Shown: positions 1-63,404 of the stretch, piece by piece
Layout of the letters: each line of letters starts with the position of its first letter
Numbering within the stretch: the stretch's first letter is position 1
Assembly (NCBI GenBank): GCA_947471985.1
Contig: CANIZL010000026.1
Coordinates: 1 to 63,404 of the forward strand
Source of the DNA: Verrucomicrobiota bacterium
GTDB lineage: Bacteria > Verrucomicrobiota > Verrucomicrobiia > Limisphaerales > UBA9464
Reading direction: 5' to 3'
Length of the DNA: 63,404 nt
Position numbers and translations under genes: made by a program
Notes under the pieces: generated by a model
Told to the model about the DNA's origin: nothing
Databases searched by the model: none
Seen by the model: the letters and a program-made list of their open reading frames with translations, nothing else

Positions 1-2
1 TA

Positions 3-86
3 AAGAAGCGGCCGGCCGATTTTTTATTCGATGATCTCAATTTAATCACCTCAGCGCGCATTTTCATCGAGTATCACTCGCGGTAG
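3..86 (+). other. Open reading frame entering from the left edge, possible gene 3' end
   Basis: A frame open from the window edge runs 27 codons to a TAG at 84-86. It begins KKRPADFLFDDL and is hydrophobic and regular enough to be the tail of a protein, but it is too short to assign. The stretch is clearly richer in A and T than the genes that follow. It could be non-coding, the end of a gene, or the end of an inserted element. Confidence 0.2.
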
Positions 87-148
87 CCATCCTCGCGCTA
101 TTCCGCACAATCTTAATATTTAGTCTAGCTAACGCGCCAGACACCGTT

Positions 149-1249
149 GTGCGGCGGTTCCCCTATAGTTATCCTTTTTTTGGACTGAGTCGCGCGGACC
201 GCGCTGCCATGGACAAAAAGGGCGGGAATCTCCTTTCGTTTTCGCTGTTCAAATCACTGCTCCTGGAACCGGATGTCCGGTTGTTTCACGCCCACGCCCT
301 GAAGCGCCTCGGGGGCGAAGTCCGCACGGCCGCCCGTCTGCGCAAGAAGCCGTTTGTTGTCTCGCTCCACGGCGGGGTCTTCGATGTACCGGTCGCCGAA
401 CAGGAACAGATGCTGAAGCCCATCGAGAACAAGCCCGAGTGGGGCAAGGTGTTCGGGGCTTTGTTCGGTTCGCGGCGCATCCTCGACGATGCCGATCAGG
501 TCATCTGCGTGGGCCAAAGTGAAATGGAGAAGGCCAAGGCCCAACTCCGGCACGATCGTATTACCTATCTGCCCAACGGGGTCGACTGCGTAAAGTTTGC
601 GACCGGCGATGGCGCGAGCTTCCGCCGCCAACACAACCTGCCGGCGGACGCCTTTCTCGTGCTGAATGTCGGCCGGATCGACGAGCAAAAAAACCAACGA
701 TTGCTGCTCGAAGCGTTTCTCCGCTTTCGCGCCCGGCAACCCGGGGCCATGCTGGTCCTCATGGGACCGGAGACCCAGCCAGGTTACGCTGCCGGACTCC
801 GTGAGTTCATCGCGGCGAATGATCTGGGCGATTCAGTGCGTCTCCTGCCCGGGCTGCGCAATGATCATCCCGATCTGGTCAACGCCTATCATGCCTGCGA
901 CGTATTCGTCCTGCCTTCCCGTCATGAGCCCTTCGGCATCGTCGTCTTGGAAGCGTGGAGCGCCGGCCGTCCGGTCATTGTGAACCGCGTCGGTGGCCTT
1001 AAGTCGCTCGTAAATCACGGGGTGAACGGACTGTTCCTGAATCCTGACCGCGAAGGAACTCCCGCGGATCTCGCCGAACAATTGCAAGTGGTGGCCACCA
1101 CGCCGGAACTCCGGCGACGATTGGGCGAGGCGGGCCGCCTGGAGGCCCGTTCCCGCTACGATTGGAGTCGCATCGCCCAGCAACTCGAAGGGCTTTATCA
1201 AGCGGCCGAACTCACGGCCGCCTGCCGCTACGGGAGGGCCAAGGTGTGA
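149..1249 (+). CDS. GT4 glycosyltransferase, N-terminally shortened
   Basis: Probable sugar-nucleotide-dependent glycosyltransferase of the GT4 (GT-B) type, acting in the cytoplasm on the growing exopolysaccharide unit. Visible motifs are HGG near residue 74, LPNGVD near 141, NVGRIDEQKN near 173, and the EX7E nucleotide-binding motif at residues 260-268 (EPFGIVVLE). The 366-aa product starts at a GTG and begins directly with VRRFPYSYPFFGL, which in related enzymes appears to be internal. The usual first beta-strand with its glycine-rich loop is missing, and an in-frame stop lies at 32-34. The gene may therefore be truncated by a rearrangement at the left edge. It overlaps the flippase gene by GTGA. 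The class is secure; the sugar is unknown. Confidence 0.85.
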   Translation: MRRFPYSYPFFGLSRADRAAMDKKGGNLLSFSLFKSLLLEPDVRLFHAHALKRLGGEVRTAARLRKKPFVVSLHGGVFDVPVAEQEQMLKPIENKPEWGKVFGALFGSRRILDDADQVICVGQSEMEKAKAQLRHDRITYLPNGVDCVKFATGDGASFRRQHNLPADAFLVLNVGRIDEQKNQRLLLEAFLRFRARQPGAMLVLMGPETQPGYAAGLREFIAANDLGDSVRLLPGLRNDHPDLVNAYHACDVFVLPSRHEPFGIVVLEAWSAGRPVIVNRVGGLKSLVNHGVNGLFLNPDREGTPADLAEQLQVVATTPELRRRLGEAGRLEARSRYDWSRIAQQLEGLYQAAELTAACRYGRAKV

Positions 1250-2808
1250 GCTACGCCCAGGTCAAACGCAACATCTGGAGCAACTCCGTCTCCAACTACC
1301 TCCGCACCGTGATCGGCATGGTGGTGGGGTTGTTGACGTTTCGGATGTTGTACCAGGGGCTCAGCAAGGAGCAGTTCGGTTTCTGGTCGCTGCTCTGGAG
1401 CGTTTTTGGCTACGGCATCCTGCTCGACTTCGGTTTCGGTTTCGCCGCGCAAAAACGGGTGGCCGAACTCACGGTGAAACAGGAGTGGGACAAGCTGAGC
1501 CGGGTGCTGAGTACGATTCTATTTTTCTATACGGGCGTCGCCGCCTTCATTGGCACGGTCGTTCTTTTGGGCTCGGCCCACATCGTGGTCTGGTTTGGGG
1601 TTTCGCCGGAACACACGGAGGAGTTTCGCCGGATCCTGGTGGTTTTCTTCGTCGGCATTGGCCTCGCCTTTCCCATGGGCATTTTCCCGGAGATTCTCCG
1701 CGGCCAACAACGGATTCGTCTCGCCAACAATCTCATCTCCGCCGCGATGGTGTTGCGGCTCATCCTCATCGCCTGCGCGGTCTGGCTCCACTGGAGTTTT
1801 ATGACCGTGATGGGCATCGCGTTGTTCTTTGCCCTCGCGCCGGATTTCCTCGCCGCGTTTCTCGCGTTGCAGCAGATGCCCGAGGTGCGATTGCGCCCGC
1901 GTCTCTTCTCCCTCGACCTGATGCGCGAGACCATGCAATTCTCGATCTTTGCCTATCTCGGCACGGCCACGAATATCGTCCTCGGAAAAAGTGATCAATT
2001 GGTGCTGGGAACCACGCTCTCGGTGGGGGCCGTGGCGGTGTATCAGGCCGGCGCCAAGATTGCCGAGGTGTTCAGCCAGTTTACCAAGCAGGTGCAGGAC
2101 ACCCTCAGCCCGGCGGCCGCCCATCTGCACGCCGCCGGTGATCGAACCGCCTTGCGCGACCTGCTCGTGAACAGCCTGCGTTGGAGCGTGCTGCTGGCCA
2201 CGCCGCTCTATCTGCTCTGCGCATTTTACCTCGAGGAATTGCTCCGCCTGCTAACAGGCGACCGCCTCGTCGCCCAGGAGACCTATCAGGTCGGTCAGGT
2301 TTTATTGGCGTGGTTCTACACCACCATCCTGACGCATAGTGTGTCCAAGCGGATTTTCATGATGTGCGGTCACGAACGCCGTTTGATGTGGCTGGGACTC
2401 GCGGAGGCCGCCGCCAACCTGGTGCTGAGCATCGCGTTTGTCCTCGTCTTCCGCAGTGTCGTCGCCGTGGCCATCGGCTCCCTGTTACCCACGCTCTATT
2501 TTGGCTGGGTGCACCTCTGGCCCTGGATGGCGGCCGATGTCGAACTGGGCGGATGGCACTTGTTCAAGCGGACGGTGCTTCCCTCGTGGACCTCCTGCTT
2601 GCCAATGATCGTCGTACTCGGGCTCTTGAAACTGGTGGTTCTCGCCCCGGGCGGTTCCACCCTCGCGGCAATGTTTATCGAAGCAACGCTGGCCGGGGTG
2701 GTCGCGTTGGTGGGCGTCTGGCGGGTGGCGCTGGAGCCGGGCGAACGGGCGTCCCTGACCCGAAAGTTCGCCGGCAAAATTCCGCTGTTGAGGAGGCAGC
2801 CGGCATGA
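1246..2808 (+). CDS. Polysaccharide flippase (Wzx/MATE-like)
   Basis: Integral membrane protein of 520 aa with about twelve to fourteen hydrophobic segments spread over its length, as in Wzx/MVF-type transporters that move undecaprenyl-linked repeat units across the inner membrane. It begins VSYAQVKRNIWSNSVSNYL, the usual short cytoplasmic lead before the first helix. I chose the GTG at 1246 because a GGGAGG ribosome site precedes it and it overlaps the upstream stop as GTGA; a longer frame back to 1162 would sit inside the previous gene. The next gene overlaps by ATGA. Neighbours are all glycosyltransferases, which supports the role. Confidence 0.85.
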   Translation: MSYAQVKRNIWSNSVSNYLRTVIGMVVGLLTFRMLYQGLSKEQFGFWSLLWSVFGYGILLDFGFGFAAQKRVAELTVKQEWDKLSRVLSTILFFYTGVAAFIGTVVLLGSAHIVVWFGVSPEHTEEFRRILVVFFVGIGLAFPMGIFPEILRGQQRIRLANNLISAAMVLRLILIACAVWLHWSFMTVMGIALFFALAPDFLAAFLALQQMPEVRLRPRLFSLDLMRETMQFSIFAYLGTATNIVLGKSDQLVLGTTLSVGAVAVYQAGAKIAEVFSQFTKQVQDTLSPAAAHLHAAGDRTALRDLLVNSLRWSVLLATPLYLLCAFYLEELLRLLTGDRLVAQETYQVGQVLLAWFYTTILTHSVSKRIFMMCGHERRLMWLGLAEAAANLVLSIAFVLVFRSVVAVAIGSLLPTLYFGWVHLWPWMAADVELGGWHLFKRTVLPSWTSCLPMIVVLGLLKLVVLAPGGSTLAAMFIEATLAGVVALVGVWRVALEPGERASLTRKFAGKIPLLRRQPA

Positions 2809-3677
2809 ATGATCCCCTGGTAAGCATCATCCTGCGATCCTACAACGAGGCCTGGGCCTTGCGGGGCACCTTGCCCGCGCTGCAGGCACAGGAATATCAG
2901 AACTGGGAATTGATCGTCATCGATTCCGGATCCACCGACGGATCGGCGGAACTCATCCGCGCCGCCCAGCCCGCGCACTTCGTCCAAATCACTCCCCAGG
3001 AATATAATCCCAGCCGGGTAATGAACCGCGGAATGCGCCTGGCCCGCAGCGAATTGGGTATTTTCCTCAACGCCGACGCCACGCCGCAGGGTCGAAACTG
3101 GCTGCGCCCGCTGGTGAACGCGCTGCAGAATCCCCGCACCGCCGCGTGCTTTGGCCGGCAGATTCCCCGCCCGGATTGTGAGGCCGTGTTCGCGTGCGAC
3201 TATGATCGCTGCTTCGGCCCGCAGCGCGAGTCGGCCCAATGGGATCACTTTTTCAGCATGGTGAGCAGCGGATTGCGCAAGGACGTCTGGGCTCAGCGCG
3301 GCTTCCGCGAAGATCTCCAATACGCCGAGGACGACGAATATACCCGCTGGTGCAAAGCCCAGGGCTATCAGGTCGAATATGTGCCGGAGTCCGTGGCGAT
3401 GCACTCGCACAACTACACTGCCGCCCAAGCCCAGAAGCGCAGCTTTGGCGACGCCCGGGCCATCGGTCAGGCGTGGCAGGGTGCGCCCGGAGACTTCAGC
3501 TGGTGGAAAACCGTGGCGCTGGGCTGGCTCAGCGATGTGCGGCACGACGTACGATTTTGCGTGCGTTCGCGGCGATTGCGCGAGTTGCCGCACTCGGCGC
3601 TCCTCCGCTGGCGTCAACGCAACGGCAAGCTGGCGGGCTTTCGCCAGGGGTGGAAGGAACAGCAGCACTCTCGATGA
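2805..3677 (+). CDS. GT2 glycosyltransferase
   Basis: A 290-aa GT-A fold transferase of family 2. It opens with LVSIILRSYNEAW, followed by IDSGSTDGS near residue 43 and the DXD-like LNADAT around residue 87 expected to bind the metal and nucleotide sugar. A rhamnosyl- or mannosyltransferase-like activity is possible, but the substrate cannot be read from the sequence. The ATG at 2805 overlaps the flippase stop (ATGA) and has GAGGAGG just upstream. It overlaps the next gene by ATGA at 3674-3677, so the three genes are probably translationally coupled. Confidence 0.88.
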   Translation: MNDPLVSIILRSYNEAWALRGTLPALQAQEYQNWELIVIDSGSTDGSAELIRAAQPAHFVQITPQEYNPSRVMNRGMRLARSELGIFLNADATPQGRNWLRPLVNALQNPRTAACFGRQIPRPDCEAVFACDYDRCFGPQRESAQWDHFFSMVSSGLRKDVWAQRGFREDLQYAEDDEYTRWCKAQGYQVEYVPESVAMHSHNYTAAQAQKRSFGDARAIGQAWQGAPGDFSWWKTVALGWLSDVRHDVRFCVRSRRLRELPHSALLRWRQRNGKLAGFRQGWKEQQHSR

Positions 3678-4921
3678 AGATACTCGTCGTCTCGAATCTC
3701 TTCCCGCCCCATTACGTCGGCGGGTACGAACTGCGCTGCCAGATGGCAGTCAAAGCCCTGCGCGGCCGTGGTCACACGGTGCAAGTCCTGACGTCCAATC
3801 ATGGCGTTACAGCGGCGCCCGGAGGCGCCATTGAAAGCGGCGTAGAGCGCACCCTGCGGATTCACGGATTTTTCGGTCATCCGTGGCTGGGCATCGGAAA
3901 ACTGCGGGCACTGGAATTCCACAACAATCGCGTCCTGCGGGACCTGATCGCGGATTTCCAGCCCGACGTGGTCCACGTTTGGAATCTGGGCGGGATTTCG
4001 AAGTCGCTTTGCCTGACCCTCCAGGCGCTGGGCGTGCCCGTGGTGTATGATGTCTCGGATCACTGGATCGCCCGCAGCCTGGTCGCCGACGTCTGGCTCA
4101 ACTGGTGGAATCGGGAGAATCCGTCGCTCCCCGTCCGGCTGCTCCGTTCCTTCTGGACGTTAACCGGTGCCCGGACGCGTTGGAGTCGGCTGGCACCGAC
4201 CGATCCGGTCAGCACCATCCGTTTCTCGCGCATCTACTTTTGCAGCCGGGCACTGCGGGACCTGACGGCCGCCAAGGGCTACGCGGTACAGCAGGGTGAC
4301 GTCATCTACTGCTCGGTGGACACGACCAAATTCCACGGCGAACCCATTCCTGCGTCCCGCCCCCTGCGGAAACTGCTCTGGGTCGGTCGACTCTCGGAAG
4401 ACAAGGGCGTGATGACCGCGCTGAAGGCGATGGCGGCGGTCCAAGCCAAATTCGGCGGCGAACTGCACATCTACGGCAAGGGTGAAGTGGACTACACGAC
4501 GATGCTGAAGTCGTTTGTGGAACAGCATCGACTGCCGGTATTTTTCCACACCGCGAGCGCCGCGGAAATGCCGGCCGTTTATCGCGCCCACGATGCGCTG
4601 GTGTTCACCTCCGAATGGGAGGAACCCTTTGCGCTCACGCCCCTCGAAGCCATGGCCAGCGGTTTGCCGGTGATCGGCACCCTGACCGGTGGCAGCAAGG
4701 AGCTCTTCCGTCACGGCGACAACGCCTTGACCTATACGGCGGGTAATGCGGAGGAACTGGCCCAACGCATTGGGGAATTGGATGCCGATCCGGCGGCCCG
4801 GGCGCGGATGGCGGTGACGGGGCACAGCGAGGTGCGAGCCCGCTACGCCGAGCCGATCATCACCGATCAGATGGAACAGTACCTACTGGAATCCGCTCGC
4901 GGCGCGTTTTCCGCAGCCTAA
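3674..4921 (+). CDS. GT4 glycosyltransferase
   Basis: A 415-aa GT-B transferase. The N-terminal strand and glycine-rich loop are intact (MKILVVSNLFPPHYVGGYE), the C-terminal Rossmann half starts at LLWVGRLSEDKG, and the EX7E motif is EPFALTPLE. It is expected to add one sugar of the exopolysaccharide repeat at the inner face of the membrane. Its ATG overlaps the GT2 stop. It ends before a 192-bp gap with a sigma-54-like element, so it may be the last gene of the first transcript. Confidence 0.88.
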   Translation: MKILVVSNLFPPHYVGGYELRCQMAVKALRGRGHTVQVLTSNHGVTAAPGGAIESGVERTLRIHGFFGHPWLGIGKLRALEFHNNRVLRDLIADFQPDVVHVWNLGGISKSLCLTLQALGVPVVYDVSDHWIARSLVADVWLNWWNRENPSLPVRLLRSFWTLTGARTRWSRLAPTDPVSTIRFSRIYFCSRALRDLTAAKGYAVQQGDVIYCSVDTTKFHGEPIPASRPLRKLLWVGRLSEDKGVMTALKAMAAVQAKFGGELHIYGKGEVDYTTMLKSFVEQHRLPVFFHTASAAEMPAVYRAHDALVFTSEWEEPFALTPLEAMASGLPVIGTLTGGSKELFRHGDNALTYTAGNAEELAQRIGELDADPAARARMAVTGHSEVRARYAEPIITDQMEQYLLESARGAFSAA

Positions 4922-4971
4922 CGGTCACCGCGCGAGACGGCCGGGGCTCGCGTCCCAGTGCATCTCCAAAC

Positions 4972-4986
4972 TGGCACGCTTCCAGC
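4972..4986 (+). promoter_or_regulatory. Sigma-54-like -24/-12 promoter element
   Basis: TGGCACGCTTCCAGC has GG at 4973-4974 and GC at 4985-4986, exactly ten bases apart, and matches the TGGCACG half of the sigma-54 consensus perfectly; the -12 half reads CAGC instead of TTGC. It sits in the gap before the nucleotidyltransferase-like gene. No activator site was identified. Confidence 0.4.
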
Positions 4987-5113
4987 GAGATGGATTTTAG
5001 TGTTGAATGAATCGGTAACGAAAAGCGCGGAAATACCCCGATATTCGAGGGAAAGGCTCGTAGCGCCGGAGCGGGGCATTCTAGTCGAGGGAAATGAACG
5101 CATTGCGTCCGCA

Positions 5114-6280
5114 ATGCCCATGAAGATGGTTATGGGGAATCGATTTACGCTGGATGGCAGTGCCGAACTGGAACGGCATTTGGACTCCGTCTGCACCCAG
5201 GTCCGCGAGGGCGTCCGCGCCCTTGTCCCGGCGTCGCAACTGGACGGCTTGCTCCTCGGTGGCGGCTACGGTCGCGGCGAAGGCGGAGTCTTGCGCACCA
5301 CCGCGGGCGATCAGCCGTACAATGATCTGGAATTCTATGTTTTCGTCCGGGGGAACGCAGTTCTCGCCGAGCGAAGGTATCGCGCCGCGCTGCAGGAGCT
5401 GGGTCACCGACTGTCACCGGCCGCCGGACTGGAAGTTGAGTTCAAGGTGCTCACGCTCGACAAGCTTCGGCACGCGGCGCCTTCCATGTTCTATTATGAT
5501 CTGGTGACCGGACACCGCTGGCTGATGGGGGACGACACCTTGCTGGCGGGCTGCGAACACCATCGCGCGGCCGGTGACATTCCCTTGCACGAGGCCACCC
5601 GACTGCTGATGAACCGTTGCTCCGGCCTGCTGTTCAGCGCCGAACGTTTGCGCCGCGATGACTTTGGGGCGGACGAGGCGGATTTCGTGGGCCGCAATCT
5701 GGCGAAGATTCAACTGGCACTGGGAGACGTGCTGCTGACCGCGTTGGGCCAGTACGACTGGAGCTGCCGGGACCGCCATCAGCGCCTCCTGCAAGGGTCG
5801 AATTTCGACAACCCGCCGTGGCGGGATGACGTCGTTCGTCATCACGCGGCCGGGGTGGCGTTTAAATTGCATCCCTGCCGCTGCACGGCGGATCGAGTGG
5901 AGCTGGCACAACGACACACGGAGCTGAGCGCTTTGGCGCGACAACTCTGGTTATGGCTGGAGAATCGTCGCCTCGGAACCGTCTTTCCCAGTCCTCGCGA
6001 CTACGCGCGGAGCGCCGTTGATAAATGCCCCGAGACCTCCGCGCTCCGCAATCGGCTCGTCAACGCCCGAAACTTCGGCCCCGTCGCCGCGTTGGCCCCT
6101 TCGGGGGGGCGGTATCCCCGTCAGCGCCTCTTTCACGCGCTGTGTCTTCTCTTATGGGACGAGCCGGCACCCTCCGACGCCACGCGGCTCGAAGGCGTGC
6201 AGCGTGAACTCCATACCCGGGCCACCGACTTCGCCGGATGGGTCGCCGCCTACGAACAACTCTGGCATCGCTTCAACTGA
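5114..6280 (+). CDS. Nucleotidyltransferase-like protein of the EPS locus
   Basis: A 388-aa protein of unassigned role. Near the N-terminus it carries GGGYGRGEGG followed about 20 residues later by NDLEFYVF. This spacing and pattern resemble the GG...D-x-E/D active-site region of polymerase-beta-type nucleotidyltransferases. The remainder is alpha-helical in character and unrecognised. Several in-frame ATGs lie close together (5114, 5120, 5126, 5132), and the conserved part starts right after the last, so the exact start is uncertain. The stop is two bases before the next glycosyltransferase ATG, indicating an operon. It might activate or modify a sugar or a carrier. Confidence 0.6.
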   Translation: MPMKMVMGNRFTLDGSAELERHLDSVCTQVREGVRALVPASQLDGLLLGGGYGRGEGGVLRTTAGDQPYNDLEFYVFVRGNAVLAERRYRAALQELGHRLSPAAGLEVEFKVLTLDKLRHAAPSMFYYDLVTGHRWLMGDDTLLAGCEHHRAAGDIPLHEATRLLMNRCSGLLFSAERLRRDDFGADEADFVGRNLAKIQLALGDVLLTALGQYDWSCRDRHQRLLQGSNFDNPPWRDDVVRHHAAGVAFKLHPCRCTADRVELAQRHTELSALARQLWLWLENRRLGTVFPSPRDYARSAVDKCPETSALRNRLVNARNFGPVAALAPSGGRYPRQRLFHALCLLLWDEPAPSDATRLEGVQRELHTRATDFAGWVAAYEQLWHRFN

Positions 6281-6282
6281 TC

Positions 6283-7488
6283 ATGCGCCTCCTCGTCGTC
6301 TACCCCTACATTCCGTTCCCGGTGGATCGCGGCACCTACCAACGCACGTTCCATCTGCTGCGCGCACTCGCCAAGGATCACGACGTGGATCTGCTCGCCC
6401 TCAGCGAGGCGGGTGAACGGATGGACCAAAAGCCGGTGTTTGCCGAGTTTTGCCGCCGGGTGGAGTTCGTGCGCTTTGAGCATCCGAAGTGGGCGCGCCT
6501 GTTCCCGGATCGCTTGCTGAATCCGCTGCCAACCACCATCCGGCACTGGCTTCAACCCAACGTCGCCGAGGCGATTCAACGCTTCACCCAGGGACAGCAA
6601 TATGACCTCGTGCATGTCTGCGACATCGTGATGGCCCAGTATTTCTTCAACCAACTCAGCCACCTGCCGCTGGCGATCGACCGCAGCCGGGTGGACTTGC
6701 AATTCCAGCTCGCCCAACGCGAGGCCATGTCCACGGGCCTCCGCCAGTCCGTATTGGATTGGGAAAACATCACGAAGCTCAAACGCTTCGAACGACGGAT
6801 CGCCCGGCGCACCGCCGTGGAGGTGGTTTGCGGACCGGATGACGAAACGTTCATCCGCCAGCGCATCAGCCGGGATGTTCCCGTGCAGGTCATCACCAAC
6901 GGGGTGGATCTGGACTATTTCGTGCCGAGCGCATCGATGGGACCGCGGGCGACGGAGCCGACGGTGCTGTTCTGCGGAGCGATGGATTACGCGCCCAATG
7001 TCGATGCCCTGCGGTGGTTTTTCGCCGGAATCCATGATTCCCTGCGGCAGCGGGTTCCCGATCTGCGCGTGCTTATCGTGGGCAAGGCACCGGTGGCGGA
7101 AGTCCAGGCATACGCCCAACGCCCGGGCGTCACGGTGACCGGCGGCGTGCCCGACGTGCGCCCATTCTATCGCCAGGCCTGGTTGCAGATCGTGCCGCTC
7201 CGCATCGGCGGCGGTACACGATTGAAAATCCCCGAAAGCATGGCCATGGGCACGCCGGTCATCTCGACATCGATCGGGGCACAAGGCCTTGGCCTGCGCC
7301 ACGGCGACGACCTCCTGCTGGCCGACACGCCGGAAACTTTTGTTCAGGAAACCGCCCGCGCCCTCGGTGATCCGTCCCTGCGCGCCCGTTTGCACGACGA
7401 AGGGATGAAGACGGTTCACCACCGACTCTCCTGGCCGATGCTCGGCCAACAGCTCAGCGACTACTATGCGAAGCGGTTTCAGAACTGA
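6283..7488 (+). CDS. GT4-type sugar transferase (PEP-CTERM/EpsH-associated type)
   Basis: A 401-aa GT-B transferase starting MRLLVVYPYIPFPVDRG, with an acceptor-domain basic stretch RFERRIARRTAVEVV, ITNGVDLDYF at the domain junction, and a C-terminal RIGGGTRLKIPESMAMG donor-binding motif. The overall pattern resembles the sugar transferases found in loci that accompany PEP-CTERM/exosortase systems, which fits the PEP-CTERM gene at 44294-44962. The start lies two bases after the previous stop, and its 3' end overlaps the next small gene by 23 bp. Confidence 0.85.
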   Translation: MRLLVVYPYIPFPVDRGTYQRTFHLLRALAKDHDVDLLALSEAGERMDQKPVFAEFCRRVEFVRFEHPKWARLFPDRLLNPLPTTIRHWLQPNVAEAIQRFTQGQQYDLVHVCDIVMAQYFFNQLSHLPLAIDRSRVDLQFQLAQREAMSTGLRQSVLDWENITKLKRFERRIARRTAVEVVCGPDDETFIRQRISRDVPVQVITNGVDLDYFVPSASMGPRATEPTVLFCGAMDYAPNVDALRWFFAGIHDSLRQRVPDLRVLIVGKAPVAEVQAYAQRPGVTVTGGVPDVRPFYRQAWLQIVPLRIGGGTRLKIPESMAMGTPVISTSIGAQGLGLRHGDDLLLADTPETFVQETARALGDPSLRARLHDEGMKTVHHRLSWPMLGQQLSDYYAKRFQN

Positions 7489-7891
7489 CTGGTGGAAGTT
7501 GCGGCGGGTCCAGTGGCCCCTGGGGATGGGCCTGGTGCTGACGGCCGCCGCGGGATATGCGATCTTCGATTCGCAGGCCTCACGCGTCGTGGTCTATAAC
7601 GAAACCGGCAGGCCCATCGCAGAGTTGATGGTCAGTGCGTGTCGACAGTCCCAAGTTTTTCACGACGTGAGTAACCGCGAATCGGTTCATCTAACCCTCG
7701 CCGGAACCGGCGGCGAGAGCGACATCGCGATCGCCATCAATGGAGTCACCCAGTGGCGGGGAGAGTACGTTGAAGCCCGCGGGGGGTACCGGGCCACGGT
7801 ACGACTCCGCCGCGACGGCGAGATCGAAAGTACCACGACCCTTTCGTGGTGGCAGAACCTGCTCGACCACCCCACCGCCTCCACTCCTTGA
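7466..7891 (+). CDS. Small single-span membrane protein, unknown
   Basis: A 141-aa product with basic residues, then one hydrophobic segment (about residues 19-33, LGMGLVLTAAAGYAIF) and a beta-rich outer domain without recognised motifs. The N-in anchor suggests an envelope-facing domain. It overlaps the upstream glycosyltransferase by 23 bp and ends 19 bp before the WecG-STAS gene, so it is part of the same operon. A role in polymer assembly is inferred only from position. Confidence 0.6.
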   Translation: MRSGFRTDWWKLRRVQWPLGMGLVLTAAAGYAIFDSQASRVVVYNETGRPIAELMVSACRQSQVFHDVSNRESVHLTLAGTGGESDIAIAINGVTQWRGEYVEARGGYRATVRLRRDGEIESTTTLSWWQNLLDHPTASTP

Positions 7892-7910
7892 ACCCTCGCC
7901 CCACTTTACG

Positions 7911-9401
7911 ATGAATGCTCCTACCGCACGGGACGCGATGAAGCCTCGGCCGGCTTTCGATGCGCCCACACCCATCGCGATGCTGGGTGTGCCGTTTGAT
8001 AAAGTCACCTCGGAGGAGACTTTGCGGATCATTGGGCAGATGATCGCCTCGGGACGACCCCATTACGCCGCCACGGCCAATGTCGATTTCGTCGTGCAGG
8101 CGCTCGGCGATGTGGAGCTGCGCCGTATCCTGGCGGATGCCGACCTGGTGCTGTGCGACGGAATGCCCCTGGTCTGGGCGTCCAAGTTTCTGGGGAATGC
8201 CCTGCCCGAACGGGTGACGGGTTCCGATCTGGTTCCCGCGCTGTTGGCGGAGTCGGAACGGCGGGGCTGGCGGGTTTTCTTTCTCGGCGGCACGAACGAA
8301 AGCGTGGCTCGGGCGGCGGAAAGGGTGAAGGTGCAGCATCCCAAACTCGAACTTGTCGGCGCCTACTCGCCTCCCTTCCGGCCGCTGCTCGAAATGGACC
8401 ATGAGGACATCCTACAGCGCGTTCGCGCCGCGCGACCTGACATCCTGCTGGTGGCCTTCGGCTGCCCAAAACAGGAGAAATGGATCAACATGCAATTCCG
8501 GCACGCCGGCGTGCCGGTCAGCATCGGAGTCGGGGCGACGATTGATTTTCTGGCGGGCTCGGTCCGCCGCGCCCCGCTCTGGATGCAGCGCTCGGGACTC
8601 GAATGGATCTTCCGGCTGCTCCAGGAACCGCGCCGGCTCTTCCGTCGCTACTTCACCGACCTTTGGGTCTTTGCCTGGGCGATTCTCGTCCAGGCCTGGC
8701 AACTCCGGGGCCATCACAGCCAGACCCGCCCGGTCAGCGAAATCCCTGCTCCCACCACGCATGGCGACGGGTTTGAAGTGGTTCGGTTCGCCGAGCGAAT
8801 TGACGCGGCGTCCGTCACCCGGCACGCGGATCTCTGGACGCGCCTCGCCACCAGCGCAACCCATCTGCTCCTGGATGTTTCGCAGGTCGGATTTATCGAC
8901 AGCACCGGGGTGGGGTTGTTCGTGCGCTTGCAGAAACAACTGCGGGCGGCCAATCGTCAACTGGTGCTGGTGGCCCCCACGAAAGCGGTGTCCAACGCAC
9001 TGGCCTTGATGCGTCTCACGGAGTTTTTCCCCGCGGCCAAGGATCTCAACACCGGCCGATCTCTGCTCAGCGAGCGTTTGGCCGAGCAGAATGTCGTTTC
9101 GACCGTTAACCTGGCCGGGCCCGAGGATTCGCTGACCTGGCAGGGGGATATCATCGCCGCCAACGAAGACGAGGTTTGGCAGCGGACCCGGGCGTACTTT
9201 GATGGCACCAGGGGCCCGGACGCGGCTGTGAACATTGACCTCGCGGGTGTCCGCTTCATCGATAGCACGGGCGTGCGCTTGATGGTGCGGGTCCGCAAGG
9301 AGGCCCGCTTGCGCGGCATCCAACTCAAATTCATCCAGCCGCAACCGGCGGTCCTCAACGTCCTGCGCATCCTGCGCATGGAAAACTTTCTCCTCAGCTA
9401 A
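7911..9401 (+). CDS. WecG/TagA/CpsF-type glycosyltransferase fused to two STAS domains
   Basis: A 496-aa three-domain protein. Residues 20-260 form a GT26 (WecG/TagA/CpsF) transferase with TANVDFVV, the conserved LCDGMPLVW segment (residues 81-89), GGT near 126 and FGCPKQEKW near 183; the family transfers a HexNAc-type sugar to a lipid-linked acceptor. Two STAS domains follow, about residues 288-380 and 395-496, each with the phospho-acceptor-type loop FIDSTGV (serine at 331 and 452). Ordinary GT26 enzymes end near residue 260. The upstream stretch back to 7740 overlaps the previous gene, so ATG 7911 is preferred. The STAS pair suggests regulation by binding or phosphorylation, which is an inference. 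Confidence 0.88.
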   Translation: MNAPTARDAMKPRPAFDAPTPIAMLGVPFDKVTSEETLRIIGQMIASGRPHYAATANVDFVVQALGDVELRRILADADLVLCDGMPLVWASKFLGNALPERVTGSDLVPALLAESERRGWRVFFLGGTNESVARAAERVKVQHPKLELVGAYSPPFRPLLEMDHEDILQRVRAARPDILLVAFGCPKQEKWINMQFRHAGVPVSIGVGATIDFLAGSVRRAPLWMQRSGLEWIFRLLQEPRRLFRRYFTDLWVFAWAILVQAWQLRGHHSQTRPVSEIPAPTTHGDGFEVVRFAERIDAASVTRHADLWTRLATSATHLLLDVSQVGFIDSTGVGLFVRLQKQLRAANRQLVLVAPTKAVSNALALMRLTEFFPAAKDLNTGRSLLSERLAEQNVVSTVNLAGPEDSLTWQGDIIAANEDEVWQRTRAYFDGTRGPDAAVNIDLAGVRFIDSTGVRLMVRVRKEARLRGIQLKFIQPQPAVLNVLRILRMENFLLS

Positions 9402-9404
9402 GCC

Positions 9405-10559
9405 ATGCGCATCGCCATTTCCACCTCGGTCATCCAGCGCGGCAAATCCGGAGTTGGGCAATATGTTCTCGCCCTCGTCCGGGCGCTGCTGCAACAGCCG
9501 GGGGACCACCAATTGGTGTTGTTCGTGCTGGAGCAGGATCTGCCGCTCTTCGCCTTTGCCCAGGGACGCGCCGAGATCGTGACCGTGGCGGAACGTTACC
9601 GTCCGGCGCTGAAAAACATCCTCTGGCATCACACCGTTCTGCCGGGCTTGCTGCGGCAACGGCACATCGACGTGCTGCACGTGCCCAGCTATCGGCGGCT
9701 CGTGTCGCGCAGTTCCTGTGCGCTGGTGGCCACCATTCACGATCTCGCGCCTTTTCACGTCCGGGCCAAGTACGACGCCGCCCGCATGTTCTACGGCCGG
9801 GTCGTAGTGAAACATCTCGCCCGGCGCCAGGACGAAATCATCGCCATCAGCACCAATACCGCCCAGGACGTGCAGCGTTTCTTCGGCATCCCCACACAAC
9901 GTCAGACGATCATCCCCAACGGCATTGACCACGAGCGCTTCCAGCCGGGGGATCGCGCGCAGGCGAAGTCCGAGGCGGCGAGTCGTTGGAATTTGCGGGC
10001 GCCATTCTTCCTCTTTATCTCGCGGTTGGAGCACCCCGGGAAAAACCACGTCCGACTCATTGAAGCCTTCAACCGCTTCAAGGCGGCAACCCCATCGGAT
10101 TGGCTGCTCGCGCTCGGCGGCAGCGACTGGCATGGCGCCGAGGTCATCCGCGAGGCCGCGGCGAAATCGCCTTTTGCGCAGGACATCCGGTTCCTGGGCT
10201 TTGTCGACGATGCCACCCTGCCCACACTTTACCGAGCCGCCGACACGATGGTTTATCCGTCCCTTTTCGAAGGATTTGGTCTCCCTCCGATCGAGGCGAT
10301 GGCTTGTGGTTGTCCAGTGCTGAGCTCCACCCGCGGGGCGTTGGCCGAGGTCGTGGCGGAGGCGGCGGACAAAATTGAACCGGAAGACATCGCCAGTATC
10401 GCCGCGGGTTTGCAGCGGATGGCCTCGAGCGAGGCGTGGCGCGATCAGTTCCGGACCGCCGGCCACGTAAACGCCCGGCGCTTTGATTGGGGGACCAATG
10501 CGGCGCAGGTGCTGTCAGTGTATCGCTCCGGGCTGGCCCGCAAAGCACGGAACCGGTGA
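9405..10559 (+). CDS. GT4 glycosyltransferase
   Basis: A 384-aa GT-B transferase: N-terminal IAISTSVIQRGKSGVGQYV loop, IIPNGIDHERF at the domain junction, ISRLEHPGKNH opening the donor half, and the EX7E motif EGFGLPPIE. It resembles mannosyl- or glucosyltransferases of exopolysaccharide clusters, but the sugar cannot be deduced. It begins three bases after the STAS fusion gene and is the last gene before a 278-bp gap. Confidence 0.88.
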   Translation: MRIAISTSVIQRGKSGVGQYVLALVRALLQQPGDHQLVLFVLEQDLPLFAFAQGRAEIVTVAERYRPALKNILWHHTVLPGLLRQRHIDVLHVPSYRRLVSRSSCALVATIHDLAPFHVRAKYDAARMFYGRVVVKHLARRQDEIIAISTNTAQDVQRFFGIPTQRQTIIPNGIDHERFQPGDRAQAKSEAASRWNLRAPFFLFISRLEHPGKNHVRLIEAFNRFKAATPSDWLLALGGSDWHGAEVIREAAAKSPFAQDIRFLGFVDDATLPTLYRAADTMVYPSLFEGFGLPPIEAMACGCPVLSSTRGALAEVVAEAADKIEPEDIASIAAGLQRMASSEAWRDQFRTAGHVNARRFDWGTNAAQVLSVYRSGLARKARNR

Positions 10560-10635
10560 GTTGTCCGGTGAATTGCATCGGGCGGTTCCCGAATTCCGGA
10601 GAATCCGTCCCGGTATTTTCGCCGCACAGAGCGGA

Positions 10636-10650
10636 TGGCACAGGAGCTGC
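10636..10650 (+). promoter_or_regulatory. Sigma-54-like promoter before the export operon
   Basis: TGGCACAGGAGCTGC has GG at 10637-10638 and GC at 10649-10650 with ten bases between, close to the consensus TGGCAC-N5-TTGC. It lies about 190 bp upstream of the Wzz/OPX operon. The rest of the 10560-10837 gap shows only a weak hairpin (10711-10716 with 10722-10727). Sigma-54 control of exopolysaccharide genes has been reported for PEP-CTERM systems. Confidence 0.45.
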
Positions 10651-10837
10651 GAAAGCCGGCGACACGGTGAGCATCAATTGGTCGCAAAGCATTGAAAATG
10701 AATAAGCTACAACCGAGTGTTTCGGTTATATCCGCCGGCCCATGGAGCCCTCGTGCATATTGTCTGCAATGCACCTGCGGGACCAGTTGCATGCCGGCAC
10801 CGATGGATCGACGGTGGTTGCAGACTCTTGACGCGCC

Positions 10838-12850
10838 GTGAACACCCCCGCCGATAATCCTTCCGCAGCGGAGCCGCGCGACGCCCGCACCTCGCCGACG
10901 GCGGAGGGGCCCGCCGGCTCGCCGCCGCCGAAGGCGGGCCCGATGCTGCCTTTTGACCCCTGGCGGCTGCTGGCAGCGCTGTTGCGGCGCTGGCCCATCC
11001 TCCTGCTGGCGGGCGCGACGTTCGCGGTACTGGCGGGCGCGGCCGGTTACTTCAAGTTCACGGCGGAATACAAGGCTGCGGCGCAACTCATGCGGCAGGA
11101 ATCCTCCGGCTCCTTCCGGGCTTCGGAACTCGGCGAGGCGTTCAAACCCCGACAGCTTTCCGTACCCACACTGGTAAGCTTCATGAAATCCCCGGCGGTA
11201 CTGCAGCGCGTGTCGGAACGGGCCCAATTGCCCGCCCGCGCGATCGCCAGCGGACTGACCATCACGCCCGAGCGCAATACCGATTTGATCAGCGTCAGCT
11301 TCGCTTCGCGGCGCAGTGCCCAGACCGCCGTTCGGGTACTAAACGCCTTTGGCAATGAAGTCGTGCGGCTCACCCGCGAGATGCAGTCCCAGGAGGCCGG
11401 GGAGATAAACCGTCTGTTGAAACGACAACTCACCAAGGCGGAGGACGACCTGCGCGCCGTGAATCGGGAGGTGCTCGACTTTTCGCGGCAGGCCGGGCTC
11501 ATCAACGTCGACAAGGAAACCGATGCCTACCTGCGCAGCCTCGGGGAACTGGACATGCGGTATGAGACCACGCGCATTGATTTCGAAACCGCCGACTTGA
11601 AGATCGCCGCCCTCGAACGGGAACTCACCCTGAATAATCCGCTGGCCGAAAAGTTGCAGGTGGCCCGCGAGAAGTTGGCGGAACTTCTGCAGCAATACAC
11701 GCTGGCCAATCCGCTCGTTGAGGAACAGAAAGCGACCGTCGCCGAGCTGGAGGCAAAACTGAAGGCGGGCGAAAGCAAGCCCATCGCGCCACCGCGCCAG
11801 GGCGAGAGCGGTCTCGCCGCCACCTTTTATGCGGAGCTGTTGAATCTTAAGACCCAGAAGTCAGTCGCCGCCCTGCAACTCGAAAAACTCAAGACCGTGC
11901 GGGCGGAGGTGGATGAAAAGTTGCGGGGCTTGCCGGAAAAGGGAATGCAACTGGTCCGGATCAAGGCGCGCCAGCAATCCCTCGAAACCGCCCAATCCCT
12001 GTTGGCCAGTCGGCAGCGCGAGGCTCAGCTCTACGAAGAAAACGCCTTCGGCTACTACCGCTTCTTTGAGGCCAAGCTGGAGGAGGTGGATGTCGCCGGT
12101 CGCAGCAATAAACTGTTCATGCTCACCCTCGCGGGCGGGGTCATCGGCTTGCTTCTCGCCGCCGCCGTGGTGTGCCTCGTGGAGTCGGTGGATGATCGCA
12201 TCAAAACGGTGGCGGATTTGAAACGCATCACCCGAATGCCCTTGCTGGCGACCCTGCCCAACCTCGATGCGCTCGATGCAGTGGCGCAGTCGAACTGGGC
12301 CTTTCGCACCTGGTTGGCGCTTCAGGCCAAACTGACCACGGGGCCGCGCCGTCAACTCACCTGCGGCTTTATCTCCGCGTCCAGCGGCGAAGGCTGTTCG
12401 ACTTGGGTGGAGCTGCTGGGCCGGGCCGCAAGTCACCGCAATGAGGCCGTCATTGTGGTGACGAATCGCGCACCACTCAATGGCATCTCCCGGCCCCTCG
12501 ACGAGGCGCTGGCCAATCCCTCGATTGTGGCCGTTTCCCCGGGGCATCTCCAATGGCTCATCGCGCCGACCGATGAGTGCTGGAATACCACCCGCCTCAG
12601 CCAATGGCAATCGGCCGTCAAAGCCTGGAGTCATATGGAAGGATTGGTTTTGCTCGTGGAACTCACCGCGGCGGACCAACCCGAGACGCTCTTGTTCGCC
12701 GAGGAAATGCCGCAGCTCATCTGGCTGGCCGGCAACGGAATGGCGCGCGGGCGCGAGTCGGGCAAAGCCCTGCAATCGTATCGCCATGCCGGCTGCCACT
12801 TCGCCGGAGCGGTGCTCAATCGCGAAATAAAATTGTTCCCCTGGTTATGA
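10838..12850 (+). CDS. Wzz/GumC-type polysaccharide co-polymerase with degenerate BY-kinase domain
   Basis: A 670-aa inner-membrane protein that should control chain length and link synthesis to export. A Pro/Ala-rich cytoplasmic lead is followed by a first membrane helix (residues 50-71), a periplasmic Wzz domain with long coiled coil (about 185-415), a second helix (426-447), and a C-terminal domain matching the bacterial tyrosine kinase fold. There the Walker A site reads SASSGEGCSTW (about 513-523), with Cys where the P-loop Lys belongs, and no terminal tyrosine cluster is present, so kinase activity is doubtful. Start is GTG 10838. It overlaps the OPX gene by ATGA. Confidence 0.85.
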   Translation: MNTPADNPSAAEPRDARTSPTAEGPAGSPPPKAGPMLPFDPWRLLAALLRRWPILLLAGATFAVLAGAAGYFKFTAEYKAAAQLMRQESSGSFRASELGEAFKPRQLSVPTLVSFMKSPAVLQRVSERAQLPARAIASGLTITPERNTDLISVSFASRRSAQTAVRVLNAFGNEVVRLTREMQSQEAGEINRLLKRQLTKAEDDLRAVNREVLDFSRQAGLINVDKETDAYLRSLGELDMRYETTRIDFETADLKIAALERELTLNNPLAEKLQVAREKLAELLQQYTLANPLVEEQKATVAELEAKLKAGESKPIAPPRQGESGLAATFYAELLNLKTQKSVAALQLEKLKTVRAEVDEKLRGLPEKGMQLVRIKARQQSLETAQSLLASRQREAQLYEENAFGYYRFFEAKLEEVDVAGRSNKLFMLTLAGGVIGLLLAAAVVCLVESVDDRIKTVADLKRITRMPLLATLPNLDALDAVAQSNWAFRTWLALQAKLTTGPRRQLTCGFISASSGEGCSTWVELLGRAASHRNEAVIVVTNRAPLNGISRPLDEALANPSIVAVSPGHLQWLIAPTDECWNTTRLSQWQSAVKAWSHMEGLVLLVELTAADQPETLLFAEEMPQLIWLAGNGMARGRESGKALQSYRHAGCHFAGAVLNREIKLFPWL

Positions 12851-13908
12851 AATCCTTCTGGAACCGGCTTGGTCGAGGGGTCGTGGCGGCCCGACTCGTT
12901 GGAATCCTGGCCCCGGGCGGGACCTTGGTCGCGCAGGAATCGGTCATCCCCGTGATGCCGAAGCCCGAGGCACCACTGGTCTTTGCCGGTTCGAACGCGA
13001 AGACCAAGGGCGCCTGGCAGAAGCGCTATACGTTGGGCCCGAATGATGTGGTGGGCTTTGCCTTCTACGGTCGCCCCGAACTCTCACGCTTTGGAGTCCT
13101 CATCGGACCGGACGGGCGGTTGAGTTATCTGCAGGCCCAGGGCATCCTGGCTAGCGGTTTGACGATCGATGAGTTACGCGAGTTGGTCACCGCGGAAATG
13201 GCGAAATACTATCGCAATCCGCGGATCATCGTGACCCCGGGCGAGTTTCGCAGTAAAAAGTTTTACGTTCTGGGCAAGGTGGTCAACAAGGGCGCCATCG
13301 CGCTGGAACGACCCATGACCATCATCGAGGCCGTGGCGCAGGCGGGCGGGTTGGAAACGGGCATCTTTCAACTCAACACCGTGGAACTGGCGGATTTGCC
13401 GCGCAGTTTTCTCATTCGCAATCAGCAGCGCGTCGCCGTCGATTTCGAAAAATTGTTCCGCTACGGCGACCTCTCCCAGAACATTCTGCTCGAGCCGGAG
13501 GATTACATCTATTTTCCCTCCTCCTCAGCCAACGAGATTTATGTTCTGGGGTCGGTGAAATCACCGGGGGCCCAGGGATTGTCGATGGACGCCAGCGTCC
13601 TCAGTGTCGTGACCTTGGGCGGTGGTTTTACGGAACGGGCCTATAAGCAGCGGGTGCTCGTGGTGCGCGGCGGGCTGGAGGATCCGCAGCGGTTCATCGT
13701 CAATATGGCGGATATTCTGGCGGGTAAGCGCTCCGATTTCCGACTGGAACCGCGCGACGTCGTGTATGTTTCGGACCATCCGTGGACCCGGGTCGAAGAC
13801 CTCGCCGACATGGCCGCAACCGCTTTCATCACCACGATGGTGACGGTCTGGACCGGCGGTAACATCGGTCCCCTGATCCAACAGCCGCTCGTTCCGCAGC
13901 TCAAATAG
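12847..13908 (+). CDS. Polysaccharide export protein (Wza/OPX family) 1
   Basis: A 353-aa secreted protein with an N-terminal hydrophobic segment ending near LVAQE. It has a Poly_export domain (YTLGPNDVVGFAFYGRPE and onwards) and two SLBB-type repeats (FYVLGKVVNKGAI and IYVLGSVKSPGA). It probably forms or contributes to the periplasmic and outer-membrane channel for the polymer. The ATG overlaps the Wzz stop. No lipobox cysteine is evident, unlike classical Wza. It is followed nine bases later by a second OPX gene. Confidence 0.87.
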   Translation: MKSFWNRLGRGVVAARLVGILAPGGTLVAQESVIPVMPKPEAPLVFAGSNAKTKGAWQKRYTLGPNDVVGFAFYGRPELSRFGVLIGPDGRLSYLQAQGILASGLTIDELRELVTAEMAKYYRNPRIIVTPGEFRSKKFYVLGKVVNKGAIALERPMTIIEAVAQAGGLETGIFQLNTVELADLPRSFLIRNQQRVAVDFEKLFRYGDLSQNILLEPEDYIYFPSSSANEIYVLGSVKSPGAQGLSMDASVLSVVTLGGGFTERAYKQRVLVVRGGLEDPQRFIVNMADILAGKRSDFRLEPRDVVYVSDHPWTRVEDLADMAATAFITTMVTVWTGGNIGPLIQQPLVPQLK

Positions 13909-13917
13909 CCATCTCCC

Positions 13918-15018
13918 GTGAACATTCCGGTCCGCTTATTTGCAACGCGCTGCTTGCTCCTGGCCTTTAGCCTCGGCCTCCTGGCCCGCGCCCTGGGCGG
14001 CCCACCGGGCGTCGTGAAGTTCAACCCGCGGCCCAATCCGAATCCCCCGCCCGACAACCTCAGCAGCAATCTGTTCACGACGGCCACCACCAACCAGTTA
14101 AAGCCGGAATGGCTCAAGCCCTCGACGGAAGCCTTTCGACTCGGTCCGGGGGATAAGCTGGAGTTGGAAATTCTCGGACGTACGGGCACCCGAACTGCGA
14201 CCTTTGTCTGTCCCGACGGAAAGATTTACTTCGACCTCCTGCCCGGGCTGGATGTTTGGGGATCCACCCTGGAGGAAACGACTCAGCTCGTGGAGCGGGA
14301 GTTGGCCCAGTTCTACGCCCACCCCAAAGTGTCGATCTCCCTCGCCGCCGTGGAAAGCAAACGGGTCTGGGTGCTGGGGCGACTCAACAAATCCGGGGTG
14401 TATCCGCTCCGCGGCCCCATGACCCTCATTGAGGCCATCGCCAATGCGGGCGGACTCTTCACCTCGCGCTTTAGCGGCACCACCGAGGAACTCGCCGATC
14501 TCAATCACAGCTTCCTCGTTCGTAAAGGCGAGATGGTTCCGGTGAATTTCCAGAGACTGCTGCGCGGTGGCGACACGTCGCAGAATTTGTACCTCGAGCC
14601 GGACGACTTCATCTACCTCCCCTCCGCCCTCTCCTCCGAGGTTTATGTGCTGGGGGCCGTCCGGAGCCCGCGGCCGGTCGGATATGTGGACAATATGACC
14701 CTGACCACGGCGATCGCGAAGGCGCTCGGCACCGCACCGCAGGCCTATCTCTCCCACGTCGCCATTGTGCGTGGTTCCCTCGCCGAGCCCAAGATCGCCG
14801 TGGTGGACTTCAAAGCCATTGTCACGGGCCGCGCCCGGGACGTTCGACTGGAAGCGCGCGACGTCGTCTACGTGCCCCTCAGCCCCTTCAGCACCCTGGA
14901 ACGTTACACCAAATTGATCACCGACAGCTTCGTCCGAACGGTTGCGGCCAATGAAGGCGGACGGGCGGTCAGCAGCAAGTTTGGCAGCATCGGCGTCAGC
15001 AATTCCGTCACGCCGTAA
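13918..15018 (+). CDS. Polysaccharide export protein (Wza/OPX family) 2
   Basis: A 366-aa paralogue of the preceding gene, starting at a GTG with signal peptide MNIPVRLFATRCLLLAF and cleavage expected near ALGG. A Pro/Asn-rich linker leads to the Poly_export domain (FRLGPGDKLELEILGRTG) and SLBB repeats (VWVLGRLNKSGVYPL, VYVLGAVRSPRPV). The shared architecture and order of motifs with OPX 1 suggest duplication. It ends the plus-strand locus and faces the convergent dehydrogenase gene. Confidence 0.87.
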   Translation: MNIPVRLFATRCLLLAFSLGLLARALGGPPGVVKFNPRPNPNPPPDNLSSNLFTTATTNQLKPEWLKPSTEAFRLGPGDKLELEILGRTGTRTATFVCPDGKIYFDLLPGLDVWGSTLEETTQLVERELAQFYAHPKVSISLAAVESKRVWVLGRLNKSGVYPLRGPMTLIEAIANAGGLFTSRFSGTTEELADLNHSFLVRKGEMVPVNFQRLLRGGDTSQNLYLEPDDFIYLPSALSSEVYVLGAVRSPRPVGYVDNMTLTTAIAKALGTAPQAYLSHVAIVRGSLAEPKIAVVDFKAIVTGRARDVRLEARDVVYVPLSPFSTLERYTKLITDSFVRTVAANEGGRAVSSKFGSIGVSNSVTP

Positions 15019-15111
15019 CCTCCCGCGGACGGTTCCCCCGATTCGGAACGCGCGCACGGGCGCGGCGAGTGCGCTCCGTGAGACACTTTTCTCCGGAGGC
15101 GAATCCGAGGG

Positions 15112-16617
15112 TCAATCCTTCGGGATCTCGTTCACGGTGTAGTACGCCTTCGAGTGAACCAGGCGGCGACCTCCCCGGGATCGCACGCGGGAGAGGTCAA
15201 AATCGTGGATGTGATCTTCCACGATCTTCTCCAAATGCACCTCCACCGAAAGGCCGTCCGGCGCGGGCACGGCCGAAGTCACGTGAGCGGTCGTCGGGTC
15301 GACTTCAGGGCTGCCGTAGCCGGCATCGTACACGTGGGTGTAGGTGGTGATCGCGTAAGTCTCCGGCTGCGCCGCGATTTTCGGGTCAACTGGCTGCGTG
15401 AACGTGATGCGGAAGCCGTCCTTCCGGATATTGATCTCCTGGGTTTCGAAGGGCACGACACCACTCCAATCGATTCGCTGCAGGGCAAAGGGTTCGGTTC
15501 CCCGCACCGGCCATTGGCTGCTGGTGGTAAAGCCGCCGGCGATCAGTTGTCCGCGGGGCGAAAACTCCACGTTCATAATCCCGGTGGAGAGACCCTCGCG
15601 AAACGGATAACAGGCGCCCTGCCACACGCCGTTAATCTGCTCGGTGGTCGCCCGCATAATCAGGCTGAGGCTGTAGTCGCCCAGAAAAATCTGGTTTTCG
15701 AACGGACCGAATTTGCCGCCGGTGCGATTCACCCGAAAGCCGGAAATGGAGCGTCCCATCTTGATGTACGGAAACTTCACCGCGGGTGGCACCAGTTCCT
15801 TCACGCGCTTTTTCTCGATCCCCATGCGGGAATTGCTGTTGGGCTCGAGGGCGGGGGCCTTCATGCCAGGGACGAACGGATACCAGTTATAGCTCGCGGG
15901 ATGGCCCAGGAATCCGCCTTCCTTGAGGTGCTTGAGCGAACAACAGCCGTTCCACGGGCCCTGACTTTCGATGGCAAACATCACCCCTTCGGCATTGGGA
16001 CCCACGCCGCCCGGACTCCGGAGTCCACTGCACACCGGAATCATTTTGCCCTCCGGCGTGACCTTCACCGCCCAGCCCCGAAAGAGATTGTGCGATTCGT
16101 AGGAACCGCTCAGGCCCAGGGCGACCCAGATGTTGCCAGCCGGATCGTGCTTCGAAGCAAAGGCGAACTCGTGCCCCTCGGCGTAGCCCCAGTTGCTGGT
16201 CAAGGTGTCGTAACGATCCGCCACGCCATCGCCATCGGCATCGGAGATACGGGTGACTTCACCCCAGGTGGTGGTCGTCAGGGCCCCGTCCTTCCAGGCG
16301 AGCGAGAAGATTTCATCCTGGCCGCTGGCAAACAGGTGGTACTCGGGATTCGGCGGGGAATCCCAGGCGCCCCGAATCAAATAGATGTCGCCCCGTCGGG
16401 TGCCCACCGCGAGTCGTCCGTCCGGAAGGATCTCCAGCCCGCCGGGACGCATCGGCACGCCGAGGGGAATCGGGAGATTGACGATGGGATAGTATTTCGC
16501 CTCTTCAGCAGCCGTACCCCACATGGCCCCGAGATCCTCGTCACCGTACACGCGCGAAGTGAGCGTCAGGGTCAGGGTCAGGGCCGCGAGTCCCCGCCAG
16601 TTCGATTTGCTTACCAT
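15112..16617 (-). CDS. Secreted sorbosone/glucose dehydrogenase-like beta-propeller protein
   Basis: A 501-aa exported protein. The signal peptide contains an LTLTLTLT run encoded by a hexanucleotide repeat. The mature part resembles the propeller of PVC-type membrane-bound dehydrogenases (LEILPDGRLAVGTRRGDIY, then AYNWYPFVPGMKAP-like segments and a C-terminal beta domain). It probably oxidises a sugar or polyol in the periplasm or at the surface and passes electrons to the adjacent cytochrome. Its start overlaps the cytochrome stop by 7 bp, so the two are co-translated. The substrate is unknown. Confidence 0.75.
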   Translation of the reverse strand: MVSKSNWRGLAALTLTLTLTSRVYGDEDLGAMWGTAAEEAKYYPIVNLPIPLGVPMRPGGLEILPDGRLAVGTRRGDIYLIRGAWDSPPNPEYHLFASGQDEIFSLAWKDGALTTTTWGEVTRISDADGDGVADRYDTLTSNWGYAEGHEFAFASKHDPAGNIWVALGLSGSYESHNLFRGWAVKVTPEGKMIPVCSGLRSPGGVGPNAEGVMFAIESQGPWNGCCSLKHLKEGGFLGHPASYNWYPFVPGMKAPALEPNSNSRMGIEKKRVKELVPPAVKFPYIKMGRSISGFRVNRTGGKFGPFENQIFLGDYSLSLIMRATTEQINGVWQGACYPFREGLSTGIMNVEFSPRGQLIAGGFTTSSQWPVRGTEPFALQRIDWSGVVPFETQEINIRKDGFRITFTQPVDPKIAAQPETYAITTYTHVYDAGYGSPEVDPTTAHVTSAVPAPDGLSVEVHLEKIVEDHIHDFDLSRVRSRGGRRLVHSKAYYTVNEIPKD

Positions 16618-19337
16618 TGGTATTCGAGGGTGAGGGTGGTGTGGCCGGCGGACAGTTTCAGAGGAAGCAAGACTTCGGCGGGATTGCCATCGCGGACGAT
16701 TCCCGGGTGGTCACTCGTGATGCGCACGTGAAGTCGTTCGATCTCGAAGTGGCGATCCGTGTGCGCCCGAACGGACTTGCCCGCGGCCGCACGGAAGTAA
16801 AAAGGCAATGGTTCCGCGGCGGACTCGAAGCGCAGCGTCCGCCGGAAATAGGCCCGGCCGTCAGGATCGCGCACGTCTTCGAAATAATCCTTCACGGCGA
16901 TGTCGCCATACTGATAGCGGAACGTGGGACGACGCTGGGCGTCGAGATGATACCCGCGGAACTGGTATCCATGATCCTGCGGAAAGGGATAATTGTTCCG
17001 GCCCTTATACGGCCAGCTGTCCTCCAGCGATTTCAGGCGATGAAACGGAATGCCCGGAGGAAACGGAACGGTATCGGTGCCGCGCGGATGAAAGGAGCCC
17101 AGATCCACGTTTGCGAATTCGCCCTTCCAGAGTTGGCGCAGCGCCATTTCCTCGGCGTCGAAAATCAAATGGATGCGCTCCGGATAACCCACGCCAATGC
17201 CGCGGTAACCCACCGGGCTCCGACCCCGACAAATCTCGGTCAGATCGCCGACCCGGAGTTCATTGGCTTGACGCGATAGTCCGAGCGGTTTCCGGGCGCG
17301 GCCGCCGTCGGCCAGATAAATCCAGAGCGCCTCAATTTGTTGCGCGGTATTGCCGCCGAGAATGTTGGGGCGGACGGATTCACCGTCCGGCCAATAGCTG
17401 GGCATGATCACATTCGGGTGAAAGCGCGCCGGCTGCCGGAGGTAGAGATGGAACCAATTCTTCTGGAGTCGTTCGGCCACCGTCACGAGATCGAGGGCCC
17501 CGACTTCGCCAGATCGCTGCCCGTTGAATTCATGGCAGAGAATACAGCCCAACCCGGCGGTGCCGATCATCTCGTGGCCGGCATTCCGGGATTCCTGAAG
17601 GTTGGCCACTGCGGGAAACTCCACCGCCTCCAGGTGGTCCACCTGGCCGAACAATTTCACGAGTTCGCCGACGTTGGCCTCGCCAAACTGGGGCATGCTG
17701 GTTTCCACATAGCCGCGCGGACGTTGCCCGCGGAGCAGCACCGCGGCGATCGCTTCCGACTTCAACTTGGCGCCCACGTGCGACAGCGGCGGGGGCAGAA
17801 GGCCCTGATCCCCAAGGGACGGCTGGGTTCCGGTGAAGAGCCCCTTCCGTTCCGGGGCGATGCCCCCAAGACCGGCGCGCTCGTGACAGGCGATGCAGTT
17901 GAAGGTGACGAGCGTCTTGTCGACCTGTTGACGGGCGTCGAGCTGAAGCTGTTCGGCCCAGGGCAAAGCGCGGGCGATCCAATCGCGTTGCTCGGTCGAC
18001 AGATCGAAGCGCGGCCACGGCCCGGGAGTTCCACTCAAACAACCCCGTGCGGAATCCAACTTCGCCAACGCCGTGGCGGGCGCCGCAGGTACCGCGAGAT
18101 CGTCATGGCAATTCGCGCAACCCAGCTTGCCGAAATGCTCCCGCCCCCGCGCCGCGAGTTCCGGCTTCACGACGAACGGTTCCAACACCGGAATGGGTTC
18201 GGGCGAAATCGACAGCATCGACGACGGTATCCGCTGCCGCACTCCGCCGGGCCCGGCCATTTCCAGGGAGAATTCCGGATCATACCCCGTGTGAAAATAA
18301 GTGACCTGCACCCGTCGCCAACCGGCGGCCAGATCCGCCCCGCCTTCCAGTTCCTTGGGTCCGCGCCGATCACTGGGATCCTGTCGGACGAGGTCCTTAC
18401 CGTCGATCGACAGCGAACCGCCGTTCATTTTGAGGAAGAACGTATAGCGTCCGCCGTTGGTGAGATTCATCCAGCCCTCGTATCGAATCGCTGTGTGGTG
18501 CTCGACCTTCCCCAGGCTGGATAAGGAAAAGTCCGCCACGATTCCCGCCCGTTCCGCCCGCACGTGTTCGCTGGACAACCCCTCCCACACCTGGCCGCGA
18601 TACAGGGTATAGGCCAGCGGCCCGGGAACCCGCGTGTCCTGCAATAGGTAGTGGGCGATGCGCTCCACCTCGGCTCCGGCCAGACGCAGATCCGGCATAC
18701 GACCCGACGGCCGATGGAGCAGCGGTTGGCGCAGAAACGCCGTCAGACTCTTGAAGCTGTATTTCCCCTCCAACGCCCCCAACGGCACGGAGGTCTTCGG
18801 AAGCAATTCTTGTCCGCGGGCATCCCGCGGGGAGTGACACGCCGCGCAGCCGCGGGAGTGAAACAGTCGCTGACCCTGCTGCGCCGCCACCGCGTCGGGT
18901 GGCTGCAGGGAAAAGTCATTTGTTTTCACCGATAGCAGAAAATGCGTGAGAGCCAGCGCCACCGGTTGCCGGTCTGCGCTGGTGAGCGAGGTCGGCATGT
19001 CCGGCATCGTGGTGCCCGGTTTGGTTCCCTGCGGATCGTGGAGAAAGGCGGCCAGATACTTCGGATTCACCCGCGCGCCGAGGTCCGCGAGTCGCGGCGC
19101 CTTCTTGGATCGCGCGACCAGAGAGGCGTCGCCCCGATGGCAGGCGACGCAGTTCAACTCCTCGATCAGCACCTGGCCTTTGAGCGCCGGATCCAGTTGG
19201 CTGGTCGTCAAGGCGGGGAGGATCACCTCCGCACAGGCTGGCGAAATCAATCCCAGGACCAGGAGCGTGCCCGCAAGGATCCGCCGGAGTCGTGCTGAAT
19301 CCTGCATCCGGGCATTGATTTTCAAGGGCGACGTCAT
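16611..19337 (-). CDS. Large multihaem c-type cytochrome with PA14 domain
   Basis: A 908-aa exported protein, counted from the ATG at 19337; an ATG at 19307 would give a tidier signal peptide (MQDSARLRRILAGTLL). Five CXXCH haem sites are visible in order: CVACH, CAACH, CANCH, CIACH and CILCH. Between the second and third lies a PA14-like beta domain (YTLYRGQVWEGLSS onwards), probably carbohydrate-binding. The C-terminal 250 residues form another beta domain seen in PVC dehydrogenase proteins. Expected role: periplasmic or surface electron acceptor for the overlapping dehydrogenase. The domain set is typical of Planctomycetes and Verrucomicrobia. Confidence 0.85.
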   Translation of the reverse strand: MTSPLKINARMQDSARLRRILAGTLLVLGLISPACAEVILPALTTSQLDPALKGQVLIEELNCVACHRGDASLVARSKKAPRLADLGARVNPKYLAAFLHDPQGTKPGTTMPDMPTSLTSADRQPVALALTHFLLSVKTNDFSLQPPDAVAAQQGQRLFHSRGCAACHSPRDARGQELLPKTSVPLGALEGKYSFKSLTAFLRQPLLHRPSGRMPDLRLAGAEVERIAHYLLQDTRVPGPLAYTLYRGQVWEGLSSEHVRAERAGIVADFSLSSLGKVEHHTAIRYEGWMNLTNGGRYTFFLKMNGGSLSIDGKDLVRQDPSDRRGPKELEGGADLAAGWRRVQVTYFHTGYDPEFSLEMAGPGGVRQRIPSSMLSISPEPIPVLEPFVVKPELAARGREHFGKLGCANCHDDLAVPAAPATALAKLDSARGCLSGTPGPWPRFDLSTEQRDWIARALPWAEQLQLDARQQVDKTLVTFNCIACHERAGLGGIAPERKGLFTGTQPSLGDQGLLPPPLSHVGAKLKSEAIAAVLLRGQRPRGYVETSMPQFGEANVGELVKLFGQVDHLEAVEFPAVANLQESRNAGHEMIGTAGLGCILCHEFNGQRSGEVGALDLVTVAERLQKNWFHLYLRQPARFHPNVIMPSYWPDGESVRPNILGGNTAQQIEALWIYLADGGRARKPLGLSRQANELRVGDLTEICRGRSPVGYRGIGVGYPERIHLIFDAEEMALRQLWKGEFANVDLGSFHPRGTDTVPFPPGIPFHRLKSLEDSWPYKGRNNYPFPQDHGYQFRGYHLDAQRRPTFRYQYGDIAVKDYFEDVRDPDGRAYFRRTLRFESAAEPLPFYFRAAAGKSVRAHTDRHFEIERLHVRITSDHPGIVRDGNPAEVLLPLKLSAGHTTLTLEYQW

Positions 19338-19516
19338 TGGCTTGATCCGATGGAGGAGAATAGGCGGGCACGTTCCGTTGGCCACCCTTGCAACGCGGGG
19401 AAGAGCGAATACTTCGTCATCGGCTCCGCGCCCGGAGGGCTCGCGCCGTATTCCGGACCTTTGGGCTTCCGCATTTCTTCCGAAAACGGCAGGGGGTGAA
19501 TCGATAAACTCTGAAG

Positions 19517-19900
19517 ATGACGACGGCCGGGGGATGGATATCTTTCGGCGTGCACATTTCCCCTCGGTTTCTGGCTCTGGCCGCCCTCGGGTTCGCGCTT
19601 TCCGGGTGTGATTCCAAGCCGGCGGCCAAACCCGCCAACGCCGGCGGCAATAGTCCGCTCACCGCGCCCATCGATTATATCGCCGCGCAGGGCAAGGCGA
19701 AGCAGCACACCACCAAGGTGATCTCCACCGTCGAGATCGAGGCCGCCATCCGGCAATTCCAAGCCATCGAGGATCGCCTGCCCACGGGTTTCGACGAACT
19801 GGTGTCCCAGCACTATCTGCAGTCCGTCCCAGCCGCGCCGCGCGGAAAACGCTTCACGTACAATCCCCAGACCGGCCAGATCGGCCTGGTCAACGAGTAG
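19517..19900 (+). CDS. Small lipoprotein, pseudopilin-tail-like
   Basis: A 127-aa product with a hydrophobic stretch and lipobox LSGC (cysteine near residue 31), so probably membrane-anchored by lipidation. The C-terminal part (AIRQFQAIEDRLPTGFDELV, then GKRFTYNPQTGQIGLV) resembles the globular tail of type II secretion pseudopilin-like proteins common in Verrucomicrobia. GTG 19550 is an alternative start that keeps the signal. It is divergent from the cytochrome operon. Function unknown. Confidence 0.65.
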   Translation: MTTAGGWISFGVHISPRFLALAALGFALSGCDSKPAAKPANAGGNSPLTAPIDYIAAQGKAKQHTTKVISTVEIEAAIRQFQAIEDRLPTGFDELVSQHYLQSVPAAPRGKRFTYNPQTGQIGLVNE

Positions 19901-19955
19901 GCCCGCGGCCGCCTCCGCCCTTTCCAAAACTACGCGGTGCCGCCACGCTCCGCGG

Positions 19956-21101
19956 ATGAATTCCCTTTTGCGTCGCCTCGGCTCGGGGTTCGCCCTGCTC
20001 GGCTCCCTGCTCGCCGCCGCGCCTCTCGCGGGCGCCGGTGCGGAAGAGTTTGTCCCGCTCTTCAACGGCCGGGATCTCAGCGGCTGGGTCAACGTCAACT
20101 GCGCCCCCGAAACCTTCGTGGTGCGCGACGGCATGATTCATTGCGACGGCGTACCCACCGGCGCGCTGCGCACCACGCGGCAATACGAGAATTTCATCCT
20201 CGAACTCGATTGGCGTCACCTGGTTCCGGCCGGAAACGCCGGGGTCTTCATTTGGGCCTCCCCCCTGCCCGCTCCGGGTCAGCCCTTTCTGCGCGCAGTG
20301 GAAGTCCAGGTGCTGGATCATGGCTACGGCCAATCCGATTGGTTCACCACCCACGGCGATGTCTTTCCCATCCACGGTTCCTCCATGAAACCGTTTTCGC
20401 CGAGCAAGGGGGATCGCAGTTTTCCCAAGGAGAAGCGCAGCCATCCGTCGCCCGAGTGGAATCATTACCGCGTCGTGGCCACCAACGGCGTGTTGCGTCT
20501 GTCGGTCAATGGCGCGGAGGTTTCCGGCGGCACGAACTGCAATTGGCGCAAGGGATTCATCGGCCTGGAATCCGAGGGCGGCACGGTCGATTGGCGCAAT
20601 CTGCGAATTCAGGAACTGCCCTCCACCGGCGCCACCGCGGAGCAATCGGCCCCGCCCGCCGAGGCCTGGCGGAGTCTCTACGACGGCCGCGGATTCCGCG
20701 GCTGGACGCTGCCCAAGGATCAGCCGGGCGTGTGGACCAATGCCGACTGGAATCTGCGCAGCACCACCACTGCCGCGCCGGGAGCGATTCTCTGGGCGAA
20801 CGATTCCCTTAATCCGGAGGAGTGGTTCTTCGACTGGCGCTGGGACGGGAAGACCTCGGAACGAATTCCCCCGCTGGCCTTGCGCTTCGGGGACGAACCC
20901 AACCCGATTCCCCTGCCGCCGTTGTCCGCCGCGCGCGCCGACGGCTGGAATCGTCTGCACCTGCGGCGGCGCGGAACCACCGTGGATCTGGTGTTGAACG
21001 GCGCCGCGGCCGGCACGGTGAGCGTACCCACCGGACCGTTCCGTCTCGGACTCCGACCGGGTGGTGTCCCGATCCTCTTCGGCAACGTCTTCGTTAAATG
21101 A
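19956..21101 (+). CDS. Secreted DUF1080 (3-keto-disaccharide hydrolase-like) protein
   Basis: A 381-aa exported protein with signal peptide ending near LAGAGAEE. The first lectin-like DUF1080 unit starts FVPLFNGRDLSGWVNV and includes GNAGVFIWA and VEVQVLDHG. A second, shorter half begins WRSLYDGRGFRGWTL, so the domain appears tandem. Family members include concanavalin-like folds and 3-keto-glycoside hydrolases; catalysis is not proven here. It is followed one base later by the FAD oxidoreductase gene, suggesting joint work on an oxidised sugar. Confidence 0.75.
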   Translation: MNSLLRRLGSGFALLGSLLAAAPLAGAGAEEFVPLFNGRDLSGWVNVNCAPETFVVRDGMIHCDGVPTGALRTTRQYENFILELDWRHLVPAGNAGVFIWASPLPAPGQPFLRAVEVQVLDHGYGQSDWFTTHGDVFPIHGSSMKPFSPSKGDRSFPKEKRSHPSPEWNHYRVVATNGVLRLSVNGAEVSGGTNCNWRKGFIGLESEGGTVDWRNLRIQELPSTGATAEQSAPPAEAWRSLYDGRGFRGWTLPKDQPGVWTNADWNLRSTTTAAPGAILWANDSLNPEEWFFDWRWDGKTSERIPPLALRFGDEPNPIPLPPLSAARADGWNRLHLRRRGTTVDLVLNGAAAGTVSVPTGPFRLGLRPGGVPILFGNVFVK

Positions 21102-21102
21102 A

Positions 21103-22827
21103 ATGAAGCGCCGCGCGTTCTGTCGGGACGTTTCGTTGGGGATGGCGGGTCTGGCGTGGACGGGCTGGACGCAGCGGCTCCGGGCGCAGTCGCTCGACAC
21201 CGCGCGGGAACTGACCGCGGATCTCGTCATTATCGGCGGCGGTTTTGGCGGCGTCGCCGCCGCCCTCGCGGCCTGCCGGGCCGGACTGCAGGTCATCCTC
21301 ACGGAGGAGACCGATTGGCTCGGCGGACAGGTTTCCAGTCAGGCGGTGCCGCCCGATGAACATCCCTGGATCGAAAGCCACGGGTGCACCCGCTCCTACC
21401 GGACCTTCCGCGACGGCGTCCGCGCCTACTATCGCGAGCATTTTCCCCTCACCGCGGCGGCTCGGGCCAATCCCCGATTAAATCCCGGTAATGGCTGGGT
21501 CTCCCGTCTCTGTCATGAACCGCGCGTCGCCCGCGCCGTGCTCGAACAAATGCTCGCGCCGTATCTGGCCGCCGGGCAATTGCGCGTGCTCCTGGAATGC
21601 GTCCCCACCGCTGCCCAGCACGAAGGAGATCGCGTCCAGGCCGTCACGGTTCGGGACCTGCGCTCCGGCCGCCTGATCACCCTGAACGCGCCGTATTTTG
21701 CCGACGCCACGGAACTCGGGGATCTGCTGCCGCTGACGGGCACCGAATTTGTCACCGGCGCGGAAGCGCGCGCCGAGACCCAGGAAGAACACGCGCCGGA
21801 AAAGGCCGATCCCCTGGACCAACAAGGCATCACCGCCTGCTTCGCCCTGGATTATCTGCCCGGTGAGGACCACACCCTCGCGCGCCCCGCGGAATACGCG
21901 TTTTGGCGCGACTACGCGCCCCGGATGCAGCCGGCCTATGCCGGCGGACCTGAGGGACGTCTGCTGGCTTGGGCCGCCCCCGACCCGGCCACCCTGACGC
22001 CGCGCGGACTGATCTGCGATCCCACGGAAAAGGCCGAAGGGCGCAATCTCTGGACGTACCGGCGCATCGCCGACCCCGGTCAATTTGCACCGGGCACCTA
22101 CCGCAGCGCGGTGACCTGCGTCAATTGGCCGCAGAATGATTATTGGTTGGGGCCGCTGGTCGGTCCGGGAGTCACCGAAGCGCAGCGAAAGCAGCACGAA
22201 CAGCGCGCCCGCCAGTTGAGCCTGTCGCTGGTTTACTGGATGCAGACGGAGGCGCCGCGGCCCGACGGCGGCACGGGGTGGAAGGGATTGCGCCTGCGAC
22301 CGGATGTCGTCGGCAGTTCCGATGGACTGGCCAAGCAGGTTTATATCCGCGAGGCGCGGCGGATCCGCGCGGAATTCACCGTCACCGAAAACCATGTCGG
22401 CACCGAAGCGCGCCAGCGTCTCACGGGCCAGCCGGAGGAAACGGTGAAGGCGGAAACGTTTCCGGATTCGGTGGGCGTCGGCGCCTATCGCATCGATCTG
22501 CATCCCAGCACGTCGGGACGCAATTACGTCGATCTTTCCTCCCTGCCCTTTCAGATCCCGCTCGGCGCCCTGCTGCCCCGTCGGATGGAGAATCTTCTGC
22601 CCGCCGCCAAGAACCTGGGTGTAACGCACGTCACGAACGGCTGTTACCGACTGCACCCGGTGGAATGGAACATCGGTGAAGCTGTGGGCGCGTTGGTGGC
22701 CTTCTGTCGGGAGCGAAAGATTCTGCCGCGACAGGTGCGAAAGGAAGCCCGTCAACTGGCCGACTTTCAACAACGCCTGCGCAGCCAGGGCTTCGAACTC
22801 GAATGGCCGCAAACGCGGCCGCTCTGA
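21103..22827 (+). CDS. FAD-dependent oxidoreductase, Tat-type export signal
   Basis: A 574-aa flavoprotein of the FAD_oxidored (glucose-inhibited division A-like) type. The N-terminus MKRRAFCRDVSLGMAGLAW looks like a twin-arginine signal. The Rossmann motif IIGGGFGGVAAALAA follows near residue 42, then TDWLGGQVSSQ, and a C-terminal GVTHVTNGCYRLHPVEWN that resembles the FAD-binding tail of the family. The ATG at 21103 is one base beyond the DUF1080 stop. Such proteins are abundant in polysaccharide-degrading PVC bacteria; the substrate is unknown. Confidence 0.8.
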   Translation: MKRRAFCRDVSLGMAGLAWTGWTQRLRAQSLDTARELTADLVIIGGGFGGVAAALAACRAGLQVILTEETDWLGGQVSSQAVPPDEHPWIESHGCTRSYRTFRDGVRAYYREHFPLTAAARANPRLNPGNGWVSRLCHEPRVARAVLEQMLAPYLAAGQLRVLLECVPTAAQHEGDRVQAVTVRDLRSGRLITLNAPYFADATELGDLLPLTGTEFVTGAEARAETQEEHAPEKADPLDQQGITACFALDYLPGEDHTLARPAEYAFWRDYAPRMQPAYAGGPEGRLLAWAAPDPATLTPRGLICDPTEKAEGRNLWTYRRIADPGQFAPGTYRSAVTCVNWPQNDYWLGPLVGPGVTEAQRKQHEQRARQLSLSLVYWMQTEAPRPDGGTGWKGLRLRPDVVGSSDGLAKQVYIREARRIRAEFTVTENHVGTEARQRLTGQPEETVKAETFPDSVGVGAYRIDLHPSTSGRNYVDLSSLPFQIPLGALLPRRMENLLPAAKNLGVTHVTNGCYRLHPVEWNIGEAVGALVAFCRERKILPRQVRKEARQLADFQQRLRSQGFELEWPQTRPL

Positions 22828-22895
22828 GCCCTCGTTCGCCACCGCCGCGTCCGCGAGCGCGAACCCTCCTTTCGTCTTCCCGCTCCCCATAGCAC

Positions 22896-22928
22896 CCTCT
22901 TCTCCGCGCCTCCGCGCCTCCGCGTGCC
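22896..22928. repeat. Short C/G/T-rich intergenic direct repeat
   Basis: The gap 22828-22993 contains CCTCTTCTCCG followed by CGCCTCCG units repeated head to tail. Similar CGCCTCCGCG runs recur in intergenic DNA of many bacteria. Nothing here suggests a gene. Confidence 0.4.
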
Positions 22929-22958
22929 ATTCCCTCTCTTTATTTTCCCGTTGACTTT

Positions 22959-22990
22959 TTACAACTGTAAAGACACGATTACAGAAGTAA
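22959..22990. promoter_or_regulatory. Twin BlaI-type operator over the blaI/M56 promoter
   Basis: Two dyads, TTACAACTGTAA (22959-22970) and TTACAGAAGTAA (22979-22990), have centres 20 bp apart, about two helical turns. The first contains TACA-N2-TGTA, matching BlaI/MecI operators. TTGACT at 22951-22956 could be a -35 box, and the second dyad covers the ribosome site directly before the ATG at 22994. This predicts autorepression of the operon. Confidence 0.65.
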
Positions 22991-22993
22991 CAC

Positions 22994-23404
22994 ATGACCA
23001 CACCACCCGAGCTGACCGAAGCGGAATGGGATCTTATCAAGGCCGTCTGGGAATTGGAACCCTGTCCCGCCCCCACCGTCCAGGAGCACCTCGCCCAGAC
23101 CCGGGCCTGGAGTTATTCCACGGTGCGAACACTGCTGGATCGGATGGTCGGCAAGGGACTGCTGACGGCAGAGAAGTTACGCAACCTGACGCTCTATCGG
23201 GCCGTGGTGACCCGCGAGCAGGCACAGCTCGGTGAATTGCGCTACGCGTTGAAACACGCCTTCGACGGCGCCCTGACGCCGCTGGTGCAATGCCTGCTGG
23301 ACTCCGAGAAGGTTTCGAGCCAGCAGCTTGATCAACTGGAGGCCCTGATCGCCGCCAAACGCCGGACCGCGAAACCGCGCTCCAACAAACCGCCCACCGC
23401 TTAG
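22994..23404 (+). CDS. BlaI/MecI-family transcriptional repressor
   Basis: A 136-aa winged-helix repressor of the Penicillinase_R family. LTEAEWDLIKAVWELEPC and the recognition-helix region WSYSTVRTLLDRMVGKGLL match the family well, and the C-terminal helices allow dimerisation. In BlaR1/BlaI pairs the sensor's metalloprotease triggers loss of the repressor. The next gene, 15 bp downstream, encodes an M56 peptidase, and the operator dyads upstream support autoregulation. The inducer need not be a beta-lactam here, because the sensor lacks a penicillin-binding domain. Confidence 0.92.
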   Translation: MTTPPELTEAEWDLIKAVWELEPCPAPTVQEHLAQTRAWSYSTVRTLLDRMVGKGLLTAEKLRNLTLYRAVVTREQAQLGELRYALKHAFDGALTPLVQCLLDSEKVSSQQLDQLEALIAAKRRTAKPRSNKPPTA

Positions 23405-23419
23405 CGCGCCCCGCATCCC

Positions 23420-25963
23420 ATGTCCCACCTCCTGCTCACCGCACTGAATGCCTGGGGTCACGCAGCGCTCCTCGGCGCGCTGCAGATTTCCCTGCAAGTG
23501 CTCCTCCTCACGATCGCACTCCTGCTCGTCGATGGCTGGGCCCGGCATCGCGTGCGCGCCGCACTGCGGTACGGCCTTTGGATGCTCATCGTGCTGCGTC
23601 TACTCCTGCCGCCCGGGCTGTTGTCGCCCACGAGCGTCGCGTATTGGCTGGGACCCCGCCTGACTCCGCCACGGGTGGAGCCCGCACCGGCCGCGTGGCA
23701 GGTGACCTTCTCGGAACCGCGCCCCGAATCGTCACTGCCCGTCGCCGGGATTCCGTTCCAGGCGTCCGGCCCCCCGCCCCTGACCTTCCACGCGCTGCTG
23801 TTGTTGACGTGGCTCGGCGGCGCGAGCGTGTTCGCTGGTTGGATCTGGCGGGGACAGCGGCGCGTGGCCCAACTGCTGCGCTCGGCCGGGCCCGCGCCCG
23901 CGGAACTTCAGGCGCTGCTCCGTACCGCCGCCCAGGACGTGGGACTGCGCCACCCGCCCGAACTGCGCTGGAGCCGGACCCCGCACAGCCCCGCCCTCTG
24001 CGGACTGTGGCGCCCGGTGATCGTCGTCCCCGCCACCCTGCAGCTGTCCCCCGCCGCGTGGCGCACCGTCTTCCTGCATGAGTTGATTCATCTGCAACGG
24101 CGTGACCTGTGGGCCAATGCCCTGCAGGTGTTGACCCAACTCGTCTGGTGGTGGAATCCACTCGTGTGGTGGACCCACGCCCGCATCCGGCAATTGCGCG
24201 AGACCGCGGTCGATGAAGCCGTGATGCTGTCGACCAATCCGGAAACCAGCGACTACCCCGCCACGCTCGTGGCAATGGCCCGGCACTGTCTCGTCCGCCC
24301 CGCGCTCACCCTGAACTTCGTCGGCATTCTGGAATCGCCCTCCCGGTTGGAACGTCGGGTGCGACGCCTGTTGGAACAACCGTTGCCGCGGACCGCGCGA
24401 CTCGGTTGGGGCGGCTGGATGATTATTCTGTTGGCCGCCGCCGGCGCCGTGCCGATGGGCTTCGATCCGCGCACTGAGGCCGCTGCGGCAGCGCCCGTCA
24501 CGGCCCCGACCAATCCCACCAAACCGACCGCAACCAAACCGCGTCCGGCGGAAGCCACCCCGACCCCGACCACCCCCCTCCATACGCGCCTCTACCAGCT
24601 CGATCCGCAGCTCGTGGCGACGAAGCTTGCCGGAGTGCTCCCGGAAAGCCTGACCGCCGCGGAACACCCCGGCCTCACTCTCCGCCGCTTCTTCCAGCAG
24701 AAGGGAATTGAATTTCCGGTCATCGTTCCGGACCCACCCGCCCAGGATCCCCAGCGGGCCACGGAAAACCCGACCCTGTCCCAGCAGGGCGCAAATCCGG
24801 CCTTGTTCTACGAGGACAGCGGACGACTTTTTGTTCGCCACACCCCGGCCGCGCTGGACATGCTGAACGAGATCCTCCAGCCCCTGGTCGCGCCCGACCC
24901 GCCGGGTTCGGCGGCGACGTCCCCCTCGGCCCCGCCCGCTCTGCCGGCCGCACCCGGCACGCTCGTGACCCGCACGTACCGGCTGGACGCCGTCGCCTTG
25001 GTGCGACTCTTGAACGAGGCATCCAACGAGCCCATTCCCGCGGGACAGGACGTGGTGCAGACCCAATTCAAGCGCTTCCTCCGCCGGCTCGGACTGAACA
25101 TTCCCTTGAGCGTCCCCGATGGGCCGGCTTTGGCGGATTTTCCCGCTGCCTTCATCAACACCAATACCGCCATACTCTTCGTCCGCGCCTCCGCGGCGGA
25201 TCAAGCTCGCTTGGAGCGAACCCTCCAACGCCTCAACCAGCAACCCGCGCAGATCACGCTCGAATGCCGTTTTGTGGAGGGCGGTATCGACAGCGTGACC
25301 CGCTTGAATCTCGATTGGGAAACTCCGAAAACAACCAATGGCAGCCCCCACCCGGCGGCACCGCAGGTCCGCTTGACCGCCGCCGCCACGGCCGAGTTGA
25401 TCCAGCAATTGGAAGCTTTTCCGGATATCGAAATCCTATCGACGCCCAAGGTCACGACCCTCTCGGACCGTGCCGCGCAAATTTTCGTCGGTGACACCAA
25501 AACCGTCGTGATCGGCCAGTCCAACTCCGCCGCCGGACCCGTCACCCTCACCCAGCAAATCGCGACCGGTCCGTCCGTGGAGCTTCTGGTGGTCTCCGAT
25601 CCTCAACAGCCCACGCTGATGCGCGTCACCGCCTCGGGACAGGTGGTGGAATTCCTGGGCTATGAAGAAGCGCCCAACCCGAAGCCGCTGATCCGAACGA
25701 ATTCAGCGCAAGGAATCGCCCGGCTACGGGATGGTCAGACGCTGGTCCTGCAGTTGCCGGCGATTACCAACACCGTCCAGATGGTCGACCGGGTACCGTA
25801 TCTCTCGGATATTCCCCTCGTCGGACGCCTCTTCACCAGTCGCAGCTCGGGGTCGGTAGTGCGCCAACGTCTGGTCCTGGTGACCCCGATGCTGATCGAT
25901 GCCGCGGGAAACCGGATTCGCGATCCGGAGCACAAACTCTTCGATCCGGCGATTCTTCCGTAA
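23420..25963 (+). CDS. M56 (BlaR1-type) membrane metallopeptidase fused to a secretin-like domain
   Basis: An 847-aa fusion. Residues 1-355 are BlaR1-like: hydrophobic helices near 12-38, 47-65 and 120-142, zinc motif HELIH at 220-224, a downstream ETAVDEAVM that may supply the third ligand, and another helix near 334-352. A Thr/Pro/Ala linker follows. The rest is secretin-like: two N-domain-type repeats (each with LFVRHTPA- or ILFVRASAA-like strands), ITLECRFVE, then IEILSTPKVTT and VPYLSDIPLVGRLF, the conserved C-terminal secretin signature. Classical BlaR1 carries a penicillin-binding sensor there. The predicted periplasmic secretin-like part may sense an envelope or secretion signal. Confidence 0.88.
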   Translation: MSHLLLTALNAWGHAALLGALQISLQVLLLTIALLLVDGWARHRVRAALRYGLWMLIVLRLLLPPGLLSPTSVAYWLGPRLTPPRVEPAPAAWQVTFSEPRPESSLPVAGIPFQASGPPPLTFHALLLLTWLGGASVFAGWIWRGQRRVAQLLRSAGPAPAELQALLRTAAQDVGLRHPPELRWSRTPHSPALCGLWRPVIVVPATLQLSPAAWRTVFLHELIHLQRRDLWANALQVLTQLVWWWNPLVWWTHARIRQLRETAVDEAVMLSTNPETSDYPATLVAMARHCLVRPALTLNFVGILESPSRLERRVRRLLEQPLPRTARLGWGGWMIILLAAAGAVPMGFDPRTEAAAAAPVTAPTNPTKPTATKPRPAEATPTPTTPLHTRLYQLDPQLVATKLAGVLPESLTAAEHPGLTLRRFFQQKGIEFPVIVPDPPAQDPQRATENPTLSQQGANPALFYEDSGRLFVRHTPAALDMLNEILQPLVAPDPPGSAATSPSAPPALPAAPGTLVTRTYRLDAVALVRLLNEASNEPIPAGQDVVQTQFKRFLRRLGLNIPLSVPDGPALADFPAAFINTNTAILFVRASAADQARLERTLQRLNQQPAQITLECRFVEGGIDSVTRLNLDWETPKTTNGSPHPAAPQVRLTAAATAELIQQLEAFPDIEILSTPKVTTLSDRAAQIFVGDTKTVVIGQSNSAAGPVTLTQQIATGPSVELLVVSDPQQPTLMRVTASGQVVEFLGYEEAPNPKPLIRTNSAQGIARLRDGQTLVLQLPAITNTVQMVDRVPYLSDIPLVGRLFTSRSSGSVVRQRLVLVTPMLIDAAGNRIRDPEHKLFDPAILP

Positions 25964-26017
25964 GGGTTCAGACGGACGAGCAACCGTGCGACGGCCGGCA
26001 ATGCGCCGCCGTCGGCC

Positions 26018-26731
26018 TCAATCCATTTCGCTGGAGAAATACAGGAGCCGGGTGCAGTTGGGGCAGGTCGGGATATCCTTCTGCGCCTTGGCGGTAAGAA
26101 AAATGTGCTGGGGCAGCTGCATGTGGCAACCACCGCAGACACCCTTCGGAACACCCACCAGAGTGCTGTCCCCGCGCTTGCGGGCGACCGACTGGTACTT
26201 GCTCAGTGCAGCGGGTTCCACCTTCGCCGCCTGCACCACCCGGTCCGCCTCCACGACCGTAAGCTCCTGTCGGAGATTCGCCTCGCGCACGACCAACTCC
26301 GCGAGATGCTTCGTGCTCTCCGCCTTCTGCTCGGCGGCCACTTTTTGCGCCACGGCCACATCCCGGGCCGCCGCCTCCGCCTGTTCCATCAAACCCAGTT
26401 GCTGATCCTCCAGTCGGCGGATCTCACCCTGGCTCGTTTCAATCTGATGCTGGAAGGCCTTATACTGATCGTTGCTCCGCGTCTGCTGTTGTTCGGCGCC
26501 CACCTTGCTGATGCGTTGCTTCAGGGTGTCCACTTCCAGCTCGAGCTTTTTGCGATCACTCTCAATCTGCTGGGAGCGATGCCGGACGGTATCGAATTCA
26601 GCTGCGGTGCGCGCTGCCCGCTCCTCCAGCAACCGTCGCTGGGCAGGCACAGCTTCGATTTCGGATCGGAGACGGAGAAGACGACGGTCGCGGTCCTGCA
26701 GGACCAACAAAGCTTCGATCACCGGAGACAT
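26018..26731 (-). CDS. C4 zinc-ribbon coiled-coil protein (CT398-like)
   Basis: A 237-aa cytoplasmic protein. A long helical hairpin (about residues 10-170, rich in Glu, Gln and Arg) is followed by a zinc ribbon with CGGCHMQ and CPNC cysteine pairs. This is the layout of the DUF164/CT398 family, whose members bind secretion or flagellar partners in some bacteria. I chose ATG 26731 because the conserved helix begins there; the frame extends upstream to 26845 without family-like sequence. It converges with the M56 gene. Confidence 0.82.
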   Translation of the reverse strand: MSPVIEALLVLQDRDRRLLRLRSEIEAVPAQRRLLEERAARTAAEFDTVRHRSQQIESDRKKLELEVDTLKQRISKVGAEQQQTRSNDQYKAFQHQIETSQGEIRRLEDQQLGLMEQAEAAARDVAVAQKVAAEQKAESTKHLAELVVREANLRQELTVVEADRVVQAAKVEPAALSKYQSVARKRGDSTLVGVPKGVCGGCHMQLPQHIFLTAKAQKDIPTCPNCTRLLYFSSEMD

Positions 26732-26993
26732 CAAACGCACGCTGGCGGAAAGCACGCCCAGCGTCAACGCAGGAGCCCTGCTAATGCAATCCACCCGCGC
26801 TGACTCCGGCACCCACGCCGGACAGCGGAGAGCAGCGGAAAACATCTAATGAGACCACACACCTCGGCGACATCTTCCATTCACAAACCGCGTCGATGAC
26901 GTCCATGAAGACACTCCATTGCGTCGGTGATTGACGCATTTTTTCGCAATCGCCACTTGACCGCTGGGGCGGCCGTGGCGTCACAATGAGCAC

Positions 26994-28340
26994 ATGATCT
27001 CCCGCCGTGCATCACACTGGCTTTCCCTCGGCACCTTGCTGGGTGCGCTCTCCGCCTGCACTTCCACGCCTTCGCACTCTGCCAAGACCGTCACGCCCAT
27101 ACTGCACACGTTCGAAAAAATCACGCTCTCGCATGAATTTTGGAGCGAAGGGGCGTGCTTTGCCGACATCAATCATGACGGCAAGATGGACGTCGTGTCG
27201 GGTCCGTTCTGGTACGAGGGCCCGTCCTTCACCGTCCGGCACGCCTACTCCGATGCCAGCCGCACTTCCAAGAGCCACAAGAACGGTAAGGAGGTCACCT
27301 TCCCCGGATTCAAGGGCAAGCTGGGTGATGAGAACGAATACTCCGCCAATTTCTTCGCCTACAGCCACGACTTCAACGGGGACGGCTGGGCGGACATCCT
27401 GATCCTCGGCTTTCCCGGCGAAAACTCCTGGTGGTTTGAAAACCCCGGCCGCGACGTCGCCGCCAACAATAATTGGAAGCGCCACGTGGCCCTCGAAGTC
27501 ACCGACGACGAATCCCCGCGCTTCGCGGACATCAATGGCGATGGCCGGCCGGACATCGTCTGCGCCAGCCGTGGCTCCTTTGGGTATGCCGAGTACGATC
27601 CGAAGAACCCGACGGCGCTGTTCAAATGGCATGCCGTCACCCCGAACCTGAACCTGCACAAATTCACGCACGGCCTGGGCGTGGGCGACGTGGATGGCGA
27701 CGGACGGATGGATCTGTTGGAAAAAGACGGCTGGTGGCAGCAACCGAAGTCGCTGGCGGGGGATCCGGTCTGGGTCCGGCACGCCTGGACCTTCGGCACC
27801 GGCGGCGCGCAAATGTACGCCTACGATGTCAATCGCGACGGCTTGAACGACGTGATCACGAGTCAGGCGGCGCACGGCTACGGTTTGTCCTGGTATGAAC
27901 AGTATCGGGAGGGCACGGAGATCAAATTCCGGGAGCACTCCATCATGAACAAGGAGGCCACGGAAAACCGTTACGGAGTGCACTTCAGCCAGCTGCATGC
28001 AATTGATTTGGTCGACATGGATGGCGACGGCCTGAAGGACATCGTGACGGGCAAGCGCTTCTGGGCGCACGGACCTGCGGGTGATCCGGAGCCGAATGCC
28101 GCCCCGGTGGTGTACTGGTTCCAGCTGAAGGTGGGCCCGGACCACAGTGTGGATTTCATTCCGCACCTGGTGGATGACAACAGCGGCACGGGCACGGAGA
28201 TCATGGCGCAGGATTACAATGGGGACGGGCGTCCGGACCTCTTGGTGGGCAACAAGCACGGTGTTTACGTCTTTCGTCACCAGGCGAAGCCGGTGACCGC
28301 GGCGGAGTATGAAGCCGCTCAACCCAAGCCGCTGAAGTAA
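26994..28340 (+). CDS. FG-GAP/VCBS repeat lipoprotein
   Basis: A 448-aa exported protein with lipobox LSAC (cysteine near 22). Calcium-binding loops of the FG-GAP/VCBS propeller recur: DINHDGKMDVV, DFNGDGWADIL, DINGDGRPDIV, DVDGDGRMDLL, DVNRDGLNDVI, DMDGDGLKDIV and DYNGDGRPDLL, seven in all, fitting a seven-bladed propeller. It is likely a surface or periplasmic binding protein. A TTGACC with CACAAT 19 bp further could be its promoter, but weakly. Ligand unknown. Confidence 0.85.
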   Translation: MISRRASHWLSLGTLLGALSACTSTPSHSAKTVTPILHTFEKITLSHEFWSEGACFADINHDGKMDVVSGPFWYEGPSFTVRHAYSDASRTSKSHKNGKEVTFPGFKGKLGDENEYSANFFAYSHDFNGDGWADILILGFPGENSWWFENPGRDVAANNNWKRHVALEVTDDESPRFADINGDGRPDIVCASRGSFGYAEYDPKNPTALFKWHAVTPNLNLHKFTHGLGVGDVDGDGRMDLLEKDGWWQQPKSLAGDPVWVRHAWTFGTGGAQMYAYDVNRDGLNDVITSQAAHGYGLSWYEQYREGTEIKFREHSIMNKEATENRYGVHFSQLHAIDLVDMDGDGLKDIVTGKRFWAHGPAGDPEPNAAPVVYWFQLKVGPDHSVDFIPHLVDDNSGTGTEIMAQDYNGDGRPDLLVGNKHGVYVFRHQAKPVTAAEYEAAQPKPLK

Positions 28341-28381
28341 TTGCTTTCCTTACCCGCAGACAGAAACCAAAACAAATACCT

Positions 28382-28657
28382 ATGGCCACCGCAAAACGCA
28401 CCCCCCTCCGCAAAACCGCCGAAAAAAAGCTCTCTGGAGTGAGAAACAACGAAGGCAAATTCAAAGACCTCCAATCAACCAGCCGGTCTCCCATAGCGAA
28501 AGCCGCTAAAAAACAAAAGGCCGAGGTTGCCAAAAAGACGGCCAAAACAAAAGTCGCACCCAAAAAAGCGGCAGTCGTAAAGCCCGCCACTAAGAAGGTC
28601 GCGGCTAAGAAGCCCGCCGCCAAGAAGGTCGCGGCTAAAAAGGTCAGCTCCAAGTAG
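28382..28657 (+). CDS. Histone H1-like lysine/alanine-rich protein
   Basis: A 91-aa highly basic protein. After a short lead (MATAKRTPLRKTAEKKLSGV) the C-terminal half repeats AAKK/VAAKK-type units, as in bacterial H1-like nucleoid proteins (Hc1/Hc2, AlgP-like tails). It probably binds DNA non-specifically. Base composition is richer in A than the neighbours because of the lysine codons. It is followed by a strong bidirectional-looking hairpin. Confidence 0.75.
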   Translation: MATAKRTPLRKTAEKKLSGVRNNEGKFKDLQSTSRSPIAKAAKKQKAEVAKKTAKTKVAPKKAAVVKPATKKVAAKKPAAKKVAAKKVSSK

Positions 28658-28672
28658 GCCTTGCACTACTAA

Positions 28673-28705
28673 CCTCGTTGAATTGATTATAACAATTCAG
28701 CGAGG
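28673..28705. terminator. Convergent hairpin terminator
   Basis: A 13-bp stem (28673-28685 with 28693-28705, one G-T mismatch) and 7-base A/T loop sit between the H1-like gene and the convergent kinase gene, overlapping the kinase stop codon. There is no clear T run, but the position suits termination of both transcripts. Confidence 0.7.
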
Positions 28706-31700
28706 CTGGGCTTCAGGGATCTGGTTTTCTCGCTGGTTCCGTACCGCGATTAATTCGGCTTCTAGAAATTCGTACGCGCCATCCCACCCGATGACGAGGC
28801 ACCGGCCGTCTGGGGAGAAACTGATCCAGTGTACGTTTTGAAGCATCTCTCTGGTCAGTAACAAGAAGCCGGTATTAGCATTCCAAATTCTCAGACTTCT
28901 ATCCTCAGCTCCTGAGACTATTGTCTTGCCGTCTGGAGAATAAGCGAGTGCCACCACCTCTCCTCCGTGTCCTATTAATTCAGCGTTAATATTTTTGGAA
29001 TCAACATCAATCAAGGTAATTGAACCAGAAATATCCCCGACTGCCAAGGTATGGCCGTCCGGTGAAAACGCCATTGCGGTTGAATCGCGCACCACCAGTG
29101 GAGTTGGCATTTTGTCACCCATCCGCCAGGTACAAACACCAAGGGCAGACATAAATGCAATTCGTGAACTATCTTTAGTAAATGTAAAAAACGACGCATT
29201 TGTGCAAAATGGATAACCTACGCTGGAGCTTTCTAAATCAATCAACGCCCACCGTTTTTCCGATGTTTTGCTAACCAAAAACCGCTCATCCGGGGTAATC
29301 CGATCCCAATCGTAGTGGTGTTTTTCCCCGGGGAGTTCGAGCGGAGAGGTTTTCCCAGTTTGCAGTTCCAATCGACCCAAATCCCCGGATTCCATCCAAT
29401 ACAGGACTTGGGAATTCGAGTTAACAATCCCAAAGGGAAGCCCGTCCGCCACATACTTCACGGTTTTCGAAGGTAAGGAGACAACACAGAAATTATTGCT
29501 CCTCCGGGAGTACTCGGAGGGGAGGGCCACATGGCGGGAGTCCTTGGAAAAGACCGGGGCAGGAATGTTAAACCGCGCCAAATCATTCGTAATCCGGAAA
29601 TTGCCCGGCGGTTTTCGGGTATCCCACAGTCGGATCGTGCCGTCCTGACTGGCGCTTACCAAGGAGTGCGCGTCCCCCAGAAATGCCAAACCGGTCAACT
29701 CCCCGCGGTGCCCCGGATATCGGGCCAGCACTTCCCCGGAGACCGCATCACAGACCGCCACCCGGCGATCCGCCCCATGCTTGATCGCCATTCGAGTGCC
29801 GTCTGCAGTAAATGCCAACGCGGGCCGCGTGACCGACCACGGTAGCCGGTAGAGCGGCTCAACCGGATTCGTCGTCGACACCAATGCCTCCGCAAGAGCA
29901 TAGCCCTCGAAATAGCCACGGATGTCATCGAGCCAAACCCGTTGGTGATCTGGAGAGAACGCGGCGAAATCCGTGAAATGGGTCCGCCTCCAAACCGGGC
30001 CCGGCACCTGTCCCGGAATCCATTGGTTCAACTGACCTCGCGATCCCAAAACCCAGAGGGTCTCATCGCCCCCGGACGCCGGCCGGGTCCACTGAAGCCC
30101 CGGCCCTCCATTCGTTTCCAGACGATGCAGCACCCGTTCCGTGGCCAGTTGCAAAACACCCACCGCCACCGGGGCATCCATGCTGATTTCCCAATTCACC
30201 GACGAAAAAGCCAGCCGCGTTCCATCGGGTGAGAACGCCAGTATGTTGGCCGGTTCGGTCAGCAGGCTGCGTGGGGGCTGCTGGCCTTGGTAAAGCACCG
30301 CACCCGACAACGTGCCCAACACAATTCCCGATCCATCCGGCGAAAAAGCCAGCATGCGGCTCCCGGTGCCTTCGTTGGCCACCGGCCAGACCTTCAGCGT
30401 CACCCCGTTCGAAACGGCAATCACTCGCAGTTCCTGCGGCAACAGCACCGCCAGGCGATCGCCCGACGCCGACGCCGCGAGCGCCTGGATCGCATTCGTG
30501 CTCGACCACACAATGCGTTCCTCCTGGCCCCGCAGCTCGTGCTGCAAGTGATACCACTCCCAGCCGCGCAGATCCGCATCGCCCGGGCGCGGGACAACTC
30601 CGGCCAGCAACCGGTCCGCCTGTGCAAAATCCCCTTCGGTGCGGGCCCGTTCCGCGAGGTTGATGCTCATCGCGTACCGCTGTCGTTCCGATTCCGCCCG
30701 CAACCGGTTTTCCTTCACCCGGGCTTGCTCCTTTTGTCGTCCGTACAAAAATCCCGCGCCGATCAGTGTGGCCATCAACAAGGCGGCCGCCGCCACCAAT
30801 CCCGCCGCCGCCGGGCGTCGCCGGGCCCAGCGCCAGGCGCGTTCCGGGAGTCCGGCGGGGCGGGCGTGAATCGGCTCGTCCCGTAAAAAACGCTGCAAAT
30901 CCTCCTGCAGGGCCGCGGCATCCGGATATCGCTGCCCGGGGGCCTTCGCGAGACATTTGAGACAGATCGTCTCGAGATCGCGCGGCACCGAGGGATTCAA
31001 AATCCGCGGCGAAAGTGGTTCCTGTCGGACCACCAGGTTCAAGGTGGCCGGCACCGTGGACGCCTGCAGCGGCGGGCGGCCCGTCAACGCGTGATACAGA
31101 ATCGCGCCCAAGCCATAAACATCCGCCGGCACACCCACGCGGTCCGTGTCCCCCAACACCTGCTCGGGCGCCATGAAGCAGGGGGATCCCAGGACCTCCC
31201 CCGTGCTCGTGATCTCCGATTTCCGATCCAGTCGTTTGGCGAGACCGAAATCCGTGACCCGGGCCCGGCCGGTGCGATCCACGAGTACATTCGCCGGTTT
31301 GAGATCACGATGCAGGATGCCGTGGGTGTGGGCGAAGTGCACCGCTTCGGCCACTTCCGACAACCAGGCCGCGGCCTCACGCGGTGGTGGCGGTTGTCGA
31401 TTCACCCGCTGGGCCAGATTCTCCCCGGCCACATATTCCATCGAGAAGAAGTGGTGACCTTCGTGCTCCCCGATTTCGAAGATCCCCACAATCCCCGGAT
31501 GCTGCAAACGGGCCGCCGCCGCCGCCTCCGTGCGGAAGCGTTCCACGAAAGCCGGGGAGGAGAACTCGCCGTACAGCAGGAGTTTTACCGCCACCAATCG
31601 ATCCAGGGACGTTTGCCGGGCCAGGTAAACGATTCCCATGCCGCCCCGGGCGAGTTCGCCGACCAGTTCATAGTCGCCGAAATAGCGGAGCTGTGCGGGA

Positions 31701-31876
31701 GGTTCGGGCAGGCGTTGGCCGTTCCATTCCGTCGCCCCGCTCCCGGACTTCAAGGGCTCCTCGGGCAGTGCATCGCCCAACGCCGATTCCAGCAGGCATA
31801 CCGGACAGAGCGCCTCCGGTCGGGTACCGGAAATGACACCCCCACAACGGGGACAAGTCCGCGGGGTGGCAGCCAT
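28697..31876 (-). CDS. Hanks-type Ser/Thr kinase with zinc ribbon and WD40 propeller
   Basis: A 1059-aa membrane kinase. Residues 8-27 hold a zinc ribbon (CPRCGG and CPVC). The kinase domain (about 66-335) has GELARGGMGIVYL, the VAVK lysine, HRDLKPANVL and DFGLAK, so it should be active. One membrane helix (AAGLVAAAALLMATLIGAGF) follows, then an outer region with WD40-type repeats such as YPGHRGELTGLAFLGDAHSL and SPDGKTIVSGAEDRSLRIWN. ATG 31876 starts the zinc ribbon cleanly; the frame is open back to 31921. Similar in design to the kinase at 35856. Confidence 0.88.
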   Translation of the reverse strand: MAATPRTCPRCGGVISGTRPEALCPVCLLESALGDALPEEPLKSGSGATEWNGQRLPEPPAQLRYFGDYELVGELARGGMGIVYLARQTSLDRLVAVKLLLYGEFSSPAFVERFRTEAAAAARLQHPGIVGIFEIGEHEGHHFFSMEYVAGENLAQRVNRQPPPPREAAAWLSEVAEAVHFAHTHGILHRDLKPANVLVDRTGRARVTDFGLAKRLDRKSEITSTGEVLGSPCFMAPEQVLGDTDRVGVPADVYGLGAILYHALTGRPPLQASTVPATLNLVVRQEPLSPRILNPSVPRDLETICLKCLAKAPGQRYPDAAALQEDLQRFLRDEPIHARPAGLPERAWRWARRRPAAAGLVAAAALLMATLIGAGFLYGRQKEQARVKENRLRAESERQRYAMSINLAERARTEGDFAQADRLLAGVVPRPGDADLRGWEWYHLQHELRGQEERIVWSSTNAIQALAASASGDRLAVLLPQELRVIAVSNGVTLKVWPVANEGTGSRMLAFSPDGSGIVLGTLSGAVLYQGQQPPRSLLTEPANILAFSPDGTRLAFSSVNWEISMDAPVAVGVLQLATERVLHRLETNGGPGLQWTRPASGGDETLWVLGSRGQLNQWIPGQVPGPVWRRTHFTDFAAFSPDHQRVWLDDIRGYFEGYALAEALVSTTNPVEPLYRLPWSVTRPALAFTADGTRMAIKHGADRRVAVCDAVSGEVLARYPGHRGELTGLAFLGDAHSLVSASQDGTIRLWDTRKPPGNFRITNDLARFNIPAPVFSKDSRHVALPSEYSRRSNNFCVVSLPSKTVKYVADGLPFGIVNSNSQVLYWMESGDLGRLELQTGKTSPLELPGEKHHYDWDRITPDERFLVSKTSEKRWALIDLESSSVGYPFCTNASFFTFTKDSSRIAFMSALGVCTWRMGDKMPTPLVVRDSTAMAFSPDGHTLAVGDISGSITLIDVDSKNINAELIGHGGEVVALAYSPDGKTIVSGAEDRSLRIWNANTGFLLLTREMLQNVHWISFSPDGRCLVIGWDGAYEFLEAELIAVRNQRENQIPEAQPR

Positions 31877-31998
31877 CTTCGGTGGGCAGGCCTGGGTCTC
31901 TCCCGTTCCGCGACCGGCCAATCATCGCCGTCGCCCCACCGCTCCGCCGGCGTAAACTCCGGCCGGAGCGGGGAGGACGGCGGACCGGTCCGGGCGGA

Positions 31999-32706
31999 CT
32001 AATTGCGCCGGCTCATCACGATGCGCAGCACATACCAGAACAACAGCATGACCGACGCAAACAGCGACAGCGACGCCGCGACGTGCTGCCGGGTGCTGTA
32101 CCGGTGCATGATGTTCGACGTATCATAGAGGATGCTGCCCGCGGCAAACACCACCATGATGCCGGCGAAGAGGACGCCTAGGTTGAAGCCGAAGATCAGG
32201 CTGGCCACCATCACCCCCATGGCCACCATGCCGCCGACTTTCAAAACGGCACCCAGGAAGCTGAAATCCTTCTTGGTCGTAAAGGCCACCACCGTGAGCC
32301 CGAGGAACAGCGCGCCGGTAATGGCGGCGGCGATCGGCACCACGTCCGCCTGCGCCATGCGCGTGGCGATGAAAAGGATCGGCAGGAAGATGACCGCCTC
32401 CGCCACGGTATAAAGCACCAGCCCGCCGTATTGCATCCCCGTCGACGCGTGGTTGTCGGCCATCCAACGAGCCACCCAGCTCACGCCCATGAAGGAGAAA
32501 AGCACCACGGCCCAACCCAGCCGCCCCGCGCCCAGCACACTCATCATTGCCGGGGCCACGGAAGAATTCAGCAACAGCCATTCCAGCGCGGCAAAACCCA
32601 GGATCGCGCCGGCGACATGGGCGTACGTGCGGGAGATAAATTTTGCCCGTTCATCCGGCTCGGATTCGGCGGCGATTGGGTAATCAATGGAATCGTAGTT
32701 ATTCAT
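31999..32706 (-). CDS. Bax inhibitor-1/YccA family membrane protein
   Basis: A 235-aa protein with about seven hydrophobic helices and the typical C-terminal part of the BI-1 family (FNLGVLFAGIMVVFAAGSI then ILYDTSNIMH). Family members are pH-dependent calcium-leak channels or stress-related membrane proteins. GAGGAATTCCC before the ATG gives a good ribosome site. It sits upstream of and divergent from uvrA. Confidence 0.88.
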   Translation of the reverse strand: MNNYDSIDYPIAAESEPDERAKFISRTYAHVAGAILGFAALEWLLLNSSVAPAMMSVLGAGRLGWAVVLFSFMGVSWVARWMADNHASTGMQYGGLVLYTVAEAVIFLPILFIATRMAQADVVPIAAAITGALFLGLTVVAFTTKKDFSFLGAVLKVGGMVAMGVMVASLIFGFNLGVLFAGIMVVFAAGSILYDTSNIMHRYSTRQHVAASLSLFASVMLLFWYVLRIVMSRRN

Positions 32707-32848
32707 GGGAATTCCTCGTCAGGGCGATTGAACTTCGCCGCTATCATTAGCCAGAATCACGCAGGCGGTAAACTGCAATTTTCAGCACCGCTCCCGGCCC
32801 GACGGCTCACCCAGTCCGGGCCGCATCCTCCCTGACAGCCTTCCCCGG

Positions 32849-35818
32849 GTGTGTTCCATTGCACGCGTGGCGTCGCCGTCTTGCATCCGGGTCATCGGGG
32901 CCCGGCAACACAATCTGAAGAACCTGTCGCTGGAGATTCCGCGCGACCGACTCGTCGTGATCACCGGTCCGAGTGGTTCCGGGAAATCGTCCCTCGCCTT
33001 CGACACACTCTTCGCCGAGGGCCAGCGCAAGTACGTGGAATCCCTCTCCGTCTATGCCCGGCAGTTTCTCGATCAACTCGAGAAGCCCGATGTGGATCGC
33101 ATCGAGGGCCTGTCCCCCGCCATCGCCATCGAACAACGCAGCAGCGGCGCGAATCCCCGCTCCACCATCGCCACCACCACGGAGATCTACGATTTTCTCC
33201 GCCTGCTCTACGCCCACATCGGCCACGCCCACGATCCCGAAACGGGCACGCCGATGACCCACCAGACCACCGGCGACATCGTCGACAAACTGCTCGTCCT
33301 GCCCGAGCGAAGCCGGCTGATGCTGCTGGCGCCGGTGGTGGAGGATCAACGGGGGGAATTTCGCGACGTGCTGGAACGGCTGGCCCGCGAGGGATTCGTC
33401 CGGGCGCGGGTCGACGGGCAGATCGTCGAACTGGTGGCCGGAAAACCGCTGCGGCTCGAACCCCGGGCGAATCATTCCATCGATGCGATCGTGGATCGGC
33501 TGGTCATCGCCGCCGGGTTGCGTCCCCGGCTGGTCGACTCGGTAGAGACCGCTCTGAAACGGGGAAACGGCCGGCTGGTATGCCTGCATCAATCCCCGGC
33601 GGAGCCGGGCGCACCCGGCTCCGCGGCCCTGCCCTGGAGCGAAACACTGCATTCCAACCGCATGTATTCGCCGGCCACGGGCCGCTCCTTCGACACGCCG
33701 ACGCCTCAACATTTTTCCTTCAATTCCCCCAAGGGCGCCTGCCCCGCGTGTCTGGGACTGGGTCAAAAACTGGTGATCGACCCCGCACTGGTCGTGCCGG
33801 ACGAAACCAAGTCCCTGCAGGACGGCGCCGTGCAACCGTTTCAACGCCTCGGTGGAAAGGCCATGTCGGCGTATTATCAGGGGCTATTGAAGGCGCTGGC
33901 GGAACGTTACGCCGCGCCGATGGATCGGCCTTGGAAGGATCTCCCCGCGACATTCCGGGAAAAGCTGCTGCACGGGACCGGCGAGGAAACCGTGGATCTG
34001 CGTTTCCTGCATGCCGGTGCGCCGGCGGGTCAGGGCGCTCAAGCGGGACCATTTGAAGGCATCATCCCGAATTTGCAGCGGATGTACGAGACCAGTGAAA
34101 GTGAACTGACCCGGAATCGGCTGAAGGCCTGCATGACCCTCCAGCCCTGCGACGTCTGCGCCGGCAGCCGCCTCAAACCGGAGATACTCGCCATCACGCT
34201 CGGCGGGGAAATGATCCGTACCTCCCGCGATCCCCGGAACAAGGTTCCCGGCCGATCCATCGCCGACTTCTGTCGCCTGACCATTGCCGCGGCCGGGGAT
34301 TTTCTCGCGCAACTCGCGCTCACCGAATTCGAGCGGAAGATCGCCGGCGAAATTTTGCGCGAGATCCAGGCGCGTCTGGGTTTCCTGCGCGAGGTGGGTC
34401 TGGGATACCTCTCGCTCGATCGCGAATCCGGCACGCTCTCGGGTGGCGAAGCCCAGCGCATCCGCCTGGCCAGTCAGCTCGGCGGCGGCCTGATGGGCGT
34501 GCTCTATATTCTCGACGAGCCCAGCATCGGCCTGCATCAGCGCGACAACGAACGGCTGCTGATCACCCTCAAACGTCTGCGGGATCTCGGGAACACCGTC
34601 ATCGTCGTGGAACACGATGAGGATACGATCCGGGCCGCGGATCATCTCATCGATATGGGCCCCGGCGCCGGTGTGCGCGGCGGCGAAATCGTGGCCCAGG
34701 GCACGGTGGCCGAAGTCCTCGCCCATCCCCAGTCCGTGACCGGCCGCTATCTCTCGGGCGCCTTGGAAATCCCCGTGCCGCGCCAGCGGATAAAGCCGCG
34801 CGAGGACAAGGGCTGGCTCGAAATCCTCGGAGCCACCGAAAACAATCTGCGCAACGTCGATGCGCGCATTCCGCTGGGTACGCTCACGTGCGTTACCGGC
34901 GTGAGCGGCAGCGGCAAGAGCACCTTGATCGACGACATCCTGCGACGTTCCATCTTTCGCCAGTGGTACGGTTCCAAGGAACGGCCGGGAGCACACCGGG
35001 AAATCCGGGGGATCGAACGGCTGGAGAAATGCGTGGTGGTGGATCAGACGCCGATCGGCCGCACGCCGCGCTCCAATCCGGCGACGTACACCGGCATGTT
35101 CAATGAGATCCGCGATCTGTTTTCCTCCCTGCCCAGCGCGCGGGTGCGCGGCTACGACGCCGGTCGCTTCAGTTTTAATGTGAAGGGCGGCCGTTGCGAG
35201 AAGTGCGAGGGCGACGGATTGATCCGCATCGAAATGCATTTCCTTCCGCCGGTCTTCGTGACCTGCGAGACCTGCGCCGGCAAGCGGTACAATCGCGAGA
35301 CGCTGGAGATCACCTACAAGGGTCTCAACATCGCCGACGTGCTGAATCTCACGGTGGATGAGGCGGTGTCGTTTTTCCGCGCGGTGCCGAAGCTCCACGA
35401 AGTGGTCCAAACGCTGGCGGAAGTGGGGCTGGGGTATCTGCAATTGGGCCAATCGGGAACCACGCTCTCCGGCGGCGAGGCGCAGCGATTGAAGCTGGCC
35501 GCCGAGTTGTCGCGCCGCCAATCGGGGCGCGTGCTCTACATTCTGGATGAACCCACCACGGGCCTGCATTTCGCGGACGTGGCCAAGTTGCTGGAAGTGC
35601 TGTTCAAGTTGCGGGAATCGGGCAACACGCTGGTGGTGATCGAACACAATCTGGACGTGATCAAAACGGCGGACTGGGTGCTGGACCTCGGACCCGAGGG
35701 CGGCTCCGGCGGCGGACGCATCGTCGCCGCCGGCACGCCGGAACAGGTGGCCGCCACGCCGGAATCGTACACGGGACGCTTCCTGCGGCCGCTGCTGGGG
35801 CGGACCCCGGGCCCGTAG
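32849..35818 (+). CDS. uvrA: Excinuclease ABC subunit A
   Basis: UvrA, the damage-recognition ATPase of nucleotide excision repair, 989 aa (family usually about 940). Both ATPase halves are intact: Walker [10 protein letters not shown] and GVSGSGKST, signatures [16 protein letters not shown] and [16 protein letters not shown], and Walker [12 protein letters not shown] and [11 protein letters not shown]. Zinc-binding CXXC pairs occur in the first half (CPAC, CDVC) and second half (CEKC, CETC). The start is a GTG at 32849; a second GTG at 32867 would also work. Kinase/WD40 genes lie on both sides. Confidence 0.96.
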
Positions 35819-35855
35819 GCTGGACGCCCCCGACGGTTGCGGCATACTGCGGACT

Positions 35856-38800
35856 GTGAGTGAGGTCCCGACACCGGCAGATGCCTTCATTCCCCGACTG
35901 CCCCATCCTTTCGGAGATTACGAATTGCTGGAGGAGATCGGTCGCGGCGGCATGGGCGTCATCTTCAAGGCGCGGCAGGCGGGCCTGGATCGCCTGTGCG
36001 CGATCAAGATGCTGCATCACCAGGGAGTGTTCGCGGGGCCCTTGGGCGAGGAAATGCTCCGTCAGGAGGCCGCCGCCGCCGCCCGCCTCGATCACGCCCA
36101 TATCGTCGGCATCTACGAGGCCGGTCGCGAACAGGGGCGACTCTACTTCTCCATGGAGTACGTGGCCGGGGTCAACCTCGCCCACTTCAGTCGCGACCGC
36201 ATCCTCAGCGCCGAGGAGGTGGCGACGCTGACCCGGATCATGGCGGAGGCGATCGCATACGCGCATGCCAAGGGTGTTTGGCATCACGATCTGAAACCCG
36301 CGAACGTGCTCATCGACGACCGGGGCTGGCCGCAGATTACCGATTTCGGTCTGGCCCGCCGCGTCGGCGACGTCCAGCGGACCGATCCCGGAGCGGGGGC
36401 CGGCTCGCCCAATTACCTCGCCCCGGAACAGGCATCGGCCCGCTTCGGCGACCCGGGCCCGCGCACCGACGTCTTTGGACTGGGAGCGATCCTTTATTTT
36501 CTGCTGACGGATCGCCCGCCGTTTCGCGGTGAGTCCGTCGCCGACACCCTGCGGGCAGTCATCGAAAGCGATCCGGTACGGCCGCGCATCCTGCGCTCCG
36601 GGGTGCCCGAGGAACTGGAGACGATCTGCCTCAAGTGCCTCGAGAAACGCCCGGCCCAACGCTACGCGACCCCGCAGGAAGTGGCCGACGAACTCGGGCG
36701 CTTCCTCCGCCACGAACCCCTGCACGCCCGCCCCGCCGGTCCGGTCCTGCGCGCCCGGAAATGGTGCCGCCGCCATCCAGTCATCGCCCTGTTGTCGTCC
36801 ATCATCGTGTGTCTCTTGGTGGCGTTGGCCGTCGGGTCCTCGGTGGCGGCCGTGCGAATCGCGCGGGAACGGGATGTCTCGCGACAAGCCCGGCAGCGCG
36901 CCGAGAACAGCGAACGCGAGGCGCGGCGGGAACTTTACGCCAACGATCTCCAGCGGGCCTTCGAAGCGAGCGACGCGAATGATCTCGGTCGCGCCGAGGA
37001 ACTGTTGCGCCGGCAGATTCCCCCGAAGTCCACGGAATCCCCGCGGCCCGATCTGCGCGGTTGGGAATGGTATTTCCTCCGCGGGGCCACCCGGAGCGAT
37101 GAAGTGCGGCGGGTCCGACTACCCGTGCACGTGTCCGATTTCATCCGTTTGAAGGAGCCGTCGCGGCTGCTGCTGGCCCGCACGGATGGCCAGTTGCAAA
37201 ATCTCGCACTGCCCGACTTCCGACCGGGCGAGCCGGAGCCGCTGCGGCCGGGAACGAATATTCTGCAACTCCTGGCCGCCTCCGCCGACCGCGAACGCCT
37301 CGCCGTGGCGGCCCATGATATGGCGCGTTCGAATACCTTGATCCGCGTGTCCCGGACCGGCGATGGCCAGGAAATCGCGCGCTTTACCGTGCCCGGTGGC
37401 GTGGGGGCGATGGAGTTGGGTCCAACACCGACGGGTCCGCTCTGGCTGGTGGAGGTGCGTCTGGCGGACCTGAAGGTGCATCAACGCTTTGTGGAACGAG
37501 CCTTGCCGGACGGTGCGGTGCGCCGGGAACTGGAATTGCCGCCCTCCCGGCGCCTGCCCAACACCGCCCTTTCCCCGGACGGACATTGGCTCGCCGTGGC
37601 CCTGGACGATGCCTCCATCGCGGTGTGGGATCTGCAAACCAACGGACTCCGGCACCGGCTGGAAGGGCATCGGCTGGAACCCGGCTGGGTTCTCGTGATC
37701 TACGGCCTGCGGTTCTCGGCGGACGGCCGCCGATTGCTCACGACCGGCGCCGACAAAACGGCCCGACTGTGGTCGGTGGCCGAGGGGCGGCTCCTGACCA
37801 CGTTCACGGGGCACGGCGACGTCGTATCGAGTGCGGAATTTTTTCGTGGCGACGAGGAAGTAGTGACCGCGAGCCGGGACGGCACGCTGCGGTTCTGGTC
37901 AACCCAGGATGGCCGGGAGCTGACGCGACTTCGGGGCGCCGGCGGCGAGGTGGGCGGCCTGGTGGCCACCGAGGATGGAACGGCGATCCATACGTTGGAC
38001 GGCAGTGGCTTGGTGCGGACCTGGGGTCGCGAGCCCAGCCAAACCGTCATGGCCGTCCAACCGTTGCCCGACGGACATGTCTGGGCGGAACTCCTCCCCG
38101 GTACCCGGCACTGGTGGAGTTGTTCCGCCGAAATGGATTGGACCCTCGGATCAACGGAGCCCGCCGCGGCCCCGAAACGCTTCCCCGAACAGAATGCGGC
38201 CAACCTCCGGGCCCGCAGCTATTGCCCGACCACAGACACGCTCGCGAACTATCAGCGCAACGGCACCCTGCACCTCACGCACGGCAACGGCGGTCCCCGC
38301 CGGGAATTGATCGGAGGTCCGCCCACCGGAATCGCCACCACGCGGTTTTCTCCCGGCGGCCGCTGGGTGGCGGTGGGCACCGGGTCCGCCCTCTTTTTTC
38401 GCCCCGGGGAAACCAACCAGATCCACGTATGGAACGTGGCCGACGGCACCCGGCGTCACCATTTTGACGGCCCCCCGGAGATTCTTTGCTTTTCGCCGGA
38501 CGAGCGCACGCTCGTGGGCGCCGACAGCGCCGGCCATATCCAGCTCTGGGACCTTGAGGGCGGCCCGTCCCGCACGCTGGCCGGTCACCCGGGACAGGTG
38601 CCGGCGCTGGGATTTTCCCCGGACGGACGGCAATTGGCCAGCGGCTGCGCCCAGGGCGGCGCCCGCGTGTGGGATTCCGCCACGGGAGCCCTGCTCGCCG
38701 ACTTGCCCGTCCCGGGCGCCGGCGTGCTGTCGGTGGCTTTTACTCCCGACGGCACCCAACTGCTCACCGGCGGCATCGACGGCACCATCCATCTGTGGGA

Positions 38801-38978
38801 TCTGCCATCCCAGCGCTCGGTGGGCGCGTTGCGGGGACATCGGCGCGGCGTCACCTCGCTGGCGTTTCGCGACCGCGAAACCCTGATCTCGCTGGGCCTC
38901 GACGAGATCCGCACCTGGCATGTGCTGCCGGGGGATGCCCCGGCGTCCGTGGTCCCGGATTCGCTGCCGCGCCCGTAA
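35856..38978 (+). CDS. Hanks-type Ser/Thr kinase with WD40 propeller, HHD variant
   Basis: A 1040-aa kinase starting at GTG 35856, 37 bp after uvrA. The kinase domain begins at residue 19 (FGDYELLEEIGRGGMGVIF) with AIKML as the lysine strand and DFGLAR intact, but the catalytic loop reads VWHHDLKPANVL, with His replacing the usual HRD arginine. One membrane helix follows (VIALLSSIIVCLLVALAVG), then WD40-type repeats (SPDGHWLAVALDDASIAVWD, FSADGRRLLTTGADKTARLW). Loss of the arginine suggests control independent of activation-loop phosphorylation. It may be co-transcribed with uvrA. Confidence 0.87.
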   Translation: MSEVPTPADAFIPRLPHPFGDYELLEEIGRGGMGVIFKARQAGLDRLCAIKMLHHQGVFAGPLGEEMLRQEAAAAARLDHAHIVGIYEAGREQGRLYFSMEYVAGVNLAHFSRDRILSAEEVATLTRIMAEAIAYAHAKGVWHHDLKPANVLIDDRGWPQITDFGLARRVGDVQRTDPGAGAGSPNYLAPEQASARFGDPGPRTDVFGLGAILYFLLTDRPPFRGESVADTLRAVIESDPVRPRILRSGVPEELETICLKCLEKRPAQRYATPQEVADELGRFLRHEPLHARPAGPVLRARKWCRRHPVIALLSSIIVCLLVALAVGSSVAAVRIARERDVSRQARQRAENSEREARRELYANDLQRAFEASDANDLGRAEELLRRQIPPKSTESPRPDLRGWEWYFLRGATRSDEVRRVRLPVHVSDFIRLKEPSRLLLARTDGQLQNLALPDFRPGEPEPLRPGTNILQLLAASADRERLAVAAHDMARSNTLIRVSRTGDGQEIARFTVPGGVGAMELGPTPTGPLWLVEVRLADLKVHQRFVERALPDGAVRRELELPPSRRLPNTALSPDGHWLAVALDDASIAVWDLQTNGLRHRLEGHRLEPGWVLVIYGLRFSADGRRLLTTGADKTARLWSVAEGRLLTTFTGHGDVVSSAEFFRGDEEVVTASRDGTLRFWSTQDGRELTRLRGAGGEVGGLVATEDGTAIHTLDGSGLVRTWGREPSQTVMAVQPLPDGHVWAELLPGTRHWWSCSAEMDWTLGSTEPAAAPKRFPEQNAANLRARSYCPTTDTLANYQRNGTLHLTHGNGGPRRELIGGPPTGIATTRFSPGGRWVAVGTGSALFFRPGETNQIHVWNVADGTRRHHFDGPPEILCFSPDERTLVGADSAGHIQLWDLEGGPSRTLAGHPGQVPALGFSPDGRQLASGCAQGGARVWDSATGALLADLPVPGAGVLSVAFTPDGTQLLTGGIDGTIHLWDLPSQRSVGALRGHRRGVTSLAFRDRETLISLGLDEIRTWHVLPGDAPASVVPDSLPRP

Positions 38979-39034
38979 GACGTCGGCCACCGGGGTGGTT
39001 GGGCGGCCGGGAGCCCGGGCACGCCCACCGCGCC

Positions 39035-39808
39035 TTACAAACCCGACGGGTGGTCGATAAATTCCCACGGCAACCCGAACTTATCCGCCAGCGTTTTCGC
39101 GAGGGCTTTCACCCCGAAGGTCTCCGTGGCGTAGTGCCCACCGTAAAAGGCGTTCAATCCCAGATCCTCCGCCAAGGCATGACTCCAATGGGGCCCCTCG
39201 CCGGTGATGAACGTATCGACGCCCTCCCGCCGGGCGAGCGCCAGTTGCGAACCCGCACCCCCGGTGCAGATGCCAATGCGACGGCACGACGCTCCACCGC
39301 CGGCGAGCAGGGTCACCGGACGCTGCAAGACCTGCTCCAGTCGCTGCTGGAGTTCTTCGCGGGCCAGCGGACGGGCCAGAGTGGTCTGGCAGCCAATGGC
39401 CGGCCCGGGGTGTTGGGGATCCCGGAAAAAGGGCTTCAAGGCGCGAAATCCCAACGCCCGCGCCAGCTGGGCGGCGTTGCCCAGGCGCGGATGCCCGTCG
39501 AGCGGCAGGTGCATGGAATACACGGCCAGGTTCCGCTCCACCAAAAGACGCAATTGCCGGACCCGCGCCCCAGTCCACGGAGTGGTCGGTGACCAAAACA
39601 GGCCGTGATGCACCAGCAGGAGATCCGCCCCCGTGGCCACCACCTTTTGCAACACGGCCGCGGAGGCATCGACCGCCGCGGCAAGGCGCGTCACGGAGCC
39701 CCGGTTCTCCATTTGCAACCCGTTGACCGCTCCGGGGTAGTCCGTGAACTGGTCGGGCTTCAGGAGTCGATCCGCGTGAGCGATCACCTGGGCGAGCGAG
39801 ACTGACAT
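39035..39808 (-). CDS. NIF3-like dinuclear metal centre protein
   Basis: A 257-aa protein of the NIF3/GTP cyclohydrolase I type 2 family. Metal-ligand motifs are present: LLVHHGLFW, SMHLPLDGH and the C-terminal FITGEGPHW and YGGHYATE. The biological role of the family is poorly known. ATG 39808 is followed at once by conserved sequence (VSLAQVIAHADRLLKPDQF); the frame is open to 39994 but lacks family similarity. It is divergent from the peroxiredoxin gene across a 192-bp gap. Confidence 0.88.
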   Translation of the reverse strand: MSVSLAQVIAHADRLLKPDQFTDYPGAVNGLQMENRGSVTRLAAAVDASAAVLQKVVATGADLLLVHHGLFWSPTTPWTGARVRQLRLLVERNLAVYSMHLPLDGHPRLGNAAQLARALGFRALKPFFRDPQHPGPAIGCQTTLARPLAREELQQRLEQVLQRPVTLLAGGGASCRRIGICTGGAGSQLALARREGVDTFITGEGPHWSHALAEDLGLNAFYGGHYATETFGVKALAKTLADKFGLPWEFIDHPSGL

Positions 39809-39911
39809 GCCGACAACGAAGCGACCGCGGGCAGTCGGGCCAGGGAAAACTGTCCCGATCGCGCCGCCCATGGCCCCCGGGGCCGCGGGGCATTCCGACC
39901 GCCGGTCCGAC

Positions 39912-39932
39912 GTCAAAAAGCCGGACTTTGAC
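39912..39932. promoter_or_regulatory. Inverted repeat in the NIF3/peroxiredoxin divergent gap
   Basis: GTCAAA (39912-39917) and TTTGAC (39927-39932) form an inverted repeat with a 9-bp spacer. TTGACA at 39928-39933 could be a -35 box for the peroxiredoxin gene, but no good -10 follows at 17 bp. A regulator site is possible and unproven. Confidence 0.25.
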
Positions 39933-40000
39933 ACTTTGGCCCATCCGGTCGAAGCTTCCACGCGGTTTTCCGCTCGTAACAATTCAACATACAAATTCGC

Positions 40001-40480
40001 ATGCCTATTGCCGTCGGCTCCTCAGCCCCTGACTTCACCCTGAAATCCAAGAGCGCGTCCGGTCTCGCGGACGTAAAGCTCTCCGCCAATTTCGGATCCA
40101 AAAACACGGTGCTCCTGTTCTTCCCGCTGGCCTTCACCGGCGTCTGCACTCAGGAATTTTGCGACATCACCGCCGGACTCGGCCAATATGCCGGACTCGG
40201 CGCGGAAGTGATCGGTATCAGCGTCGACAGCCCGTTCGCACAGGAAGCCTGGGCGAACCAGCACAAGATCACCATCAAGTTGGTCAGCGACCTGAACAAG
40301 GAAGTGACCAAGGCGTACGGGGTGTTGTTCCCGATGCTCGCCGGAGTGGGTGACACCTCGGCCCGCGCCGCGTTTGTGATCGGCAAGGACGGCGTGGTGC
40401 ACTACGCCGAACAAACAGCGACCCCGAAGGACCTGCCGAACTTCGAATTGGTAAAGGCCGCGCTCGCCAAGTTGGGCTAA
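40001..40480 (+). CDS. Peroxiredoxin (AhpE/BCP-like)
   Basis: A 159-aa thiol peroxidase that reduces hydrogen or organic peroxides in the cytoplasm. The active-site segment FFPLAFTGVCTQEFCD places the peroxidatic cysteine at residue 49, with a second cysteine at 54 that might resolve it. Downstream VIGISVDSPF and AFVIGKDGVVHYAE are typical of the family. It has no signal peptide. A GC-rich hairpin (40558-40575) lies 80 bp after its end. Confidence 0.92.
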   Translation: MPIAVGSSAPDFTLKSKSASGLADVKLSANFGSKNTVLLFFPLAFTGVCTQEFCDITAGLGQYAGLGAEVIGISVDSPFAQEAWANQHKITIKLVSDLNKEVTKAYGVLFPMLAGVGDTSARAAFVIGKDGVVHYAEQTATPKDLPNFELVKAALAKLG

Positions 40481-40557
40481 GCGCGCCGATCACGGGTGCC
40501 TTCACCGGCTGAATCGCCGCTTATGGATGTCAGGCCGGGGAGGAACCCTCCATACGG

Positions 40558-40575
40558 CCCCGGGCTGTGCCGGGG
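40558..40575. terminator. GC-rich hairpin, weak terminator candidate
   Basis: Six-base arms CCCCGG (40558-40563) and CCGGGG (40570-40575) flank a 6-base loop between the peroxiredoxin and MBOAT genes. No T run follows on either strand, so termination is uncertain. Confidence 0.25.
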
Positions 40576-40689
40576 TCATTGCTGCAATTTCCCGGGGCAC
40601 CGGCGCGGCCACGCCGCACCGGTGTCTCGGAGCCATTCCGTGCACCGGAGTTTCGCCCACCGTCATCGCCCAATTCAAGCCCGGCACGG

Positions 40690-41859
40690 ATGATTTTTGA
40701 CACCTTTTCCTATTTCCTGCTCTTCCTGCTGCCCGCCGCCCTGCTTTTCCGCGGCGTGGCCCCGAGTTTTCGGGCGCCCGTAATATCCCTCTTCGGAGCG
40801 GCGTTCTTTATCTATTTTTCCCTGACGACTGTGGGCGGCGTCGCGGGCGCCTTTTGTCTGGGACTCTTTCTCTGGGAAGCTCTGGTAAGTCGGTTTTACC
40901 GCCCCGGATCCGCGCTGTGTCTGCTCGGCATCGTACAGGCGCTGGTCATTCTCTTTGTCTTCAAGTACTGGAACTTTACCGCCGGGTTGGTGGCCGGCCC
41001 CGGCACATCCTGGCGTTGGACCGGTGCGTTCCTGCCCCTGGGAATCTCGTTCTTCACCTTTGAATTCATTCACTATGCGCGCGATCGCCGGGAAAACCGG
41101 ACGGAAGCGGGTGGCTTTTGGGAGTATCTCGCGTTCATTCTGTTTTTCCCGACGATGGTCGCCGGACCCATCAAACGGTATCAGGATTTCCTCCCCACCC
41201 TGCGGAGCCCGACCCGCGATTGGGCGAATGATTTCGAACGCGGCTGCACCCGCATCCTGGCGGGATTGGCGAAGAAGTTCGTGGTGGCGGATTGCATGAC
41301 CTCCCTCACCCAGCATCTCAACGCCACCGATATAGCGCGGGCGGAACGTTGGATCCTGCCCTTCTGGCTGCTGGCCTATGCCGTAAAGATCTATTTTGAT
41401 TTCTCCGCCTATTCCGACATCGCGATCGGCTCGGCCCGGCTTTTCGGAATGAAGGTGAAGGAGAACTTTGACTGGCCCTACGCCCGCGAAGACATCACGT
41501 CGTTCTGGCGTCATTGGCATATGTCGTTGACCCGCTGGCTTACCGATTACGTCTTCATCCCCCTCGGCGGCTCCCGCGTGGCGACCGGGCGGATTTATTT
41601 CAATGTACTGGCCACCTTTCTGGTGAGTGGTCTGTGGCACGGCGCCGGATTGAACTTCGTGGTTTGGGGACTCTGGCACGGCGCCGCCCTGTGCGTGCAT
41701 CGTTGGTGGACGGGGCTTCGCGGTGATTGTGTTCCGTCGACGCCCGTCCGCTGGATTAATTGGGGGCTGACGATGACGGTGGTCACGCTGGGCTGGGCCT
41801 GGTTCACCATGGACCTGCCCACAGCCCTGCTCTTCTACAAACGATTATTTCTGGGGTGA
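40690..41859 (+). CDS. MBOAT O-acyltransferase (AlgI-like)
   Basis: A 389-aa membrane protein with about ten helices. MBOAT hallmarks are RHWHMSLTRWLTDYVFIPLG and LVSGLWHGAGLNFVVWG, the latter with the conserved catalytic histidine. AlgI/PatA-type proteins move acetyl groups across the membrane for O-acetylation of alginate, cellulose or peptidoglycan. The SGNH-like protein two genes on is the expected partner. The ATG at 40690 begins directly with MIFDTFSYFLLFLL. Confidence 0.88.
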   Translation: MIFDTFSYFLLFLLPAALLFRGVAPSFRAPVISLFGAAFFIYFSLTTVGGVAGAFCLGLFLWEALVSRFYRPGSALCLLGIVQALVILFVFKYWNFTAGLVAGPGTSWRWTGAFLPLGISFFTFEFIHYARDRRENRTEAGGFWEYLAFILFFPTMVAGPIKRYQDFLPTLRSPTRDWANDFERGCTRILAGLAKKFVVADCMTSLTQHLNATDIARAERWILPFWLLAYAVKIYFDFSAYSDIAIGSARLFGMKVKENFDWPYAREDITSFWRHWHMSLTRWLTDYVFIPLGGSRVATGRIYFNVLATFLVSGLWHGAGLNFVVWGLWHGAALCVHRWWTGLRGDCVPSTPVRWINWGLTMTVVTLGWAWFTMDLPTALLFYKRLFLG

Positions 41860-41861
41860 CC

Positions 41862-42044
41862 ATGAACTGGCTCTTGCGATTAAAACACTGGCTGGAGTTC
41901 CTGGGGGGAGCGACCGATGCCGTCCCCCGTTCCTTCAATGGCCCCGGTGGTTGGGTCCTGCTGGCCGTATGGTGGATGGCGTTGGTGGGCCTGATCACGC
42001 TCTTCTGCAGACAGGCGTCCAAGTTCATCTATATCGACTTCTGA
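41862..42044 (+). CDS. 60-aa small membrane protein between acetylation genes
   Basis: A 60-aa product with one strong hydrophobic helix (GWVLLAVWWMALVGLITLF, residues 30-48) and a short C-terminal tail FIYIDF. It starts two bases after the MBOAT stop and ends three bases before the SGNH gene, so it is almost certainly translated. It may bridge the acyltransferase and its partner. No family is recognised. Confidence 0.6.
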   Translation: MNWLLRLKHWLEFLGGATDAVPRSFNGPGGWVLLAVWWMALVGLITLFCRQASKFIYIDF

Positions 42045-42047
42045 GCC

Positions 42048-43055
42048 ATGATGACCGCGCGCCGATTCCTGGGTTCCCTGGTGGTACTGGCCGGACTTTT
42101 CCTGCTCTTCAACCTGCTGGTGCACCAACTCTCTCGAGGATCATTGCCGCGGAAATTGCTGCGGGCCATTCGATCCGCGCCGGACACCGAACTGGCCGCC
42201 ATCGGCAATTCCCTGGTCGAAGCCGGATTCAATCCGGGCGAATTCTCCCGGGGATGGTCGCAGGACGGTTCCAACATTCGCGCCTTTAATGCCGGTCTCG
42301 GTTCGACGGGGCCGGTGGAGCATTATCTCGTCGGACGACAAATCCTCCGGTACCAACCCCACAGTCAAAGAATCGTTTACGGCTACTTTGATTTTCAACT
42401 CACCGATGATGGCCGGGGGCCTTTGTCGGAAGTGTTCGCCAACCGGTCCATTTCCCTGATCTACGAACCCGACGTGGCCGCCGGATACCTTTTTACGAAT
42501 GGATGGTCGGAGCGGTTTTTTCCGTGGCTGGCCCGCCTGCCCGTATTTGTGGAGCGGGGAAGCATCTGGGCCAAGGTAGAACGGCAACGGCGCTGGTTCG
42601 GGGATCTGGGTCTGCCGAGAAGCGATTCCAATCATTTTGGTCGAGCAGAGGATTTCCGGTATCTGGAGACCTCCACACCCGAGGATTTCCAGGAAAAATG
42701 CCGGGGGGCTCAAGCGCAACGACGCCCGATCACTCCGGCAGTCGACGCCTTGTTCCGGGAAGCCGACGGACACGGGGTCAGAATCTATGTGGTCGAGATG
42801 CCCATGACTCGGCGGCACCGTGACCGGACCTATGACAGCGATGCCTGGCGCAACTACAACGACTATTTGCTTCCGCTGTTGGCGCAATACCATGCGGTTG
42901 TGATTTCCGCTGGCGACTGGGTTCCCGACGAACTCTTCGCCGACCCCCTGCATCTAGGGCCGGCCGGCGCGGTGGAATTCAGCCACCGCCTGGGATCGGC
43001 CATTCGGACGCTGGAAAACCAAAGGTCCCCGGGGCCGGCAGAAAAGGCGCGCTGA
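42048..43055 (+). CDS. SGNH-type O-acetylation partner protein
   Basis: A 335-aa membrane-anchored or exported protein: one N-terminal helix (residues 8-22), then AAIGNSLVEAGF with the candidate nucleophile serine at 55, and a C-terminal ADPLHLGPAGA with Asp299 and His302 completing an SGNH-like triad. Order and spacing resemble AlgX/AlgJ-type acetyltransferases working with AlgI. It would finish acetyl transfer to the exported polysaccharide in the periplasm. Closest function is inferred from motifs and neighbours. Confidence 0.72.
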   Translation: MMTARRFLGSLVVLAGLFLLFNLLVHQLSRGSLPRKLLRAIRSAPDTELAAIGNSLVEAGFNPGEFSRGWSQDGSNIRAFNAGLGSTGPVEHYLVGRQILRYQPHSQRIVYGYFDFQLTDDGRGPLSEVFANRSISLIYEPDVAAGYLFTNGWSERFFPWLARLPVFVERGSIWAKVERQRRWFGDLGLPRSDSNHFGRAEDFRYLETSTPEDFQEKCRGAQAQRRPITPAVDALFREADGHGVRIYVVEMPMTRRHRDRTYDSDAWRNYNDYLLPLLAQYHAVVISAGDWVPDELFADPLHLGPAGAVEFSHRLGSAIRTLENQRSPGPAEKAR

Positions 43056-43099
43056 GGACGACCTTGATGGATCGCGCGGGTCTCTGCCGCCGCGCCCCC

Positions 43100-44233
43100 C
43101 TAATTCCCGAACGTCGATGGAGGCAGAACGCGTTGGTACAGGGCCAGGCCGCGCCGCGCCGTCTCCTCCCAGCTGAACTTCGCACGCACGTGGCGCGCCG
43201 CTGCGGCCCCCATCCGTCGGCTCAATTCCGGATCGCACACCAGACCGACAATCCGATCCCGCAAGGCCGGCAAATCATGGGGCGGAACGACAAAACCCGT
43301 TTCGCCATCCACCACCAATTCCGGCAGACTCGTGATGGCCGTAACGATTACCGGCTTGGCCGAGGCCATGGCTTCCAGCGTCACCAAGCCCAGGAGTTCC
43401 GACTTGTCGAGCGCTCCGGTACATGTGGGAATCGACGGCTGCAACACCACGGACGCTGCTCCGTACTCCCTTTGCACCGTGGCATCATCCGCATCCGTCA
43501 AAAAGGTGACGTCCTTGCCGACGGCGGCCGCCTGGAGGTCGCGGAAGTATCCCGCATCATACGGGCGTCCGACGACATGCAACGGGATGCCGGGCGGGAT
43601 GGCTTGGATGATCTGCAGGACGCCTTTGTGCGGAAACAAGCGACCAACGAACAGAGCGTACCCGCCCGGAGGCTGAGGGGCTCCAACCACCCGGGTTGCG
43701 GCACCACCATAAAGCACGGTCTGGGGCTGGCGCCAATCCGCAAAAAAGGTGCTGGCATAGTTGGAAAGATTCGCCAATCCATGTGCCCACCGGGCCAGCG
43801 ATAAACGCGGGTGTACCCGCTCCAGATAGGTGCTGTAACAGGGATTCAATCCACCGACATCCGTCAGCACGATTTTTTGTCCCCGCCACCGGGCCAGCAA
43901 CATCAAGGCGTCGCTGACCGGCGTGGGAAAGCACATCAGATGTAGGATATCGAAATCCCGGAGGCTTCTGCGGCTCGCTGCTGTGAGCGGGAAATGAAGT
44001 CGATACTGGGTGCTTTTGAGGGAAAATGTGTGGTGAATCAGCGCCTCTTCGCGGGACTCGCTGTCACCGATATCGAACAGCGCGTGCGTGGTGGGAACCA
44101 GCGCGGACAAGGCCCGCGCATATTCCAAAGCATAACGTTCCCCGCCGCCCACCGTACGATTCCGGGCCAGGCACGACGACGGAACCACCAGAACCCTGGG
44201 CTGATAGGGAGCGCGGATCGGGCGATCGGACAT
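43100..44233 (-). CDS. GT4 glycosyltransferase
   Basis: A 377-aa GT-B transferase: RVLVVPSSCLARNRTVGGGE at the N-terminus, YALFVGRLFPHKGV opening the donor half, and an EX7E-like ELLGLVTLE. It lies downstream of the PEP-CTERM gene on the same strand, but a strong terminator sits 18 bp before its ATG, so it may be expressed by read-through. An alternative ATG at 44263 would put the terminator stem inside the coding region. Confidence 0.85.
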   Translation of the reverse strand: MSDRPIRAPYQPRVLVVPSSCLARNRTVGGGERYALEYARALSALVPTTHALFDIGDSESREEALIHHTFSLKSTQYRLHFPLTAASRRSLRDFDILHLMCFPTPVSDALMLLARWRGQKIVLTDVGGLNPCYSTYLERVHPRLSLARWAHGLANLSNYASTFFADWRQPQTVLYGGAATRVVGAPQPPGGYALFVGRLFPHKGVLQIIQAIPPGIPLHVVGRPYDAGYFRDLQAAAVGKDVTFLTDADDATVQREYGAASVVLQPSIPTCTGALDKSELLGLVTLEAMASAKPVIVTAITSLPELVVDGETGFVVPPHDLPALRDRIVGLVCDPELSRRMGAAAARHVRAKFSWEETARRGLALYQRVLPPSTFGN

Positions 44234-44242
44234 GTTGGGGGA

Positions 44243-44273
44243 AAACAAAAAGCGCGGCCGCAAGGGCCGCGCT
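44243..44273 (-). terminator. Rho-independent terminator after the PEP-CTERM gene
   Basis: On the minus strand a perfect 9-bp stem, AGCGCGGCC with GGCCGCGCT (44265-44273 and 44251-44259), 5-base loop, is followed by TTTTTGTTTT (44250-44241). It ends the PEP-CTERM transcript 18 bp before the next gene starts. Confidence 0.88.
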
Positions 44274-44293
44274 CAAGAGTTGCGCTCCAACAC

Positions 44294-44962
44294 TTACTTC
44301 GCCTGACGACGGCGCCAGAGACCGAAGCCAACGAGCGCCGCACCGGCGACCATGGCGTAGGTTTCGGGTTCCGGAACCGGGGTGTAGCTGAAGTTAACCG
44401 ACTTCCACCGGGGATTACCTTCGGGCAGGTTCAAGCCGATGTTGACCGGGTTGAAGAAGGTCGGGTCGGTGTTGATGGCGACGAAATCCGTGATGCTACC
44501 AGCAACGAAGTCGCCGGGGTGCTGGACCGTGGCCGTACCGGCCGCGGGCATCACCGTGCTGTCCGCCAAGGAATTCGCCACGTTGAAGCCGCTCGCGCCC
44601 AGCGTATAACCGCCGGCCGGCAGGAAGATCGAGCCAGAGTTGAGGCTCACGTAACCGTTGGAGCCGATCGCCGCGCCCGCGCCCGTGCTGGAGACGGTGG
44701 TGGAGTAAAGCGCAATACCATAACCATTGGCGGCGCCATTCGCCCAGAGACCAACGCGCAGCGTGTTGCCAGCCTGGACATCAAACACTTGGATATCGGA
44801 GATCACGAAGTAACCGCCCGCGGGAACTTCGAACTGGACGCCGTAGGTCCAAGGACCGGAGGTGTTGGCGGCATTGGAAGCGTTGATGAACGACGCACCG
44901 AAAGCCAAATTGGCGGAACCCAGAGCCGCGATGGCAAGGGCTGGAATTAGAAGTTTTTTCAT
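44294..44962 (-). CDS. PEP-CTERM sorting domain protein
   Basis: A 222-aa secreted protein with signal peptide MKKLLIPALAIAALGSANLA, a Gly/Ser/Ala/Asn-rich beta domain, and the sorting tail PVPEPETYAMVAGAALVGFG followed by RRRQAK. It should be cut and anchored by an exosortase, none of which is encoded here. Such proteins commonly interact with exopolysaccharide, matching the two polymer loci. The upstream 44963-45184 gap has TTGACG and GACAAT at 15-bp spacing on the minus strand, a weak promoter candidate. Confidence 0.9.
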   Translation of the reverse strand: MKKLLIPALAIAALGSANLAFGASFINASNAANTSGPWTYGVQFEVPAGGYFVISDIQVFDVQAGNTLRVGLWANGAANGYGIALYSTTVSSTGAGAAIGSNGYVSLNSGSIFLPAGGYTLGASGFNVANSLADSTVMPAAGTATVQHPGDFVAGSITDFVAINTDPTFFNPVNIGLNLPEGNPRWKSVNFSYTPVPEPETYAMVAGAALVGFGLWRRRQAK

Positions 44963-45184
44963 AAATTTTTGATGTGCGCTGACTCTCTTCAGCCAACAAT
45001 TGTCATGGATACCCGTAGGCGTCAACGAGTTCTTGAAAGAAAATCGCAGCAAAAACGGACCGCTTAACCCGTTGTGTCCAACGGGATGAGCCTAATCCGA
45101 AACCCTATCCAGGACTTTGGGTCTTGCATTAATTGCTTCCCACTCTGGCTAATCGCTCCGGAACTGCTTGTTTGGGCGATCGGC

Positions 45185-46237
45185 ATGCGGCGATGGTTAC
45201 TATTTTGGTGGGCGACCCAACTCGCTGGGTTCGGTGAAGCTCCGCTGCCTCCGGCACGCTCGGAGGCAAGCACGACCAACCGCGCCCCGATCACCATTAC
45301 CCGCCAGGCGGACGCCACCGTCGCTTTCGCGCCGCAGGCTCCCGCAATGCCAGCGCTCGTAGAGGCAGCCCTCCGGGCCCACGCCGGAACTAATTCCGCC
45401 GCCGCCTGGCATGCCTGGCTGAGTCCCAAAGACGTCGTCGGATTCAAGGTCACCAGCGCGCCCGGTCCGGTGGCCGGCACCCGCCCCGCCCTTGTGCGGG
45501 CACTGCTGGAATCCTTGATCGCCTCCGGGCACCCGGCCCGCCAGATCGTCATCTGGGACCGCCGGAAGGCCGATCTGGCCGACTCCGGCTTCACCCGTCT
45601 GGCCGAGGAACTCGGCGTGCGGTGCATCGGCCTGGATACCGCCGGATGGGATGCCACCAAGGCCTACGAATCGCCCGTCCCCGGCAAATTGGTTTACGGA
45701 GATTTGGAATTTGGTCAGACCGAGCCGCCGACCGGCACGGGCGGCCGCCTGGGCCGCAAATCGCACGTCAGCCGGCTGCTGACCCAGGAAATCACCCGCA
45801 TCATCACGGTGGCTCCCTTGCTGAATCACAATCATCTGGGCGTGCACGGGCACATTGCCAATCTGGGTCTCGGCACTGTGGACAACACCCTCCGCTTCGA
45901 AGATTCGAGTGATCGCCTGGCCGAGGCGTTGCCGGAGATCTGCGCGCTCGACGAAATTTACCCAAAATTTGCCATTTGCTTCACCGACGCGCTGGTTTGC
46001 CAATACCGCGGCGAAGAACGTTCCCAACTGCACTACGCGGTGGCGCTGAACGAACTTTGGGTCAGCACGGACCCGGTGGCCCTCGACGTCCTGGCCTTGC
46101 GCGAGCTGGCGTCCGCCCGCGAACGCTCGCCTGTTGACGGCGAAAAACCGTTCAAGACCGAGCTCTATCGGAACTGCGAACTGCTCGAACTCGGGGTGGC
46201 CGATGAAAAGCGGTTCGACGTTCGCCGAAATCCCTGA
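45185..46237 (+). CDS. DUF362-domain secreted protein
   Basis: A 350-aa protein; counting from ATG 45185 gives a signal-like N-terminus (MRRWLLFWWATQLAGFG). The DUF362 pattern is seen in DVVGFKVTSAPG, IVIWDRRKADL, RIITVAPLLNHNHLGVHGHI and DALVCQYRG. The family is iron-sulfur- or metal-associated in some members, but no ferredoxin cysteine cluster is present here. A GTG at 45074 or ATG at 45086 are longer alternatives. It overlaps the ABC exporter start by about 35 bp, implying coupling. Function unknown. Confidence 0.7.
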   Translation: MRRWLLFWWATQLAGFGEAPLPPARSEASTTNRAPITITRQADATVAFAPQAPAMPALVEAALRAHAGTNSAAAWHAWLSPKDVVGFKVTSAPGPVAGTRPALVRALLESLIASGHPARQIVIWDRRKADLADSGFTRLAEELGVRCIGLDTAGWDATKAYESPVPGKLVYGDLEFGQTEPPTGTGGRLGRKSHVSRLLTQEITRIITVAPLLNHNHLGVHGHIANLGLGTVDNTLRFEDSSDRLAEALPEICALDEIYPKFAICFTDALVCQYRGEERSQLHYAVALNELWVSTDPVALDVLALRELASARERSPVDGEKPFKTELYRNCELLELGVADEKRFDVRRNP

Positions 46238-48116
46238 ACGATTTTCCTCCCCGCCGGTTAGTGTCTTCCATCGCGTGAGTTCCCTCTATCGCCGCCTCTG
46301 GCCGCTGATGCACCCGTACCGGGGCCGCCTGCTCGCGGGGCTGCTATGCGGGCTCGTCTTCGCCGTGGGTAATCTGGCGATGGTGTTGGCCGTCAAAATC
46401 GTGTGCGACACGCTGTTCCCCGTCGAGGGCAAGGACACCACTTCCGCTTCGCTCAAAGCACTGGGCTTTTTGAGCCCCCAGTTGCGGCAGGCCCTGCAGG
46501 AATGGCTGATTCAATTCAAGCCCACCGCCAATTCCACCGGGTTCTGGCTGCTTGTCGGATCGATCCCGCTTTCCATGGGCTTGCGCGGTCTCGGTGCCTA
46601 CCTCAGCACCTACAGCTTCAGTTGGGTCGCCACCTTTTGCCTGCACGACCTGCGGGTGAAACTATTCCGACATCTGCAATCCTTGTCCCTCGACTTCTTT
46701 GGGACCGCGCGAACCGGCGATTTGATTTCCCGGCTCTCCAATGATGTCGCCGCCCTGCAAGTGGTGATGGCGACGTCGATCACCAATCTGGTGCGCGATC
46801 CGCTGACAATTTTCTTCCTGGTTATCTATCTGTTGTGGGAACAGGCGGAGCTGACCGGGGTGGCGTTGCTGGTGTTTCCGTTGTGCCTCGTGCCGATCGT
46901 GATCTTCGGCCGAAAAGTCCGTCGCGCGTCGCGGGCAGCCCAAGGGCACACCGCGGAATTGGTCGACGTGATGCAGGAGAACTTCACCGGCCAGCGGGTC
47001 ATCCAGGCGTATAATTTGCAGGAAGCCGCCACGGCCCGCTTCGCTGAAACCTCCCGCCGGATCGCCAGCCAGCTCATGCGGCTCCTCCGCAACAGTGAAA
47101 TTCCCGGCCCCCTCATTGAATTCAGCGGCGCGGTGGGCGTGGCTCTGCTCTTCGGCTACATCGCGTGGCTCGGCCAACGCACCGGGAAAGTAATGAGCTC
47201 CGGCGATTTCTTTTCCTTTATTGGCAGCTTGTTCCTCCTGTACCAACCGCTGAAAAACATCAGCCGGGTCTGGGCGCAGATCGAACAGGGCAACGTGGCC
47301 CTGGATCGCTTGGAAATGGTGCTGGGCGCCCAATCCAAAATCACTTCGCCCGCCCAACCGCGCCCGGTGCCGTCCGGCGGCGGTGTGATTGAGTTCGATC
47401 ACGTTCACTTCGCCTACGGGGACCAGCCGGTGCTCACCGATATCTCGCTGACCGTGCAACCGGGCGAGTTGATCGCGCTGGTCGGCACGACCGGTTCGGG
47501 CAAGACCACGCTCACCAATCTGCTGCTCCGGTTTTATGACCCCTCCCAGGGCACCGTCCGCCTGGGCGGCATTGATCTCCGGGAGTTCAACCCCCTCGAA
47601 TTGCGGGCGCAAATGGCGGTGGTTTCGCAGGACACCATCCTGTTCAACGAGTCGATCCGCGAAAACCTGCGCCTGGGGCGACCCGGGGCGACGGACGCGG
47701 AATTGGAGCGCGCATCGCGCATCGCCCAGGCGGAAGGTTTCATCCGGGAAAAGCCGGAGGGCTACGAAAGTTCGGTGGGCGAACGTGGTTCCAGTCTGTC
47801 GGGCGGCCAGCGACAACGTCTGGCGCTCGCCCGGGCGCTGGTCCGCAACGCGCCGATTCTCATTCTCGACGAGGCTACCAGCGCGCTGGACACGGAGACC
47901 GAACGGGCCGTGCAGGCGGCGTTGGAGGAACTTCGGCGCGGTCGCACCACGTTCTGCGTGGCCCACCGGCTCAGCACCATTCAGAACGCCGATCGCATCG
48001 TCGTCTTGAACGAAGGCCGAATCATGGAGGTGGGACGGCACAGCGAACTGCTCGCGCGCGGTGGCTATTACGCCCGTCTCCACGCGCTGGGACAAACCGG
48101 CACCCTTGATTCATGA
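46203..48116 (+). CDS. ABC transporter, ATPase-permease fusion (MsbA-like)
   Basis: A 637-aa half-size exporter: six-helix permease domain (about residues 30-330) then an ATPase with Walker A LVGTTGSGKTTL, signature LSGGQRQRLALARAL, Walker B ILILDEATSALD and the AHRLSTIQNAD switch. MsbA-type exporters move lipids, lipid-linked glycans or peptides outwards. ATG 46203 has GGGGTGG just upstream but overlaps the DUF362 gene; GTG 46272 is an alternative start. The stop overlaps the sugar dehydrogenase start by ATGA. Confidence 0.88.
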   Translation: MKSGSTFAEIPERFSSPPVSVFHRVSSLYRRLWPLMHPYRGRLLAGLLCGLVFAVGNLAMVLAVKIVCDTLFPVEGKDTTSASLKALGFLSPQLRQALQEWLIQFKPTANSTGFWLLVGSIPLSMGLRGLGAYLSTYSFSWVATFCLHDLRVKLFRHLQSLSLDFFGTARTGDLISRLSNDVAALQVVMATSITNLVRDPLTIFFLVIYLLWEQAELTGVALLVFPLCLVPIVIFGRKVRRASRAAQGHTAELVDVMQENFTGQRVIQAYNLQEAATARFAETSRRIASQLMRLLRNSEIPGPLIEFSGAVGVALLFGYIAWLGQRTGKVMSSGDFFSFIGSLFLLYQPLKNISRVWAQIEQGNVALDRLEMVLGAQSKITSPAQPRPVPSGGGVIEFDHVHFAYGDQPVLTDISLTVQPGELIALVGTTGSGKTTLTNLLLRFYDPSQGTVRLGGIDLREFNPLELRAQMAVVSQDTILFNESIRENLRLGRPGATDAELERASRIAQAEGFIREKPEGYESSVGERGSSLSGGQRQRLALARALVRNAPILILDEATSALDTETERAVQAALEELRRGRTTFCVAHRLSTIQNADRIVVLNEGRIMEVGRHSELLARGGYYARLHALGQTGTLDS

Positions 48117-49429
48117 ACGATCCGCGCCCCGTTGCCATCGTCGGTCTGGGCTACGTCGGCCTGCCCCTGGCGCTGCATTTCGCGGAGGCTGGCGTGCCGG
48201 TCCTCGGCCTGGACGTGGACACCGGCAAGGTCGACCGCCTCAGCCGCGGCGAATCCTACATTCTCCATCTCCCCAGTGCCCGAGTTAGCGCCGCGGTGAC
48301 CGCCGGGAACCTGCGGTCGTCCACCGACTTTTCGGGGGTGGCCGACTGCCAGGCGGTCATCATCTGCGTTCCCACGCCCTTGCAGGAAGCCGCCGAGGGC
48401 GACACCGAACGTCGGCCGGACCTGAGCTACATCCTGAATACCGGCCGCACGCTCGCGCCGCACCTGCGAACCGGCCAACTGGTGGTCCTGGAATCCACCA
48501 CCTATCCCGGGACCACCGACACGGAATTGCGCGGCGTCTTGGAGGCCGGTTCGGGATTGCAAGCCGGCCGGGATTTCCATCTCGCTTATTCCCCCGAACG
48601 CGAGGATCCCGGCAATCCCCAATCGCGCGTGGCGGAAATTCCCAAGGTGGTCGGCGGGTTAACCCCGGCCTGTCGGGATCGGGCCTTGGAACTCTACGGC
48701 CGGGTGATCCGCACCCTGGTGCCCGTGGCGGATTGCCGGGTGGCCGAAGCGGTGAAACTCACGGAGAACATCTTCCGCGCCGTGAACATCGCGATGGTCA
48801 ATGAACTCAAGGTCGTTTACACCGCGATGGGCATCGACATCTGGGACGTCCTCGCCGCCGCCAAAACCAAACCTTTCGGCTTCCTGCCCTTCTACCCCGG
48901 TCCCGGCCTGGGCGGGCACTGCATTCCGATCGATCCGTTTTATCTCACCTGGAAGGCACGGGAGTACGGTCAGGAAACCCGCTTCATCCAACTCGCCGGC
49001 GAGATCAACACCGCCATGCCGGCCTACGTCATCCGGCGTTGTCAGGAGGCCCTGGCCACCCGCGGCCGCACCTTGCACGGCGCAAAAATTCTCCTGCTCG
49101 GCATCGCCTACAAACCCGATGTGGACGACGATCGGGAAAGCCCGGCGTACGCGCTTTGGAAGTTGCTCGCGGCGGCGGGTGCCGAGGTGACGTTCCATGA
49201 CCCGCACATTCCCGTCATCCGCCCCAGCCGCGAGCATGCCGAGTTCGCCGGACGACGCCGGGTGGAACTGACCGAAGCGGTGGTGGCGGCCCACGATCTG
49301 GTTTTGCTGGTCACCCACCACCGGGCGCTGGATTACGGATTGGTGGCCCGGAGCGCCGCGCTGGTGGTCGATACCCGAAATGCCTTTGCGAATTACCCCG
49401 TCGCCGCCGACTGCTATTTCAAGGCATGA
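48113..49429 (+). CDS. UDP-N-acetyl-hexosamine 6-dehydrogenase
   Basis: A 438-aa NAD-dependent nucleotide-sugar dehydrogenase that makes UDP-HexNAc uronic acid. The NAD site is IVGLGYVGLPLALHFA, the catalytic-lysine region is VKLTENIFRAVNIAMVNE, and the active cysteine sits in GPGLGGHCIPIDPFYLTW. The HCIP-type motif favours the UDP-GlcNAc/ManNAc (WbpA/WbpO/TviB) branch over UDP-glucose dehydrogenase. The epimerase 10 bp downstream would supply the matching epimer. Confidence 0.9.
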   Translation: MNDPRPVAIVGLGYVGLPLALHFAEAGVPVLGLDVDTGKVDRLSRGESYILHLPSARVSAAVTAGNLRSSTDFSGVADCQAVIICVPTPLQEAAEGDTERRPDLSYILNTGRTLAPHLRTGQLVVLESTTYPGTTDTELRGVLEAGSGLQAGRDFHLAYSPEREDPGNPQSRVAEIPKVVGGLTPACRDRALELYGRVIRTLVPVADCRVAEAVKLTENIFRAVNIAMVNELKVVYTAMGIDIWDVLAAAKTKPFGFLPFYPGPGLGGHCIPIDPFYLTWKAREYGQETRFIQLAGEINTAMPAYVIRRCQEALATRGRTLHGAKILLLGIAYKPDVDDDRESPAYALWKLLAAAGAEVTFHDPHIPVIRPSREHAEFAGRRRVELTEAVVAAHDLVLLVTHHRALDYGLVARSAALVVDTRNAFANYPVAADCYFKA

Positions 49430-49439
49430 AGGTCACGAC

Positions 49440-50390
49440 ATGAAGGCGCTCATTACGGGCGGTGCGGGATTCATTGGCTCACATCTGGCCGCTGCCTGGC
49501 TCGGTCGTGGAGGCAGCGTCCGGGTGCTCGATGATTTCTCGCTCGGCCGCGAGGAAAACCTGGCGGCAGCTCGGGCGTGCGGCCCGGTCGAATGCATTAC
49601 CGGCGATGCAGGAGATGCCGCCCTGCTGCGTCAGTGCCTCGCTGGTTGCGACTACGTTTTCCACCTCGCCGCCCTGCCCAGCGTCCCCCGTTCCATTGAA
49701 GCGCCGCTGCCCAGTCATGCCGCCAATCTGACGGCCACCGTCACCTTGCTCGACGTTTGCCGGTCTCACCCGGTGAAGCGTTTGGTCTTTGCCGGTTCCT
49801 CCAGTGTCTATGGCGATCAATCCACCGGCCTGAAGCACGAGGCGCTTCCACCCCAGCCGCTGTCTCCGTACGCGCTGCAGAAATACGCCGCCGAACAATA
49901 CGGCCGGCTCGCCGCGCACCACCACGGCATCCCGTTCGTCAGTACCCGTTTTTTTAACGTCTTCGGTCCCCGCCAGGCTTTTGATTCGCCCTACGCGGGC
50001 GTGATCGCCCGCTTCTGCACCGGGATGCTCCGCGGCGAAGCCCCGGTGATCTTTGGCGACGGCCGACAGTCCCGGGATTTCACCTACATCGACAATGTCG
50101 TCGACGGACTCCTCCGCGCCGCCCTGACCGCACCCGAGCGGGTCGTGGGTCGGGTTTTCAATCTCGCCTGCGGGCAATCGATCAACCTGCTTCAATTGGT
50201 GGCCGATCTGAATGCCCTCACCGGTCAAAACCTTCGCCCGACCTTCGCCCCGCCGCGACCCGGAGACGTCCTGGATTCCTGCGCCGACATCACCGCCGCC
50301 CGGGACGCGCTCGGATATCAGCCTCTGGTGGATTGGTCCACCGGCCTCGCCCGAACGCTGGCGTGGTACCGGGATAGCGGCGGCAAATAG
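49440..50390 (+). CDS. UDP-sugar 4-epimerase/dehydratase (SDR)
   Basis: A 316-aa extended short-chain dehydrogenase: ITGGAGFIGSHLA for NAD binding, FAGSSSVYG for the catalytic serine region and YALQKYAAE for the Tyr-x-x-x-Lys pair. Sequence pattern RFFNVFGPRQAF and DGRQSRDFTYIDNV resembles WbpP/TviC-type UDP-HexNAc or uronate 4-epimerases. Together with the dehydrogenase it could make UDP-GalNAcA for the surface polymer; the exact sugar is inferred. Confidence 0.85.
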   Translation: MKALITGGAGFIGSHLAAAWLGRGGSVRVLDDFSLGREENLAAARACGPVECITGDAGDAALLRQCLAGCDYVFHLAALPSVPRSIEAPLPSHAANLTATVTLLDVCRSHPVKRLVFAGSSSVYGDQSTGLKHEALPPQPLSPYALQKYAAEQYGRLAAHHHGIPFVSTRFFNVFGPRQAFDSPYAGVIARFCTGMLRGEAPVIFGDGRQSRDFTYIDNVVDGLLRAALTAPERVVGRVFNLACGQSINLLQLVADLNALTGQNLRPTFAPPRPGDVLDSCADITAARDALGYQPLVDWSTGLARTLAWYRDSGGK

Positions 50391-50469
50391 CCAGCCCAGG
50401 CCCGGTGAGATCCACCACCGAACCGGCCCAGCGATTGACAGTCGGACGACGCATTCCCACGTTGCACGG

Positions 50470-51312
50470 ATGAGATTCCGAGCCGGCTCCGCCGCATTGA
50501 CCGGGTTGTTGGGTGGTCTGCTGCTGGGGGCGACGTCCGGTCACGCAGCCGAGCCGGAAGCACCCAAAGGCGCACCCAAGGAACCGCCCATCCCGGCGGC
50601 TTTGCAGGAGCAGATTAACGAACTCCGCGAAGGCCAACTCCGGCTGCTCAAAGAGGTGCAGGAACTCAAGACCCTGCTCACCGCGAAGGAGGAACGGGAA
50701 GGCCGCACCGAGGTCGGAGCGAAGCCACCGCCGGCCAGCAACATCAGCCTCAACGTCTACCGGGAATTGTTTCGCGGCTCACCGCGCGCCCGGGTGGCCA
50801 TCGTGGAATACTCGGACTTCGATTGCTCGCACTGCGCGAAGTTCGCCCTTGAGATCTATCCACAACTGGCTCGCGACTACATCCAACCGGGACGGATCCG
50901 CTATTACTTTCGCGACCTGCCCGCCCCGGGATCACCCGAATCGCTGCTGAAATCACGAACCGCACGGTGCGCCGGCGAACAGGGGAAATTCTGGGAAATG
51001 CATGACCTCTTGTTCACCGCCCAGTCGCGCTTGCCGGCCGAGCAGGAGCCGGTCGTGCTGGCGAAATCCCTCGGCCTGGATCTCGAAAAATTCAACGTCT
51101 GCCTGAGCAACCCGCGCTATGTGGACGCTCTGGCACGGGTAACGGCCGATGCCGCCCGGATGGGCATCAGCGGCACGCCGGCCTTCCTGATTGGTACGGT
51201 CTCGGAGGATGGGAATTTCTTCCGCGCCGCCCATTTGCAACTGGGCGGCGAGAACCTGGACGAGCTCAAGAAGTCGTTGGACGAAGTCCTGGCCGCCATG
51301 CCCGGGAACTGA
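50470..51312 (+). CDS. Secreted DsbA-like thioredoxin-fold protein
   Basis: A 280-aa exported protein: signal peptide to about residue 26, a coiled-coil stretch near 45-75, then a DsbA/thioredoxin-4 domain with active site CSHC (residues 119-122) in YSDFDCSHCAKF and the cis-proline region GISGTPAFLIG. It is likely a periplasmic thiol oxidoreductase. It may serve the c-type cytochromes or secreted cysteine proteins of this window. A terminator hairpin follows. Confidence 0.85.
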   Translation: MRFRAGSAALTGLLGGLLLGATSGHAAEPEAPKGAPKEPPIPAALQEQINELREGQLRLLKEVQELKTLLTAKEEREGRTEVGAKPPPASNISLNVYRELFRGSPRARVAIVEYSDFDCSHCAKFALEIYPQLARDYIQPGRIRYYFRDLPAPGSPESLLKSRTARCAGEQGKFWEMHDLLFTAQSRLPAEQEPVVLAKSLGLDLEKFNVCLSNPRYVDALARVTADAARMGISGTPAFLIGTVSEDGNFFRAAHLQLGGENLDELKKSLDEVLAAMPGN

Positions 51313-51361
51313 GTCCCCGAAGTCCCCGATCGGCCCCGCGAGCCCCTCGTCAGAAACGACA

Positions 51362-51387
51362 AACGGCGGGCCGCTTGGCCCGCCGTT
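51362..51387. terminator. Strong convergent hairpin
   Basis: A perfect 11-bp stem (51362-51372 with 51377-51387) and GCTT loop separate the DsbA-like gene from the convergent EXORDIUM-like gene. The tail on the minus strand, TGTCGTTTCTG, is only partly T-rich. Confidence 0.75.
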
Positions 51388-51415
51388 GATCGAAGGTCGA
51401 ATTCTTAATCGTCGC

Positions 51416-52357
51416 TCAGTACTTCAACGCGCAGTAGCCGGAGCCCGAGTTGACCCAATTCTGCTGAACGTAGTAATCGCGGGTTCCCAGCTTCATGTTG
51501 GCTTTGGCGCCGTTGGGCGCCGTGTAGCTGGTGCCGAAGCTCCAGGAGCACTTGTCGGCATTTTCCGCGCCACTGCCATCATACCAGGCATTGAGTTGGG
51601 GATCGGTGGCCGCCTCTTCCAATTCGTGGGCGATCACGGAAATCATGGCGTCGGCACCCGCATTACCGTTGGGACCCACGGATTGCGCCGCGCAGGAGTT
51701 GAGACAGCGCGCGGCATTGCCGACGAACGCATACTTGATGGTCGTGCTGCTGATCGTGGAGTAGGTGTGCCACCCACAATAGCGGGTGCAAAAACCGGAC
51801 TTGGCCGTGACGTCTGCCGCGGTGAGGACCAGGTAAATTCCCGCCGCATCCTTGGGCAATCGGCCGCTGGTGATCGCACTGGAGACAACTGTCCGGATAT
51901 TCGCGTCACTCAGGTTTTTGCCCAGCGAATAATTGTCCGTGGTGGAACCCAGGAAAGCCACCGAGTTGGCCAGATGGGTACCAGCGCCGTTGTAGTACGT
52001 GGTATTGATGTTCCAATAGGGTGAGCCCCCCAGATTATTGAGAAAATCAGGAATGATCGTCGTCGCCGTGTTGCCCGCCCAGTTCCCGTACCAAATGACG
52101 TAAACGTTCACTGTATTGAGCATCACTGGTCCGTTGTGATAGGTGATCACAGTGGACGCCTGCCCCGTCGGGCCCGCCGCCCGGGGGCTGCCATCCTCGG
52201 CCCGGCGATGCCCCACGACCCCACGTCCGTCGGAGACATGGTCCTTGGCATTCCGGATATCCATGGTTTCCGGTTGCGCCGCCCCTGCCGGGGCGAACAA
52301 CCCGCCGACGGCCGAGAGTGACAAAAGCGAAATGAGCGTGGAGGTTTTGAAGTTCAT
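51416..52357 (-). CDS. Secreted EXORDIUM-like (phosphate-induced) protein
   Basis: A 313-aa exported protein with signal peptide MNFKTSTLISLLSLSAVGGL. The mature part matches the plant EXORDIUM/phosphate-induced-1 pattern: ITYHNGPVMLNTVNVYVIWY, a GSPYWNINTTYYN segment and a cysteine-rich GFCTRYCGWH. Near the end MISVIAHELEEAATDP contains HELEE, which resembles a metalloprotease-like helix. EXORDIUM proteins in plants act in the cell wall; the bacterial role is unknown. TTGACA at 52436-52431 on this strand may be its -35 box. Confidence 0.78.
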   Translation of the reverse strand: MNFKTSTLISLLSLSAVGGLFAPAGAAQPETMDIRNAKDHVSDGRGVVGHRRAEDGSPRAAGPTGQASTVITYHNGPVMLNTVNVYVIWYGNWAGNTATTIIPDFLNNLGGSPYWNINTTYYNGAGTHLANSVAFLGSTTDNYSLGKNLSDANIRTVVSSAITSGRLPKDAAGIYLVLTAADVTAKSGFCTRYCGWHTYSTISSTTIKYAFVGNAARCLNSCAAQSVGPNGNAGADAMISVIAHELEEAATDPQLNAWYDGSGAENADKCSWSFGTSYTAPNGAKANMKLGTRDYYVQQNWVNSGSGYCALKY

Positions 52358-52521
52358 GATACGGATTGGCGAGAAAGGACGTCCTTTGGTGACACCGATA
52401 TTTTGGTAAGACTGGGACGGGGCAATCGGGTGTCAAGGGCCTTCCCTTCGTCCGGCCACTCCCCCAAAAGCCCCCTAGATCGTGCCCCCCCTGCGAATCC
52501 ACCCATCGCGTCAGCCGTCGC

Positions 52522-52557
52522 GAAGCGTCGTGGACTGCGGAAGTCCTCTGCCGCTGT
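52522..52557. repeat. REP-like hairpin
   Basis: In the 52358-52834 gap, GCGGAAG (52537-52543) and CTGCCGC (52548-52554) form a 7-bp stem with one mismatch around TCCT, preceded by GCGTCGTGGACT. The layout resembles REP elements with a conserved lead and imperfect hairpin. The rest of the gap shows no gene. Confidence 0.45.
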
Positions 52558-52834
52558 GGATTTAAGCGCCCGACCACAACCACGGCCTACGAGGCACGGG
52601 AACGCCTGCCCACTGGGGATTTTGGCGTTCGTCCGGCCCGTGCGTCCGGTTCCAAAACGAAAGGACTACCCCACCCAAAACCTCTCGGCCTTCCCATCAT
52701 TGACTTCGGACCGCCACGCCAAAACCCGAACTATTCAACCACGGTGCGTGAATTGACTCCCCGGCGTTTGACTTGGGGGTCGACAGACTTTTCTGTGGTG
52801 CTTGTTGAAAATCGTGAAGCCCTTTCTGCCCCCC

Positions 52835-54055
52835 ATGCCCCGGCGGCGATTCCTCCAGCACGGGGCCTTGCTCGCCTCGGGTTGGTCCGCTCTGGCCGCC
52901 ACCGCCACCGCCGCCGCGGAGTCCACGATCCAAATGCCCTTCGGCAACGGCGAACGGCCCTTGGTCAAGTACCCGCAGAAACGGCCGCTCCTCCGCCTTA
53001 CCACCCGACCGCCCCAGTTGGAAACCCCCTTCGGCGTCTTCAATGAGGGCGTCCTGACCCCCAACGACGCGTTCTTCGTCCGCTATCATCTTTCGGGTTC
53101 CCCGCCGAAAAAGGAACTACTCACCCCCGATACCTTCCGCCTGACCGTCAAGGGGGCCGTCAAAACCCCGCTAACCCTGTCGGTACCCGAACTCCAATCC
53201 GGATTCGAATCGGTGGAAGTCGTGGCCGTGAATCAATGCTCCGGCAACAGCCGTGGATTCTTCGAGCCCCGCGTGCCCGGCGGGCAATCGGGCAACGGTG
53301 CCATGGGCAATGCCCGCTGGAAGGGCGTCCGCCTCAAAGACGTCCTCGCCAAGGCCGGCCTCAACGCCACCGCCAAGCAGGTGTTGCTCAACGGACTGGA
53401 TCGCCCGCTGCTGCCCGCCACACCCGATTTCGTCAAGGCGATCGACGTCGAACTGGCCCAGGAACCCGACCTCTTGCTGGCCTACGAGATGAACGGCGAG
53501 CCACTGCCCTGGTTGAATGGTTTTCCGCTGCGGCTCGTGGTCCCGGGTTATTACGGCACGTATTGGGTGAAGCACCTGAACGAAATCACCGTGATGGACG
53601 ACACCTTCAAGGGCTTCTGGATGGACCCGGCATATCGGATTCCCGACGATGCCTGTGCCGCCATCGAGCCCGGTACCAAGGCCAAACACACCATTCCCAT
53701 CACCCGCTTCAACGTGCGCTCGTTCCTGACCAGCCTGGCCGACGGCGCCACTGTGCGGCGGGGCGAACGGATCACCCTGCGCGGCATCGCGTTTGACGGG
53801 GGCTACGGGATCCGGGAGGTCGTGGTCTCCGAGGACGGCGGCCGGACCTGGCGTGCCGCTGAGTTGGGCACGGATTTGGGCAAGTATTCGTTCCGCGAAT
53901 GGACCCTGCCCTTCACCCCGGGCAGCGCCAATCAGTATTCCCTGCGCGTCCGCGCCACCAACCGCCTGGGCCAGTCCCAACCCCTGGATCCCTTGTGGAA
54001 TCCGTCGGGCTACATGCGCAACGTCGTCGAAACCGTCCGGGTCAATGTCGCCTGA
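52835..54055 (+). CDS. Molybdopterin sulfite dehydrogenase catalytic subunit (SorA-like)
   Basis: A 406-aa exported enzyme of the sulfite oxidase family. The Tat signal is MPRRRFLQHGALLASGWSAL. The oxidoreductase domain contains AVNQCSGNSRGFF, with the cysteine expected to ligate molybdenum, and GYYGTYWVKHLNEI, followed by a C-terminal Ig-like dimerisation domain (VVSEDGGRTWRAAEL). It should oxidise sulfite to sulfate in the periplasm and donate electrons to the cytochrome in the next gene. TTG 52802 and GTG 52814 are earlier possible starts. Confidence 0.88.
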   Translation: MPRRRFLQHGALLASGWSALAATATAAAESTIQMPFGNGERPLVKYPQKRPLLRLTTRPPQLETPFGVFNEGVLTPNDAFFVRYHLSGSPPKKELLTPDTFRLTVKGAVKTPLTLSVPELQSGFESVEVVAVNQCSGNSRGFFEPRVPGGQSGNGAMGNARWKGVRLKDVLAKAGLNATAKQVLLNGLDRPLLPATPDFVKAIDVELAQEPDLLLAYEMNGEPLPWLNGFPLRLVVPGYYGTYWVKHLNEITVMDDTFKGFWMDPAYRIPDDACAAIEPGTKAKHTIPITRFNVRSFLTSLADGATVRRGERITLRGIAFDGGYGIREVVVSEDGGRTWRAAELGTDLGKYSFREWTLPFTPGSANQYSLRVRATNRLGQSQPLDPLWNPSGYMRNVVETVRVNVA

Positions 54056-54062
54056 TTCCGCC

Positions 54063-54368
54063 ATGAAAAACGCTTTTTTAACGGCCTCCCTCCTGCTTCT
54101 CACAACCGCCGGTTCCGGCGTGAAGGCCGAGGACGAGTGGACACTGCCAACGGCCGAGCCCCGCTTGAAGGAAGGCGCCGGGGTGGAAGTGGCCACCACG
54201 AGCTGCGTCCTGTGCCACTCGGTCGATTACGTCACCACGCAACCGCCCCTGTCGCGGGACCAGTGGAAGACGATCGTGACCAAGATGCAGCAAAAATTCG
54301 GCGCACCGCTCAACGCGGAAAAGATCGATCCCTTGCTGGACTATTTGGCCAAAAACTACGGGAAATAG
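54063..54368 (+). CDS. Small c-type cytochrome (SorB-like)
   Basis: A 101-aa exported monohaem cytochrome: signal peptide MKNAFLTASLLLLTTAGSG, haem site CVLCH near residue 48, and a methionine-containing TKMQQKFGAPL that may supply the axial ligand. It starts 7 bp after the SorA-like gene, matching the SorAB heterodimer, where the cytochrome takes the electrons from sulfite oxidation. Confidence 0.88.
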   Translation: MKNAFLTASLLLLTTAGSGVKAEDEWTLPTAEPRLKEGAGVEVATTSCVLCHSVDYVTTQPPLSRDQWKTIVTKMQQKFGAPLNAEKIDPLLDYLAKNYGK

Positions 54369-54513
54369 GGTTGGGAACCTGGGCCTCTGGTCTCGCGGCC
54401 ACGCCCCCGTCCAAATTAGCATGCCCCGCCCCCCATTCCGCCGGCATTGGCGCCCGGGAGATGGCGTCTTCGGTCCCCACCGCTCCGCCCCAGGTGAAGT
54501 GCGACCGAATTAA

Positions 54514-54771
54514 GGGGGCAGGCTCCCTAATCGGGCCGTAAATACTCCGTGCCAGGTTCAGTATTTGCCCTGCGCGCCCACCCCGAATGGCGTGCCAGGT
54601 TCAAAATTCCGCCCTGTGTGAGTGGGCGTTCGATGGGGTCCCAGGTTCCCTAATCGGCGCCGGCGAACTGGGGGGCAGGCTCCCCAGTCGGGCCGGGCGA
54701 CTATGGGGGCAGGTTCAAAATTTGAGCGGTTCGCGCAACCCTGGATGGCGTGCCGGGTTTAAAGTTACGCC
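54514..54771. repeat. Seven-copy degenerate direct-repeat array
   Basis: Seven related units of about 23-27 bp share a core like GGGGGCAGGTTC or CGTGCCAGGTTC followed by CAAAATT or CCCTAATCGGG. Starts: 54514, 54548, 54591, 54635, 54671, 54705, 54749. The steps are 34, 43, 44, 36, 34 and 44 bp. The units contain no convincing hairpin. The array fills much of the 54369-55021 gap and has no open frame of note. Confidence 0.7.
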
Positions 54772-54820
54772 TTGGCGGCGTGGGGGTCTTTTGGCCTGAT
54801 TGAGGATCGAAGGCGGCGCT

Positions 54821-54845
54821 GTCGTGGGTCGGCACTACCCACGAC
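54821..54845. other. Perfect 9-bp hairpin
   Basis: GTCGTGGGT (54821-54829) pairs exactly with ACCCACGAC (54837-54845) around a 7-base loop, 50 bp past the repeat array. A short TTTCCCG follows. It could be a terminator remnant or a REP-like element. Confidence 0.45.
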
Positions 54846-55021
54846 TTTCCCGTATGGCGTGGACGCCCCCCCAGCAAAAACCCACTTCAAGTTTCCGGTC
54901 GACCCGAAAACAATCGAAAATTCGGTCCCGTTCCGAAAGTTGGGTTAGTCGGGTTTCCTTTGTTGCCTTCTGAGCAACGGAATCCGGGTTTTGCAGGTAA
55001 GAATTCCACCCGCTGCCGCGG

Positions 55022-56161
55022 TTACTTTTCCGCCAGCAGCTCCCGGATCCTAGCCTCCAATGCCGGGCCGCGAGCCGAGGGATACCGCAGGACGCCCTTC
55101 TTATCCAGCAGCCACATCGCCGGAATGCTGCTGATGCCAAACTCCTGGGCGTACTTGTTGCCCCAGCCCTTGCCGTCGAAGTATTGCACCCACGGCATCT
55201 CCTTCTTGCTCACAAAGCTCTTCAGCTTGTCCTCGTCCTGATCAAAGCTGATCCCCACGATCTCGAAGCCCTGCGGGTGCAGTTGCTCGTAGGCACGCTT
55301 GACGTTCGGCAGCTCCTGCACGCACGGACCACACCACGTCGCCCAGAAATCAATCAGGACCACCTTTCCCTTCAAATCGAGCACGTCCACCTTCCGGCCA
55401 TCCACCGCGGTAAACGCCAGACTGACCGGCTTTCCCACCGACTCCGCCTTCTTGCGCATCGTGGCGGCCATCTGCTTGATCTGGGGATCCGTCTTGGACG
55501 CCTCGATTTCCTTAATAATGGCCAACGCTTCGGGAGTTCCCTCCATCAATTGGGCGCATTGCAGCAGCAGATTGTCGAGTTCCGGGCGATCCGGAAACTC
55601 CTTCTTCAGGTCACGCAGCCGGGGGATCAGCGTCTTCGCCAGCAACGTGGGATCATCCCCCGCCTTCTCCCGCACCTCCTGAATGACCGCCTGCACCTTT
55701 TTGTCGAATTCCGTGGTTGCCGGCGGAGCCTCCGCTTTGGGCGCACCACCCGCGGCCTCCAAGGCAGCCCGCCGGGATTCGTCCCCAAGTTGGACCGCCG
55801 CCGCCAAAGCCTGCCGCTCCAGCGTCTTCGCACTCGCCGCCTGCGCGTGGGTCGGAAAACGCTTCTGGAACTCCCGCGCCTGATCCGCACTCACTCCGGC
55901 CGCCGTCGCCACCACTTTGCGGTAAGCCTCCTGCTCCGCCGGCGTCGGCGCCCGTTCATTCCAATCGGACGGCGGGGCCGGGGGCCGCAGCGATTTCTGC
56001 ACCATCGCCCATGCTTCATCCGGTGAATCCGGCAGCACGTTTTTCGCGGGCGCGGGCGCCGTCGCCGCCGGCTTCGTCGGAGCATCCTCCGCCGCCCGGG
56101 AGGCAAAAGGAAGGAGAAGGGCGACACCCAGACACAGGGCGGAGAGATTCAAGGGCTTCAT
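55022..56161 (-). CDS. Secreted TlpA/ResA-type thioredoxin-like protein
   Basis: A 379-aa exported protein: signal peptide MKPLNLSALCLGVALLLPFA, an Ala/Glu-rich helical region of about 200 residues, then a TlpA-like domain with VVLIDFWATWCGPCVQELP and cis-proline FGISSIPAMWLLD. It probably reduces disulfides in the periplasm, for example for cytochrome c maturation. ATG 56161 is preferred over 56185, which overlaps the upstream gene. Confidence 0.88.
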   Translation of the reverse strand: MKPLNLSALCLGVALLLPFASRAAEDAPTKPAATAPAPAKNVLPDSPDEAWAMVQKSLRPPAPPSDWNERAPTPAEQEAYRKVVATAAGVSADQAREFQKRFPTHAQAASAKTLERQALAAAVQLGDESRRAALEAAGGAPKAEAPPATTEFDKKVQAVIQEVREKAGDDPTLLAKTLIPRLRDLKKEFPDRPELDNLLLQCAQLMEGTPEALAIIKEIEASKTDPQIKQMAATMRKKAESVGKPVSLAFTAVDGRKVDVLDLKGKVVLIDFWATWCGPCVQELPNVKRAYEQLHPQGFEIVGISFDQDEDKLKSFVSKKEMPWVQYFDGKGWGNKYAQEFGISSIPAMWLLDKKGVLRYPSARGPALEARIRELLAEK

Positions 56162-56171
56162 GCTCGCGAGG

Positions 56172-56981
56172 TTATTCTTTGGCATCGACGGACGAACTGA
56201 CCGGAAGTAGGCCCTGAAGTCGGTCGCGAAGCAACCGGATTCGGCGGGGGTTGGCGGGCTGTGACAAGTCCCCTTCGCGAACCGTCGACGTCATCGTCGA
56301 CGGATCCCCGGCGCGGTCCAAGGCGTGCAGTAGCGTGGCGATCTCCCCGGGCGCCAGCGCCACGGTCATCGCCGCGTCCACTTGCAGGCGGCGCCCCTGC
56401 CGGGCGAATTCCAACAACACCGGACACGGTTCCAGACACGGAATGACACTCTTGCCCGCATCCGGTGCGTCCGGAGCCAGGCCCGCCACCGACCACACGC
56501 GGCGGCGCAGACAAAATTGAACCGCACACCCAGCCCGAATGACCGCCGCAGCGTCGGCATCCGACAGCTCCCGGATGCCCCGGTACATCCCGGTTTGTCG
56601 CCCCGTGAACTCGCGAAAGTGCTGCACCGGTGCCGGATTCTCCCCGGCCGCCCACCAATCGGTCAATGCTCCGGGATACAACGCATCCAGCGCTTCCTCC
56701 AACTCGGCCTCCGTGGCCGCCCGACACCACCAACCGCGCCGCAGATTGGGCGCGGTCTTGATCGGTCGAAAAGCCCCGGTGACCGTCGTCTGGGCCAGTT
56801 CACGCAGGTCACCAACGGTCAGAACCAGCAGCTCCGAGCGTTCACGGCCGGCGTCGGCCCCGTGTCGCAACTCACACCCCGACGTCTCCGGGGTGAGGCG
56901 CACCTCGGCAAAATCCAGGAACTCCCTTCCGGCGAGTTCACACCGGAAGGCCAGCCGCGGCGGGGAGGGTGCGGGATCCAT
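56172..56981 (-). CDS. DR2241-like putative iron-sulfur protein
   Basis: A 269-aa cytoplasmic protein. TGRQTGMYRGIRELSD and the cysteine-bearing AGCAVQFCLRRRVWSV and SVIPCLEPCPVLLEFA, with four cysteines, resemble the DR2241 family with a 4Fe-4S-type cluster. Family function is not firmly known. The stop lies 11 bp from the thioredoxin start. The cluster binding is an inference from cysteine spacing. Confidence 0.6.
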   Translation of the reverse strand: MDPAPSPPRLAFRCELAGREFLDFAEVRLTPETSGCELRHGADAGRERSELLVLTVGDLRELAQTTVTGAFRPIKTAPNLRRGWWCRAATEAELEEALDALYPGALTDWWAAGENPAPVQHFREFTGRQTGMYRGIRELSDADAAAVIRAGCAVQFCLRRRVWSVAGLAPDAPDAGKSVIPCLEPCPVLLEFARQGRRLQVDAAMTVALAPGEIATLLHALDRAGDPSTMTSTVREGDLSQPANPRRIRLLRDRLQGLLPVSSSVDAKE

Positions 56982-57104
56982 CGATCACCCAACCTACCCG
57001 GAAACCGCCACCACCAAAACGAAGCTTTGCGGCGCAAAAAAGCCCGCGCCACAGGGGAAGGGACGCGGGCGATCAACGGTCGCCATCGGTTTCACCGATC
57101 GCGA

Positions 57105-58493
57105 TCAGCGCTGCAGTTGCTTTTCCAGGAATCCCACCGTCTGCCGCACCGTGGAATCCACTTCCATGCGGTCCTTCACCTGCCGGCACGCATGCAGGAC
57201 CGTGCCGTGATCCCGGCCCCCGAACGCCTCGCCAATGGCGGCCAGGCTCGATTCGGTCAACTGCCGGGACAGGTACATGGCGACCTGACGCGGAAACGCG
57301 ATGTTTTCCGGACGCCGTTTGCTGGTCATGTCCTGCATCCGGATGTCGTAATGTTCGGCGACCTTTTTCTGGATGAAATCAATCGTCACCACCTGCTTGC
57401 CCTCTTCCTGGAGAATTTCCCGGAGCAACTGCTCGACGGTTTCCAAGGTGACCAACTTGCCGGTGAGCTGGGCAAACGCGGCCACGCGGGTGTAGGCGCC
57501 TTCCAACCGGCGGATGTTCGTACGGATCCGCTGCGCGAGGAAGCCGATGATCTCATCGGGCAGCTTCACGCCAAACGCCGCTTCCTTGTTGCGCAGAATC
57601 GCGATCCGCGTCTCGACATCGGGCGGCTGGATGTCCGCCGTCTGCCCCCACTCGAAGCGGGAGATCAACCGTTGTTCGAGCCCCTGAATCTCGCTCGCCG
57701 GCCGGTCGCAGCACAGCACGATCTGTTTCCGCGACTCATGCAGCGCGTTGAAGGTATGGAAAAACTCCTCCTGGATCCGCTCCTTGCCCGACAGGAACTG
57801 GATATCGTCCAGCAACAGCAGGTCCAACTGCCGGTACTTCTTGCGGAACTTGGTCAGCGAATTGTTCTGCAACCCCTCGATGAACTCGTTGGTGAAGCGT
57901 TCGCAGCTCAGATACGCGACCTTGGGGTTCTTCTTCGCCGCCAGCACATGGTGGCCAATCGCGTGCAGCAAGTGCGTCTTGCCCAGACCCACGCCGCCGA
58001 AGACAAACAACGGATTGAAGGCCTTGCCGGGATTCTGGGCCACCGCGAGCGCGGCGCTGTGGGCAAACTGGTTGTTGTTGCCGACAACGAAGGTCGCAAA
58101 GGTGTTTTGCGGATTGAACGGAGCCTCTTCCTTCGCCTTTTCCTTGTCCCGGGCGGCACTGGCGGTCTCCGCCACCTCCTCGGCCAGCACCGGCGCCGAC
58201 AACACCGGGGCCGTGCTGACTTCACTGACCACAAAATCGATGTGCATGGGCCGGATCGCCGCCCGGCTCACCACGGAACGGAGCACGTCCAGATAGTTGT
58301 CCCGCAACCACACCTCGCAGAACTCGTCGGAAACCTCCAAGGTCAACCGGTCGTTGGCCGCGGCCCGGGCCCGGAGCGGGGCAAACCAGAGCGCGAAAAG
58401 CTCCGGCTTGAGCATGCCGCGCAGCGTCTCGCGGGCAGCGCTCCAAATGGCATCGGCATTGAGGGAAGACATGGACGGGGAAGAAGTCGGCAT
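57105..58493 (-). CDS. dnaA: Chromosomal replication initiator DnaA
   Basis: DnaA, 462 aa, the AAA+ initiator that opens oriC. Four domains are readable: N-terminal interaction domain, a short charged linker ([15 protein letters not shown]), the ATPase with Walker [11 protein letters not shown] and Walker [13 protein letters not shown], and the C-terminal DNA-binding helix-turn-helix with signature [19 protein letters not shown] 58472 is a possible internal start giving [10 protein letters not shown]. The upstream gap holds DnaA-box-like sites. Confidence 0.96.
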
Positions 58494-59163
58494 CGGAGAA
58501 GAGAACTCAAGGTTTATTCACCTCGATTTGTCACCTGGCTGTAACCCTCGCTCCGACCGGGGTTTAGCGCCCCCTGCACCCGGCAGATCCGGCCCGAAAG
58601 CCCCATTTTTCCCGCCCGCTCCGGCCGAAAACTTTTACCTAAGTGCATATTAATAAGCTATTTACCAATTTTTTACTCACCCGTAAAGGAACTACCCGAT
58701 CCAGCACGTCGCGCTCACCAATTGGGATAGCGGCACAGTTTCTAGGGGACTCCCCGGCCGGAGCCGAGTGAAACTTCTCCCGGGTTATACCCAGGTTATT
58801 CACAGCCCAAAAAGCCCCGGTTTTTCGGGCCTCTTTGGGGTGTTCGAATGTGCAACAAAAAATTTTGCCGTTTTGGTCGCAAGGTTGTTCGCAAAAGGGC
58901 TCCGAAACGCGCCTCAGAAATTCCCGTAGCCGTCCCCCGTCGGAACCTGATTTCCCGGCCCTCCCGCAGCAGAAACGAGCGGCTTTTACCGCAGGGTTCG
59001 AAGGAAACGAAGGCTTAGGGATTTAACCAAGATCGCCCCCGCCAAGGCCGTCCCGACCGCCGCGTGCGCCTTTCCCTGGCCCCAAACGGCCCCGAATGGC
59101 CCCCAAGCCCGGGCTTTTGCTCCAGTTGTTCACAACGGCGCGCCGAACCGCGGGTTTCCCGGC
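58494..59163. other. Candidate chromosomal origin (oriC)
   Basis: The 670-bp gap upstream of dnaA contains an A/T-rich stretch (58628-58677) suited to unwinding, one perfect DnaA box TTATTCACA (58796-58804), near boxes TTATACCCA (58785-58793) and TTGTTCACA (59126-59134), and a weaker TTGTTCGCA (58885-58893). No gene is apparent in the gap. GC skew and experiments would be needed to confirm it. Confidence 0.55.
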
Positions 59164-60327
59164 TCACTCCCACAAAACCGACCGGTCAATGGCCGACAGT
59201 TGCGTCCGTCCCGTCAGGGCCATGGCCTGTTCCAGCTCATCGTGCAGCAACGCCACCACGCGAGCCACGCCCGCCGAGCCCGCCACTGCCAACCCCTGCA
59301 GCACCGGCCGCCCAATCAGCACCGCCGACGCACCACAGGCGAGCGCCTTCAGGATATCCGTCCCGCGCCGGATCCCACCGTCCACCAGGACCGGCGTGCG
59401 CCGATCCACCCGGGCCGTCACCGCCCGCAGCGCGATCAAACTGGCCTGCGCCGTGTCCAGCATCCGGCCGCCGTGATTCGAGACAATGATGCCCGCCACT
59501 GCCCGTTCCGCCGCCCGCGCCGCGTCGTCGGGATCCAAAATGCCCTTCAGCAACACCGGCAACCGGGTGATCGAGCGGAGCCAGTCAATTTCGTCCCACG
59601 TCATCCGCGTGTTGCCACCGCGCAACACCGAGTCGCGGCCTTTGTTAATGTCCTGCATGTAGGGCAGCTCCAGACCCGGCGTGAGCTTGAACTTCGCCCG
59701 GATCTGCCGATAGCGCGGCCCCACCACCGGGGCATCCACCGTCACCACCAACGCACGGCACCCCGCCTTTTCCACCTCGGCCACCACTTCCTTCACAAAA
59801 CCCCGATCCGACTGCACGTACATCTGAAACCACAGCGGCTGCCGGGTCGCCGCCGCAATGGGACCGATCCGCGTGTTCGACGCACTGCTGACCACAAACA
59901 GCGAGCCCGATTGCTCCGCCCCACGGGCCGTCTCCACCTCGCCCTCGGGATGAATCATCCGATGATACGCCGTGGGCGCGATCAGGATCGGATGGGGCAG
60001 ATCCGCGCCCAACAGGTTCAAGCGTGTGTCGATCTTCGACACATCCACCAGCACCCGATTGCGCAGCCGGAGTTGGTCATAGGCTTCCCGATTCCACCGC
60101 ACCGTGATTTCATCCGCCGCGCCGCCCGCGACCAGAGCGCGCGACATCGGCGACAGCCGGGCCTGGGCCGCGTTCTCGAAGTCCGTGACGCTGATAAACT
60201 CCGCGAGATCCGCGGGCGCGAGGGGAGCGGCGGCGCGTTTCATCCGCGCCGAACCGGCGGCGGCCAGGGGCAGGACGGATCCCAACAGCGTGGAGGACAT
60301 GATGGCTTTGCGACGGGAAATAGGCAT
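59164..60327 (-). CDS. FMN-dependent alpha-hydroxy-acid oxidase/dehydrogenase
   Basis: A 387-aa enzyme of the lactate/glycolate oxidase family: FMN-barrel motifs LFVVSSASN, PLWFQMYVQ and LVVTVDAPVVG, and the catalytic VSNHGGRMLD with the active histidine, then VLVDGGIRRGTDILKAL. The N-terminus MPISRRKAIMSSTLLGSVLP is a possible Tat signal, which would be unusual for the family. The preferred substrate is not deducible. The longer frame to 60429 overlaps the divergent helicase gene. Confidence 0.87.
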   Translation of the reverse strand: MPISRRKAIMSSTLLGSVLPLAAAGSARMKRAAAPLAPADLAEFISVTDFENAAQARLSPMSRALVAGGAADEITVRWNREAYDQLRLRNRVLVDVSKIDTRLNLLGADLPHPILIAPTAYHRMIHPEGEVETARGAEQSGSLFVVSSASNTRIGPIAAATRQPLWFQMYVQSDRGFVKEVVAEVEKAGCRALVVTVDAPVVGPRYRQIRAKFKLTPGLELPYMQDINKGRDSVLRGGNTRMTWDEIDWLRSITRLPVLLKGILDPDDAARAAERAVAGIIVSNHGGRMLDTAQASLIALRAVTARVDRRTPVLVDGGIRRGTDILKALACGASAVLIGRPVLQGLAVAGSAGVARVVALLHDELEQAMALTGRTQLSAIDRSVLWE

Positions 60328-60418
60328 GGAAACACCGGCACGGTCGATTCTTTCGGTCCCGTGTAAACGATGAGATTGCCTTGCCCGTCCGCTCCCTCTA
60401 CCCCAACTGGACGTCACC

Positions 60419-63118
60419 GTGGCCAACACGCTCTATCATCAACTCGTCCGCGCGGAAAGCCTCAGCAACGATGCCTTGCTGGGCAGTTTCCTGGATTTCG
60501 CCACCGGTCGCGGCCTCGAACTCTATCCCGCCCAGGAAGAGGCCATTCTCGAACTGTATTCCGAGAAAAACGTCATCCTCAACACCCCCACCGGCTCCGG
60601 AAAATCCCTCGTCGCCTCCGCCCTCCATTTCAAATCCGTCGCCCAGGGCCGGCGCTCCGTGTACACCTGCCCCATCAAGGCGTTGGTGAACGAAAAGTGG
60701 CTCGCCTTGTGCCGCGAATTCGGTGCCGAAAACGTGGGCCTGAGCACCGGCGACGCCACCATCAATCGCGACGCCCCCATCCTCTGCTGCACCGCGGAGA
60801 TCCTCGCCAACATCGCCCTGCGCGACGGTCCCGCCGCCAAGGTGGATGACGTCGTCATGGACGAGTTCCATTACTATTCGGATCGCGATCGCGGGGCCGC
60901 ATGGCAGATCCCGCTGCTCACGTTGCCGCAGACCCGCTTTCTGCTGATGTCGGCCACCCTGGGCGACACCGCGTTCTTCGAGACCGCCCTCACCCGACTC
61001 AACGGGCGACCCACCACGACGATCTCGTCGGTGAAACGCCCGGTGCCGCTGGAGTTCTCCTACTCGGAAACGTCGCTCGCCCAAACCGTGGAAGGCCTGC
61101 TCGCCGCGGACAAGGGACCGATCTACGTGGTCCACTTCTCCCAGAACGAGGCCGCCGAAAGCGCGCAGGATTTCACCAGCCTGAACGTGGCTTCGAAGGA
61201 GGCCAAGGCGGCGCTCGCCACCGCGCTGGAAGGGTTCAAGTTCTCCAGTCCGTACGGCCCCGAAATCAAGCGCTGGCTCCGCGCTGGCATCGGCGTGCAT
61301 CACGCCGGATTGCTCCCCAAGTACCGCATCCTCGTCGAGCAACTCGCGCAGCGCGGCCTGCTCCCCGTCATCTGCGGCACGGATACCCTTGGCGTGGGCA
61401 TCAATGTGCCGATCCGCTCGGTGGTCTTCACCCGGCTCTGCAAATTCGACGGCCAAAAAACCGGCCTGCTGGCCGCACGCGACTTCCATCAAATCTCCGG
61501 CCGCGCCGGCCGCAAGGGCTACGACAACGTCGGCTGGGTCATCGCCCAGGCTCCGGAGCACGTGGTGGAAAACCGCAAGCTGGAGGAGAAATCCAAGCGC
61601 GACGGCAAGAAGTTCACCAAACGCCAGCCCCCCGACCGGAACTTCGTCAATTGGGATCAGCAAACCTTCACGCGCTTGATGACCGCGCCGCCGGAGCGGC
61701 TCACGTCCCGATTCCAGATCACGCACGCGATGCTGCTGAACGTGCTCGGTCGACCGGGCGACGGCTGCACCGCGATGCGCAACCTCATCCGCGACTGCCA
61801 CGACGGCGACAAGGCCAAACGCCAGCACACCCGCCGTGCCTGGCAGCTCTTCCGCACGCTGGTGGACAGGCAGATCATCGAAATCCCCGGCCGCAAAGTC
61901 CCCACCGCGCCGGCCGAACTCACCGGCCCCGACAACGCCGCGACTCCTGCCGTGTCCTCCGCCTCGGCATCGACAGAAATCCTCGCCCCAGCAGCTACGC
62001 CCGCCGCGCTCATCACCCCAACCTCCCCGACCACGCCAGGTGCCACGCCGACCAAACTCCGGCTCAATCTCGCGTTGCCCGATAATTTCTCGCTCGACCA
62101 GGCGTTGTCCCTGTTCCTCCTCGACACCCTCCCCACGCTCAATCCCGAAGCCCCGGAGTACGCCTTTGATCTCATCACCCTGATCGAAGGCATCCTCGAA
62201 GACCCCGACGTCATCCTCCGCCGCCAACTCGATCGCCTGAAAGGCCAGAAGATTGCCGAACTCAAGGCCCAGGGGATGGAATACGACGACCGCATGGCCG
62301 AGTTGGAAAAGCTCGAGCATCCCAAGCCCAAACCGGAATTCTTCTACGCCACCTTCAACGCCTGGGCCGAGAAGCATCCGTGGATCGGCGTCGAGAACAT
62401 CCGGTTAAAATCCATCGCCCGGGAAATGTTCGAGGAATTCCGTTCTTTCTCGGACTACGTCAAACTTTACGAACTCCAGCGCGTGGAAGGTGTCCTGCTG
62501 CGCCACCTCAACGGCGTCTATAAGGTCCTCAAGCAAACCGTCCCGGCCGCGGCCAAGACCGATGCCGTGCAGGAAATGGAACTCTACCTCGGCACCATGA
62601 TTCGCCAGGTCGACTCCAGCCTCCTGGACGAATGGGAGCGCCTGCGAAATCCCGAATATCAATCCAAGACGGAGGCCCCCGAGGTCCGTCCCCCGGGCGC
62701 GGAGGAAGCCGCCCTGGACATCACCCGCAACACCCGGGAATTCACCGCCGCCATCCGGACGCAGATCTTCACCTTCCTGCGCGCCTGGACCGACGGCGAC
62801 TGGGACGCCGCCCTCGCGGTCCTCGCCACTCCGCTCGATGCCGACGCCCAACCCTGGACCCCCGCCCGCCTGGAAGCGGCCATCGACACCTACGAAACCG
62901 GCCACGCCCGAGTCTCCCTGGACCCCGAAGCCCGAAATGCCCGCCACACGTATATAAAGATCGCCGACGACAAGCTAAGTTGGACGGTGGACCAAGTCCT
63001 GGTGGACCCCGAAGCCGTGAACGACTGGGCCGCGGTCTTTAAGCTAGATTTGGCGGAATCCCGCACCGCCAAAGAACCCCGCCTCCACCTCCACCGCCTC
63101 GCCCCCATCTCCCGCTGA
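60419..63118 (+). CDS. Ski2-like DEAD/DEAH-box RNA helicase (DUF3516 type)
   Basis: An 899-aa superfamily 2 helicase starting at GTG 60419. Motif [10 protein letters not shown], motif [10 protein letters not shown], motif III MSATLGD and motif [13 protein letters not shown] are intact, as is the second RecA domain ([16 protein letters not shown]). A Pro/Ala/Thr-rich insert (about residues 505-555) precedes a long C-terminal region. Related proteins are found in actinobacteria and other phyla and probably unwind RNA. It diverges from the oxidase gene with a 91-bp gap. Confidence 0.87.
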
Positions 63119-63143
63119 CAGCACGTACCGCTCTCCCATGTAC

Positions 63144-63163
63144 CGCTGACTTTTTAGTCGGCG
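63144..63163. terminator. Weak hairpin after the helicase gene
   Basis: CGCTGACT and AGTCGGCG pair over eight bases with one G-T pair around a TTTT loop, 26 bp past the helicase stop. No T run follows. The 63119-63315 gap has nothing else clear. Confidence 0.3.
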
Positions 63164-63315
63164 TCATTCCCACTTTCTTCCTTCCCCCGCACCGCTGACC
63201 CATTTTCGTCCCGGCCCGAGAATCCCGGCTTTAATCCACGAAGAACTTTTATGACGCTAGTGTAGTGTTTCACAAATAACTTTACTAACAACACCTTTTC
63301 GTGCCAATCTCCGGA

Positions 63316-63404
63316 ATGGCTCGTCCAAAGCTCCCCATCGTTCTCTCCGACACCGACCGAACGGAACTGCTCCGTCGTACGAAGGCGCCCGCTTCGACCG
63401 TCCA
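63316..63404 (+). mobile_element. IS630-type transposase, 5' end only
   Basis: The frame starting ATG 63316 encodes MARPKLPIVLSDTDRTELL then RRTKAPASTV and runs off the window. This opening resembles the helix-turn-helix start of IS630-family transposases. The upstream sequence 63250-63300 is A/T-richer than the chromosome around it and may hold the element's terminal repeat, which cannot be checked without the other end. Confidence 0.65.

Follow-up and report, generated by a model that had tools for sequence, protein, structure and literature searches.

BlaR1-type systems are known chiefly as antibiotic sensors, whereas the operon described here, which recurs in a widespread lineage, appears to combine their repressor-cutting machinery with a sensor taken from a secretion pore. 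The locus makes it testable which signals M56 receptors respond to beyond beta-lactam resistance. The stretch of DNA analysed (63,404 nucleotides, hereafter the window) belongs to a Verrucomicrobiota bacterium whose draft genome comprises 6.38 Mb in 180 contigs. A sequence-only reading of the window had proposed that an M56 antirepressor peptidase is fused to a secretin-like domain and that, together with the adjacent blaI gene, it forms a one-operon circuit that reads an envelope or secretion signal and relieves repression, while the secretin part could either form a ring or only sense. The answer considered moderately probable here is a self-inducing two-gene derepression circuit of the BlaI/BlaR1-like kind, in which the periplasmic sensory or assembly module would come from a type IV pilus secretin and not from a penicillin-binding sensor. 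Among the open-access papers listed, none was found whose title or opening lines of the abstract deal with an M56–secretin fusion.

Domain architecture of the fusion protein

The fusion gene occupies positions 23420–25963 of the forward strand, on which all of its features are given, as a single open reading frame (ORF) of 847 residues with no internal stop, and its ATG lies 15 bp behind the end of blaI. A BlaR1-type M56 membrane peptidase is followed by a Pro/Thr-rich linker, two KH-like secretin N-domain repeats and a secretin core. The peptidase domain (23477–24364, residues 20–315) matches Pfam Peptidase_M56 (PF05569) at E = 8.5e-39, with 133.9 bits against a cut-off of 31. It contains the HELIH zinc motif that the initial reading had pointed out (24077–24091, residues 220–224), and the EXXXD gluzincin motif (24200–24214, residues 261–265) as defined in an excerpt of PMC9834060, so that both profile and motifs are those of an M56 peptidase. 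A phmmer search of this half against solved structures returned no match at E <= 0.01. The last membrane helix, TM4, and a conserved PMG are located at 24407–24460, with TM4 at approximately residues 330–342 in a full-length model that is poor (pLDDT only 54), and the Pro/Thr/Ala-rich linker to the predicted periplasmic tail covers 24461–24574, as judged from the sequence and from low model pLDDT.

Behind the linker, N-domain-like repeat 1 (24581–24886, residues 388–489) was delimited by the secondary structure of the model and its likeness to the KH domain of 6gy4_A, and repeat 2 (24962–25234, residues 515–605) by its likeness to the N-domains of XcpQ and a weak Secretin_N match. The secretin core extends over 25250–25912 (approximately residues 611–831) and includes a match to Pfam Secretin (PF00263) at 25424–25897 (residues 669–826; E = 6.2e-19, 68.6 bits against a cut-off of 27.5). 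Thus, the joining of an M56 peptidase to a secretin-like region within one ORF is borne out by both profiles, while the N-domain-like repeats that had been claimed are present as two repeats in the predicted structure but are not recognised by Pfam, where Secretin_N (0.029) stays under the cut-off. As the same fusion recurs in 46 genomes, it is neither an accidental reading frame nor a product of faulty assembly. The operon is flanked by the genes of an FAD-dependent oxidoreductase and, on the opposite strand, of a zinc-ribbon coiled-coil protein; neither gives any indication of operon membership, and neither is a pilus or secretion gene.

The tail was modelled with AlphaFold2 from eight sequences at moderate confidence (mean pLDDT 60.8, pTM 0.42), and the model consists of two beta-alpha-alpha-beta-beta-alpha units and then a core of long strands. 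When it was compared with the PDB by Foldseek, all 40 matches at E <= 0.001 were secretins or secretin-containing complexes by title, from type II, III and IV systems, Tad and phage pIV. Alignments of the tail with whole secretins (VIA-align) reached Z scores of up to 9.8 with a large rmsd, because the domains differ in placement; the core alone aligned with the RcpA and A. caldus secretins at Z 8.0–8.3 and an rmsd of 4.2–4.9 Å over 129–144 residues. In the same kind of alignment, repeat 2 matched the XcpQ N-domains (Z 5.0–5.4, rmsd 2.6–2.7 Å, 60–63 residues) and, comparably well, KH domains, and repeat 1 matched the 6gy4_A KH domain with a Z of 5.9 over 67 residues. The nearest solved chain by sequence (phmmer) is a GspD-type secretin (6.7e-11). 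The C-terminal half is thus secretin-like by profile, with a PF00263 match over the cut-off, and by a fold that comes from a moderately confident model.

The BlaI repressor and its operator

The upstream gene, blaI (22994–23404, forward strand), encodes a winged-helix repressor of 136 residues that matches Pfam Penicillinase_R, the profile of BlaI/MecI/CopY repressors, at E = 9.2e-27 (94.1 bits against 22.6); the NCBIfam models CopY_TcrY (7.8e-20) and BlaI_of_BCL (1.7e-17) are both matched under their own cut-offs. Ahead of it, at 22958–22971, lies a perfect BlaI/CopY-type operator, TTTACA-AC-TGTAAA with a TACAnnTGTA core, which is the sole match in the window at up to two mismatches (chance mean 0.15). 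Such a TACA/TGTA operator ahead of the regulated operon is characteristic of BlaI/MecI/CopY repressors, and BlaI is predicted to bind it. The operator stands right behind TTGACT, a -35-like hexamer at 22951–22956 (forward strand) so that a bound repressor would be expected to obstruct the promoter. The operator region of the window lacks a convincing -10 box, and a promoter scan of the window returned no promoter on the forward strand and no more terminators than in shuffled sequences.

The operator is conserved, since at 47 of 52 loci the 150 bp ahead of blaI contain TACANNTGTA, against a mean of 0.14 in shuffled sequences; these loci comprise close BlaI homologs only (E <= 1e-40), a few of them at M56 loci that lack a secretin core, and less closely related BlaI genes, e.g., those of L126–L130, stand outside the count. 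This conservation supports the proposal that blaI and the fusion gene form a one-operon circuit. According to an excerpt of PMC7253601, TACANNTGTA alone is necessary, not sufficient, for CopY binding. A TTGACA-like hexamer (at most one mismatch) precedes TACA by 3–7 nt at 21, by our own count, of the 47 loci with an exact operator, a larger count of 32 being one that includes operator arms as well. Several relatives carry two operators, some of which flank a TTGACA. An imperfect second operator-like palindrome, TTACAGAAGTAA, is seen directly in the window sequence at 22979–22990 and, by inspection, also in the relative L074.

The host genome contains only two YTACANNTGTAR sites, both at blaI–M56 operons. 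One is the window operator. The other, on contig C37, starts 4 bp ahead of the first start codon of another blaI gene, which is paired with an M56 protein whose tail is carboxypeptidase-regulatory-like. Because YTACAnnTGTAR sites stand only at such operons, the relief of repression that had been proposed, while supported by operator and circuit, is narrowed to one that is mainly the operon's own. By our own tally, the operator sites in 16 relatives number 32, with 17 at blaI genes and 15 elsewhere, and the latter consist of 11 within ORFs of at least 250 aa and four others. Of these four, G245:C91 is 58 bp away from the GSDH-domain gene that it precedes, which makes this gene a possible trans target in one relative; G283:C72, 300 bp before an ORF of 530 aa, is less convincing. 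Since five of the 52 loci have no exact operator, true operators can be looser than the consensus, and further targets may be missed.

Relation to known receptors and repressors

The locus shares with the BlaR1–BlaI and MecR1–MecI systems of S. aureus and B. licheniformis an M56 metallopeptidase with HEXXH and EXXXD, a BlaI-family repressor, a TACA/TGTA operator and, as homology suggests, a C-terminal extracytoplasmic domain. In contrast to BlaR1 and MecR1, whose receptors are characterised by a class D-like penicillin-binding sensor, the sensor position is occupied here by secretin N-domains and a core; no penicillin-binding domain was found in the fusion protein with Pfam, nor among the families listed for 60 M56 ORFs. 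A true beta-lactam receptor is rejected for this reason, and the name BlaR1 is inappropriate for the fusion, whose score with NCBIfam blaR1_generic is 87.7 bits where the cut-off is 400. A further difference from BlaR1–BlaI is the restriction of YTACAnnTGTAR operators in the host genome to blaI operons. CopY/CopR-type repressors have in common with this BlaI the superfamily and the TACAnnTGTA operator (PMC7253601, in excerpt). However, BlaI scores only 71.4 bits against the CopY_TcrY cut-off of 121.95, the window operator does not fit the extended 16-base cop box RNYKACANNTGTMRNY given in that excerpt, and the partner of BlaI is a peptidase and not a copper exporter. These receptors form a variant class of BlaI/BlaR1-like systems, with a pilus-secretin tail as the probable sensor.

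Distribution and descent of the fusion

From 293 genomes of the order that were searched, 60 loci were retrieved, namely the best matches to the window protein together with four obtained via the secretin half and three M56 loci of the window's own genome. Among the 64 M56 ORFs of the window and these loci, 55 match a core HMM, built from the same fusions and secretins that it scored, and 46 carry an almost complete core as part of one ORF with the peptidase, a proportion that is not a census since the loci were picked by similarity to the window protein. The stricter Pfam Secretin model matched 39 of 60 M56 ORFs at E <= 0.001 (22/30 and 17/30). The 46 full-core fusions are spread over 46 genomes and 14 families, assigned by hand, and blaI lies directly upstream in 44 of them. 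Of the two remaining loci, L085 starts where its contig starts, while L082 has 701 bases upstream and yet its entire 7.8-kb contig gave no BlaI match. The expectation that a BlaI gene always precedes the fusion thus holds for the 44 and fails as a rule without exception.

All seven named relatives with matches to both halves (L042–L048) have verrucomicrobial names. Outside the order, in 114 genomes of the phylum with at most eight candidates scored per genome, none of the matches listed had both halves in one place. Within this sampling, the fusion thus appears to be ancient and confined to the order. Other tails on M56 proteins of the order, among the matches listed, are ExbD-like, TPR, SecDF-P1-like, YscJ-like, SLBB, thioredoxin-like and carboxypeptidase-regulatory-like.

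The halves are not joined everywhere. In L118, a separate tail ORF, with a start that by eye resembles a signal peptide, comes first, then two operators, then blaI and finally an M56 gene ending after TM4, and in L087 and L111 the halves lie apart as apparently broken frames. Separate genes in relatives, a finding that would speak against a true fusion, do occur, but as exceptions; as a general rule they are rejected, the clear case being L118 alone. This split form shows that fusion is not obligatory. Moreover, with a tail encoded on its own and starting like a signal peptide, L118 provides the best evidence that the tail may work outside the inner membrane and that tail and peptidase are probably paired in function.

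In a tree of the cores, all 46 fused cores fall on one branch (SH-aLRT 96), nested in the stand-alone Amuc_1098-type secretins of the order with enclosing branches at 98 and 96; this tree and that of the M56 domains are of the quick type and have several long branches. As judged from this branching, the secretin core descends from the order's own type IV pilus secretin of the Amuc_1098/PilQ type. Akkermansia Amuc_1098 is an outer-membrane PilQ according to an excerpt of PMC4960237, and the tail is derived from its orthologs in the order. The own-genome copy of this type, on contig C14, adjoins an Amuc_1100-like gene and shares 29% identity with the window tail. Against the Amuc_1098 equivalog NF042912, with a cut-off of 750, the fusion scores 55.5 bits and the C14 homolog 342.7, also under that value. 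Unlike Amuc_1098/PilQ, the fusion core has lost the GG and sits behind an M56 peptidase and, therefore, has no signal peptide of its own.

A maintained but eroded secretin core

The dN/dS ratios of the core (0.20–0.49) exceed those of the peptidase (0.14–0.32) in 13 of 13 close pairs, which share members and are thus non-independent, with dS saturated in some. By these ratios, the fused core is evidently under purifying selection and maintained. The HEXXH..EXXXD motifs are intact in all 46 full-core fusions. The GG pair is part of the published secretin signature. It is kept in only 11 of the 46 fusions, against 31 of 31 stand-alone secretins, that is, 27/27 of the Amuc_1098 type (those with a full core among 32 matching ORFs) and 4/4 other secretins of the window's own genome. 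Similarly, P-x-L-x-D-x-P-xx-G-xx-F is kept in 15 fusions (21 without the leading Pro), compared with 27/27 and 3/4 in the two reference groups. In the window protein, the core is nearly full length and the GG is replaced by QL (25751–25756, residues 778–779), while the second half of the signature, VPYLSDIPLVGRLF (25793–25834, residues 792–805), is retained in the form VPxLxDIPxxGxLF; the full signature, GG after DGQTxxL plus VPxLGDIPxxGxLF, is thus present in its second half only.

The gate and lip loops of the window protein measure 26 and 18 residues, as against 42–55 and 35–43 in the Amuc_1098 type. Short loops were rejected as a sign of lost pore function, since those of the other own-genome secretins (27–37 and 19–26 residues) are close to them.

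Since the hallmarks are eroded in the fusions and not in the stand-alone secretins, sensing or assembly is the more probable role of the secretin part, and pore formation by the tail seems unlikely. The choice between ring and sensor, which the sequence-only reading had posed, leans accordingly to sensing or assembly. A core that is both maintained and eroded fits a secretin fold serving something other than a gated pore, and the locus offers an evolutionary series from a working pilus secretin to an eroded sensor.

A proposed self-inducing circuit and its alternatives

In BlaR1, as described in an excerpt of PMC9834060, both termini are outside and the gluzincin site faces the cytosol; BlaR1 cuts BlaI directly, and the S. 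aureus protein is itself cut by signal peptidase in the linker behind the last TM helix. In the circuit favoured here, BlaI would bind the TACAnnTGTA operator before blaI and repress the blaI–fusion operon. The M56 half would reside in the inner membrane, by homology with BlaR1, with its zinc site on the cytoplasmic side and its C-terminus in the periplasm. The KH-like repeats and the eroded core would oligomerise in the periplasm and encounter a ligand there, perhaps an envelope component that belongs to a secretin, a pilus or the wall, and a changed assembly state of this tail would activate the peptidase, leading to cleavage of BlaI and induction of the operon. The primary output would be more receptor, in a self-amplifying switch, because there are no other consensus operators. 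The operon is compact, has a defined operator and could be transferred to a laboratory host.

The tail might instead be a working mini-secretin, freed behind TM4 by signal peptidase or autoproteolysis and assembled as an outer-membrane ring, with the M56 half only regulating its production. The nearly full-length core of the window, its retained VPYLSDIPLVGRLF, the N-domain-like repeats ahead of the core and the apparently exported, separate tail of L118 all agree with such a pore, as does the signal peptidase cut in S. aureus BlaR1 (PMC9834060, in excerpt). However, the GG is gone in 35 of 46 fusions, the window included, the second signature is absent in 31 (25 by the looser pattern), and N-repeats are absent in five of seven relatives aligned; five further secretin genes of the host exceed the Pfam cut-off, and the operon neighbours are not pilus or secretion genes, all of which makes this pore unlikely. 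That the tail is a passive dimerisation device or spacer whose identity is irrelevant, with signalling via the M56 membrane part or BlaI, is quite improbable: the tails of the order's M56 proteins are indeed highly variable, and peptidase and tail histories differ in some close relatives, but the low dN/dS of the core (0.20–0.49), the specific motifs kept across families and the stand-alone tail gene that L118 retains beside blaI–M56 speak for a tail that matters.

A different alternative concerns the output. BlaI could control unlinked genes, e.g., of pilus or envelope, via diverged operators, so that an ordinary sensor–repressor pair would serve a distant regulon. The five of 52 operons without an exact TACANNTGTA imply looser sites and lend this some weight, together with the candidate trans sites of two relatives, G245:C91 and, less convincingly, G283:C72. 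Nevertheless, just two YTACANNTGTAR sites exist in 6.38 Mb, both at blaI–M56 operons, and 11 of the 15 non-blaI sites in 16 relatives are inside ORFs of at least 250 aa, which leaves a distant regulon rather doubtful.

Mosaic history of the receptors

Extending the self-inducing circuit to the whole order, it is tentatively conceivable that these receptors use a piece of a pilus pore as the sensor of a repressor-cutting protease, that they monitor envelope or pilus-secretin assembly through co-assembly or competition with secretin-type partners in a self-amplifying manner, and that the tail has been diversified by recombination relative to the peptidase. On the M56 tree, secretin tails are found on at least three peptidase lineages, i.e., the main one, L126/L128/L129 (support 100) and L127, whose M56 domain groups with M56 proteins without a secretin core (98). 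Therefore, tail and peptidase were combined more than once, or swapped.

Within genus g3, L078 and L081 have third-codon-position identities of 0.78–0.90 in the tail and 0.47–0.68 in the peptidase, with a step from 0.56 to 0.89 at codon 345, which is the domain border; BlaI is at 0.87–0.92 over most of its length, and the downstream intergenic DNA at 0.94–0.98. The maximum chi-square split, however, falls near nucleotide 547 (roughly codon 180 of the ORF), within the peptidase and off the domain border, which speaks against a sharp boundary. Between L085 and L081, identity is 96–100% in the peptidase and 93–98% at the C-terminus, with 68–78% in the middle of the core. The mosaic patterns of both pairs are read as probable exchange events with inferred breakpoints.

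Tail Variety and Gene Order among Relatives

The M56 membrane peptidases of the order carry a strikingly varied set of C-terminal tails besides the secretin one. Among the family matches listed for the 60 M56 ORFs of loci L074–L133, ExbD/TolR-like tails are found in eight ORFs, and TPR, SecDF-P1-like, YscJ/FliF-like, SLBB, and thioredoxin-like tails occur as further non-secretin types. Several of these tail types resemble ring- or machine-building parts. In genus g3, the fusion genes of L078, L081, and L085 seem, from their sequences, to be mosaics with separate histories for the peptidase and the tail, and the secretin core of L085 contains a divergent patch.

Some loci depart from the usual blaI–fusion order. 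At L118 (4578–7666), the fusion is naturally split into a tail gene with a signal-peptide-like start, an operator pair, blaI, and a tail-less M56 gene, in that order, with a glycosyl hydrolase family 30 gene next downstream. Another case is a full-core fusion (upstream region, L082:1–702), on whose contig no blaI was found.

Possible Regulatory Connections and a Downstream Gene

The genome of the window contains three additional M56 genes, on contigs C37 (L130:2834–6562), C74 (L131:696–4196), and C47 (L132:2467–4143); two have carboxypeptidase-regulatory-like tails, and one is a short gene. Since the operator of the blaI–M56 operon on C37 is of the same kind as that of the window operon, cross-talk between the two BlaI proteins could take place. 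In one relative (genome G245, contig C91; L166:2772–2830), an extended TTTACATTTGTAAA palindrome lies 58 bp before a GSDH/cytochrome-like gene, which is a possible trans target of BlaI there.

In the window itself, a few kb downstream of the fusion, the reverse strand (28697–31921) encodes a long protein that, on visual inspection, resembles a kinase at its N-terminus and also has repeats of the WD40 type.
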